Assembly: GCA_020847395.1 (NCBI GenBank)
Contig: JADLCD010000075.1
Coordinates: 1-43,882 of the forward strand
Length of the DNA: 43,882 bases
Direction: 5' to 3'
Source: Chitinophagaceae bacterium
GTDB lineage: Bacteria; Bacteroidota; Bacteroidia; Chitinophagales; Chitinophagaceae
Each line of letters starts with the position of its first letter. The first letter of the stretch is position 1. Shown one piece after another: positions 1 through 43,882 of this stretch. Below the pieces are notes generated by a model, which made no database searches, had not been told where the DNA came from, and worked only from the letters and a program-made list of their open reading frames with translations. A program made the translations under genes and the position numbers.

Positions 1-3000
1 AAATACCAACCTTCTCTAAATTCCTTTTGTGAATATTTTTTTATCTTTTCCAAATCCAACTCAATACCATCAACGTATTCCACCGGAACTCTTATCGGAT
101 TTAACTGTAAGTAATAGGCGTAATATTTTAATTCCTCTTCTGGGATATCAAAATAGCCTTTTTCTTGCAGGTAAATTGATTTTAGAATTTCTTCAGGCCC
201 AAATTGTTCTATAGTTTCTCGATAACCTTTAGAAATAAAAATGGGAGGTATTTTACGATCGGACTTATGAATAATTTCTGGGCCTCCCGGTTCCACGGGA
301 CGAGGAGTAAAACGATACACATGTATTAACCTGCTACTCCCCTGTATCATCCCCTGGTTCACCAGTCTCTTAAACGGCTCATTGAAACCAATATACCCCA
401 GGTCATACAATACTTTCGTCCACATGCGGCTGTATAACAAATGTCCTACGGCATGTTCTGTCCCGCCGATATATAAATCTACCTGGTTCCAGTAGTCAGA
501 TACTTTTCTGTCGCAGAAGGCCTTGTCGTTATGCGGATCCATATAGCGAAGAAAATACCAACTGCTGCCGGCATAACCGGGCATGGTGTTGGTTTCCCTC
601 ACCCCCTGCCCCCTCTCCACTTGTGGAGAGGGGGTGAGCGCTTCCAACTCCAGCTTTATTTTATCTCTTACCGAGAAAACATTATCTAAAATCTCCTGGT
701 TAGTGTAGCGTATTACTTTAAAACCAATGCCGGTTAATACTTTTGTCCTTTCTTCATCATATTTCTTTTGCTCATCATTTTCGTGGTAACCACCATCAAC
801 CTCTACAATCAATTTATCCTGCAGCGATACAAAATCAACAATATAAGATTCTATAGGATGTTGTCTGCGGAATTTAGTGCCGGTTTTACTTCCTCTAATT
901 AGTTCCCACAGCTTCCCCTCGGCTTCAGTATGTCCTTTGCGCATATCTTTAGCTAATTCATATTGCATAGGGGTATGCACTTTATATTTTGGAACGTTGG
1001 CTTCACCAACGGCTCCCTTCTCTCCCGCAGGGCGGGGTGGAGAAGGGTCGGGGATGAGGGTCCATTCCGGTATATTCGCCAACGGACCCTCACCTTCCGG
1101 TCCCGGCTTATAAGAATCCACATGCGGCAGTTCCAATGGTAATTCGCTTTCCTTCAACGGATATGCTATGCCGTCTTTCCATATAATAGGAAACGGCTCT
1201 CCCCAGTAACGCTGGCGGCTAAACGCAGCATCACGCATTTTATAATTCACCTTTCGTTCTCCGTCGCCATTATCTTCCAGCCATTCAATTATTTTTTCAG
1301 CAGCTTCCTTTACTTTTAAATCTGTTATGAAACCACTGTTATGCAGCGTAACATTTTTATCTGCAATCGCATCCTCGCCTGTGTATAAATCACCGAATAT
1401 ATTGGTAACAGGTATATTGAAGAATTTCGCGAATTTATGATCGCGTTCATCGCCGCTGGGCACAGCCATTATAGCGCCGGTTCCATAGCCAGCCAATACA
1501 TATTCGCTTATCCAGATGGGCACTTCTCCTCCACTCAGCGGGTTAATAGCATAAGCGCCGGTAAAGCAACCCGATATTTTCTTCTCGGCCATACGTTCCC
1601 GTTCGCTGCGACTTTTTACATAGGTTATATATTCATCAACCGCATCTTTCTGTTCCGCTGTGGTAATTTGCTCTACCAGTTCGTGCTCGGGTGCAAGCAC
1701 CATAAAGTCAACACCAAAGATGGTATCCGGGCGGGTGGTGTAGACCCTCACCCCCGCCTCTCCCTGCAAGGGAGAGGGGCTGCCAACTGCAGATCTTTGT
1801 TGAGCGCCAGTACGTTTTATTTCATCGCAGGTATCTTTAATCGTCTTAACCACTTTTTCGACATTACTGGTTACCTGGTCGTTAGTAAACCGGAGAGTGG
1901 TAAAGCCAATTTGCTTTAAAAAGGTATCCCGATTTCTATCAAGTTTTTGCTGTTCTTCATTGTCGTGATAGCCTCCGTCAATTTCTACAATTAACCATGT
2001 ATCCAGACAAACAAAATCAGCAATACTATTTTCAATGGGGTGCTGCCTTCTGAATTTATAACCCGTAGATTTTGCTTTCAGATTATGCCACAAAAGCTTT
2101 TCGGCCTCAGTGGGTTCTTTGCGCATGCGCTTAGCGTTCTCAAAACTCATCTCACTGTCTACCTTATATTTCGCATATCCAAAACCCGGAATCGCTTTCT
2201 TCTCCATAATCTTCGCTCCGTTCTCCTCCATTTCCTCTCCCCCGCGGGGAGAGATAGAGAGGGGGAATTTAATCTCCGCACCACTACTCTTCCCTATCCA
2301 GTTTGTTTGCATCTCTTTCATAGCCTCGCTCCACTCCAGTTCATTAAGGTCGCCCTGCAGGCGATCGGCATATTCCGTAATGCGCAGGTACCATTGACGC
2401 AATTTCTTTTTTATAACAGGATATCCGCCGCGTTCGCTCACACCGTTTATCACTTCATCATTTGCCAATACCGTTCCCAGCGCTTCGCACCAATTCACTT
2501 CGCCGTAACCACAGTAGGCAAGGCGGTATTCCATTAAAATAGATTGTTGCGTAAATTCATCAAAAGACAGCCAATCGGCAGCAGTAAATATTTGAGATTT
2601 GAGACCTTGCCTGCCGGCAGGCAGGTTTGAAATTTGAAATTTTTGATCAGGAACAGGATGATTAATATTTCCTTCTGTTTCAAATATCTCAATCAATCCT
2701 TCTATACTTTCCGCTTTATTTGTTTTGCGGTTATACCAGCTTTTAAACAATTGCAGGAATATCCATTGTGTCCATTTGTAATATGAGGCATCGCTGGTAC
2801 GTATCTCGCGGCTCCAGTCGTAACAAAACCCAATATTATCTAACTGCTTCCTGAAGGTGTTGATATTTTTTTCCGTTGATACGGCAGGATGAATGCCGTG
2901 ATCAATGGCGTATTGTTCCGCAGGCAAGCCGAATGCATCATAGCCCATAGGGTGTAATACATTAAAACCTTTCAATCTTTTATACCGCGCAAAAATATCG

Positions 3001-3173
3001 CTGGCTATATATCCTAATGGATGCCCCACATGCAGGCCTGCCCCACTCGGGTAAGGAAACATATCCAGCACATAATATTTAGGCCTGGGAGAATTGTTTT
3101 CAACTTTATACGCTTCTGTATCTTTCCATTCTTTTTGCCAATGCTTTTCTATCTCCCTGAAATTGTATTCCAT
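1..3173 (-). CDS. leuS: Leucyl-tRNA synthetase, C-terminus outside window, with two in-frame DUF559 insertions
   Basis: Charges tRNA-Leu with leucine in the cytoplasm and proofreads through the CP1 editing domain. I translated the minus strand from the ATG at 3173 to the window edge: about 1057 residues with no stop seen. Class I motif HVGH is at residues 48-51. NWCEALGTVLANDEV and NWIGKSSGAEIKF precede the editing domain, which keeps TTRPDTIFG and the GTGAIMAVP...DERD segment. RQRYWGEPFPI, RETNTMPGYAGSSWYFLRY and YIGGTEHAVGHLLYSR follow. KMSKS and the anticodon-binding part lie beyond the left edge. Residues about 304-476 and 705-858 are foreign DUF559 domains, and residues 184-190 (LPAGRQG) come from a palindromic repeat. 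All lengths are multiples of three and the LeuRS sequence resumes correctly after each. Bacterial LeuRS is usually about 800-950 residues, so this one is unusually large. It is divergent from ftsX with a 300-bp gap. Confidence 0.96.
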   Translation of the reverse strand, partial: MEYNFREIEKHWQKEWKDTEAYKVENNSPRPKYYVLDMFPYPSGAGLHVGHPLGYIASDIFARYKRLKGFNVLHPMGYDAFGLPAEQYAIDHGIHPAVSTEKNINTFRKQLDNIGFCYDWSREIRTSDASYYKWTQWIFLQLFKSWYNRKTNKAESIEGLIEIFETEGNINHPVPDQKFQISNLPAGRQGLKSQIFTAADWLSFDEFTQQSILMEYRLAYCGYGEVNWCEALGTVLANDEVINGVSERGGYPVIKKKLRQWYLRITEYADRLQGDLNELEWSEAMKEMQTNWIGKSSGAEIKFPLSISPRGGEEMEENGAKIMEKKAIPGFGYAKYKVDSEMSFENAKRMRKEPTEAEKLLWHNLKAKSTGYKFRRQHPIENSIADFVCLDTWLIVEIDGGYHDNEEQQKLDRNRDTFLKQIGFTTLRFTNDQVTSNVEKVVKTIKDTCDEIKRTGAQQRSAVGSPSPLQGEAGVRVYTTRPDTIFGVDFMVLAPEHELVEQITTAEQKDAVDEYITYVKSRSERERMAEKKISGCFTGAYAINPLSGGEVPIWISEYVLAGYGTGAIMAVPSGDERDHKFAKFFNIPVTNIFGDLYTGEDAIADKNVTLHNSGFITDLKVKEAAEKIIEWLEDNGDGERKVNYKMRDAAFSRQRYWGEPFPIIWKDGIAYPLKESELPLELPHVDSYKPGPEGEGPLANIPEWTLIPDPSPPRPAGEKGAVGEANVPKYKVHTPMQYELAKDMRKGHTEAEGKLWELIRGSKTGTKFRRQHPIESYIVDFVSLQDKLIVEVDGGYHENDEQKKYDEERTKVLTGIGFKVIRYTNQEILDNVFSVRDKIKLELEALTPSPQVERGQGVRETNTMPGYAGSSWYFLRYMDPHNDKAFCDRKVSDYWNQVDLYIGGTEHAVGHLLYSRMWTKVLYDLGYIGFNEPFKRLVNQGMIQGSSRLIHVYRFTPRPVEPGGPEIIHKSDRKIPPIFISKGYRETIEQFGPEEILKSIYLQEKGYFDIPEEELKYYAYYLQLNPIRVPVEYVDGIELDLEKIKKYSQKEFREGWY
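609..634. repeat. Perfect 12-bp-arm hairpin at the 3' end of cassette B
   Basis: CCCCCTCTCCAC and GTGGAGAGGGGG are separated by two bases. The hairpin is nested in CTCACCCCC...GGGGGTGAG and matches the style of the other three cassette ends. It is read in the leuS frame as PSPQVERG. Confidence 0.85.
1015..1061. repeat. Palindromic 5' end of cassette B
   Basis: Contains CCCTTCTC (1015-1022) and GAGAAGGG (1040-1047) around an inner CCGC/GCGG pair. Together with the opposite end (CCCTCACCCCCTGCCCCC on the plus strand) it forms an imperfect terminal inverted repeat of the cassette. Confidence 0.75.
1746..1780. repeat. Palindromic 3' end of cassette A
   Basis: CTCTCCC (1758-1764), loop TGCAA, GGGAGAG (1770-1776), preceded by CCCTCACCCCCGC. 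This is the same design as the end of cassette B and encodes the SPSPLQGEAG linker. Confidence 0.78.
1746..2264 (-). mobile_element. In-frame DUF559 (Vsr-like endonuclease) cassette A inside leuS
   Basis: This 519-bp (173-codon) block separates GAEIKF from VYTTRPDTIFG, where E. coli LeuRS, as I recall it, has a loop of about 11 residues. The domain reads NAKRMRKEPTEAEKLLW, then GYKFRRQHPI, then IADFVCLDTWLIVEIDGGYH, which is the DUF559 pattern with its D, E-x-D-G-G and H residues intact. The edges are palindromic: CTCTCCCC/GGGGAGAG at 2235-2242/2246-2253, and CTCTCCC/GGGAGAG at 1758-1764/1770-1776. They are translated as linkers (PLSISPRGGEE and GSPSPLQGEAGVR). An internal ATG at 2231 could start a separate product, but no stop codon ends the cassette. 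Element boundaries are good to a few codons. The mobile-element label is inferred from the repeat ends and from the second copy. Confidence 0.88.
2235..2267. repeat. Palindromic 5' end of cassette A
   Basis: CTCTCCCC (2235-2242), CGC, GGGGAGAG (2246-2253), followed by ATAGAGAGGGGG towards the LeuRS-coding side. Translated in the leuS frame as FPLSISPRGGEE. Confidence 0.75.
2589..2645. repeat. In-frame LPAGRQG-encoding palindrome within leuS
   Basis: A perfect 16-bp palindrome, TGCCTGCCGGCAGGCA (2608-2623), is embedded in ATTTGAGATTTGAG / TTTGAAATTTGAAATTT junk of a kind usually seen between genes. It is read in the leuS frame as about 18 extra residues (FQIS-NLPAGRQG-LKSQI) between the PVPD and FTAADW segments. 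Exact insertion limits cannot be set without an uninterrupted relative. Similar ATTTGAAAA junk lies after pheS. Confidence 0.8.
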
Positions 3174-3473
3174 ATTGTTAAATGTATCTAATTGTCTGAA
3201 GAAAATATCTCAACGAAAAATATTCAAACTGAACTGTCGTTAAGAGGGCAGCAAATTTACGGAAAGCACCCATAAAACCGTTATTTTTGCCATCTGCCGT
3301 CCGTACCGAAAACATATTGTTAGCTGGAAGAAACACAGACTTTAAATTGATGCTATGTCAAACGGGAAAAGTGAGAGGTGAGCGTTTGTTTTACTCCTCA
3401 CGGAAATATACAGGCATAGATTGATTGATTTAACAATAGTTACCGGTTTTTCAGAAACTAAATTTTTGTTTCA
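3174..3473. promoter_or_regulatory. Divergent leuS/ftsX intergenic region
   Basis: A 300-bp gap without a convincing gene that must hold both divergent promoters. TATTTTTG at 3282-3289 fits the Bacteroidota -7 box TAnnTTTG for the plus strand, but no matching upstream TTG box was found at the usual distance. No terminator or operator palindrome was recognised. Confidence 0.35.
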
Positions 3474-4346
3474 ATGGTTGAAATCAGCAAAGGTTCCATG
3501 AGAAGAAGCAAGCCTTCTTATTTTTTCAGCGTACTGGGCGTAGCATCCTTATTGATATTGGTGGGTATATTAGGTTGGTTTGTAATAAACGGCAGCAAGC
3601 TGGAAAAATACTTTCGCGGCAGCGTGCAGGTGCAGGTATACCTGCGCGAAAACGCGCCTCAAAAGGATATTGACTCCCTGATGGGCTATATACAAGCAAA
3701 GCCATACGCTGATTCGGCACAGCATATTACCAAAGACATTGCTAAGGAGCGTTTTTTGAAAGATGGCAATGAAGACTGGGATAAGGTGCTGAATTATAAC
3801 CCGCTTCCGGCAAGTATTGATTTCAATCTTAAATCAGATTATGTAAATAAGGATTCGCTCAATCCCATAGTAGCAGATCTTACCCAAAATATAATAGTAA
3901 GTGAGGTAAAATACCCCGACGCTGTGGTAGGAAACCTGAATACTGTGGTGCGGAAAGTAGGGATCGTATTGCTCGTGGCAGCGGCTATTCTTGGTATAAT
4001 TGTGTTGATTTTGATTGATAATACGATAAAGCTTGCCATGTTCAGCAACCGGTTTTTAATTAAAACGATGCAGATGGTTGGCGCCACCCGATGGTTTATA
4101 TCGAAGCCGTTTGATATGAAAGCGGTAATGAATGGACTTATAAGTGCTATTATAGCTATTGCGGTTTTGGTTGTATTTATAATAGGGGTGGAAAAATGGT
4201 TGCCGGAAATAAAGGCACTCCGCGACTATACATTGCTGGGACTGTTGTTTGTAGCTATCGTTGTAATAGGTATTGTCATCACCTTCATCAGTACACACCG
4301 CAGTGTTACCAAATACCTCAAGATGAAGCTGGATGACCTCTATTAA
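3474..4346 (+). CDS. ftsX: Cell division protein FtsX (permease-like ABC component)
   Basis: FtsX pairs with the ATPase FtsE at the division site and signals to periplasmic peptidoglycan hydrolases. The 290-residue product has a basic N-terminus (SMRRSKPSYFFS), one membrane segment at about residues 19-41, a large extracytoplasmic domain, and three further membrane segments at about 163-184, 215-237 and 253-274. The cytoplasmic loop contains KTMQMVGATRWFISKPF, the conserved MxLVGAxxxFIxxPF-type FtsX signature. An alternative start is Met9. ftsE is not adjacent, which is common in Bacteroidota. pheS follows after 26 bp on the same strand. Confidence 0.92.
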   Translation: MVEISKGSMRRSKPSYFFSVLGVASLLILVGILGWFVINGSKLEKYFRGSVQVQVYLRENAPQKDIDSLMGYIQAKPYADSAQHITKDIAKERFLKDGNEDWDKVLNYNPLPASIDFNLKSDYVNKDSLNPIVADLTQNIIVSEVKYPDAVVGNLNTVVRKVGIVLLVAAAILGIIVLILIDNTIKLAMFSNRFLIKTMQMVGATRWFISKPFDMKAVMNGLISAIIAIAVLVVFIIGVEKWLPEIKALRDYTLLGLLFVAIVVIGIVITFISTHRSVTKYLKMKLDDLY

Positions 4347-4360
4347 CAGTTTTCCTTTCA

Positions 4361-4368
4361 TATCTTCG
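4361..4368 (+). promoter_or_regulatory. Possible -7 box before pheS
   Basis: TATCTTCG differs by one base from TAnnTTTG and lies only 5 bp before the pheS ATG. It could allow transcription of pheS separately from ftsX. No -33 TTG was found at the expected spacing, so this is a weak call. Confidence 0.25.
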
Positions 4369-4372
4369 CGGC

Positions 4373-5404
4373 ATGGATCAATTGTTACAACAGCTTGAAG
4401 CATACCGCAAGGAAATAGAAGCCTATAATACTCCCGGCGCTGATGGCGCTGAGCAATTCCGTATAACTTATTTGGGCACAAAAGGTTTGGTAAAAAACCT
4501 GATGGGCGAAATGAAGAATGTTCCTGCCGACCGCAAAAAGGAGTTTGGGCAGATATTGAACGATTTCAAACAGTTTACCGAAGCAAAATATAACAGTCTT
4601 AAGGAATCAGCCGCCGGCGCCGAAACTTCAGCTGCTTTAAACATTGATCTTACTTTACCGGCAGACGATCTTCCACTCGGAAGCCGCCATCCCATTAGCA
4701 TGATGCGGAGCCGTATCGTTTCTATCTTTCAGCGTTTAGGCTTTTCCGTGGCCGAGGGGCCGGAAATAGAAGATGACTGGCACAACTTCACGGCATTAAA
4801 TCTGCCTGAGCATCACCCGGCAAGAGATATGCAGGATACTTTTTATATTTCTACTGATCCCGCCTGGTTGCTGCGTACGCATACCAGCAATATCCAGATA
4901 AGAGAAATGGAAAAAGGCAAATTGCCTTTGCGTATAATTTGCCCGGGCAGGGTATACAGAAATGAAACTATCAGCGCAAGAAGCCATTGCTTTTTTCACC
5001 AGGTAGAGGGATTATATATTGATAAGAATGTTTCTTTTGCCGATCTCAAACAAACCTTATACTTTTTTGTGCAGGAAATGTATGGCGATGATGTAAAAGT
5101 GCGTTTCCGCCCAAGCTATTTTCCCTTTACAGAACCAAGCGCTGAAATGGATATAAGCTGCCAGCTTTGTAAAGGTGCAGGTTGTAATGTATGTAAATAT
5201 ACCGGCTGGCTCGAAATACTGGGCTGTGGTATGGTACATCCAAAAGTGTTGCAGGCTTGCAATATTGATCCCGAAGTATATACCGGCTTTGCCTTTGGTA
5301 TGGGTGTTGAACGCCCGGCGCTTCTTAAATATGGAATTAATGATATCCGCCTTTTCAGTGAAAATGATGTGAGGTTTTTGAAGCAGTTCAGGGGGGTGGT
5401 GTAA
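4373..5404 (+). CDS. pheS: Phenylalanine--tRNA ligase alpha subunit
   Basis: The catalytic alpha subunit of the (alpha-beta)2 PheRS, which attaches phenylalanine to tRNA-Phe. Length 343 is normal. A charged helical N-terminal arm spans about residues 1-90. The class II core follows: HPISMMRSRIVSIFQRLGF, then HTSNIQIREME...PGRVYRNETISARSHCFFHQVEGL (motif 2), FRPSYFPFTEPSAEMD, and FGMGVERPALLKYGI (motif 3). A Cys-rich insert, CQLCKGAGCNVCKYTGW, at about residues 263-279 resembles the metal-binding-like insert seen in some PheS. pheT is not in the window. Confidence 0.96.
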   Translation: MDQLLQQLEAYRKEIEAYNTPGADGAEQFRITYLGTKGLVKNLMGEMKNVPADRKKEFGQILNDFKQFTEAKYNSLKESAAGAETSAALNIDLTLPADDLPLGSRHPISMMRSRIVSIFQRLGFSVAEGPEIEDDWHNFTALNLPEHHPARDMQDTFYISTDPAWLLRTHTSNIQIREMEKGKLPLRIICPGRVYRNETISARSHCFFHQVEGLYIDKNVSFADLKQTLYFFVQEMYGDDVKVRFRPSYFPFTEPSAEMDISCQLCKGAGCNVCKYTGWLEILGCGMVHPKVLQACNIDPEVYTGFAFGMGVERPALLKYGINDIRLFSENDVRFLKQFRGVV

Positions 5405-5460
5405 AATTTGAAAATGGGGGGATTTGAAGATTTGAAAATGGGGGAATGTAGAAATTAGAA
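5405..5460. repeat. Short direct repeats after pheS
   Basis: ATTTGAAAATGGGGG occurs twice (5406-5420 and 5430-5444) directly after the pheS stop. It resembles the ATTTGAAATTTG junk around the palindrome inside leuS. No clear terminator hairpin was seen in 5405-5566. Confidence 0.6.
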
Positions 5461-5566
5461 TCAAGGCTTGCTTTTATTCTAAAGATGATGAGGTGATGAT
5501 GGTTTGTTAAAATTTTCCCCTCCATATTGAAAATCTGTTTTTGACCGTTAGCCTGAAAAATAACAG

Positions 5567-6505
5567 ATGAAGCCTTTTGTATTTCTTTTATTTATACTAA
5601 CCCAGGTACTCACTCTATCTGCTCAACACGCTGATAAATTGATGATAAGTGATGAAGGTTGGATTGAATTATATACAAAGCAGGGTTATACTTCAAAGTT
5701 TGAAGGCAATAAATTTCCTTTCCAAAAGAAGTTCCATGTAATTATAACAGATCAAAGTTCAGGTGAGATAAGAGAAGAATTCTTTCGTTACTCAGACTCT
5801 TGCCTTGCGTACGTTCAATATGATAGTAACCGTAATGAAATTGCAAAAGGATTAATTTGTATTAATACTAACCGAAGGTCATACGATACTATATCTGTAC
5901 CAGATATAGAAAAGGATCCTGATCTTTCAAAAGGTATTACGAAGGACTACATTTTTACCTACTTCTATTTTGATAAAACAGGGGCATGGGAGGAAAAGGA
6001 GTCACCATTGGTGATAAGAAGGGGAGTATATGAATATGGGAAAAAAACAGGCTTATGGAAAGTGGGTTATTATGCGGAAAATGTTAATTATCCTTACCAT
6101 AGTTCATTTCCAATAGAAATTTTTTATGTTGAGTGTACTGAAAAATATGTCGACAACCATTCTGACAGCACTTACCAACCAGATTATTCTTTCTCAAAAA
6201 TTTGGAATAAATTAAAAGGCGCCTGGTCATTATCCACTTTGGAAAGCATACACGGAATTCAGTATAAGTATATAAAATCCTCTTCGCCTAACGAAGCTTC
6301 TCTTATTTTTATCGATAGCCTGTTTTTTAAGCAAGGCGCTTCACCTGCTGATAAAAACATAAAGTGGAAGCTGGATAATAACGCTATGTACAGATATTAT
6401 AGTAAAGACGATATAAAAAAATACAGGATTGATTATTTATCAACCGATGAATTATACCTCACACCCCTTCGTGATGAAGAAGCAATAAAAAGGAAGAGGA
6501 AATAA
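5567..6505 (+). CDS. Secreted protein of unknown function
   Basis: 312 residues with a clear signal peptide (MKPFVFLLFILTQVLTLSAQ). The family was not recognised. The middle has GVYEYGKKTGLWKVGYY, which resembles a single MORN/YwqK-type 'GKKTGLWK' turn. The C-terminal third (KLKGAWSLSTLES... DELYLTPL) has the look of a lipocalin-like small beta-barrel, but this is only an impression. The lysine-rich end (KRKRK) is odd for a secreted protein. It stands alone between pheS and the SDR gene, with about 160 bp upstream and 60 bp downstream. Confidence 0.75.
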   Translation: MKPFVFLLFILTQVLTLSAQHADKLMISDEGWIELYTKQGYTSKFEGNKFPFQKKFHVIITDQSSGEIREEFFRYSDSCLAYVQYDSNRNEIAKGLICINTNRRSYDTISVPDIEKDPDLSKGITKDYIFTYFYFDKTGAWEEKESPLVIRRGVYEYGKKTGLWKVGYYAENVNYPYHSSFPIEIFYVECTEKYVDNHSDSTYQPDYSFSKIWNKLKGAWSLSTLESIHGIQYKYIKSSSPNEASLIFIDSLFFKQGASPADKNIKWKLDNNAMYRYYSKDDIKKYRIDYLSTDELYLTPLRDEEAIKRKRK

Positions 6506-6565
6506 TCGATATTAATGCAATCATATCACAACTTCTCATAGCTTTGGCAATCTTTTATTTTTAAT

Positions 6566-7540
6566 ATGATATTCGTAACGGGCGGTACAGGTTTATTAGG
6601 CAGTTATCTTCTACGCGATCTTGTAGCCGGTGGAAAAGAAGTAAGCGCCCTGTACCGTACCTCAATTCCGGATGAGCCATACGCGAAATCTGTACACTGG
6701 ATACAGGGCGATATTCTTGATGTTGTTTTGCTGGAAGAGATTATGCAAAAAGCAAAGCAGGTATACCACTGCGCAGCTATTGTATCATTTAACCCTGCAA
6801 AAAAATACGAGATGCTGAAGATAAATGCAGAAGGCACAGCAAATGTGGTGAACGCAGCGCTTGCGGGTGGCGTGCAAAAATTAATGCATGTAAGTTCCGT
6901 ATCTGCACTTGGCAGAAACACAAACGGAGCGCCGATAAGTGAAGATGATAAATGGGATGAGGAAAAAAATAAATCTGCCTACGGCAAAAGTAAATACTTT
7001 GCTGAGCTGGAAGTGTGGCGTGGCGTAAGTGAAGGATTGAACGCCGTAATTGTAAATCCATCTACTATACTCGGCGTTGGCAAATGGGAAAAAGACGGAT
7101 CAGCCGCAATTTTTAAAAAAGCTTACGAAGAGTTTCCGTGGTATACTGATGGTGTTGGCGGATTTGTGGATGTTGCAGATGTTGCCAAAGCCATGATACA
7201 ATTAATGGAAAGTGATATTTCGGGTGAGCGGTTTATTGTAAATGCAGAAAGCCTTCCTTTTAAAAATGTTTTTACTGAAATAGCCAATGCTTTTGGTAAA
7301 AAACCGCCCTATAAAAAGGCACCGCCATTTATGATAAAATTATTGTGGCGACTGGAAAAACTGAGAAGTTTTTTTACATCAAAAGATCCGTTGATTACAA
7401 AAGAAACAGCAGGCAGCGCTCAACGAAAAACATATTACGATAATAGCAGGCTGCTCAAATTTTTACCCGGTTTTCAATATAAGCCGGTGCAACAAACCAT
7501 TAAAGAATATAGCGAAGCATATATGCGCTTGCAGCGCTAA
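6566..7540 (+). CDS. NAD-dependent epimerase/dehydratase (extended SDR)
   Basis: 324 residues. The N-terminal Rossmann motif TGGTGLLG lies at residues 5-12. A conserved AAIVSF segment follows strand 4, and the catalytic dyad appears in SAYGKSKYFAE (YxxxK). Extended SDRs of this type act on nucleotide-sugars, dihydroflavonol-like or sterol-like substrates, and the substrate here cannot be read from sequence. The C-terminal part (ADVAKAMIQLMESDISGERFIVNAESLPF) is typical of NAD-dependent epimerases and 4-reductase-like proteins in Bacteroidota. It appears to be monocistronic. Confidence 0.9.
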   Translation: MIFVTGGTGLLGSYLLRDLVAGGKEVSALYRTSIPDEPYAKSVHWIQGDILDVVLLEEIMQKAKQVYHCAAIVSFNPAKKYEMLKINAEGTANVVNAALAGGVQKLMHVSSVSALGRNTNGAPISEDDKWDEEKNKSAYGKSKYFAELEVWRGVSEGLNAVIVNPSTILGVGKWEKDGSAAIFKKAYEEFPWYTDGVGGFVDVADVAKAMIQLMESDISGERFIVNAESLPFKNVFTEIANAFGKKPPYKKAPPFMIKLLWRLEKLRSFFTSKDPLITKETAGSAQRKTYYDNSRLLKFLPGFQYKPVQQTIKEYSEAYMRLQR

Positions 7541-7579
7541 ACCCGCGTTAATGTTTTGCATAATCCCATCAAAAAGTTA

Positions 7580-7636
7580 AAATGGCAGGCGTTTTGACAT
7601 TTGCTAATGCCATCAAACAGAAATTACCTGCCATTT
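7580..7636 (+). promoter_or_regulatory. Nested inverted repeats between the SDR and CarboxypepD_reg genes
   Basis: AAATGGCAGG (7580-7589) pairs with CCTGCCATTT (7627-7636). Inside, GTTTTGA faces TCAAAC and CATT faces AATG around TGCT. This could fold into one long interrupted hairpin. It could terminate the upstream gene or be a structured leader of the gene at 7685. There is no strong T-tract, so the role is open. Confidence 0.45.
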
Positions 7637-7684
7637 CAAAAAATAATTTTCATATTTACCCTTCGTAATAAAAAACAATATTCC

Positions 7685-8788
7685 ATGCAGAAAGCATTAA
7701 AATTATTACCATTATTTTTTTTACCGGTTATTTTATTTGCGCAGGGCAGTTTTCGTGTTGCCGGAAAAATATTAGATGCAACTACAAAACAACCCCTGCA
7801 GGGCGCGTCAGTGTTTTGTCAGAACACTACCATCGGTACAGTAAGCAATGCGGAAGGTGAGTTCAGTCTTAATTTGAGCAATGGCGGTTATGATCTTGCG
7901 GTTTCTTTTATGGGACTGGAAACACAATCTGTGCGCATAAGTAATACAATGCCTGATATAGCCAACCTTACCATAGAACTAAAACAAAAAGAAAAAAATC
8001 TTGAAGAAGTAGCCATTGTTGCAACAACCGAAGTAAAAAATGGCTGGGAAAAATATGGACAGTTCATGGCTGATAATTTTATTGGCAAAACAGGTAATGC
8101 AGGGCAATGCATGCTGGAAAACCCCGAAGTGCTTCGCTTTTTTTACAGCAAAAAGAAGAACCGTTTGAAGGTAATTACAGATTCAGTTCTTATTATTCAA
8201 AATAAAGCATTGGGCTATACTATAAAATACCAGCTGGATTCTTTTATACATGAATATAACGGAACCAGGACTTTGTATGCGGGTTACCCGTTTTACGAGC
8301 AGATGCAGGGCACAGATGAAGAAATGGCTGTGTGGAAAGTGAACAGGAAGAAAGCATATGAAGGATCTGTATTGCAGTTTATGCGTGCATACCGCGACAG
8401 CACATTGAACAGGGATGGGTATAAAATTGAAGTGATTGATGACAGATCGGGAAAAGCATCGCCGGTATTTGATCCTTATGATACAGCATACTACAATATT
8501 GTTGATTACAGTAAAGTAGAGCTGTTTTTCCCGGGGAAGCTGCGTGTGGTGTATTCAAAGGAAAAGCCTGATCCTGCTTATCTCACGGCTAATAAATTAC
8601 CAGCTTCTACACCTCTGCAGATATCTATTTTAGATATTGCCGAAGGAATAATCATAGAAGAAAACGGCTTTTATTACGATCAGAAAGATGTGCTTACGCT
8701 GGGTTATTGGGGCTGGGAAAAAATGGGAGATTTTCTTCCGTATGATTATTATCCTGAAGCAGAACCACCTGTTAATACCCCGCAATAA
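7685..8788 (+). CDS. Exported CarboxypepD_reg-like domain protein
   Basis: The start at 7685 is preferred over the upstream in-frame ATG at 7601 because it gives a clean signal peptide, MQKALKLLPLFFLPVILFAQ. Residues about 22-105 form a carboxypeptidase regulatory-like (CarboxypepD_reg) domain: FRVAGKILDATTKQPLQGAS, then GTVSNAEGEFSLNL and SFMGLETQSVRI. The remaining 260 residues (GWEKYGQFMADNFIGKT...; ...QKDVLTLGYWGWEKMGDFLPYDYYPE) match a common Bacteroidota family of periplasmic or surface proteins without known function. 367 residues in all. It is convergent with the UmuD-like gene. Confidence 0.85.
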   Translation: MQKALKLLPLFFLPVILFAQGSFRVAGKILDATTKQPLQGASVFCQNTTIGTVSNAEGEFSLNLSNGGYDLAVSFMGLETQSVRISNTMPDIANLTIELKQKEKNLEEVAIVATTEVKNGWEKYGQFMADNFIGKTGNAGQCMLENPEVLRFFYSKKKNRLKVITDSVLIIQNKALGYTIKYQLDSFIHEYNGTRTLYAGYPFYEQMQGTDEEMAVWKVNRKKAYEGSVLQFMRAYRDSTLNRDGYKIEVIDDRSGKASPVFDPYDTAYYNIVDYSKVELFFPGKLRVVYSKEKPDPAYLTANKLPASTPLQISILDIAEGIIIEENGFYYDQKDVLTLGYWGWEKMGDFLPYDYYPEAEPPVNTPQ

Positions 8789-8819
8789 GATCTGGTTTTA
8801 ATATGTATATAGCATATCT

Positions 8820-9254
8820 CTAACACGCATGTATACAGTGCGTAACCACACCCCATACTGCAAAATCGGCGCCTGATATATCAACATCTATCGGTGCAAG
8901 ATTTTTACACTCCGGTATCAGCCTTGTTTTGTTAAATGTTTTTTCAAGCCGGCGTATAAGCATTTCACCATTCAATACTGCAATTATAATTTTGCCATTA
9001 GCGGCTTTTACAGAGCGGTCAACAATAATAATATCTCCATTGCTTATGCCGGCATCAATCATAGCATCGCCACCTACCCGCATAATAAATGTAGCGGGTT
9101 TGTTTCGGATAAGCTGTTCATTCAAATCAATGCTTCGCTCCATATAATCATCAGCGGCGGCCCCAAATCCTGTAGCATCTGAATGTTCTACATCCCACTG
9201 ACTGAATTTTTTTGTTCCATTGTAACCGGGTTTATAAAAAACTTTCTCTTCCAT
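8820..9254 (-). CDS. UmuD-like S24/LexA-fold protein lacking the catalytic Ser-Lys dyad
   Basis: 144 residues clearly related to UmuD/LexA C-terminal domains. AADDYMERSIDLNEQLI aligns with UmuD AADYVEQRIDLNQLLI, and GGDAMIDAGISNGDIIIVDRS aligns with [20 protein letters not shown]. The self-cleavage serine is Ala64 (codon GCT read on the minus strand), and the catalytic lysine position (VKKL in UmuD) is Arg101 in LIRRL. The cleavage-site region reads TGF instead of CGF. Self-processing is therefore not expected. No umuC is adjacent. It could be a pre-set UmuD'-like dimer partner, a regulator or a decayed copy. It is divergent from the 2H phosphoesterase gene, with a 21-bp palindrome between them. 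Confidence 0.88.
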   Translation of the reverse strand: MEEKVFYKPGYNGTKKFSQWDVEHSDATGFGAAADDYMERSIDLNEQLIRNKPATFIMRVGGDAMIDAGISNGDIIIVDRSVKAANGKIIIAVLNGEMLIRRLEKTFNKTRLIPECKNLAPIDVDISGADFAVWGVVTHCIHAC

Positions 9255-9269
9255 ATATTTAAAATTTGT

Positions 9270-9290
9270 TTTACTAAATAATTTAGTAAA
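9270..9290. promoter_or_regulatory. 21-bp palindrome, candidate operator
   Basis: TTTACTAAAT and ATTTAGTAAA flank a single A, giving perfect 10-bp arms, 16 bp upstream of the UmuD-like start and 37 bp upstream of the divergent 2H phosphoesterase start. Its CTAAATAATT core (9274-9283) recurs at 9297-9306, about two helical turns away. The layout fits a repressor site controlling both genes, and the protein that would bind it is unknown. Confidence 0.6.
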
Positions 9291-9326
9291 TTTATGCTAA
9301 ATAATTAATCAATCAAAATTGTTGTT

Positions 9327-9938
9327 ATGCAAAAAATAATTCAGGCGCTACCCGGGTATAACGTTAATGAATACCTGCTGGTGCTTAGCCCTCCGGAAGA
9401 GTTATGGCACAAAATCATGAAAATAAAAGAATCGTTTGCCGAAACTTACAAAACTGATACCGCCAGGTGGGGAAAGCCGCATATTTCGCTGGTAAATTTT
9501 GTACAGTATGAAATGATGGAATCAAGAATTATTCACCGGTTGAAGATGGTGGCGATGGGTTCGCCTGCATTTAAACTGGAGCTGAAAGATTACGGAAGTT
9601 TTCCCTCGCACACTATATATATAAATGTGTTATCAAAAATACCGGTGCAAAACCTGGTAAAGGAAATCCGCACAGAAACACAACGCCTCATGAAATTGGA
9701 TGATGATAATAAACCGCATTTTATGCTGGAGCCACACCTCACTATTGCCCGCAAACTGGCGCCCTGGCAATATGAAAAGGGTTGGCTGGAATACAGTAAC
9801 CGGCATTTTACCGGGCGCTTTATTGCAGATAGTATGCTGCTGCTGAAAAGGCGCGTTGGTGAAAAAGCCTACCAGATAGCGGAGCGGTTTGCATTCCGGA
9901 ATTTACCGGTGATGACGAAGCAGGGGGAGTTGTTTTAA
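9327..9938 (+). CDS. 2'-5' RNA ligase family protein (2H phosphoesterase)
   Basis: 203 residues. Two H-x-S/T motifs of the 2H fold are present: KPHISLVNF at about residue 50 and EPHLTIARKL at about residue 137, with spacing typical of LigT-like enzymes. Such proteins open or form 2',5' or cyclic phosphodiester bonds in RNA or nucleotides; the substrate here is not known. It is divergent from the UmuD-like gene and probably shares its promoter region. The N-terminus (NVNEYLLVLSPPEELW) is a typical beta-alpha opening. Confidence 0.85.
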   Translation: MQKIIQALPGYNVNEYLLVLSPPEELWHKIMKIKESFAETYKTDTARWGKPHISLVNFVQYEMMESRIIHRLKMVAMGSPAFKLELKDYGSFPSHTIYINVLSKIPVQNLVKEIRTETQRLMKLDDDNKPHFMLEPHLTIARKLAPWQYEKGWLEYSNRHFTGRFIADSMLLLKRRVGEKAYQIAERFAFRNLPVMTKQGELF

Positions 9939-9993
9939 TTGTTTGAACCACGGAGGCACAGGGACACAAAGTTTCACGGAGGATTTTTAACTA

Positions 9994-10413
9994 ATGAAAA
10001 TTATGGAACAAAATATAGCAGCACTATATAAACCGCTTTCAGAAAAAGAAAAGCAGTTAGCATCTCAAATTATGAATATAGCCATTACCATACACAAAGC
10101 CCTTGGCCCGGGTTTGTTAGAAAGTGTGTACGAAAAATGTTTTTGCTACGAGCTGGCTAAAAGAAATATTCCGTATACCAAACAACAATGCGTAGATATA
10201 TTTTATGATGAATTGATTATAGGCGATGGATTACGTGTAGATATTATGGTAGATAATCTTGTAATTGTTGAACTGAAAGCGCAGGAGAATTATCATCCAA
10301 TATGGGAGGCCCAACTTTTGAGCTATTTAAAGCTTACGGGGAAAAGGTTAGGTTATGTATTGAACTTCCACACATCTCTTATGAAAGATGGAATTAAAAG
10401 AATGATTTTATAA
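9994..10413 (+). CDS. GxxExxY protein (PD-(D/E)XK nuclease-like)
   Basis: 139 residues from the ATG at 9994; Met4 at 10003 is an alternative. The family motif appears in HKALGPGLLESVYE (GxxExxY). The nuclease-like core is LRVDIMVDNLVIVELKAQ, a D...ExK arrangement of the PD-(D/E)XK_3 family, followed by WEAQLLSYLKLTGKRLGYVLNF. The family is widespread, and its function is not established to my knowledge. It sits between inverted CCTCCGTGGTTC repeats, which suggests a self-contained cassette. It is not obviously co-transcribed with the 2H gene because the repeat separates them. Confidence 0.9.
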   Translation: MKIMEQNIAALYKPLSEKEKQLASQIMNIAITIHKALGPGLLESVYEKCFCYELAKRNIPYTKQQCVDIFYDELIIGDGLRVDIMVDNLVIVELKAQENYHPIWEAQLLSYLKLTGKRLGYVLNFHTSLMKDGIKRMIL

Positions 10414-10461
10414 TATAGCACGCAAACCGGAATTACATATGTGAATCTCCGAGCCACCCAA

Positions 10462-10634
10462 CCTCCGTGGTTCAAAAACAATACTATAACACAACGCATT
10501 GCAGGCAAGTGAACTCTGTGTATCTCAGTGTCCTCCCTGCCTCCGTGGTTCAAAAACAATACTATAACACAACGCATTGCAGGCAAGTGAGCTCTGTATA
10601 TCTCAGTGTCCTCCCTGCCTCCGTGGTTCAAAAA
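10462..10634. repeat. Two 78-bp direct repeats plus partial third copy
   Basis: Units at 10462-10539 and 10540-10617 start CCTCCGTGGTTCAAAAACAA and end TCAGTGTCCTCCCTG. They differ at very few positions (for example GTGAACTC/GTGAGCTC and TGTGTAT/TGTATAT). A third start (CCTCCGTGGTTCAAAAA) follows at 10618-10634. The unit is a multiple of three and stop-free in the frame of the downstream radical SAM gene. Confidence 0.92.
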
Positions 10635-10643
10635 ACAAACTAT

Positions 10644-11753
10644 ATGCCCAACAAACTACAACAAGATCACTATAAAGTATCTGCAAGAGATAAAGAAGAA
10701 TCTGAGCAATACCTGCATGGACGCGGTGCACAGTTCAATACTAAAAATAAATTTTTAAAAGATGAAATTACCCGCGAACATATGGAAGGCATTGATGACT
10801 GGACTGATCCGAATGTGCCTACACAATATATAGAGCAGCAAAGCAAAACTATTGTGAATAAAGTGGATAGCCCTGATGTGGGTATGGCCTACAGTATGAA
10901 TGCTTATGCTGGTTGCGAGCACGGCTGCATATACTGCTATGCCCGCAATGTACATGAATACTGGGGATACAGCGCAGGGCTGGATTTTGAAAGAAAGATT
11001 ATTGTAAAAATGAATGCCCCGCAATTGTTGCGCAAACAACTCATGCATCCCAAATGGGAAGTGATGCCGATAATGGTTAGCGGTAATACCGATTGCTATC
11101 AACCGGCAGAACAGAAATATCGCTTAACACGCGGACTATTACAGGTATGCAATGAATTCAATCATCCTGTGGGTATACTTACTAAAAACGCGTGGATTAT
11201 AAAGGATAAGGATGTGCTACAGGAGCTTGCACAAAAAAGATTAGTAACGGCAATGGTATCCATCACTTCGTTTAATGAAGAATTGCGCCGCGTAATGGAA
11301 CCGCGAACCGCCACTGCCACACAACGGTTGCGCGTAATTGAAGAGCTGAGTAATGCTGGTGTAAAAATGGGTATTATGATGGGGCCAATGATACCCGGGC
11401 TTAATGACCACGAAATGCAGCGTATCATGAAATCTGCCGCCGATGCCGGCGCAACGTTTACCGCTTATACATTTATCCGCTTAAATGGCGCTATTAAGTT
11501 TTTGTTTCACGATTGGCTTTATAAAAACTTTCCCGATCGTGCAGATAAGGTCTGGCATATGATAGAGCAAAGTCATGATGGTAAGGTGAATGATACGCGT
11601 TGGGGGTTACGCATGCGTGGCGAAGGAGCAATGGCACAGATAATAGCACAGCAATATAAAAAATACGGCAAACTATATCACATGAACGAAGGAAGGCAGG
11701 GATTAGATACTACCATATTCAGGAGGCCGGGGGAGCAGGGGAAATTATTTTAA
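10644..11753 (+). CDS. PA0069-family radical SAM protein
   Basis: The start at 10644 (MPNKLQQDHYK) is chosen although the frame is open back to 10467, because the extension is entirely 78-bp repeat sequence. 369 residues. The radical SAM cluster motif is CEHGCIYC (CxxxCxxC) within MNAYAGCEHGCIYCYARNVH, and GNTDCYQPAE, VGILTKN and MGIMMGPMIPGLND are typical of the SPL/Rv2578c/PA0069 group. The family is related to spore photoproduct lyase, and its reaction is unknown. The N-terminal RGAQFNTKNKF segment is conserved in PA0069-like proteins. Confidence 0.92.
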   Translation: MPNKLQQDHYKVSARDKEESEQYLHGRGAQFNTKNKFLKDEITREHMEGIDDWTDPNVPTQYIEQQSKTIVNKVDSPDVGMAYSMNAYAGCEHGCIYCYARNVHEYWGYSAGLDFERKIIVKMNAPQLLRKQLMHPKWEVMPIMVSGNTDCYQPAEQKYRLTRGLLQVCNEFNHPVGILTKNAWIIKDKDVLQELAQKRLVTAMVSITSFNEELRRVMEPRTATATQRLRVIEELSNAGVKMGIMMGPMIPGLNDHEMQRIMKSAADAGATFTAYTFIRLNGAIKFLFHDWLYKNFPDRADKVWHMIEQSHDGKVNDTRWGLRMRGEGAMAQIIAQQYKKYGKLYHMNEGRQGLDTTIFRRPGEQGKLF

Positions 11754-12035
11754 AAGGATGCAGTAGTATTACATTACTATAAAAAAATTGTAACGGAGTG
11801 GCGAGGGAAATAATGATGCGAAAATTTGGGATGCACCCATATAATACATGGCCGGGCGAATATAATTTACCTGATGATCAGCTTCCTGGTTTTCAATTCT
11901 GCCAAGTTTACATTTTTGTCTGCTTCCTTTACCCGGCCCCTCCTCCGGCAAGTTTTTCTCCAGCTTTCCGTTTTTTTATAATCATAACAAATAAAAGGTG
12001 CTGTAATTACTGGTTTATAAGCTGAAGACTAATAC
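11754..12035. other. Intergenic region without recognised gene
   Basis: 282 bp between the convergent radical SAM and MBL genes. Small open frames exist on both strands, but none has a recognisable domain, signal or codon pattern. A weak TAGTA/TACTA inverted repeat lies near 11763-11778. No terminator with a T-tract was identified. Confidence 0.4.
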
Positions 12036-12674
12036 TCAATTCAAAAAAGGATTGTTTCTCTTTTCAAAACCAATTGTTGTTGGGTCGCCGTGGCCGGCAT
12101 ATACTTTTACATCATCCGGCAATACAAACAATTTTTCGCGTATGCTGCTTAATAAGGTTTGATGATCGCCGCCAGGCAAATCCGTTCTGCCTATGCTTGT
12201 TCTAAACAATACATCACCACCAATAATAAACCCTTGCTTTTTACAATAAAATACAATGCTGCCGGGCGAATGGCCGGGTGTAAAAAAAACTTCCAGTTCA
12301 TCATCTGCCAACCGAACGATATCATTTTCTCGTAGATAGATTACGTCACCAGCATAATTGTCAAAAGGTAGATTCCATCGCAACCCTGCAACGGCTGCAT
12401 TGTCAAGCATTATCTTTTCTTTTTCATGCAGGTGAGGTTTTAATCCGTACTTTTCTGCTATCTGCTTATTGCCGAATACATGATCAAGATGGCAATGTGT
12501 GTTTAGCAACAACCTGGGTGTTAAACCGTTATTGTCTATAAAAGAAGTCAATTCATCCTGCTCAAAGTCATAATAGCAGCCTGGATCTATAATAATGCAT
12601 TCCCTGCGTTCATTATACAAAACATATGTATTCTCCTGCAGGGGGCTAAATATGAAAACTTTAACAGCTAACAT
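12036..12674 (-). CDS. MBL-fold metallo-hydrolase (glyoxalase II-like)
   Basis: 212 residues from the ATG at 12674. A longer frame from 12722 would overlap the divergent gene start and adds no conserved sequence. The metal-binding motif is THCHLDH (HxHxDH) near residue 80. FFTPGHSPGSIVF, FIIGGDVLF and VYAGHGDPTTIGFEK supply the later His/Asp ligands. The family includes hydroxyacylglutathione hydrolases and related thioesterases, and the substrate is not determinable here. Divergent from the TolB-like gene with about 40 bp between starts. Confidence 0.92.
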   Translation of the reverse strand: MLAVKVFIFSPLQENTYVLYNERRECIIIDPGCYYDFEQDELTSFIDNNGLTPRLLLNTHCHLDHVFGNKQIAEKYGLKPHLHEKEKIMLDNAAVAGLRWNLPFDNYAGDVIYLRENDIVRLADDELEVFFTPGHSPGSIVFYCKKQGFIIGGDVLFRTSIGRTDLPGGDHQTLLSSIREKLFVLPDDVKVYAGHGDPTTIGFEKRNNPFLN

Positions 12675-12716
12675 CTTGATTATTTGTACTTTTAAAACGC
12701 TAATTTTATTATAAGA

Positions 12717-15700
12717 ATGCACGAATTTATGGTAATCTTACAGAACAGGCTTCGCTCTTATATCGGATCATTCATTATTGTGGGTTGTATATTTTTTTTA
12801 AATGTTGATGTTAATGCGCAGGTAAATTCTGTAGAATTTGGCAAAAACCGTGTGCAATACAAAAAGTTTAAATGGCGGTATTATCAAACCAGGAACTTTA
12901 ATGTATACTTTAGTCAAAATGGATTAGCACTCGGAAAATATACTGCACAGTTAGCTGAAAAAGAATTACCACAACTGGAAGATTTTGTTGAATACGGTTC
13001 ACAGCGGAGAATAAATATTGTTGTTTATAATAATTTCAATGATCTGCAGCAATCCAATATTGGTTTGGGTATCGACTGGCAAAATACCGGCGGTGTTACC
13101 AAGTTCGTTAATAATAAAATGATTGTTTATTTTGATGGCAATCATGAAAACCTGCGAAAACAAATAAGACAGGGTATTGCAAGAACGCTTGTTGAAAATT
13201 TATTGTTTGGAGATGACCTTGGCGAATTTGCCAGCAACCAGGCTTTACTCGACTTGCCTAAATGGTTAACCGACGGCTACGTAATGTACGCTGCCGAAAA
13301 CTGGAGTTCTGAATTGGATGATAAATTAAAATCGGCTTTGCTTTCAGGAGATTATAAATCTTTCTATCAATTTGCTTTTGATAAGCCGGAATTGGCAGGT
13401 CATGCTTTCTGGCGATATATAGCTGATCATTATCGTAAGGATAATGTTACTTATTTCCTGTACCTGGCAAGAATATATAAAAGCCTGAATGCAGCAAGCA
13501 TGAAAGTAACCAAGCAAAAGTTTAAAGCTGTGCTGGCAGAATTCATGGATAAGGAATCTGATAAATATTACCAGGATCTTCGCGGAAGAAGAAATACCCC
13601 CAAAGGAAATATTGTTGCGCTTGAAGAAACAGGCAAAAATCTTGATTACTATCGCTTTCAGTTAAATCCTAATGCAAAAAATAATACTTATGCTGTAGTT
13701 CGCTTCAGGAAAGGAATTTACAGGATTGAACTGGAAGATTTTGGATATAAGAGAAAGATACTGCTACGTTCAGGTGTGCTTGATAACCAGAACGAAATTA
13801 ATCCTACTTATCCTCAAATGGCATGGAACCCTAAAGGCTCTAAGCTGGCGGTGATATATATGGAGAAGAAAAGCATCCGCATGTTTGTGTACGACCTGGT
13901 GAAGCGGTTAAAAACAACCAAACAGGCATTGCCTGAAGAGCTGGACCAGGTAACAGATGTGAAGTATATGCTTGATGATAATACGCTTTTATTAAGTGCG
14001 GTTAAAAACGGGCATTCTGATATTTTTATTTACAAAATACAGGAGCAAACATTACAGCAAATTACTGATGATGTGTATGATGATCTTGATCCCACATTTG
14101 TAGCATTTCCCGGAAAAACAGGTATACTATTTTCATCAAACCGCCCTTATGGTAATGCGGTGAACAGCGATACAGCATTGCCTTCAGATAACAGGTATAA
14201 TATTTTTTTGGTAAATAACTGGAACAGCAGCGAGTTCCGCCAGATTACCCAGCTTACTAATGTTAAAAGAGGCAATGCACGTTTTCCAATGTCTTATAAT
14301 ACCAACCACTTTACTTTTGTAAATGACGAAATGGGTATAGCCAACAGGTATGCAGGGTTTTTTACCAGTAAAAAAGCAGGACTGGATACCATATATAAAG
14401 TTGGTGATGAATTGCTGCGTAATCCTGATAAACAGGAGCTTGACTCTACATTGCAACTATGGAATAAAAACGAGCCTGATTCTATTGGCTATATGACGGT
14501 AACTACTGATTCTGCTTACTCTTTTCCCATAACAAATTATCAAAGTGGTTTGCAGGAAACGAGAATAGCCGGCGATAAAGGCCAGGTTTCTGAAGTAAGG
14601 CAGGAAGGCAACCTGAAAATGTTATATAAGCTGAGGGTTAATGAAGATGCGCTGAAGAAGAGAAATGTAAATGTGAAACCCACTGAATATATAAAGAAGA
14701 TTATTGACCAGGAGCGTATTGTTAAAGGGGCGCCAACCATATATCAGCCACAGGTTAATATGGATACTACTAAAACGCAGGGCGATATATTCCAGAGTGA
14801 GTTTGAAAATGATAAAGATACTTCGGCGGCAGGTAAAGTAGTGGAAGTAGAGGAATTAGCAAAAGATGAAACAATATTGTCAGATGCAAAATTGTATGAT
14901 TATCGGTTGAAGTTTTCTACTGAATATTCCGTATCAGGATTTAATAACTCGGTACTGATGACACGCTGGCAACCATATGCAGGTGGCAACGGACCTATTT
15001 ACATGACTAACGGAAGTTCTAACCTGAATGGTATTATACGCATAGGTGTTTCTGATTTGTTTGAAGATATTAAGTTTATAGGCGGGTTTAGATTAGGTTT
15101 AAATCTTGCAGATAAAGATGTACTGTTTAGTTTCTATAACATGCGCAAGCGTTTGGATTGGGGATTGACTTTCTATCGTTCAACAGTAAGCGACTTTTCT
15201 TTGTTTAAGCCTGATGATGACAGAAGTTTTTATCCAAATAAATTGTTTACCAATATTTACCAGGTTAATCTCAGCTATCCTTTAGACAGAGTTAGAAGCA
15301 TAAGAGCCAACATTGCATACAGGAGTGACAGGCTTGCGCTTAAAAGTGTTGACTTTCGTTCTACTAAATGGAACGACAGTTTAATGAAATCTCTGCTAAC
15401 CCATATTGAATATGTGCATGATAATACGATAAACCCGGCTCTGAATATATGGAATGGGCTGCGTTACAAAATATATACCGATATCAATACTGACCTTGTA
15501 AAAAACAGGCAGGGAAGGCTTACCTATAACCTTGGTGCAGACGTAAGATACTATTACCCCATATACCGCAACTTTATTTGGGCAGGGCGCGGCGCTGTTG
15601 ACTTGTCGTGGGGAGATAGAAAGATTGTTTATTTTTTAGGAGGTACCGATAGTTGGATATCGCCTAAATTTAACAATGCCAACACTCCTGCCGCTGATCA

Positions 15701-16118
15701 AACTTATTCATATCAATCCTTGGCTGTAAATATGCGCGGCTACCGCCAGAATGCTGCCAATGGTAATAATGCTATTGTTTTGAACAGTGAGTTCCGTCTT
15801 CCTGTATTTACCACTTTACTTAGCCGTCCAATTAATAATGCCTTTGTAAGAAATTTCCAGATCATTCAGTTTATTGATCTGGGGTCTGCATGGAATGGAA
15901 AATACAATGCGTTAAAACGCCCGTCTATTACTTACGGAAATCCACCTGTTCAGGTTACTATGAAACCTAATGGCGTTGGCCCCTTTGTTGGCGGATATGG
16001 TTTTGGAGCAAGAAGTACATTGCTCGGGTATTTCCTAAGGCTTGATGCCGGTTGGCCAATGACAGGTTTCTTTAACGGAAAACCAGTTTGGTATTTTTCA
16101 TTGGGATTAGACTTTTAG
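12717..16118 (+). CDS. TolB-like propeller / Omp85-like outer-membrane protein
   Basis: 1133 residues with an N-terminal signal/anchor segment (SYIGSFIIVGCIFFLNVDVNAQ; Met5 is an alternative start). Residues about 35-290 resemble a peptidase-MA-like domain, but no HExxH is present (the region reads IRQGIARTLVEN), so it is probably non-catalytic. Residues about 300-560 form PD40/TolB-like propeller repeats (PQMAWNPKGSKLAVIY; GILFSSNRPYGN). The last 400 residues are beta-rich with LGG...NMRGYRQN and end in F, as in Omp85/surface-antigen barrels. Such proteins occur in many Bacteroidota and are often annotated as 'translocation protein TolB'. The role is unknown; outer-membrane location is inferred. 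Confidence 0.85.
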   Translation: MHEFMVILQNRLRSYIGSFIIVGCIFFLNVDVNAQVNSVEFGKNRVQYKKFKWRYYQTRNFNVYFSQNGLALGKYTAQLAEKELPQLEDFVEYGSQRRINIVVYNNFNDLQQSNIGLGIDWQNTGGVTKFVNNKMIVYFDGNHENLRKQIRQGIARTLVENLLFGDDLGEFASNQALLDLPKWLTDGYVMYAAENWSSELDDKLKSALLSGDYKSFYQFAFDKPELAGHAFWRYIADHYRKDNVTYFLYLARIYKSLNAASMKVTKQKFKAVLAEFMDKESDKYYQDLRGRRNTPKGNIVALEETGKNLDYYRFQLNPNAKNNTYAVVRFRKGIYRIELEDFGYKRKILLRSGVLDNQNEINPTYPQMAWNPKGSKLAVIYMEKKSIRMFVYDLVKRLKTTKQALPEELDQVTDVKYMLDDNTLLLSAVKNGHSDIFIYKIQEQTLQQITDDVYDDLDPTFVAFPGKTGILFSSNRPYGNAVNSDTALPSDNRYNIFLVNNWNSSEFRQITQLTNVKRGNARFPMSYNTNHFTFVNDEMGIANRYAGFFTSKKAGLDTIYKVGDELLRNPDKQELDSTLQLWNKNEPDSIGYMTVTTDSAYSFPITNYQSGLQETRIAGDKGQVSEVRQEGNLKMLYKLRVNEDALKKRNVNVKPTEYIKKIIDQERIVKGAPTIYQPQVNMDTTKTQGDIFQSEFENDKDTSAAGKVVEVEELAKDETILSDAKLYDYRLKFSTEYSVSGFNNSVLMTRWQPYAGGNGPIYMTNGSSNLNGIIRIGVSDLFEDIKFIGGFRLGLNLADKDVLFSFYNMRKRLDWGLTFYRSTVSDFSLFKPDDDRSFYPNKLFTNIYQVNLSYPLDRVRSIRANIAYRSDRLALKSVDFRSTKWNDSLMKSLLTHIEYVHDNTINPALNIWNGLRYKIYTDINTDLVKNRQGRLTYNLGADVRYYYPIYRNFIWAGRGAVDLSWGDRKIVYFLGGTDSWISPKFNNANTPAADQTYSYQSLAVNMRGYRQNAANGNNAIVLNSEFRLPVFTTLLSRPINNAFVRNFQIIQFIDLGSAWNGKYNALKRPSITYGNPPVQVTMKPNGVGPFVGGYGFGARSTLLGYFLRLDAGWPMTGFFNGKPVWYFSLGLDF

Positions 16119-16217
16119 GGGAGGGTAAAAGGTATAGGGTATACGGTGTAAGGCCTTCTACCCTATACCTTACGCCTTCAACCTTTCGCCCTACACCTTA
16201 CGCCTTCCACCTTCCTC
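16119..16217. repeat. ACCCTATACCTTACGCC repeat with 13-bp-arm hairpin
   Basis: AAGGTATAGGGTA (16129-16141) and TACCCTATACCTT (16159-16171) are perfect inverted arms with a 17-base spacer. Degenerate copies of CCTACACCTTACGCCTTC follow up to the DUF1361 stop. The hairpin may act as a bidirectional terminator for the convergent genes, although it lacks a T-tract. Confidence 0.7.
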
Positions 16218-16865
16218 CTATTCCTCCCTCATCGCCTGCTTCAACTGCCTGATGGTATAATAACAAATGATCATCAATACAGAAAACAAAAATGTTACGC
16301 CCCATGTTCGCATATTATCTTCCGGGTTAAGCGCTATGTATTTTACATCCCTGTAAATTTCATGAGGATTGGCAACCACATCCCAGCTGTTCCAGCGCAG
16401 GTATCTTCCTGCATATACACCAAACGCGCATAATACCAGCGACAGGTATACCATAACATTTACCTGCCTTTTTCCAAATTTTGTTAACAAAAATTTTTCA
16501 ATGTTCAGCAATGAAACAAATCCAAGGATCAACCCATTCCATGCAGCCCAGAAAATAATAACAAGATCATACCAGAATGGCACAGGCGGGGTATGATCAA
16601 GATGAACAAAATCTGTAATGATATAAGGCGCATTGGGAAAGAAAACTAACCATGTGGCAAGCAGAAGGTATTGTGTTAACCTGGAACTGTTCATTTTTTT
16701 CAGCAATGTAATGCTCAATACAAAAGGGATAAACGCAAGGAACATATTCCATACAAGCGATGCAAACCGCCAGTTGCCTGTATATGCTATGCGTATAGCA
16801 ATGAGTAATACTGTGCATAAAAGCGAGAGATATAAAATCCTGATTATGGATGACTTCTTTTTCAT
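16218..16865 (-). CDS. DUF1361 integral membrane protein
   Basis: 215 residues with about six hydrophobic segments. The diagnostic parts of DUF1361 are SLVWNMFLAFIPFVLSI, LVFFPNAPYIITDFVHL and FGVYAGRYLRWNSWDV. Function is not established. The start lies 1 bp from the stop of the upstream kinase gene, so translational coupling is likely. Last gene of the minus-strand run beginning at 21146. Confidence 0.88.
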   Translation of the reverse strand: MKKKSSIIRILYLSLLCTVLLIAIRIAYTGNWRFASLVWNMFLAFIPFVLSITLLKKMNSSRLTQYLLLATWLVFFPNAPYIITDFVHLDHTPPVPFWYDLVIIFWAAWNGLILGFVSLLNIEKFLLTKFGKRQVNVMVYLSLVLCAFGVYAGRYLRWNSWDVVANPHEIYRDVKYIALNPEDNMRTWGVTFLFSVLMIICYYTIRQLKQAMREE

Positions 16866-16866
16866 A

Positions 16867-17223
16867 TTACTTTAGTTGAATAAAAATTTTAGGTAAAAAA
16901 ATAATGAGTCCGATAATCAGGCTAACAACGGCTGACACTAACACTGCTCCTGCGGCAATGTCTTTTATAATTTTTATGGCAGGATGAAAATTGTGCTCTA
17001 CCATATCGCATAGTTTTTCAATAGATGCGTTAATCATCTCAAGAGATATTACCATTGCAATGCAAAGTAGTACTGCTATCCATTCGGTGTTTGAAATGTG
17101 CAGTATAAAACCTGTAGCTATCGCAATGGCGGCAAAACATAATTCCAGTTTACCATTGCTATCCCTGCTGAAAAAAGTATATACTCCCTGAAAGGCATAT
17201 GTAAAAGATTTAAATAGTTTCAT
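16867..17223 (-). CDS. Diacylglycerol/undecaprenol kinase family protein (DgkA-like)
   Basis: 118 residues with three membrane helices, the usual size. The family signature LEMINASIEKLCDMV (ExxNxxxE) is near residue 60 and IKDIAAGAVL follows. Members phosphorylate diacylglycerol or undecaprenol at the inner membrane using ATP; in non-proteobacteria the lipid-carrier substrate is often undecaprenol, so the assignment to diacylglycerol is open. Starts 12 bp after the radical SAM stop. Confidence 0.93.
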   Translation of the reverse strand: MKLFKSFTYAFQGVYTFFSRDSNGKLELCFAAIAIATGFILHISNTEWIAVLLCIAMVISLEMINASIEKLCDMVEHNFHPAIKIIKDIAAGAVLVSAVVSLIIGLIIFLPKIFIQLK

Positions 17224-17235
17224 AACATCTTTATA

Positions 17236-18666
17236 TCAGGTGAAAAGCGGCTGTTCTTTTAGTGATGTGTTTACCTGCGGCAAGTTACTGCCAACCGGTT
17301 TCTTTTTATAATTCACCTTTGAAAGAACAGATTCCAGCACTGGTAAAATATTGTTCAGCCCTTTTGTTTTGATAATGAAATTCCATACAGGCTCAAACTT
17401 TTTCCAGCCGGCTGCATATGCAAAATGTTTGAGTATATGCTTTGGATGCTCATGCTGCATACTTGCTTTAAATATATTACTCCACGAGTAAAAAGATGTA
17501 TAAGCATGGTCATAACCTTTTTTTAGTGCCTGCTCATTAAGCCCCCTCGTTTTGTATACAACATTTCTGGTGTCATACAAATCCCAGTTGCTGTGCAATA
17601 TTCTTCCCTGCTGCTGCATTTCTTTATATAAACCCGTGCCGGGATAAGGAGTAAGTATATGAAATGTGCAGGTGGTGAGGGCGTTTTTAACCGCCCATTC
17701 CACTGTTCTGTCAAATACATCTTCATCATCTTCATCCAGCCCAAAAACAAAACTGCCATTAATCATTATACCAAGGCTGTGAAGCCGCCTGATAGCTTCG
17801 TTATAATCCCTGCCGAGGTTTTGCTTTTTATTACTCTGCATAAGATTTTTGTTGCTCAGCGTTTCAAAGCCGATAAATACACTCCGCATACCTGCTTCCG
17901 CGGCTTTTTCAATAAGGTTACCACGCAGTATGGCATCAACGGTAGATGCTCCCTGGAATACCCGGTTCATGCCTTTCATTCCTTCAAAAAGATTGGCTGC
18001 AAATTTTTGATTACCGAGCAAATGGTCGTCGAGAAAATATAAATGTTTGCCGGGCAGCCTGTCAATTTCAGCAAGTGCATCATCTGTTTTTTGTGTGTAG
18101 AATGATTTTCCTCCTTCAAAAAATGCATCCTTATAACAAAAGCTGCAATGATGCGGGCAACCCCTCGTAACCACTATTGAGTTAGGAACGAGATAGTGAT
18201 TTCTTTTTATCAAATCTCTCCTTATGGAGGGCACCTGCTCAATACTTCTTTCAAACGAAACATATTTTTTAAGCTGGCGCTTATTTCTGAAATCGTTCAA
18301 AAATCTGGGAAAAGTTTCTTCACCAGGGCCAATAAAAATACTATCTGCATGTGGAGCTGCTTCTTCCGGCAATGATGTTACGTGCAATCCGCCAAGGCAA
18401 ACATAACTTCCCTTCAGCCTGTAGTGATCAGCGAGTTTATATGCCCTGAATGCGTTAGTTATATATACCTGTATAATCACAAGGTCCGGCGCATCATCTG
18501 TATTCAGCTCTTCCACATGCTCGTCCTGCAAATCAATGTCGTCATCTGCATTGCAATATGCTGCCAGTGTTGCAAGCCCCAATGGTGGAAATAACGAGTA
18601 TTTTATTGGCCGCCAGTATGGGCTTTTTGCTTCAGTAAGTGCCGGCAAAATCATTTTTATTTTCAT
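17236..18666 (-). CDS. B12-binding-domain radical SAM protein
   Basis: 476 residues from MKIKMILPALTEA; the upstream in-frame ATG at 18690 would overlap creD. Residues about 1-140 form a cobalamin-binding-like Rossmann domain (FPPLGLATLAAYC, PDLVIIQVYITNAFRAYKLA, SYVCLGGLHVTSLPEEA, GPGEETFPRF). The radical SAM cluster is CPHHCSFC in VVTRGCPHHCSFCYKD at about 175. FLDDHLLGNQKFA, VFIGFETLSNKN and FHILTPYPGTGLYKEM are typical of BchE/HpnJ-like enzymes that modify lipids, hopanoids or tetrapyrroles. The product is unknown. The 7-bp spacing to creD supports co-transcription. Confidence 0.92.
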   Translation of the reverse strand: MKIKMILPALTEAKSPYWRPIKYSLFPPLGLATLAAYCNADDDIDLQDEHVEELNTDDAPDLVIIQVYITNAFRAYKLADHYRLKGSYVCLGGLHVTSLPEEAAPHADSIFIGPGEETFPRFLNDFRNKRQLKKYVSFERSIEQVPSIRRDLIKRNHYLVPNSIVVTRGCPHHCSFCYKDAFFEGGKSFYTQKTDDALAEIDRLPGKHLYFLDDHLLGNQKFAANLFEGMKGMNRVFQGASTVDAILRGNLIEKAAEAGMRSVFIGFETLSNKNLMQSNKKQNLGRDYNEAIRRLHSLGIMINGSFVFGLDEDDEDVFDRTVEWAVKNALTTCTFHILTPYPGTGLYKEMQQQGRILHSNWDLYDTRNVVYKTRGLNEQALKKGYDHAYTSFYSWSNIFKASMQHEHPKHILKHFAYAAGWKKFEPVWNFIIKTKGLNNILPVLESVLSKVNYKKKPVGSNLPQVNTSLKEQPLFT

Positions 18667-18673
18667 AGTGTTA

Positions 18674-20029
18674 TTATGATAATGCAACATTTTCTTTTAC
18701 AGGAATTACACTCCTGCCGTACCAGTCAATCTTTCTTGAGTAATACATAATGATGGCAATAAGTATGAACAATCCTATGCTACCGAATAATAATGCCCCA
18801 TCCTGTAATTGTATCAATATAAATATGAAGCTGTATAACATAGCGAGCAACCCGCCAAAGAGTAATGCTATTTTCCATTTGCCAAACAGGCTTTTTGTAT
18901 ATAGCGTTATCAATAGTACGGTTGCTGTTGTAGCAATAGCATACGCAATATTAAAGCGAACATATTCTGAAATAGATAAGAGCAATGTATAGAAAATGCT
19001 CAGCGCTAATCCTATTAATACATATTGCACAGGATGCACAGATGTTTTCTGCAAGATTTCTACAAAGAAGTATAATCCGAAGGTGAGCGCTATAAACAAT
19101 ATGGCATATTTAACGGAGCGCATTGTTTTAGCGTAAGAGTCTACAGGTTGTAATAATGTTATCCCAAAATCTGAAGCAGCTATATCGTATTTTTCGTTTT
19201 TCCAGCTTTGAGGATAGTTCCTGTTCAGGTGTTGAATTTTCCAGTCTGCGGTAAATCCTTTATCTGTAACAACAGGTGTTGTGAGCGGAAGGAAGCTGCC
19301 ATCAAATGAGGGATTTATCCACGGTGAAGAAAAATGTACTTCGGTGGTTTTTCCAACAGGTGTAAAGGATAACCTTTCTGATCCGCGTATACGCAACTGT
19401 ATGGTAAAGCTGTTTGTTTTTGCAATAGCATCATCTGTAAGATTAATACCTGTATTTACGCCGTTTGCAATAACAGCATTGTCGGGCACGCCGGCGTTAA
19501 AAGTATAGTTGCTGTCGTTCCACTTAATATTTAACTGTTCTTCAATACCCCTGAAGTCATCAATACCCATGCAGATAAACGCCCTGTCTGCATGAAAGTC
19601 TGCTTTGGCAATATTGAGCTTCGCTATGTTTAAAGGCGTAAAATCTCCCTGTATAGTGATATCTGATTTATATACCGCGATATTAAAAATACTTCGGTGC
19701 CGTATTTCCGGTTGCAGCTTACCGTTAATGGTTAAATGCTCTGGTAAAAAGTAAGCAAACTTTTCAAATACATTTATTTTACCGTCTTTATCCTGTATAG
19801 ATTCGCTGTAAGGAATAACCAGCAAAGGCCCTGTGATGGTTTGAGCGCCTGCCCATTTTGAGCTTACCTCTCTCGCAACTTCCCGTTGCCTGTCTGACCT
19901 CTCACTCACCAGGTTCATGATGAATGCCGAAGGAATAAGCATAACAAGAATGAGAAAACCTACAATCACTCCTTTTATGGTATACCTGTTCCTGTGTAAA
20001 AAACTGTCGTCCTGAGTTTTGACTTGCAT
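18674..20029 (-). CDS. creD: Cell envelope integrity protein CreD
   Basis: 451 residues. One N-terminal membrane segment (IKGVIVGFLILVMLIPSAFI) precedes the conserved VSERSDRQREVAREVSSKWAG and TITGPLLVIPY parts of CreD. A long periplasmic region follows, then about five C-terminal helices (YAILFIALTFGLYFFVEIL; HPVQYVLIGLALSIFYTLLL). CreD is an inner-membrane protein whose overproduction causes colicin tolerance in E. coli. In Bacteroidota it is usually next to a winged-helix regulator, as here. A 24-bp operator-like motif lies 14 bp upstream of the start. Confidence 0.95.
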   Translation of the reverse strand: MQVKTQDDSFLHRNRYTIKGVIVGFLILVMLIPSAFIMNLVSERSDRQREVAREVSSKWAGAQTITGPLLVIPYSESIQDKDGKINVFEKFAYFLPEHLTINGKLQPEIRHRSIFNIAVYKSDITIQGDFTPLNIAKLNIAKADFHADRAFICMGIDDFRGIEEQLNIKWNDSNYTFNAGVPDNAVIANGVNTGINLTDDAIAKTNSFTIQLRIRGSERLSFTPVGKTTEVHFSSPWINPSFDGSFLPLTTPVVTDKGFTADWKIQHLNRNYPQSWKNEKYDIAASDFGITLLQPVDSYAKTMRSVKYAILFIALTFGLYFFVEILQKTSVHPVQYVLIGLALSIFYTLLLSISEYVRFNIAYAIATTATVLLITLYTKSLFGKWKIALLFGGLLAMLYSFIFILIQLQDGALLFGSIGLFILIAIIMYYSRKIDWYGRSVIPVKENVALS

Positions 20030-20043
20030 ATAGTTTTTGTTTT

Positions 20044-20067
20044 AAAAGTGCTTTGAATTTCAAAGTA
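20044..20067 (-). promoter_or_regulatory. Operator-like motif upstream of creD
   Basis: On the gene strand TACTTTGAAATTCAAAGCA contains CTTTGAA and TTCAAAG around one A. The whole 24-bp block matches 21147-21170 at all but two positions. TACTTTG may overlap the promoter -7 box. It is probably bound by the winged-helix protein encoded next door. Confidence 0.68.
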
Positions 20068-20085
20068 TATAATTAAAAAAATTTT

Positions 20086-20385
20086 TTATCCTAAAGATTT
20101 AATCATTTGTTCCAAACCATCCAGGTGCGATTTAAATGCTTTTTCACCAGCTTTAGTTACGGAATATGTAGTATTTGTTTTTCTGCCGATAAACCCTTTC
20201 TGCACTTTTATATAACCGTTCTCTTCCAGGTTTTTGAGGTGAGATGCAAGATTGCCATCCGTTACATCCACAATTTCTTTTAGCTGGTTAAAATTGAGCT
20301 CCTCATTCACCATTAGTGAACTCATAATGCCCAACCTTATCCGGCTGTCGAATACTTTATTTAAATTTTCTATCGGATTCTTCAT
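20086..20385 (-). CDS. Winged-helix transcriptional regulator
   Basis: 99 residues, small enough to be just the DNA-binding fold. NKVFDSRIRLGIMSSLMVNEELNFNQLKEIVDVTDGNLASHLKNLEENGYI is the ArsR/MarR-like wHTH_27 ('transcriptional regulator') pattern with a recognition helix around GNLASHLKNL, followed by a wing (KVQKGFIGRKTNTTYSVT). Members pair with membrane proteins and CreD in many Bacteroidota. The duplicated CTTTGA/TCAAAG motifs before the membrane gene and creD are its likely targets. Gap of 56 bp to creD. Confidence 0.92.
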   Translation of the reverse strand: MKNPIENLNKVFDSRIRLGIMSSLMVNEELNFNQLKEIVDVTDGNLASHLKNLEENGYIKVQKGFIGRKTNTTYSVTKAGEKAFKSHLDGLEQMIKSLG

Positions 20386-20389
20386 TTGT

Positions 20390-20515
20390 TTATTTTAGCT
20401 ATCAGCCGTCAGCGCTGAGCAGTGAGCTATGAGCCGTGAGCTATAGGTTATGGGCTATCGGCGGTCAGCTTTGAGCCACTGAAACCCAAAGCTCACCGCC
20501 CACCGCCCACTGCTC
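20390..20515. repeat. Degenerate AGCTATGAGCC / GGGCGGTGAGC repeats
   Basis: Tandem-like low-complexity sequence (CTATCAGCCGTCAGCGCTGAGC, GAGCTATGAGCCGTGAGC, ...GCTCACCGCCCACCGCCCAC), given here only in part. The right end overlaps the last codons and the stop of the neighbouring membrane gene. Related copies occur at 23871-24000, and a possible weak one near 41057. Confidence 0.65.
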
Positions 20516-21146
20516 TTTCGTATTTCCACCACATCATTGCGCCGTATACAATATGCAATACGCCAAATCCTATCGTCCAAAAATATAAACCATAACCCAA
20601 AAACCAGCAATTGATTAACCCTAATATTACCTGGCAGTAACCAAGATACCTTACTTCGCCCAAAGTGTATTTACTGGCGCTTATCAAAGCTATACCATAA
20701 AATATAAGGCAGCCTGGTGCAATCATACCAAAATAACCCAATTGTATCATGCGCAGTAAAAAAATTCCCCCGGCTGTTAAAGGAAAAGCAGCATTCCATA
20801 TTAATCTTTTGGAAGAAGTTCCCCAAATGGGCACATTATTTTTCTTGCTTTTTATCCAGGTAAAAATCAATGCCAGTATAAATGCGGCAATTAAAGTAAA
20901 TAATGCAATGCGGAATAATTTATATCCCATAAATTCTTTCAGGGCAATCATATCAGGATAATAATTATCATAATCTCTATGCCCGCTGCTGTTGCTGATT
21001 ACGTGAAATGCAAACCAGGCGCCAATCAAAGCGCATACGCCCGCCGCAATACCACTTAAGCCACTCAAACTAATGAAACGGCTGCTGCGTTCCATCATCT
21101 GTTTAATATCTTTTAGTGTGTCTAAACCTGTATTTTTGTCTGACAT
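20493..21146 (-). CDS. Multi-pass membrane protein linked to the wHTH/CreD operon
   Basis: 217 residues with about five or six hydrophobic segments (FISLSGLSGIAAGVCALIGAWF; LFRIALFTLIAAFILALIF; IWNAAFPLTAGGIFLL; WFLGYGLYFWTIGFGVLHIVYG). Family not named with certainty; proteins like it accompany wHTH_27 regulators in Bacteroidota. The N-terminus DTLKDIKQMMERSSRFISLSG is characteristic. The last six or so residues (AVGGGR) and the TGA come from the repeat at 20390-20515, so the native end may have been replaced. An operator-like motif abuts the ATG. Confidence 0.85.
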   Translation of the reverse strand: MSDKNTGLDTLKDIKQMMERSSRFISLSGLSGIAAGVCALIGAWFAFHVISNSSGHRDYDNYYPDMIALKEFMGYKLFRIALFTLIAAFILALIFTWIKSKKNNVPIWGTSSKRLIWNAAFPLTAGGIFLLRMIQLGYFGMIAPGCLIFYGIALISASKYTLGEVRYLGYCQVILGLINCWFLGYGLYFWTIGFGVLHIVYGAMMWWKYERAVGGGR

Positions 21147-21170
21147 AAAAGTGCTTTGAAAATCAAAGTA
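21147..21170 (-). promoter_or_regulatory. Operator-like motif directly upstream of the membrane-protein gene
   Basis: The gene strand reads TACTTTGATTTTCAAAGCAC then TTTT and the ATG. It contains CTTTGA and TCAAAG arms with a 3-base centre and matches the creD copy at 22 of 24 positions. Its position against the start codon suggests a very short or absent leader if TACTTTG is the -7 box. Confidence 0.68.
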
Positions 21171-21368
21171 AGTATTAAAATTCTACTCCTGCAAGTTTTT
21201 TCGATAGATTTTTTTTGAAGGGATGTTACTAATTCGCAGATTAAATTCACAGCATGGTATGGCAAATATTACATATCGGTATAGGTAAATGCATTTCAGT
21301 TTCTTAATACTTATATAAATTATACTGCTCATGTGAATATTATCATCCTGCGCTTGCTATTTTTGCAT

Positions 21369-23870
21369 ATGGCTTTGAAATCACTACGTTTTTATGTGGC
21401 GGCATGTTTGTGTTTAATTTTGTTTACCGGCTCTGTTTTTGCGCAACAAAGAAAAATATACGGATATGTACAGGATTCTCACAGTGAAGAACGCATTCCT
21501 TTTGCATCATTAAAATTTAAACGTTCGGCTGAAGGCACCTTAAGTGACTCTGCAGGAAACTTTTCTTTTACGCTTGATGCATGGCCATCTGATACTATAG
21601 AAGTTACTTATGTTGGTTACGAAAATTTCTATCTTGCTATAGACACCACCGCAGAAGAAATGCAGGTAGTTATTAACCTGGAACGGGGGAAAAAAAATAC
21701 AGAGATAGTTATTAAAAGCAAGATTGGAAAAGGAATGATTTTGTGGCGAAAAATTGTAAAAAATAAGCCGCTTAATGATCGCAGCAGGTTTGATAATTAT
21801 TCATACGAACTATACAATAAGCTTGAAGCTGACCTTAACGATCCTGCAAATAACAAGCTGATAAAGCTTACCATCTTAAAACCTTTTAAAAAAGTAATCA
21901 ACCAGAATATAGATAGTACTACGGAAGCAAAGCCGGTGTTGCCGCTATATCTTACAGAATCACTATCTGATTATTACTACCAGCGGAGCCCCAGGAAAAC
22001 ACGTGAGGTAATGAAAGCCATAAAAACGATGGGTTTTAATAATCCGAGTATCAGCAAAATGCTTGGGGGAATGTACCAGAATGTAAACGTGTATAAAAAC
22101 TTTATACCGGTTTTTGATAAAGACTTTGTAAGCCCGATCAGCGATAACGGCTCTGCATATTATAATTACCGGTTACCGGATACACAGTATGTTGGCGGAA
22201 GACGAGTGCTGCACTTTGTTTTTGAACCAAAACATAAGGGAGAAAATACATTTGATGGTGATGCGTGGATTGCGGATTCCTCGTTTGCGGTAATGAAAAT
22301 GAACCTTCGTGTACCTGAAACCGCTAACCTGAATTTTGTAAAAAAGCTTGACCTGATACAGGAATACCAACTGGTAAATGATTCTGTATGGTTTCTTTCG
22401 AAAGATAAGTTTGTTGCCGATTTTATTTTCCTGGATAAAAACAGGTTAAATTTTATTGGAAGAAAAACAAGCACCTACCGGAACATATTTATTAATGATA
22501 CAACTGTTGATGCAGCGCTTGCTAAAAATAAATTGCGTGAAGAAGTAATTGTGCAGGATTCGGCAAATGTAAAAACAGACGAATTTTGGCAGGATGCCCG
22601 TCATGAGGATTTATCAAAAACAGAGAAAGGCATTTACCAAATGATTGATACGCTGATGGCAATGCCGAGCTTTCAGCGGTTTACTGATTTGGTTTATTTT
22701 TTAGGCACCGGTTATAAGAATGTGGGCAATTATGAAATTGGCCCCTGGTATAACTGGTTTACAGCAAATGCATATGAAGGTCCAAGAGTGAGGTTTGACC
22801 TGGGCACCAATACAGGGTTCCATCGCAAGCTTTACTTAACGGGATATTTGGCATATGGATTTCTTGATAAAAAACTCAAAGGCAGGCTTCAAACTTTATA
22901 TCTTTTAAATAAATCTCCGCGCTCCACATTATTTGCTTCCTATTTAAATGATATTGATAATGGCCAGGTATATTATGATGAGGTAGGCAGTGATAATCTT
23001 TTTGCCATAGCATTGCGCAAACCCAATGTTCCGCTGCGGTATATGAAAATAGAGCAGATGAAACTGGAATATTTTAAAGAATGGAGCAGCGGATTATCTG
23101 TAACGCTTACGGGCCAGCGAAGACGGTTTACCCCATTAAGCAATCTTCCGTTAAAAGAGCATTACCCTTCTGAATCTGGCGGCGAGCCTTTGAATACTTT
23201 TGAAACAGGTATAAAAGTTCGCTTTGCATATCTCGAAAAATTTTTGGATGGAAATTTTTACCGCATGAGCCTCGGCAGCGATTTGCCAATAATTGAAGCG
23301 CATTATATGAAAGGCTTTGCCGGAGTTTTCAACAGCAGTTATAATTATCATCGTATTGGCGGAAGCATATCGGATTATAAAAAACTTTCGCCATTCGGTA
23401 GTATATATTATAATTTGTATGCCGGTAAAGTTTCTGGTACGTTGCCATATACATTGCTTGAAATTCCGCCTGGTAACAATATCTGGTATTATAATAAGTA
23501 TGCCTTCAATATGATGACGCGGTATGAATACCTGGCAGACTGGTATTCGGGAATAAATGTGGAGCATAATATTGGCAACGGTATTTTCAGGTTTATACCA
23601 CTTACAAGAATGCTTAAGTTCAGGCAATTTTGGGGAGCAAAAATTATGTGGAGCGGTTTGAGCCAGGCTAATAAAGATTATAATACAGATAATAACGGGC
23701 ACACATTTAAATCGCTTGATGGTAAGCCTTATATGGAAATAGGAACCGGTGTAGATAATATTTTCAAAATTTTCAGGCTCGATTTTATCTGGAAGGTACT
23801 ACCAAGGCCACTACCTGAAAAAACATTTGAACGCTTTGGAATATTCGGTAGTTTCAGGGTGGTGTTTTAG
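21369..23870 (+). CDS. DUF5686 / CarboxypepD_reg-like outer-membrane protein
   Basis: 833 residues from Met at 21369, chosen because MALKSLRFYVAACLCLILFTGSVFAQ is a clean signal peptide; an in-frame start at 21333 would only add a hydrophobic prefix. Residues about 28-110 form a CarboxypepD_reg-like domain (KIYGYVQDSHSEERIPFASL, GTLSDSAGNFSF, VTYVGYENFYL). The rest matches DUF5686 (YSYELYNKLEADLND, FDGDAWIADSSFAVMKMNL, FLSKDKFVADF) and ends in a beta-rich barrel-like region ending GIFGSFRVVF. Function is unknown; probably an outer-membrane protein. TATTTTTG at 21358-21365 could be its -7 box. Confidence 0.88.
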   Translation: MALKSLRFYVAACLCLILFTGSVFAQQRKIYGYVQDSHSEERIPFASLKFKRSAEGTLSDSAGNFSFTLDAWPSDTIEVTYVGYENFYLAIDTTAEEMQVVINLERGKKNTEIVIKSKIGKGMILWRKIVKNKPLNDRSRFDNYSYELYNKLEADLNDPANNKLIKLTILKPFKKVINQNIDSTTEAKPVLPLYLTESLSDYYYQRSPRKTREVMKAIKTMGFNNPSISKMLGGMYQNVNVYKNFIPVFDKDFVSPISDNGSAYYNYRLPDTQYVGGRRVLHFVFEPKHKGENTFDGDAWIADSSFAVMKMNLRVPETANLNFVKKLDLIQEYQLVNDSVWFLSKDKFVADFIFLDKNRLNFIGRKTSTYRNIFINDTTVDAALAKNKLREEVIVQDSANVKTDEFWQDARHEDLSKTEKGIYQMIDTLMAMPSFQRFTDLVYFLGTGYKNVGNYEIGPWYNWFTANAYEGPRVRFDLGTNTGFHRKLYLTGYLAYGFLDKKLKGRLQTLYLLNKSPRSTLFASYLNDIDNGQVYYDEVGSDNLFAIALRKPNVPLRYMKIEQMKLEYFKEWSSGLSVTLTGQRRRFTPLSNLPLKEHYPSESGGEPLNTFETGIKVRFAYLEKFLDGNFYRMSLGSDLPIIEAHYMKGFAGVFNSSYNYHRIGGSISDYKKLSPFGSIYYNLYAGKVSGTLPYTLLEIPPGNNIWYYNKYAFNMMTRYEYLADWYSGINVEHNIGNGIFRFIPLTRMLKFRQFWGAKIMWSGLSQANKDYNTDNNGHTFKSLDGKPYMEIGTGVDNIFKIFRLDFIWKVLPRPLPEKTFERFGIFGSFRVVF

Positions 23871-24000
23871 GGCTATGAGCAATGGGCGGTGAGCTATGGA
23901 CAAAGAAACCTATAAGGTTTGCCGGGCTGCATTGCAGCGCTGCAAACCTTATAGGTTTAGTGCTGACTGCCGATAGCTGACACCTGATTGCCAAACAAAA
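23871..24000. repeat. Large palindrome within AGCTATGAGC-type repeat DNA
   Basis: AAACCTATAAGGTTTGC (23906-23922) and GCAAACCTTATAGGTTT (23942-23958) are exact 17-bp inverted arms. Each arm is itself near-palindromic (AAACCT...AGGTTT), and the 19-base centre contains GCTGCA/TGCAGC, so a cruciform with several hairpins is possible. Flanking GGGCGGTGAGCTATGG and CCGATAGCTGAC match the family at 20390-20515. Confidence 0.8.
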
Positions 24001-24009
24001 AAACTACAA

Positions 24010-24345
24010 ATGGACTTATCAATACAGCAAGCACAGCAACAGGTTGATTTATGGATACAAACCGTGGGCGTTAGATATTTCAGTGAGCTCACTAACCTGG
24101 GTATATTAATGGAAGAAGTTGGGGAACTATCCCGATTGATGGTAAGAACTTATGGCGAGCAGTCTTTTAAGGAAAGTGATAAAGGCAAAGAGATAGCCGA
24201 TGAGATGGCCGATGTTTTATGGGTATTGCTTTGCCTGGCTAATCAAACCGGCGTAAATCTTACAGAAGCGCTTCAAAAGAATTTTGAGAAAAAGAATATA
24301 AGGGATGCAAACAGGCACAGGGGGAATGATAAGTTGAAAGGTTGA
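24010..24345 (+). CDS. MazG-like nucleotide pyrophosphohydrolase
   Basis: 111 residues. The metal-binding helices of the all-alpha NTP pyrophosphatase fold are visible: LMEEVGELSRLMVR (EExxE) at about residue 36 and ADEMADVLWVLLCLAN (ExxD) at about residue 68. Such enzymes hydrolyse NTPs or dNTPs to the monophosphate and pyrophosphate, often cleaning damaged nucleotides. The NKKNIRDANRHRG-like end is typical of short MazG/DUF550-like proteins. Preceded by repeat DNA, so probably has its own promoter. Confidence 0.9.
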   Translation: MDLSIQQAQQQVDLWIQTVGVRYFSELTNLGILMEEVGELSRLMVRTYGEQSFKESDKGKEIADEMADVLWVLLCLANQTGVNLTEALQKNFEKKNIRDANRHRGNDKLKG

Positions 24346-24757
24346 TATTTTTTAATATAGTTTCTTTCCCCGGGAAAGCTTGTATGTTTTGTATTACTGC
24401 TTTTTATTTTTATAAGATAGTTAAGCACTGGTTAATTTCGGAAATAATTTAAAGCAACCGTTTGTACAATAATTACTTTGTTGTTAATACTGAATTTGTT
24501 TAAAAAGTTTAAATTTATGCCGTTTTTACCAAAACAATTTTAAGAGAAACAAAACTAATACTTATGACGAGCTAAATTTTTTCATTTCGTTTTCACCTTG
24601 ATCCCGCTAATGCTTTACACATACTAATAAAATTACCTGATCCATTGGTATATTAAGCTTACAACCGCAACTATTAAATGAAATACAATTAACCTGATGA
24701 ATAATTCCGCCATTTATTTCTTGAATTAAGTTTTTTAACAAAACCAAATCGACACTT
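24346..24757 (+). promoter_or_regulatory. Leader of the first susC
   Basis: 412 bp with no convincing gene. CTTTCCC-C-GGGAAAG (24364-24378) is a perfect short palindrome that may end the MazG transcript. CAACCGTTTGTACAATAATT starts at 24455 and matches a block before the second susC. AACAAAACTAATACTTATGAC at 24550-24570 imitates the true susC start region but hits a stop after three codons. Confidence 0.5.
24455..24474 (+). promoter_or_regulatory. CAACCGTTTG motif shared by both susC leaders
   Basis: CAACCGTTTGTACAATAATT here matches CAAACGTTTGCGCAATATTT at 29534-29553 in most positions. The CG-centred AACGTTT half-sites resemble LacI/GalR-family operators. The site lies about 300 bp upstream of the first susC ATG. 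Confidence 0.45.
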
Positions 24758-27700
24758 ATGACAAAAATTAAGTTTCTGCTGCTATTTATGCTGATAGCAA
24801 ATGTAGTGTCAGCACAAACCCGGCAATTAAGCGGGCTTGTAACTGATGCAAGCAACAATGGCGTACCTGGCGCCACAGTAAAAGTGAAGGGTAAAAATGC
24901 CCAAACACTTACTGATAATGATGGGAAATTTTCGTTTTCCGTACCATCGGGGAGTATTGTTTTGCAAATTTCATCAATTGGCTTTACAACAAAGGAAGTT
25001 ACTGTTGCTGCTACTGACAATAGTGTTTCTGTTTCCTTAGCAACATCTTCTACAGATATGACTGAGGTGGTTGTAACAGCGTTGGGTATTAAAAGAGAAA
25101 AGAAAGCTTTAACCTACGCCTCACAGCAGGTAGGAGGTGATGAATTAAGAAAGGCTTCTAACATCAATTTTGTGGACGCTTTGAATGGTAAGGCGGCAGG
25201 TATTGATATCAAAGTAAGTGCATCCGGGGCTGGTGGTTCTACCAAGGCTGTACTTAGAGGAAATAAATCTTTAATCGGTTTAAGTGAGGCCTTATATGTA
25301 ATAGATGGTATACCCATGGTAAATAATAAAGGCGATCAACCGGGTTCATATGGGGGTACCGATGGTGGAGACGGACTTTCAGCAATAAATCCTGCTGATA
25401 TTGAAAGTATCAGCGTGTTAAGAGGTGCCAACGCATCTATTCTTTATGGAAGCCAAGGTGCAAATGGTGTAATATTAATTACTACCAAAAGAGGTAAAGC
25501 TGGTAAAGTATCCATAGATTTTAATCATAGTACTGTTTTGGAACAAGTTTCAGACCTGCCTAAATTTCAATATCGATATGGAACAGTAGGCGGAGATTAC
25601 AGTTGGACGCCAGCAGGACAAACTGTTGTAAAGGGTAATTATCAGAATAATTATATCAAGGATTTCTTCCAAACTGGCAATACCATCACGAATGGAGTAG
25701 CAATACACGGTGGAACCGATAAAACTACAGTTTATTTTTCTTATGCGAATATTTCTGCCAAGGGTGTGATGCCAACCAACACTTATGGCAAGAATAATTT
25801 TTCGTTTAATCAAAGCACAAAATTATTGAACGACAAATTGACCATAAGTTCTAATATAATATTATCGGCAGAAAAATCATACAATCGCCCAGGTGCCGGT
25901 TATTATAACAACCCGCTTACCGGTTTGTATTTATTTGCAAGGGATAGGAATTTTAACACTTATAAGGATAACTACCAAGTATTTGACAGTACAAGGAATT
26001 TATATAAAATGAACTGGTATTCTACTGAAGAAAAACAAAACAATCCTTTCTGGGAACTTTATAATGATCCCAAAGTACTTACTTCCAAACGCGCAATTGT
26101 CAACTTAAAGCTCTCTTACGATCTTGCCCAGAACCTTAAGTTAGAAGTAAGAGGTAATATTGATTACAATACAGTAGAGAGAGACTATCGTTATGCTGCC
26201 GCCGGCAACTCAGTAAGTGTTAGTCCGAACGGAACGTGGAATTATAAAAAATATAATGACCAGTCGCTTTACACGGATGCGATTCTGACGTATAACAAAA
26301 CATTTGGAAATTTCAGTTTGAACGCGTTAGCCGGGGCTAGTTACCAGAAAAATACTTTCAATAATGGTATGAGCGTGAACAATGGTACTGTATCATTACA
26401 ATATCCTAATTTCTTCACTTTTGCCAACATGCCATATAATGTAATTTTCAACAAAACCATCAGCAATGTAATTAAGGAAGCTGTTTTTGCAAATGCCACT
26501 ATTGGGTTTAAAGACATGGTATTCCTGGATGTGGCTGCACGTAATGACTGGGCTTCTACACTTGCACTTACCGGCAACCAATCTTATTTATACCCTTCTA
26601 TTGGGGCTTCTGCAATAATTAGTGAAATGGTTCAATTGCCAAAAGCTATTTCGTTTTTGAAAGTAAGAGCGTCTTTGTCACAAACCGCTAATGAAGTACC
26701 CTTTAACACAGTAAATCCATTGAATACTATTGCTGGGGCAGGTGGTCCTGCTGGTATTGGAGGTATTAACAGGAATGGCATTGTACCATTCACCAATTTA
26801 AAACCTGAAAAGATAAAAAGTAATGAATATGGTGCAGAAATCAGGTTTTTAAATGGAAGACTTGGATTAGAATTCACTTACTACAAAGACATCAGTACTA
26901 ATCAGTTTGTAACATTAAAGTCGCAAACATCTGCTTCGGAATATCAATATTATTATGTGAATGTTGGAAAGATCGACAACCATGGATTTGAGTTCACTTT
27001 AACAGCAGATCCATATCGCTCGCGGCATTTTAGCTGGAGAACTGCCTTCAATGGTTCACAAAACAAAAATAAAATTGTTGAATTATTTCCCGACAATCCG
27101 GGCTACCAGGTTGGTGGTGATGATGAAGGTTTTGCTTCTATTATTAAAGCCGGCGGCTCTTTTAATGATGTGTACATTTATCATTTTAACAGGGATGCCA
27201 AAGGCGCTATTATTTTAGATGGTAATGGGGTTCCCACAAAAGCCCCAACTCAAACAAAGGTAGGCAATGTTAATCCTAATTTTCTGTTAGGATGGAACAA
27301 CAGTTTTACCTTCAATAATTTCTTTGCCAGTTTTCTTATCAATGGAAAATTCGGAGGTATTGCATTCTCCAAAACAGAAGCATTCCTCGACTCGTATGGT
27401 GTAAGTGAAAGAACAGCTGAAGCAAGAGATAAAGGTAGTGTGGAGATTAATGCAGCAAGCTCTACGGGAACTGCCGTATCTTCTATTGACCCTTATACTT
27501 ATTATTCAGCTGTAGGTGATAGGAATAAAATTATGGAACCCTACATTTTCAAAAGAACGAACATAAGATTAGGGCAATTCGTTATTGGATACAATTTCAG
27601 GTCCAAAAATGCCAATCCTTTTTTCAAAGACGCTTCTGTTTCTCTTGTTGGAAGAAATTTGTTCTTCTTCTACAAAAAAGCTCCATACGATCCTGAACAG

Positions 27701-27793
27701 GCTATGAGTACAAGCAATTCCATGCAGTCAAACGACGTGTTTAGCTTGCCTCCAACAAGGTCATTTGGGTTTAACGTGAAGTTTACATTATAG
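24758..27793 (+). CDS. SusC/RagA-family TonB-linked outer-membrane receptor (first copy)
   Basis: 1011 residues. Signal peptide MTKIKFLLLFMLIANVVSAQ; CarboxypepD_reg-like domain at about 22-100 (LSGLVTDASNNGVPGATVKV, TLTDNDGKFSFSV, SSIGFTTKEVTV); TonB-box-like MTEVVVTALGI; plug domain with VLRGNKSLIGLSEALYVIDG and ESISVLRGANASILYGSQGA, ending VILITTKRGKAG. The rest is the 22-strand-type barrel, with an aromatic-rich C-terminus ending FGFNVKFTL. It imports an oligomeric nutrient together with the SusD lipoprotein encoded 19 bp downstream. The substrate is not predictable, as no degradative enzyme is nearby. Confidence 0.97.
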   Translation: MTKIKFLLLFMLIANVVSAQTRQLSGLVTDASNNGVPGATVKVKGKNAQTLTDNDGKFSFSVPSGSIVLQISSIGFTTKEVTVAATDNSVSVSLATSSTDMTEVVVTALGIKREKKALTYASQQVGGDELRKASNINFVDALNGKAAGIDIKVSASGAGGSTKAVLRGNKSLIGLSEALYVIDGIPMVNNKGDQPGSYGGTDGGDGLSAINPADIESISVLRGANASILYGSQGANGVILITTKRGKAGKVSIDFNHSTVLEQVSDLPKFQYRYGTVGGDYSWTPAGQTVVKGNYQNNYIKDFFQTGNTITNGVAIHGGTDKTTVYFSYANISAKGVMPTNTYGKNNFSFNQSTKLLNDKLTISSNIILSAEKSYNRPGAGYYNNPLTGLYLFARDRNFNTYKDNYQVFDSTRNLYKMNWYSTEEKQNNPFWELYNDPKVLTSKRAIVNLKLSYDLAQNLKLEVRGNIDYNTVERDYRYAAAGNSVSVSPNGTWNYKKYNDQSLYTDAILTYNKTFGNFSLNALAGASYQKNTFNNGMSVNNGTVSLQYPNFFTFANMPYNVIFNKTISNVIKEAVFANATIGFKDMVFLDVAARNDWASTLALTGNQSYLYPSIGASAIISEMVQLPKAISFLKVRASLSQTANEVPFNTVNPLNTIAGAGGPAGIGGINRNGIVPFTNLKPEKIKSNEYGAEIRFLNGRLGLEFTYYKDISTNQFVTLKSQTSASEYQYYYVNVGKIDNHGFEFTLTADPYRSRHFSWRTAFNGSQNKNKIVELFPDNPGYQVGGDDEGFASIIKAGGSFNDVYIYHFNRDAKGAIILDGNGVPTKAPTQTKVGNVNPNFLLGWNNSFTFNNFFASFLINGKFGGIAFSKTEAFLDSYGVSERTAEARDKGSVEINAASSTGTAVSSIDPYTYYSAVGDRNKIMEPYIFKRTNIRLGQFVIGYNFRSKNANPFFKDASVSLVGRNLFFFYKKAPYDPEQAMSTSNSMQSNDVFSLPPTRSFGFNVKFTL

Positions 27794-27812
27794 AATTTTA
27801 AATTAATTTAAC

Positions 27813-29387
27813 ATGAAACAAATAATTGTTGCATTATTGTGTTTGACTATACTAGGCTCGTGTACAAAGGATTTTGTGGAGACTAATCAGGATCCCAATC
27901 AAATTTCTGATGAACTGCTTAAGCAGGATTTCAACCTTGTAGGGTCTCCTTTTTCCAGTTTAATATTTAATCTCAATGGTCACCAGATTGAGGAAGACTT
28001 GTGCTATGATTCGTGGATGGGATTTATGAACACCCCTACCGATTTTGTAGGCAATGTGAATAATACTACTTATTATATACGCTGGAATACCTATTGGGAC
28101 AGAATATATGGAAGTATAATGTCACCATCACAACAAGTAATCAAATTAGCTAATAATAATAATTTGCCGCTATTTGTTGATTGGGCCAAACTGGTTCGTG
28201 TTTTGGGAATTTCTAAATTGGCAGCAATACATGGACCTGTGATTTATACTAATTTTGGAAGTGCTGCAACTTCAGTTTTGTACGACAAAGAGTCTGATTT
28301 GTATTCATATTTATTTAAACAATTGGATACCATTCAGGCAGATTTTGGAGCGAACAAAGCCTATACAGGTTTTACAAAATTTGATCCTACTGCTTACAAA
28401 GGCAGTATCACCCAATGGATGAAACTGGTGAATTCTTTGAGATTGAGGTTAGCAATGCGTATATCAAAAGTTGACCCAACCACTGCTAAGGCTGAAGGTG
28501 AAAAAGCACTGGCAGACGATGCAGGCTTAATCGAAACCAATGCTGATAATTTCATCAATTCTTTAAATGGAAATATCATGCCGGTAGCGCAGATTTGTTA
28601 TCAGTGGGACGATACCAGAATGGGCGCACCGATGGAATCATTTATGGTAGGATTAAAAGATGGCAGAATTTCGAAATACTTTGCTCCATTAAGCGATGCA
28701 AGTTTAGCCTCTGATCACCCTTCGATTCCATATAAAGGAATTCGCAATGGGGCTTACATCATGGCAAAAGCAGACCACGTTCCTTTTTCCAAGGTTGCAA
28801 ATGACTTTAACAGCGTTACCACCCGCAGAGATTTTACAGCTGCAGAAGTTGCCTTCCTGAAAGCTGAAGCTGCCTTACGTGGTTGGGACGGAGCTGGAGA
28901 AGCAAAAGACAATTATGAGAATGGTGTGAAATTATCGTTTGCTGATTGGGGAGCAGGTGGTGTAGATGCTTACCTCGCAGATGCAACCAGTAAGCCTATT
29001 AATTATGTGGATCCCATTGATGCCCGTAACAACTTTACGGCCCTCTCCACTATTACGATAGCCTGGAATGATGCTGATAATAATGAGTTGAAATTGGAAA
29101 AGATCATTACACAAAAATATCTTGCCGCATTCACTCAAACATTGGAAGCCTGGGTAGATTTCAGAAGAACTGGTTATCCTAAAATACCGCATGTTGCCAA
29201 AAATGATAGCAGTCCTGACTGGGGTATCATACCTGCAAATGAGTGGATCAAAAGAATGCCATTTGTTAATGCTGAAAGAACAGGTAATACCGCAGCTGTT
29301 GCAGATGCAGTAACCAAAATGGGAAGTGGCGCTAAAGACGATATTGCTACCCGTTTGTGGTGGGATACCGGTGGACCAAACTTTTAA
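27813..29387 (+). CDS. SusD/RagB-family lipoprotein (SusD-like_2 type, first copy)
   Basis: 524 residues. Lipobox LGSC with lipidated Cys17 in MKQIIVALLCLTILGSC, then TKDFVETNQDPNQ, the usual SusD opening. The middle has SITQWMKLVNSLRLRLAMRIS and ADDAGLIETNADNF, and the end has EAWVDFRRTGYPKI and ATRLWWDTGG, which place it in the SusD-like_2 branch. It is a surface lid that binds substrate for the SusC encoded just upstream. A strong terminator follows, separating this pair from the second. Confidence 0.96.
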   Translation: MKQIIVALLCLTILGSCTKDFVETNQDPNQISDELLKQDFNLVGSPFSSLIFNLNGHQIEEDLCYDSWMGFMNTPTDFVGNVNNTTYYIRWNTYWDRIYGSIMSPSQQVIKLANNNNLPLFVDWAKLVRVLGISKLAAIHGPVIYTNFGSAATSVLYDKESDLYSYLFKQLDTIQADFGANKAYTGFTKFDPTAYKGSITQWMKLVNSLRLRLAMRISKVDPTTAKAEGEKALADDAGLIETNADNFINSLNGNIMPVAQICYQWDDTRMGAPMESFMVGLKDGRISKYFAPLSDASLASDHPSIPYKGIRNGAYIMAKADHVPFSKVANDFNSVTTRRDFTAAEVAFLKAEAALRGWDGAGEAKDNYENGVKLSFADWGAGGVDAYLADATSKPINYVDPIDARNNFTALSTITIAWNDADNNELKLEKIITQKYLAAFTQTLEAWVDFRRTGYPKIPHVAKNDSSPDWGIIPANEWIKRMPFVNAERTGNTAAVADAVTKMGSGAKDDIATRLWWDTGGPNF

Positions 29388-29404
29388 TCTAAATTTGTTA
29401 TTTG

Positions 29405-29451
29405 ATTCATAAAAAAATGCGCACATTAAATGTGCGCATTTTTTTATGAAT
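29405..29451. terminator. Bidirectional-type intrinsic terminator after first susD
   Basis: Perfect 22-bp inverted arms (29405-29426 and 29430-29451) with a TAA loop. The GC core is ATGCGCACAT/ATGTGCGCAT flanked by A7 and T7 tracts, so the hairpin can terminate transcription in either direction. Ends the first susCD transcript. Confidence 0.93.
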
Positions 29452-29643
29452 TTTAAACATTCGACATGCTATGTTACACTATGTGTATTTTTCTTTTTAT
29501 TATAGAGTTAACTCCTGCCGTCCATAATTTTTTCAAACGTTTGCGCAATATTTTTTGTATTTATTGAACTTCTGTACAAAACAAACTAAATTTAGTATCG
29601 ATTTTAAGGTTTTAACATTAATACAGATCAAAACTAAATGCTT
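29452..29643 (+). promoter_or_regulatory. Leader of the second susC with CAAACGTTTG palindrome
   Basis: CAAACGTTTG at 29534-29543 is a perfect 10-bp palindrome, followed by CGCAATATTTTTTG. It is shared in diverged form with the first susC leader. The leader just before the ATG (AAAACTAAATGCTTATG) aligns with AAAACCAAATCGACACTTATG of the first copy, which supports the start at 29644. Confidence 0.5.
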
Positions 29644-32600
29644 ATGCACAAGTTAAAATTTCTTTTAACGTGTTTTCTCCTACTCTTTTCCTTATCCTTT
29701 TTATTTGCTCAAACAAGAACAATTAAAGGGAAAGTTATCAACTCCACTGATAAAACAGATGTGGTTGGCGCTACTGTCACAGTCAAGGGCAAATCACAGG
29801 CAGCCGTTACCGGAACGGATGGCAGTTTTTCTATTTCAGTTCCACCGGGTAAAGTAACCCTCATCATTTCTTCTGTGGGATTTACAACCCAGGAGGTACC
29901 GATTGGCGCTGACCAAACTGATGTGACCATAGATTTATCCGGGAACACACAACAATTAAATGAAGTGGTGGTAACCGCACTCGGCATTCAAAAAACTAAA
30001 AAGAGCCTCAACTATTCTACTCAATCTGTAGAAACCAAAGACATTACCAAGGCACGCGAAACAAATGTTGCCAACTCTCTTTCTGGCAAGGTAGCCGGCC
30101 TGGATGTTGTCCGGTCATCTCAGGGCGTTGGGTCAAATGTTCGTATTGTACTAAGGGGCGACAGATCAATTAAGCTGAGTAGCGAGGCTTTAATTATCAT
30201 TGATGGTGTACCGGGCGATATGGGCACATTAAATCCCGATGATATTGCCTCAATGAACGTACTAAAAGGATCGTCGGCTTCAGCATTATATGGAAGTGAT
30301 GCCGCCAATGGCGTTATCATTATTACAACCAAAAAGGGATTTACAGGAAGATCGCTTGCGGTTTCATTCAACAGTAGTTTCCAGGCGGAAACCCCAAAGA
30401 ACCTGCGGGGCTTTCAGAATGAATATTCCCAAGGTAGCAGCGGGCAATATCTTTCCAATTCTGAAATAGCCTGGGGTGCTAAAATAACCGGTCAAACTGT
30501 GAGGAACTGGAGTATTGATCCGGCAGATGATACAACCACTGTGTTAAAATCACATCCAAATAATTTCAATGATTTTTATACCACTGGTAAAACTTTCACT
30601 AACGGCATTTCCGTGAGTGGCGGTGGTGAAAAAGTACAGGCTTTTTTCTCTTATACCAATATATATGGAAATGGTATTGTTGATAACAACAAATTCCTTC
30701 GCCATAATTTCAACTTCAGGGTTACCGGAAACATTACGGATAAACTGTCTTTTGACACAAAAGTTACCTACTTTGATCAAAAAGCAGACAATTATGTTAG
30801 GGCTGGCGAGGATTTTGCTAATGTTAACCGCCAGATTCTTCGGTTGCCTACCAATATAGGTGTAGATTATATCAAAAGTCATTACCAGTTCTATAATACC
30901 GACAGGGAACTTACACAAAACTACTGGCGCCCTGGCTCTAACGGTGGCGAAAATCCGTATTGGGTAAAATATAATTGCAGCAATTTTTTTGACGCCGATA
31001 ACGTAAAAGGTATGGCTTCCTTAACATATAAGTTTCTGCCTAATTTAAGCCTGTTGGTTCGAACAGGATTAAACAGATATGTAAACAACAGCCAGGACCG
31101 CAGGTTTGCGGATACTTATGTAATTGCGGAGGATGGATATTTTAATATAACCAACAGTACCTCTACCTTTATTAACAATGATTTCCTGTTAAGCTATAAT
31201 ACAAGAATCGGAGATTTTGGTATCAGTGCTAATGCTGGTGGGCAAATGAAGTATAATAAGAGTTATTCACTCAGCAGCACCGCGAGTGCTTTAGTTAACG
31301 AAAATATTTTTACGCTCAATAACGCCCAGTCAGGTAAACTTGCTTCAACAGAAAGTTACACTCCATATAAAAAGAATTCTTTGTATGGAAGCGCTGATTT
31401 TGACTATAAAAATTTCCTGATTCTCAGCGTTACTGGTAGAAATGACTGGTCTTCTGCTTTACCTCAAGTCCAATGGTCGTATTTCTTCCCTTCTGCCGGT
31501 CTTACCGCTATTATATCTGATATGGTTAAATTGCCTGATTTTGTTAGTTTACTGAAACTGAGGGCATCGGTAGCCCAAACCGGGATTGATCCTGAAGCGT
31601 TTCAAACTAAAGAATACTATTCTATAACCCCAGGTGGTGGTATATCAAAAAGCCAGACTAATCCGGTTGATACGTTAAAGCCGGAAATTACCACATCACG
31701 GGAATATGGTGTTGAGTTTGGTTTATTTAACAACAGGATTAACGCCGGGTTTAGTTATTACAAAACAAATTCCAAGAACCAATTGATTGATGTAGTAACC
31801 CCGCCGGCATCAGGTTATCAATACAAATTTATTAATGCCGGTGATGTGCAAAATACAGGTATAGAAATAACATTGAATGTTACTCCCATAAAAACCAGTG
31901 ATTTTACCTGGAATTTTTATGTAAATTATGCTAAGAATAAGAATAAGGTTATCTCCTTATTGCCTACCTCGCCTGAATACCCCCTTGGTGGCGATGGGTT
32001 TATGAACCAGGTTAAAGCAGTGGTAGGCAAGCCTTATGGTGAAATGTACAGCAGGGGCTTTGTAAGGGACAATGCAGGTAATGTAGTAGTTGGCGATAAC
32101 GGGGTACCATTGATTACTGCCGGACAAACCGTGTATATCGGAAACAGCCGTCCAAAGTGGATTGGAGGATTAGGTAACCAGTTTACTTATAAAAGCTTTT
32201 CTCTTAGCTTTCTTATATCCGCAAGAATGGGGGGTAGAATATCATCGTTCACAAATGCCAATATATATGGTGACGGAATGGCTGCAGAAACACTTGCCGG
32301 AAGAGACGGCTTTATTGTGAACGGCGTTAAGGCTGATGGCTCCAAAAATGATATAACCATAACCGCGGAACAGTATTGGTCTAAAATTGGCGGAAGAAAT
32401 ACACCAGCCGGCGAGGCGTTTACCTATGACGCATCCAATATCAGGTTAAGGGAACTCGTACTTAGCTATAGCATACCTCAAACTGCTCTTTCAAGAACCC
32501 GTATTAAAGGAGCTTCTGTTTCTTTTACCGGTCGTAACCTGTTTTTCATAAAAAATGCTGCTAAAGGATTTGATCCGGAATTGGTTGTATCAACCGATAA

Positions 32601-32676
32601 AGGGTTGATAGGCATTGAGTCTTTTTGTCTTACTTTTACAAGCAGCTATGGGCTCAACTTAAACCTGAACTTTTAA
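29644..32676 (+). CDS. SusC/RagA-family TonB-linked outer-membrane receptor (second copy)
   Basis: 1010 residues from ATG at 29644, picked over the ATG at 29638 by alignment with the first susC leader. Signal peptide MHKLKFLLTCFLLLFSLSFLFAQ; CarboxypepD_reg-like domain (IKGKVINSTDKTDVVGATVTV, TDGSFSISVPPGKVTLIISS); TonB box LNEVVVTALGIQ; plug with RIVLRGDRSIKLSSEALIIIDG and LKGSSASALYGSDAANGVII. Barrel ends GLNLNLNF. Paralogous to the first copy but diverged through the barrel, so it may handle a different substrate. susD starts 19 bp downstream. Confidence 0.97.
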   Translation: MHKLKFLLTCFLLLFSLSFLFAQTRTIKGKVINSTDKTDVVGATVTVKGKSQAAVTGTDGSFSISVPPGKVTLIISSVGFTTQEVPIGADQTDVTIDLSGNTQQLNEVVVTALGIQKTKKSLNYSTQSVETKDITKARETNVANSLSGKVAGLDVVRSSQGVGSNVRIVLRGDRSIKLSSEALIIIDGVPGDMGTLNPDDIASMNVLKGSSASALYGSDAANGVIIITTKKGFTGRSLAVSFNSSFQAETPKNLRGFQNEYSQGSSGQYLSNSEIAWGAKITGQTVRNWSIDPADDTTTVLKSHPNNFNDFYTTGKTFTNGISVSGGGEKVQAFFSYTNIYGNGIVDNNKFLRHNFNFRVTGNITDKLSFDTKVTYFDQKADNYVRAGEDFANVNRQILRLPTNIGVDYIKSHYQFYNTDRELTQNYWRPGSNGGENPYWVKYNCSNFFDADNVKGMASLTYKFLPNLSLLVRTGLNRYVNNSQDRRFADTYVIAEDGYFNITNSTSTFINNDFLLSYNTRIGDFGISANAGGQMKYNKSYSLSSTASALVNENIFTLNNAQSGKLASTESYTPYKKNSLYGSADFDYKNFLILSVTGRNDWSSALPQVQWSYFFPSAGLTAIISDMVKLPDFVSLLKLRASVAQTGIDPEAFQTKEYYSITPGGGISKSQTNPVDTLKPEITTSREYGVEFGLFNNRINAGFSYYKTNSKNQLIDVVTPPASGYQYKFINAGDVQNTGIEITLNVTPIKTSDFTWNFYVNYAKNKNKVISLLPTSPEYPLGGDGFMNQVKAVVGKPYGEMYSRGFVRDNAGNVVVGDNGVPLITAGQTVYIGNSRPKWIGGLGNQFTYKSFSLSFLISARMGGRISSFTNANIYGDGMAAETLAGRDGFIVNGVKADGSKNDITITAEQYWSKIGGRNTPAGEAFTYDASNIRLRELVLSYSIPQTALSRTRIKGASVSFTGRNLFFIKNAAKGFDPELVVSTDKGLIGIESFCLTFTSSYGLNLNLNF

Positions 32677-32695
32677 TTAAAAAATGTACTTACAC

Positions 32696-34270
32696 ATGAA
32701 ACGATATATTACGGGTTTTAAACTTTTACCTGTCTTTGCTATTTTGTCGCTTTTAGCTTCATGTACCAGGGACTTTGAAGACTTAAATACGGACAAAACA
32801 AAAATAGTAAACCTGGCGCCTAAACAGCTTGATAAACTTTTTACTACGGCTGAGTATGCAGGTATTACCAATACAGACCAATGGGCTGGCGGCTATCAAT
32901 TGTTGGTATCGCTGGCGTCAGATGAACAAGCTCAATTCTTTTCGTGCACGCAGGCAGCATTTCCAAGCGACCGTAATGAAATGGTTGGTCGATGGATAAA
33001 CGGCGGCTGGAGTTCCTTTTTGCAAGGAGCTACTACCTTAACTGAAATTATCAATCAAACATCGCCAAGTGCCGTATCACCTGATCCGTTAAGGGAAGCT
33101 GTTGCTCAAATCTGGAAAGCATACATTTTTATGCCTATGACAGATGCCTTCGGACCCATTCCTTATTCCGAGGTAGGTAATGGGCAGGATGTAGTTAAGT
33201 ACGACAGTCAGGAAGATATTTACATGGATTTTTTCAAAATACTGACTGCAGCAACAGGAGTATTGAGTCAGAACACAGATAAAAAAGCTTTTGCAACAGG
33301 AGATATCATTTATGGCGGAGATTTATCAAAGTGGCTAAAACTCGGAAATAGCTTACGTTTAAGGGCGGCAATCCGGGTATCTAAGAAAATTCCGGACATT
33401 GCTAAAACCCAGGCGGAAGCGGCTATTGCGGCGGCCGGGGGCTTATTACTCAATAGTGCTGATAATGCCAATATGACCCCCACACCACCCAATTATTTAA
33501 ATCCGCTTGGCGTAATTTCAGAATGGGGCGAATTCAGGATGAGCGCATCAATGGAAAGTATTATGAAAGGATACCAGGACCCCAGGATTCCTATGTATTG
33601 GGCACCTGCAAAAAATACAGGAGCATTTAAGGGTATCCGCAATGGATTAAGCATTCTTCAAATGTCGGAAAGCTTTAATGGCAACGATAATAACAGTAAC
33701 GTGGTACCGAGGTTTCAAAATGCCGCTAATGCTACCGAACCCCATACCATCTATGTAGCTGCAGAAACCTGGTTCAATATGGCTGAAGCAAAACTAAATG
33801 GCTGGAACGTTGGGTCATATACCGCGAAGCAGTGCTACGAAAATGGAATCAGGGCTTCTCTGGATCAGTGGGGTGTTGGCGGATCTGCGGATGCTTATGT
33901 TACCAGTACGAATACCCCACAGGCTTTTGCCGGACCGGCTCCTTACAATATCGGGCCATTGTCTACTATCCCTGTAGCGTTTGGGTCTACGGAAGATGTG
34001 CAGCGTGAACAAATCGCCACACAAAAATGGTTGTCCCTGTACCCTTCCATGAGTGGTGAAGCATGGGCTGAATTCAGACGTACAGGCTTTCCCAAATTAT
34101 ATCCAAGAATTAACAATGATAACCCCGATGCGTCTGTAGATGCGGGAAGTGTGAAGCGTTTAATCTTCCCTCCAAGTGAGATTACAGTGAATGCTGACGG
34201 ATATCAAAGTGGTGTGGAAAAATTGGGTGGCCCTGATAAAACCAGTACAAAGCTTTGGTGGAATCCATAA
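32696..34270 (+). CDS. SusD/RagB-family lipoprotein (SusD-like_2 type, second copy)
   Basis: 524 residues from ATG at 32696; an ATG at 32684 adds only MYLH before the signal. Lipobox LLASC with Cys23 in ITGFKLLPVFAILSLLASC, then TRDFEDLNTDK. Conserved parts include GDLSKWLKLGNSLRLRAAIRVS, EAWAEFRRTGFPKL and the C-terminal KTSTKLWWNP. Acts with the second SusC at the cell surface. The order susC-susD, their close spacing and the terminator at 34290 define a two-gene transcript. Confidence 0.96.
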   Translation: MKRYITGFKLLPVFAILSLLASCTRDFEDLNTDKTKIVNLAPKQLDKLFTTAEYAGITNTDQWAGGYQLLVSLASDEQAQFFSCTQAAFPSDRNEMVGRWINGGWSSFLQGATTLTEIINQTSPSAVSPDPLREAVAQIWKAYIFMPMTDAFGPIPYSEVGNGQDVVKYDSQEDIYMDFFKILTAATGVLSQNTDKKAFATGDIIYGGDLSKWLKLGNSLRLRAAIRVSKKIPDIAKTQAEAAIAAAGGLLLNSADNANMTPTPPNYLNPLGVISEWGEFRMSASMESIMKGYQDPRIPMYWAPAKNTGAFKGIRNGLSILQMSESFNGNDNNSNVVPRFQNAANATEPHTIYVAAETWFNMAEAKLNGWNVGSYTAKQCYENGIRASLDQWGVGGSADAYVTSTNTPQAFAGPAPYNIGPLSTIPVAFGSTEDVQREQIATQKWLSLYPSMSGEAWAEFRRTGFPKLYPRINNDNPDASVDAGSVKRLIFPPSEITVNADGYQSGVEKLGGPDKTSTKLWWNP

Positions 34271-34289
34271 AATTGCTTATTTACTTAAC

Positions 34290-34321
34290 AAAGGTCACTT
34301 CTTTATTGAAGTGACCTTTTT
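34290..34321 (+). terminator. Intrinsic terminator after second susD
   Basis: AAAGGTCACTTC (34290-34301), loop TTTATT, GAAGTGACCTTT (34308-34319), then TT and AT-rich sequence. A 12-bp perfect stem, 19 bp after the susD stop. Confidence 0.92.
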
Positions 34322-34401
34322 AATATCAATTACCTTTTAATAACGGTTTTATTAAAGATTGTTCTGTACATTATTGTAGAAACTGGTAAAAATATTCGAT
34401 T

Positions 34402-37400
34402 ATGAAGTGGAACAAACCTTCCAAAAATGGCAATCAACTTTTAAAATATTCAGTCTGTTTCTCTCTGATTTGCGGAACATGTTTTTTTAATGGATGTAAG
34501 GAGCCTGAAAAAAAGCTATTTACAAAAATTTCCGATGACCAATCAAATATAAAGTTTAAAAACCTTTTAGTTGAAGACAACGAATTTAATGTTTTAAATT
34601 ATCCGTATTTCTACAACGGGGGGGGAGTGGCTGTAGGAGATATTAATAATGATGGATTAACCGATATTTTTTTTACAGGTAACATGGTAAAAAACAGGTT
34701 GTATTTAAACAAGGGTAATTTTGAGTTTGAAGATATAACAGAAAAAAGCACTGTCGCGGAAAAACAAGGCTGGTGTACCGGTGCTACTATGGCAGATATT
34801 AACAACGATGGCTGGCTGGATATATATGTGTGCAGAAGTGCCGATGCGAACCCTGATAAAAGGAAAAACCTCCTTTTTATTAATAATCATGACAATACAT
34901 TTACGGAGCAGGCTGAAAAATACGGTATAGCAGACAAGGGGTATAGCACACATGCGGCCTTCTTCGATTATGATAAAGATAATGACCTTGATCTTGTTGT
35001 TATAAATCACAGCAGCAAAGCGTATATGCAGGGGGCGCAGGAAAAGCCTGGCATCCGCCAACAAACAAATCCGGATGTTGGAACCCATCTCTATCGCAAC
35101 GATAATGGATTGTATACGGATGTAACGAATCCCGCAGGCATAGTTTCAAATGTACTTTCTTTTGGTCTGGGGGTTGCCGTTAGTGATTTAAATAATGACT
35201 CCTGGCCGGATATTTATATAAGCAATGATTTTAATGAGGCGGATTATTGCTTTATCAATCAAAAAAACGGAACATTTAAGGAAATGAGTCGTACCATGTT
35301 TTCTTATACCAGCCTCTTTAGTATGGGCAATGCCGCGGCTGATATTAATAATGATGGGATGGAAGACATTGTTAGTCTGGATATGCTTCCTGAAGGGAAT
35401 TATTTGCAAAAAATGCATAATGGTGCGGAAAATTTTGACAAATTCCAGATACTCTTCAACAATGGTTTTTTTAAACAATACAGCCGTAACATGTTGCACC
35501 TCAACAGGGGTGATGGCACTTTTGATGAGATAGGCCAATATGCGGGTATAAGCAATACCGATTGGAGCTGGTCTCCACTGGTTGCTGATTTTGATAACGA
35601 TGGGAATAAAGACATTTTTGTTACAAATGGGTATGTAAAAGATTATACCGACATGGACTACATAAAATACAATGTAGATATCATGTTACAGAAAGACCCG
35701 GAAAAGCAACGGCAAATGATGAGTAACCGGATGGATAAACTGCCAACCATAAAAATGGCAAATTATATGTTTAAAAATGAAGGCAATTTCAGGTTCTCCA
35801 ATAAAGCAACTGATTGGGGTCTGGATGAACCTACCATCGCTGCCGGAGCGGCATACGCCGACCTGGATAATGATGGCGACCTTGACATCATTACGAATAA
35901 CTGCAATGAAGTAGCCAGTATTTACAGAAACAATTTGGAACAATCCGGAACTAAGCATAAATATATTGACATTAAATTAAAGGGAAATGGGTCAAACCCG
36001 TTTGGAATAGGCGCTGTTGTAACACTACATACCGCTGCCGGAATGCAAAAACAGGAAATGATGCCTTCGAAAGGATTTCAATCCAGTGTAGATTATACTG
36101 TGCATTTTGGTATAGCAGCTACAGATTCAGTAAAGGAAGTACAGGTTATTTGGCCAACCAGTGTTATTTCATCTGTAAAAAACCCGGCTACAAACAAAAC
36201 CATTATCATAAATATTGAAAGTGGTTCACCGGATTCGTTGAGCGAAATCAAACCTGCTCAAACATTATTTACTTATGCGGATTCGCTGACTTTTAAACAT
36301 ACAGAGAATTTTTATAACGATTTTACCAGGCAAACCTTATTACCCCAATGGTTTAGCCGGCAGGGACCAGCTATGGCTAAGGGAGATATTAATGGCGATA
36401 AGCTGGAAGATATTTTTATTGGTGGTGCAAATGGACAACCTGCTGTATTTTTTCTGCAGAACAACAATGGAGGTTTTGTACGGCTTGATGAAAAAGCATT
36501 TGCGGCGGATGCCGGATATGAAGACATTACGGCGGCTATTTTTGATGCAGACGGGGATGGAGATAATGATTTGTTTGTTGGCAGCGGTGGCTACGAAATG
36601 GAACCCAATGACAGCTTGCTGCAAAATAGATTATACCTGAATAATGGTAAAGGATTATTTATAAAAAGCAATAATGCATTGCCCGGGGATTTTATAAATG
36701 ATAATGCAATAAGTATTGCTGATTTCAACGGGGATGGTTTTCCGGATATGTTTAATGGCGGGTTTTGTATACCGGGAAAATATCCCGAAGCAAGCGGGTC
36801 ACAATTATTATTGAATGATGGCAAAGGAAATTTTGTAAAACAACACAATGAATGGTTGCCCAATTTTGATAAGCAGCATCTTATAACTGCATCTGCCATA
36901 GCAGATATTAATAAAGATGGGAAGCAAGATTTAATTATTGCAGGTTACTGGATGGGAGTGGAAGTGTGGTTAAATAAAAGTGATCATTTCGAAAAAGACA
37001 GCGCTTATACAAATAGTACTGAGCATGGATTATACAATACTATTTATACTGCAGATATTGATGATGACGGTGACATAGATATCATTGCAGGAAACCAGGG
37101 GTTGAATACACAATTTAAAGCAAGCGCAGCCGAACCGATGGAAATGTATTATGCTGACTTTGATGATAACGGTACTGCAGAACCTGTTACTTCATATTAC
37201 ATTGATCATAAACTTTGGCCAATATACAGCAGGGATGATTTAATGCAACAAATTCCATCTTACAATAAAAGATTTCTTTATTATGCTGAATATGCAAAAG
37301 CAGAGGTAAAAGATATATTTAAAGAACGCTTAGATAAAGCTGAACATTTTACTGCTGCTCAAATGGGAAATCTTGTATTGGAGAATACTGGCAAAGGATT

Positions 37401-37716
37401 TAAGGCACATCTTCTTCCTGCTCAGGCACAATGGTATCCTGTATACAGCATCAATATAATTGATGTAAATAATGATGGCAAAAAAGATATCATCATCTCT
37501 GGCAATCAATCTTATTCCCGGATAAAATTCGGAGCATACGGTTGTGGAAAAGGAGATGTTTTAATCAATACAGGCAATTTACAATTTAACCGGCTAAGCC
37601 CTGCATTATCCGGATTAAAAGTAAATGGCGATGTGCGAAACAGTGTAATTGTTGGAAATAAAATCATATTTGGAGTGAACAATCAATTTCCTATGGTATT
37701 TAGCATAAACAAATAA
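34402..37716 (+). CDS. VCBS/FG-GAP repeat and ASPIC/UnbV lipoprotein (first copy)
   Basis: 1104 residues with a hydrophobic leader ending in FFNGC, so probably a lipoprotein despite an atypical lipobox. Many calcium-binding FG-GAP/VCBS motifs occur (VAVGDINNDGLTDIFFTGN; ATMADINNDGWLDIYV; AAYADLDNDGDLDIITNN), typical of integrin-like propellers, in two sets. Between the sets, at about residues 518-600, lies an ASPIC/UnbV domain (YIDIKLKGNGSNPFGIGAVV; GFQSSVDYTVHFGI; VQVIWPTS). Such proteins often follow SusCD pairs in Bacteroidota; their role is unknown, with surface binding of ligand or partner protein a reasonable inference. A terminator precedes it, so it has its own promoter. Confidence 0.92.
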   Translation: MKWNKPSKNGNQLLKYSVCFSLICGTCFFNGCKEPEKKLFTKISDDQSNIKFKNLLVEDNEFNVLNYPYFYNGGGVAVGDINNDGLTDIFFTGNMVKNRLYLNKGNFEFEDITEKSTVAEKQGWCTGATMADINNDGWLDIYVCRSADANPDKRKNLLFINNHDNTFTEQAEKYGIADKGYSTHAAFFDYDKDNDLDLVVINHSSKAYMQGAQEKPGIRQQTNPDVGTHLYRNDNGLYTDVTNPAGIVSNVLSFGLGVAVSDLNNDSWPDIYISNDFNEADYCFINQKNGTFKEMSRTMFSYTSLFSMGNAAADINNDGMEDIVSLDMLPEGNYLQKMHNGAENFDKFQILFNNGFFKQYSRNMLHLNRGDGTFDEIGQYAGISNTDWSWSPLVADFDNDGNKDIFVTNGYVKDYTDMDYIKYNVDIMLQKDPEKQRQMMSNRMDKLPTIKMANYMFKNEGNFRFSNKATDWGLDEPTIAAGAAYADLDNDGDLDIITNNCNEVASIYRNNLEQSGTKHKYIDIKLKGNGSNPFGIGAVVTLHTAAGMQKQEMMPSKGFQSSVDYTVHFGIAATDSVKEVQVIWPTSVISSVKNPATNKTIIINIESGSPDSLSEIKPAQTLFTYADSLTFKHTENFYNDFTRQTLLPQWFSRQGPAMAKGDINGDKLEDIFIGGANGQPAVFFLQNNNGGFVRLDEKAFAADAGYEDITAAIFDADGDGDNDLFVGSGGYEMEPNDSLLQNRLYLNNGKGLFIKSNNALPGDFINDNAISIADFNGDGFPDMFNGGFCIPGKYPEASGSQLLLNDGKGNFVKQHNEWLPNFDKQHLITASAIADINKDGKQDLIIAGYWMGVEVWLNKSDHFEKDSAYTNSTEHGLYNTIYTADIDDDGDIDIIAGNQGLNTQFKASAAEPMEMYYADFDDNGTAEPVTSYYIDHKLWPIYSRDDLMQQIPSYNKRFLYYAEYAKAEVKDIFKERLDKAEHFTAAQMGNLVLENTGKGFKAHLLPAQAQWYPVYSINIIDVNNDGKKDIIISGNQSYSRIKFGAYGCGKGDVLINTGNLQFNRLSPALSGLKVNGDVRNSVIVGNKIIFGVNNQFPMVFSINK

Positions 37717-37731
37717 ATATTAACCTGAAAA

Positions 37732-40700
37732 ATGAAATTTTTTCCTCTATTCCTTTTTGCCGCTCTTCTGATGTTGTTTCAAAATTGTAAAAACAATACG
37801 CCAACTTTTTTTTCTGAAGTAGGCAAGGGAGAAACAGGAATTGATTTCAGGAATGTTTTGGAAGAAGATGAATCGTTGAACATCACTCGCTATATATATT
37901 TTTATAACGGTGGCGGAGTTGCTGCTGGGGATATAAATAACGATGGGCTCGTTGATATTTTCTTTACAGGAAATATGGTTAAAAACAGGCTTTACCTCAA
38001 TAAGGGCAATTTCGAATTTGAAAACATTACTGATAAAAGTGGCATTGCATTATTGCAAGGTTGGTGTACAGGTGCGGTAATGGTTGATATTAACCACGAT
38101 GGGTTAATGGATATATACGTCTGCAGAAGTGCTGATGACGATCCTGAAAGAAGAAAAAATTTACTTTTTATAAATAACGGTGACCTTACTTTTACTGAAC
38201 AGGCTACTAAATACGGGCTCGATGACAGCGGCTATTCAACTCAAGCCAGTTTTTTTGATTATGACAAAGATGGTGATCTTGATTGCTTTGTACTAAATCA
38301 TTCTTTATCCAAATATTCAACAGGTGCTTTTTCTAATCCTGGTTTAAGAAATCTTAAAAGCCCTGATTATGCCAGCAGACTTTATAGAAATGACAATGGG
38401 CATTTTACAGATGTAAGTGAAGCAGCGGGCTTTAATTTTAATGTATTCAGTTTTGGGTTAGGCATTGCAGTATCTGATTTTAATAATGATGGATGGCCTG
38501 ATGTGTATGTTTCAAATGATTTCAAAGAACCTGATTATTTCTATCTCAATAATAAAGATGGCACTTTTAGTGAGTCGTTTTCTGAATGTTTTGATGTTGC
38601 TTCGCTTAATTCTATGGGAAGTGATGCAGCGGATTATAATAATGACGGATTAACAGATATTATAACGCTCGATATGTTGTCGGAAGACAATTATCTTCAG
38701 AAAACACATACGGGTCCTGATAATTTTTATAAAACGTCTCTTTTGATAGATAAAGGACTTAAACCTCAGTACGTAAGAAATATGTTGCAAAAAAATAATG
38801 GAGATGGCACTTTCTCAGAAATTGGACAGCAAATGAATATTTCAAACACAGATTGGAGTTGGGCTGCTTTGCTTTGTGATTTTGATAATGATGCTTATAA
38901 AGATTTATTAATTACGAACGGATTTGTAAAAGACTTTTCAGATCTTGATTTTATGAATTTCTCAAGCGATCAGTTAGTCAGAGCTAATAAAGGAGAAATG
39001 GTAAGCTCTTTTAAAGAAATCATAGACAAAATGCCAATCGTTGAAATACCAAACTATATTTTTCACAACGAAACAGGGCAAACATTTCAAAATAAAGTGA
39101 TTGAATGGGGCTTCAATAAAAAAGTCATATCGGCCGGTGCAGCCTATGCCGATCTTGATAATGATGGCAAAATGGACATCATCATTAATAATACCAACGA
39201 TTACGCCGGCATCTATAGAAACAATGGCATTACTACAAAAAAAAACAATTATATAAAAATAAAACTGCTGGGCGATAGCAAAAACCCTGAAGGCATAGGC
39301 TGTAAAGTAAAATTGTTTTGTGGTAATCAGCAGCTTTATCAGGAGCAATTTCCTGTTAGAGGTTATCAGTCTTCTGTTGATCCTACGCTTAATTTTGGTT
39401 TAGGGAATAATGCAATTATAGATTCAATACTAATTATTTGGCCAACTGATCAATACCAGGTATTGCGAACAGTTACTGCGAATCAGCTCTTGAAAATAGA
39501 CATTAAAGACGCTTCAGGTAAATGGCTGTATCAAACAAAAAAAGATACTGCGCTCTTTTCCCCTGATAATGTTGTTGGGTATACGCATAAAGAAAATGAT
39601 TTCAATGACTTTACGGTTCAATCCTTACTACCCAATTATCTTTCCCGCCAGGGGCCGTGTATGGCAAAAGCAGATGTGAATAAAGATGGATTAGAAGACC
39701 TGTTTATAGGAGGTGCGAAGGGGCAACCTGGCGCCATTTTTATACAGGCTAAAAAAGGGAATTTTGTCTTAGCTAAACAACCGGATATCACAAGGGATTC
39801 GGCCAGTGAAGATGTTAGTGCCGTTTTTTTTGATGCTAACCAGGATGGGTATACTGATTTGTATGTGGCCAGCGGCGGCTATGAGTTCCCGGAAAATGAC
39901 TCCCTGTTGCAGGACAGGCTATACCTGAATGATGGAAAAGGTAATTTCAAAAAAAACAGCAATGGCTTACCTGTGTTATTATCGAGCAAAGGATGTGTTG
40001 CCTTTGCTGATATTGATGGGGATAAAGATCTTGATTTGTTTGTTGGCGGCCGCGTTGTACCTGGTAGGTACCCGGTTGCGCCAGACAGTTATATTTTGAT
40101 AAACGATGGAAAAGGTAACTTTAAAGAGGCAACGGCAACCATTGCACCCACATTAAAAAACATCGGAATGGTTACCGATGCTGCCTGGACTGACCTGAAT
40201 CACGATGGTGCGAATGACCTGGTAATAGTAGGCGAATGGATGCCCATTAAAATTTTTATTAATAAAAATGGCAAATTGGAGGATGCTTCATCCCAATACA
40301 TAAAATTTCCTTCATCAGGCTGGTGGAATAAAATTTTGATGGATGATTTTGATGGAGACGGAGATATGGATTTGGTTTTAGGTAATGTAGGAACCAATGC
40401 TCAATTCAAAGCAACCGCGGAAGAACCCATGTGCATGTATTATAAAGATTTTGACGGCAACGGCTCTATCGATCCTATTTTTTGCTACTATATCAATGGC
40501 ACTTCTTATCCGTCTCCTTCCAGGGATGACCTGGTTGAACAATTGCCTATGCTGAAAAAAAAGTTTAATGATTATCGAACGTATGCTTCGTCAACCATTA
40601 ATGAAGTGTTTACTCCTGCGCAATTAAAAGACGCCTCAAAATTATCTGCTGAAATATCATCTACCATTTATTTGCAGAACGATGCCGGTGCCGGCTTTGC

Positions 40701-41028
40701 TGTAAAACCTCTGCCCCAACAGGTGCAATATGCGCCGGTATATGCGATGGCCGCTGCCGATGTAAACGGCGATGGAAAAAAAGACATAATTCTTGCAGGC
40801 AACAATGCATGGACTCGCATTAAATTTGGCAGGTTTCGTGCGAATCACGGCATTGTTTTGTCAGGCGATGGTAAAGGGAATTTTGAGTATATAAACCAAT
40901 CGCAAAGCGGGTTAAACATCAGGGCAGATATAAGAAGCCTGCAGGTGTTAAATGATGCTTTGCTTGTGGTAGGTGCTAATGATAAAGCTGTAATAACTTA
41001 TTCTCTCAAGCGCTATAACTCATTGTAA
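37732..41028 (+). CDS. VCBS/FG-GAP repeat and ASPIC/UnbV lipoprotein (second copy)
   Basis: 1098 residues, the tandem paralogue of the preceding gene and 15 bp behind it. Signal MKFFPLFLFAALLMLFQNC with likely lipidated Cys19. It shares YFYNGGGVAAGDINNDGL and FTGNMVKNRLYLNKGNFEFE almost unchanged with its neighbour. ASPIC/UnbV spans about 503-585 (YIKIKLLGDSKNPEGIGCKV; GYQSSVDPTLNFGLG). The C-terminal VCBS set includes DVNGDGKKDIILAGNNAWTRIKFG. A duplication followed by divergence is evident; both copies keep the Ca-binding aspartates. Probably co-transcribed with the first copy. Confidence 0.92.
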   Translation: MKFFPLFLFAALLMLFQNCKNNTPTFFSEVGKGETGIDFRNVLEEDESLNITRYIYFYNGGGVAAGDINNDGLVDIFFTGNMVKNRLYLNKGNFEFENITDKSGIALLQGWCTGAVMVDINHDGLMDIYVCRSADDDPERRKNLLFINNGDLTFTEQATKYGLDDSGYSTQASFFDYDKDGDLDCFVLNHSLSKYSTGAFSNPGLRNLKSPDYASRLYRNDNGHFTDVSEAAGFNFNVFSFGLGIAVSDFNNDGWPDVYVSNDFKEPDYFYLNNKDGTFSESFSECFDVASLNSMGSDAADYNNDGLTDIITLDMLSEDNYLQKTHTGPDNFYKTSLLIDKGLKPQYVRNMLQKNNGDGTFSEIGQQMNISNTDWSWAALLCDFDNDAYKDLLITNGFVKDFSDLDFMNFSSDQLVRANKGEMVSSFKEIIDKMPIVEIPNYIFHNETGQTFQNKVIEWGFNKKVISAGAAYADLDNDGKMDIIINNTNDYAGIYRNNGITTKKNNYIKIKLLGDSKNPEGIGCKVKLFCGNQQLYQEQFPVRGYQSSVDPTLNFGLGNNAIIDSILIIWPTDQYQVLRTVTANQLLKIDIKDASGKWLYQTKKDTALFSPDNVVGYTHKENDFNDFTVQSLLPNYLSRQGPCMAKADVNKDGLEDLFIGGAKGQPGAIFIQAKKGNFVLAKQPDITRDSASEDVSAVFFDANQDGYTDLYVASGGYEFPENDSLLQDRLYLNDGKGNFKKNSNGLPVLLSSKGCVAFADIDGDKDLDLFVGGRVVPGRYPVAPDSYILINDGKGNFKEATATIAPTLKNIGMVTDAAWTDLNHDGANDLVIVGEWMPIKIFINKNGKLEDASSQYIKFPSSGWWNKILMDDFDGDGDMDLVLGNVGTNAQFKATAEEPMCMYYKDFDGNGSIDPIFCYYINGTSYPSPSRDDLVEQLPMLKKKFNDYRTYASSTINEVFTPAQLKDASKLSAEISSTIYLQNDAGAGFAVKPLPQQVQYAPVYAMAAADVNGDGKKDIILAGNNAWTRIKFGRFRANHGIVLSGDGKGNFEYINQSQSGLNIRADIRSLQVLNDALLVVGANDKAVITYSLKRYNSL

Positions 41029-41123
41029 ATAAATTTATAATATTTAACTCTTAGATGGCTATCAGTCGTAAGCGGATAGGATTAATTTAGTATTTTTTAC
41101 TAATTCTTAATTTTAATTTTCAA

Positions 41124-43571
41124 ATGGGACAGGTACTGACTATAATATTTATTCTTTTTTGTACCCTTTTTTTAAACCCGATTGCCCAATCTCAGGAAGT
41201 TAAAAAATCAATTCCCGATAAGCTGCTTGCATGGTTTCAAAAATACCCACAGGAAAAAATATATGTCCATACCAGCCAAACTTCAGTAGTCGCAGGCGAT
41301 ACCTTGTGGTACAAGCTATATGCAACTTCTTTTGGCATGCCTACAACAATCAGTAAAGTAGTCTATGTACAATTGGTTGACAAGGCTGGGAAGATGGTGG
41401 CAGAAAACAAGCTTTTATTGAATGACGGGTGTGCCAATGGTAATATTGATATTTCGCCAAAGTTGCCCGCTGGCATTTATTCTTTAAGGACGTATACATC
41501 GTGGATGATGAATTTTGATGAAGTTTACCTGTTTCATAAAGACATCCATATCCTTAATTCTAAAATAAAAGATAATGATTCTGCTACCCAAATAATTCAA
41601 AATTATTTGATTAATTTTTTCCCGGAAGGCGGCGATTTGGTAGATAGCCTTACCAATAAGGTAGCATTCAAAGCCACTGACATAAAAGGGTTACCAATAA
41701 ATGTGTATGGCGCTATTAAAGACAACGGCAAGGAGATAATCTCCTTCAAATCCCTGCACGATGGCATGGGATTCTTTTATCTGCTGCCTTTACTCAATCA
41801 TTCTTATAATGCCGAAGTACATTTTCCTGATGGCTCAATGAAAGATTTTCTTTTGCCTGCTCTCAAACAGGAAGGTTATATTCTGGCGGTATCGAAAATA
41901 AATACAGAAGATATCGAAGTAGTCGTTGCGTGTAAAACACAAGGGGCAGTAAAAAAGGACAATATTATATTAGTCGCTTCTCAAAATAATGGAAAAGTGG
42001 TTTCGTATAATATACTATTGGATAAAGAAGGAAATGTCGTTACAATCCCTAAAAAATATTTTCAGACGGGAATAGTACGCCTGACTTTGTTCAATACAGA
42101 CAATGTGCCGCAGGCAGAACGGGTATTGTTCGTAAACCACCAAGATGCTTTAGCCTTGCAGCTTAACCAGGATACAATTTCATTCTTGCCCAAAGCAAAG
42201 TCGGCATTTACTTTAAAGTTTAAAAGCAATACGTCTATAATGCCCAAAGGCAGCTATTCTATATCTGTAATTGATGCCGATTTAAAAGACAGCGTTTCCT
42301 CAAACATTCTTTCTACCTTATTATTGACAAGCGAATTGAAAGGCTATATCCACCATCCCAATTATTATTTTGAAAATAACAACGATACCACAACTCAAGC
42401 ACTGGACCTGGTAATGCTGACCAACGGCTGGCGGCGGTTTAGCTGGCAGCAAATACTGGAAAACAAACCACAGGTATTAAAATATTATCCTGAAAATTCA
42501 TTAAACCTGTTAGGAAAGATAATCAACTATAATGCAGCTAATCTTAAAGGCAAGCTTCCGGTTTCTTTTCTTATTCAAAACACAGATTCAACTAAATATA
42601 TAGGTTATTTTGAACCAGACAGCGCAGGCAAATTTATTCTTAAAGATTATAATGTGTATGGGAACTCCATTGTGTACTTCAACGGTGTGGATGAGAAAAA
42701 GAAGAATACGAAAAATCCGCAAGTTCATTTTTATACCACTTCTTTAGATACTTCGCTTATAGCTCCTTATGTTATTGCCCCGGAAGCACCGTTGTTAAAT
42801 ACCAATGCTGTTAAAAATATTCTTATACAAACGGCGGCATACGATTTGGTAACATTAAAAGAAGTTATTGTTAAAGCATCTGTTTCCAAAAAAGATTCTT
42901 TGGCAAAAATATACGTGAGTCCATTGTTTGTAACTGACAGATATTTTGACATAAATCTTGCAAATAATTTTTATCCCAGCAGCATTCCTATTATAGAGTT
43001 TATGAAAGGCCGCTTTCCGGGAATGCTAATTTCCGGAGATCGGGCTAACGGCTATATATTTTCGTACCGGGGTTCTGCCTTTGGTAACCTAAGCAGGAAA
43101 GATAACCCAACAGGTTTTCCCATACCTTACTTCTATCTGAACGAAACCCTTACCACGTTGGACGTTATCCAAAACATGCCGTTAAGTGATGTAGCGCTTA
43201 TACGGTTTAATCCACCCCCATTTTTCGCAGCTCCATTAAACGGAGGGTCTGTAGGCGCTATTTGTATATACACCAAAAAAGGTGGTACTGCTTCGGACAA
43301 TTCTTCTCTCGCAGGCGAATATAAACAATACATATTTAAAGGCTTTACACTCTCACGACAGTTCTTTTCTCCCAACTATGAACAAGCTGCAAACAGAGAT
43401 ATCAAAGATAACAGGACAACACTCTATTGGAATCCTAATATATTATTTGATGATAAAGGGACTTTTCATTTTTCAATGTTCAATTCCGACCATGCAAAAA
43501 AATATTACGTGCAGGTGGAAGGCATGAGCGATGACGGAAGGTTATTGCATTATGAGAAAGAAATAAAATGA
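41124..43571 (+). CDS. Large secreted MG2-like protein with TonB-plug-like C-terminus
   Basis: 815 residues. Signal peptide VLTIIFILFCTLFLNPIAQSQ. Residues about 35-145 (EKIYVHTSQTSVVAGDTLWYK; KLPAGIYSLRTYTSWM) resemble the MG2 domain of bacterial alpha-2-macroglobulins. FFPEGGDLVDSLTNKVAFKA starts a further beta domain. Residues about 580-735 (TLKEVIVKASVSKKDS; MKGRFPGMLIS; GSVGAICIYTKKGG) resemble a TonB-dependent-receptor plug, but no barrel follows. This architecture is frequent in Bacteroidota and has no established role. Same strand as the VCBS pair with a 95-bp gap. Confidence 0.82.
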   Translation: MGQVLTIIFILFCTLFLNPIAQSQEVKKSIPDKLLAWFQKYPQEKIYVHTSQTSVVAGDTLWYKLYATSFGMPTTISKVVYVQLVDKAGKMVAENKLLLNDGCANGNIDISPKLPAGIYSLRTYTSWMMNFDEVYLFHKDIHILNSKIKDNDSATQIIQNYLINFFPEGGDLVDSLTNKVAFKATDIKGLPINVYGAIKDNGKEIISFKSLHDGMGFFYLLPLLNHSYNAEVHFPDGSMKDFLLPALKQEGYILAVSKINTEDIEVVVACKTQGAVKKDNIILVASQNNGKVVSYNILLDKEGNVVTIPKKYFQTGIVRLTLFNTDNVPQAERVLFVNHQDALALQLNQDTISFLPKAKSAFTLKFKSNTSIMPKGSYSISVIDADLKDSVSSNILSTLLLTSELKGYIHHPNYYFENNNDTTTQALDLVMLTNGWRRFSWQQILENKPQVLKYYPENSLNLLGKIINYNAANLKGKLPVSFLIQNTDSTKYIGYFEPDSAGKFILKDYNVYGNSIVYFNGVDEKKKNTKNPQVHFYTTSLDTSLIAPYVIAPEAPLLNTNAVKNILIQTAAYDLVTLKEVIVKASVSKKDSLAKIYVSPLFVTDRYFDINLANNFYPSSIPIIEFMKGRFPGMLISGDRANGYIFSYRGSAFGNLSRKDNPTGFPIPYFYLNETLTTLDVIQNMPLSDVALIRFNPPPFFAAPLNGGSVGAICIYTKKGGTASDNSSLAGEYKQYIFKGFTLSRQFFSPNYEQAANRDIKDNRTTLYWNPNILFDDKGTFHFSMFNSDHAKKYYVQVEGMSDDGRLLHYEKEIK

Positions 43572-43882
43572 TTTATGTGTATTTAATTGTATGTAAATGA
43601 TATTTGATTTTTATGAACGTTATTCAAACCCTTTGGACACATAATTCATCAAATTATGTATCAGAAAAGAGCGGTTGGCTTTCATCCGAATATAATCTGA
43701 TGAGTTGGGCATTAAGTTGTTTACAATTGAGGCAATTTTATAATCAGGTAACGCTTTTTCAGAGTTGTTGGTGTTCACAAGCGCCGTTGTTGTGTGTTCG
43801 TGAGTAGGCAAAGTGCGTTGGCAACACCAACAACGATTGAGTTTTGATACGGTATTTTCACAGTTGTTGGTGCAAGTGCCGT
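43572..43882. repeat. Non-coding right end with GTTGTTGGTG repeats
   Basis: No convincing gene. GTTGTTGGTGTT (43764-43775) and AACACCAACAAC (43823-43834) are exact inverted arms. AGTTGTTGGTG...GCCGT occurs directly at 43763-43787 and again, with a 4-base deletion, at 43862-43882 where the window ends. The rest of the array, if any, lies outside. Confidence 0.6.

Follow-up and report, generated by a model that had tools for sequence, protein, structure and literature searches.

Introduction

Mobile elements inside essential genes are, to our knowledge, thought to survive there only by splicing, as inteins or introns. Vsr-like homing endonucleases are known from introns, and one of them, I-Bth0305I, resides in a self-splicing intron; its structure (3r3p) bears the PDB name 'Mobile intron protein'. 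REPs occur mainly outside genes, and their RAYT transposases belong to the HUH-type tyrosine nucleases. Rickettsia palindromic elements (RPEs) are not known to encode a nuclease. They are described as palindromic selfish DNA of ~150 bp that lies in frame in unrelated metabolic genes and is translated (Ogata et al. 2000, cited in the review PMC10969869). A LAGLIDADG homing endonuclease (HE) sequence is reported to be fused in frame to rps3 in fungal mitochondria (Gibb and Hausner 2005, cited in PMC7902536), and the stand-alone DUF559 protein VsrA of Caulobacter is introduced in its source as a predicted mismatch-repair endonuclease (PMC12907096). Our searches of the open-access literature turned up no element that carries a nuclease and stays in frame across many essential genes of bacteria, and none of the titles listed for DUF559 deals with inserts in host genes.

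The locus described here is a leucyl-tRNA synthetase gene (leuS) interrupted twice, in frame, by cassettes encoding a DUF559 nuclease domain. Like RPEs, these cassettes are in-frame palindromic insertions inside protein genes, but they occur in Bacteroidota and carry an apparently purifying-selected nuclease domain with palindromes at its ends. With I-Bth0305I they share the nuclease fold and profile as well as a same-site, lineage-crossing occurrence in conserved genes; in contrast with EDxHD and Vsr-like homing endonucleases, their nuclease stays in the host frame, and no intron or intein was found. HE-rps3 likewise joins a homing-endonuclease sequence in frame to a host protein gene, although with another nuclease family and in one host gene, whereas the cassettes are internal, occur in many bacterial genes and have palindromic ends. 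VsrA and 3hrl belong to the same Pfam family as the cassettes (PF04480), VsrA being a stand-alone gene unlike the embedded cassettes. As in REP/RAYT systems, palindromic repeats bracket a nuclease gene, but the cassette nuclease is of the Vsr type and the cassettes are mainly intragenic. Nuclease-carrying in-frame elements of this kind may deserve a class of their own.

Two nuclease cassettes in a leucyl-tRNA synthetase gene

The window analysed, 43,882 nucleotides long (43.9 kb), is an entire contig (G000:C76) of a 5.17-Mb genome assembled in 190 contigs with a completeness of 99.99%. Its leuS frame, stop-free over 1057 codons from position 3173 to position 3 of the minus strand, comprises the following features:

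3..3173, minus strand: leuS frame, 1057 aa of leucyl-tRNA synthetase within the window, running off the contig start
1746..2264 (about), minus strand: cassette A, ~519 nt, flanked by GAEIKF and VYTTRPDTIFG where the editing domain begins; ends placed by reading
1827..2141, minus strand: DUF559/Vsr-type nuclease domain of cassette A (Pfam)
597..1060 (about), minus strand: cassette B, ~464 nt, between GPLANIPEW and ETNTMPGYAG; ends placed by reading
645..959, minus strand: DUF559/Vsr-type nuclease domain of cassette B (Pfam)

The class I catalytic part and the editing domain of LeuRS flank two DUF559 stretches in the Pfam scan (E 1.9e-65 for the whole protein; 218 bits against a cut-off of 20.6 for PF04480), so that the continuous frame proposed in the initial annotation is borne out, as is the in-frame return to LeuRS sequence at VYTTRPDTIFG and RETNTMPGYAG; many other genomes, independent of this one and among them isolates and single-contig assemblies, likewise keep interrupted frames open. 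Because the contig starts within the gene, the window copy is partial. The LeuRS editing domain was found once in the genome, hence no second leuS, and the 3' part of the gene, including KMSKS, lies on a separate contig (G000:C149:27315-28025). Together, the single editing domain and this 3' part indicate one leuS split by a contig break, and the window leuS is presumably the working copy, contrary to what would be expected of a pseudogene beside an intact second gene.

Relatives show GAEIxF before site A and xVYTTRPDTIFG after it. The leuS DNA of the congener L078, in which cassette B is absent, can be aligned with that of the window down to ~2272 and again from ~1756, and leaves a gap from ~1072 to ~600. 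In the solved structure 1h3n, a Thermus LeuRS, alignment with the uninterrupted L121 places site A in the short stretch before TTRPDT and site B in the CPKCGG segment. The suggestion that the cassettes sit in surface loops is supported indirectly, both sites being length-variable in alignments, but not on the structural side: the AlphaFold model of full-length LeuRS is poor (mean pLDDT 59, pTM 0.32) and good for local statements only, its ten-residue blocks scoring mostly 68-88 in the nuclease parts and below 50 in the linkers.

Cassettes in other host genes of the family

The third DUF559 domain of this genome lies in frame inside metH, and DUF559 was detected in 76 of the 147 genomes of a same-family sample. 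We read 107 of these domains, namely the genome's own copies and 100 fetched regions, 60 with frames of ~200 aa or more and 40 with shorter ones, the best by E-value among the matches listed. Nearly half (53/107) are internal inserts in an open host frame, which, because the 60 regions were chosen for long frames, do not constitute a blind sample, and some of their host frames are cut by contig ends. LeuRS hosts 25 of them (18 at site A and 7 at site B), followed by MetH (7 in the activation domain, 2 in the N-part), fused methylmalonyl-CoA mutase (icmF, 5), CinA (4), chorismate synthase (aroC, 4), MetRS (metG, 2), adenine deaminase (2), an M23 peptidase (1) and Lhr helicase (1). Host names and site labels were assigned by eye from translations, with Pfam applied to the window protein and eight others; in these eight, host domains surround the insert, and in chorismate synthase, MetH and MetRS they are matched in two pieces. 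DUF559 domains with similar ends are thus found in frame inside other host genes (metH, icmF, cinA, aroC, metG and others), the outcome of a check that the initial annotation had proposed.

In the 107-row tree the 53 inserts group together in a single fork (95 SH-aLRT), which contains no stand-alone row. Outside this fork are N-terminal fusions to ArgB, HisA, homoserine kinase and a nucleotidyltransferase, and also inserts in HsdR, IspG and a type IIG enzyme. Twenty further regions, fetched as a check and including five unread stop-broken copies, contained three whose best matches fall inside the embedded clade, weakly (33-44% identity) and in other proteins.

The nuclease domain

Fifty of the 53 inserts were aligned (alignment A1, omitting L055 in lhr, L092 in cinA, which has lost E62, and L046, a near-copy of L048). 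Despite an identity to the first row of 36-74%, residues E23, W27, R41, Q42, D51, E62, D64, H68, D77, R80 and N96 are invariant among them, both window domains included, which agrees with the earlier statement that the predicted active-site residues of the two window nucleases are intact. Among 12 insert pairs, 11 have a pS of 0.50-0.84 against a pN of 0.09-0.25 and one is near-identical; omega, calculated with our own script, is 0.09-0.25 in six of the 12, dS being saturated in the other six. Given the near-invariant catalytic residues and the low dN/dS, the embedded inserts look translated, and their nuclease looks to be under purifying selection. The cinA insert L092 lacks E62 and further residues and the cinA frame is still open, which fits selection on the host frame independent of the nuclease. 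Six stop-containing DUF559 copies occur among the matches listed for the family sample, all outside the embedded clade (L146 as placed by the tree, the other five by a best match outside that clade).

The AlphaFold2 model of the nuclease domain has a pLDDT of 92.5. The structures in the PDB that it matches best are 3hrl, a Neisseria protein resembling DUF559 (Foldseek E 2e-7, profile E 3e-32), and 3r3p, the homing endonuclease I-Bth0305I (Foldseek E 1e-4 and 3e-4, TM 0.63 and 0.62 by query; hmmsearch profile E 8e-6). E. coli Vsr ranks eighth (E 0.05), behind mitoribosome proteins and AbaSI/PvuRts1I. The predicted fold of the nuclease is that of I-Bth0305I.

Distribution and phylogeny of the inserts

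LeuRS was matched in 142 of the 147 family genomes, and at least 21 of these 142 carry leuS inserts, amounting to 22 leuS loci with two partial leuS contigs in genome G012. Of 48 uninterrupted LeuRS sequences, 44 have 18-25 residues at site A, counted from GA to TTRPDT, and the site-B loop has a short 13-residue form in 36 of the 46 measured (L298 yielded no leuS frame, and two of the 48 gave no site-B value). Uninterrupted relatives mostly have short loops at these places. Repeated use of the same site could be explained by loop tolerance alone.

The LeuRS host tree, which omits L083, groups the window and L078 as sisters (99/97) with L035 next to them, within one genus (100/100). The insert tree conflicts with it: here the site-A nuclease of L035 is sister to that of L078 (100/100), and the window's groups with inserts of four other genera (100/99). 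Accordingly, AU tests rejected a single clade for the site-A inserts of the window, L078 and L035 (p = 8e-6), as well as for the inserts of the congener pairs L072/L077 (p = 7e-8) and L065/L068 (p = 8e-6), these congener sets having been picked post hoc, after data inspection. They also rejected one clade for all 18 site-A inserts (p = 1.4e-7) and one origin for the seven site-B inserts (p = 5e-4); a common origin of the four aroC inserts was not rejected (p = 0.065). Between L065 and L068, the leuS DNA is 83-86% identical on either side of cassettes of different lineages. One genome contains two 484-bp DUF559 copies, 97.7% identical and with unrelated flanks. The limited number of carriers and the short loops of uninterrupted LeuRS indicate that the insert is not ancestral in LeuRS, and from the trees and this one recent copy pair we infer that it is mobile. 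The 484-bp pair is of a stand-alone DUF559 type, outside the embedded clade. The icmF and recG inserts cluster by host, a pattern compatible with a single insertion followed by vertical descent.

Related inserts extend beyond the family. A scan of named genomes with the 50-row profile kept 80 of at least 576 relatives and, because it used the A1 motifs, its hits carry these motifs by design; 57 of the 80 have frames of at least 190 aa, among the matches listed. One of the relatives kept, L181, repeats a same-family locus. Among the matches listed, as identified by eye, LeuRS hosts occur in Bacteroidales, Flavobacteriaceae and one Balneolales genome, and the other hosts are RecG (at least 8), IleRS (at least 4), ValRS (at least 3), MetH and others. 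Of 296 genomes sampled across the phylum, 126 had matches, some of which, among those listed, lie in frames of 800-1400 aa. In a wider tree of 184 rows, which omits L181 (the same locus as L040) and one frame shorter than 100 aa, the fork to which the embedded inserts belong comprises 124 rows, including 16 stand-alone genes (support 82). An exclusively gene-embedded nuclease clade, as the family sample would have it (53/53), no longer holds with these 16 rows.

Palindromic cassette ends

The ends of the window cassettes, and a further palindrome in leuS, are as follows:

2235..2253, minus strand: left-end (5') palindrome of cassette A, read as ..PLSISPRGGEE.. in translation
1757..1777, minus strand: right-end (3') palindrome of cassette A, read as SPSPLQGEAGVRV in translation
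~1755-1746, minus strand: outer end beyond the right palindrome of cassette A, GGGGGTGAGG
1015..1060, minus strand: left-end (5') region of cassette B, in which CCCTCATCCCCGACCCTTCTCC.. precedes an imperfect hairpin; by reading
609..634, minus strand: right-end (3') palindrome of cassette B, perfect, with arms of 12, read as LTPSPQVERGQGVRE in translation
2608..2623, minus strand: 16-bp palindrome TGCCTGCCGGCAGGCA in leuS, in frame and nuclease-free, translated LPAGRQG

CTCTCC..GGAGAG palindromes stand at three of the four window cassette ends (0 expected, 100 shuffles), and these three plus the one at 2608-2623 are the only perfect hairpins in the window with arms of at least 8, an arm G+C of at least 60% and a loop of at most 10. 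The initial annotation took all cassette ends to be palindromes of one type. This holds for those three ends but not for the left end of cassette B, whose hairpin is imperfect, so that the window ends are not all alike; beyond the window, it holds better in leuS and less well in other hosts. The best-kept outer form is about 5'-CCTCACCCC..CCCCTCTCC-N-GGAGAGGGG, inverted at the opposite end. At least one end carries a GC-rich hairpin in 43 of 53 inserts, and hairpins exceed 20 dinucleotide shuffles at the left end in 34/53, at the right end in 30/53, at both in 21/53 and at neither in 10/53. The corresponding values for leuS inserts are 20/25, 20/25 and 16/25 (left, right and both), and none of the icmF and metG inserts has hairpins at both ends. 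Compared as inverted repeats, the two ends of a cassette score above 20 dinucleotide shuffles in 34/53; the direct-repeat control gives 23/53, since near-palindromes match both ways. In an inverted-repeat comparison with 30 mononucleotide shuffles, 35/56 score above the shuffles.

These ends are read in more than one phase. Where the right end is recognisable (24 cassettes), its internal TGA falls in phase 2 in 15 and in phase 1 in nine, and never in the stop phase since open frames were selected; left ends occur in two phases (12/18 and 6/18). As identical end DNA is read as different peptides across hosts, the ends appear to be kept as DNA and not as protein linkers. Several ends occur apart from a nuclease: apparent solo ends were found at leuS site B of L065, L068, L072, L122 and L297, and site A of L290 has both ends present and the nuclease absent. 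A common DNA target of the leuS and valS inserts was considered, since leuS site A and valS both adjoin TTRP(D/E)T, but by eye recG, ileS and site B have no flank in common, and no target sequence is claimed.

Origin and spread of the cassettes

Comparison of these sequences makes it probable that the cassettes represent a selfish element with a homing-type nuclease, which host proteins tolerate as an extra domain in their interior; it would be akin to a nuclease-carrying RPE. Each cassette would be a copy of a mobile element of ~0.45-0.55 kb, consisting of a Vsr/EDxHD-type endonuclease domain (DUF559) devoid of its own start and stop codons and, in the best-kept copies, bounded by GC-rich palindromes. 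Survival in essential genes would depend on in-frame siting at length-tolerant loops, the cassette being translated, without splicing, as an extra internal domain on flexible linkers, and the host enzyme presumably functions with the nuclease domain attached. The nuclease might cut the cassette-less allele or the palindrome, after which repair of the break could copy the cassette in, leading to homing-like spread; jumps into new genes would be rarer, and decay would leave nuclease-dead copies and solo-end remnants. The many hosts, the patchy distribution and the tree conflict support the original idea of a homing-endonuclease-like element that would survive by in-frame insertion instead of splicing. 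On balance, we lean towards the broader view of a large, overlooked class of autonomous Bacteroidota mobile elements, in which palindrome-ended Vsr-type cassettes, translated as internal domains, would home, replace one another and decay at fixed loops of housekeeping enzymes, all unspliced.

What the sequences document is a nuclease-coding element in the only leuS found, recurrent across species and hosts and variable between close relatives. If the homing-type reading is correct, it adds a second solution to the survival of mobile elements in essential genes, shows how insertions in conserved enzymes can arise and provides a set of natural domain-insertion proteins open to direct testing. 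Essential enzymes would then bear a nuclease domain permanently, and leftover solo palindromic ends would become lasting linkers in host proteins. Annotation under the name of the host enzyme may hide such cassettes.

Spread by REP- or MITE-like transposition, in which the nuclease acts on the palindromic ends and only in-frame loop copies survive in essential genes, is a possible alternative that we regard as somewhat doubtful. It would account for the palindromic ends of many copies, for the variety of host genes (more than 20 by eye) and for the recent copy pair at unrelated places. The motif CTCTCC-N2-8-GGAGAG, moreover, occurs at 22 places in the genome against 0 for the reversed control, four of the 22 within the three cassettes, and nine of 12 non-cassette sites that we read lie in no frame longer than 150 aa. 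Against it, one loop can hold different cassette lineages within a genus, which resembles allelic homing or end-to-end recombination more closely, and inspection by eye of the junction kept best (L068) showed no duplicated target site. Homing-like spread is ranked above transposition because different cassettes reuse one site, but here too neither a target sequence nor a target duplication was found.

Undescribed protein splicing or self-excision at the linkers, yielding a normal LeuRS, is unlikely. The inserts do resemble inteins in being in frame on both sides and near conserved motifs, but Pfam scans of the window protein and eight others revealed no Hint family, in line with the absence of intein splice motifs reported for the window; the linkers are ends read in two frames, so their junction residues are not conserved by eye, and solo-end linkers persist in other LeuRS.

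Vertical inheritance of the nuclease as a LeuRS domain that was ancestral or recruited by the host, for instance for regulation or defence, is highly improbable: purifying selection on the nuclease and the use of the same loops in other families and one Balneolales genome would fit it, but the patchy occurrence among the LeuRS-matched family genomes, the presence of the same nuclease domain in unrelated enzymes and the AU tests contradict it. Just as little can be said for removal at the RNA level (an intron) or translational bypassing over the hairpins. Strong hairpins stand at both ends of many copies, but cmscan of positions 1-3500 returned, for group I or II introns or any other Rfam family, only one snoRNA match far under its gathering score; furthermore, the host frame stays open through all 53 inserts, although neither mechanism would call for this, and changes in the domain are mainly synonymous in that frame.

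An assembly artefact or pseudogene, which the 190-contig draft and the position of leuS at a contig edge might suggest, is scarcely credible given the sole leuS found in a nearly complete genome and the same architecture in many independent genomes. These include the single-contig genomes G141, with embedded inserts in aroC and icmF, and G004, with one in the M23 peptidase gene, and the record of the isolate Ilyomonas limi (NZ_SZQL01000002.1), whose leuS is interrupted.

DUF559 units in the window's genome and its relatives

Two stand-alone DUF559 genes of genome G064 (L141 and L147), which are not embedded in host frames, form 484-bp units that are 97.7% identical and lie between unrelated flanks, one of them directly upstream of a gene that reads as homoserine kinase. 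Judged by its sequences, this pair is a recent copy event. The third DUF559 of the window's genome is a cassette in metH, and its lineage is also found at the same place in the congener G123 (L049):

G000:C101:11282-11605, DUF559 cassette in metH (L001), in frame, in the activation domain

The DUF559 insert in cinA of G040 (L092) is degenerate and has lost catalytic residues, the cinA frame being nonetheless open. Two uninterrupted LeuRS have a long stretch at site A, the insertion place before VYTTRPDTIFG (61 residues in L264 and 50 in L285); clear palindromic ends were not found at these stretches, which are possibly eroded remnants. The 72%-complete genome G012 has two partial leuS contigs (L067 and L083), each with a site-A insert, and these inserts belong to different lineages; G012 is probably a mixed bin.

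In valS, inserts (L219, L223, and L251) immediately precede the ValRS motif TTRPET, as placed by eye, a position equivalent to LeuRS site A. Five distant DUF559-like matches (L316, L317, L321, L322, and L323; 33-36% identity) lie in long frames (658-1305 aa) whose translations resemble helicase or further large proteins, and their DUF559-like parts look like ordinary domains rather than cassettes.

A nuclease-free palindrome in leuS

The window leuS also contains a palindrome distinct from those of the cassettes:

2608-2623, 16-bp palindrome TGCCTGCCGGCAGGCA, within leuS

It is in frame without a nuclease, translated as LPAGRQG in a loop of LeuRS. Across the genome its 12-bp core has 11 matches, against 0 when the core is reversed as a control.
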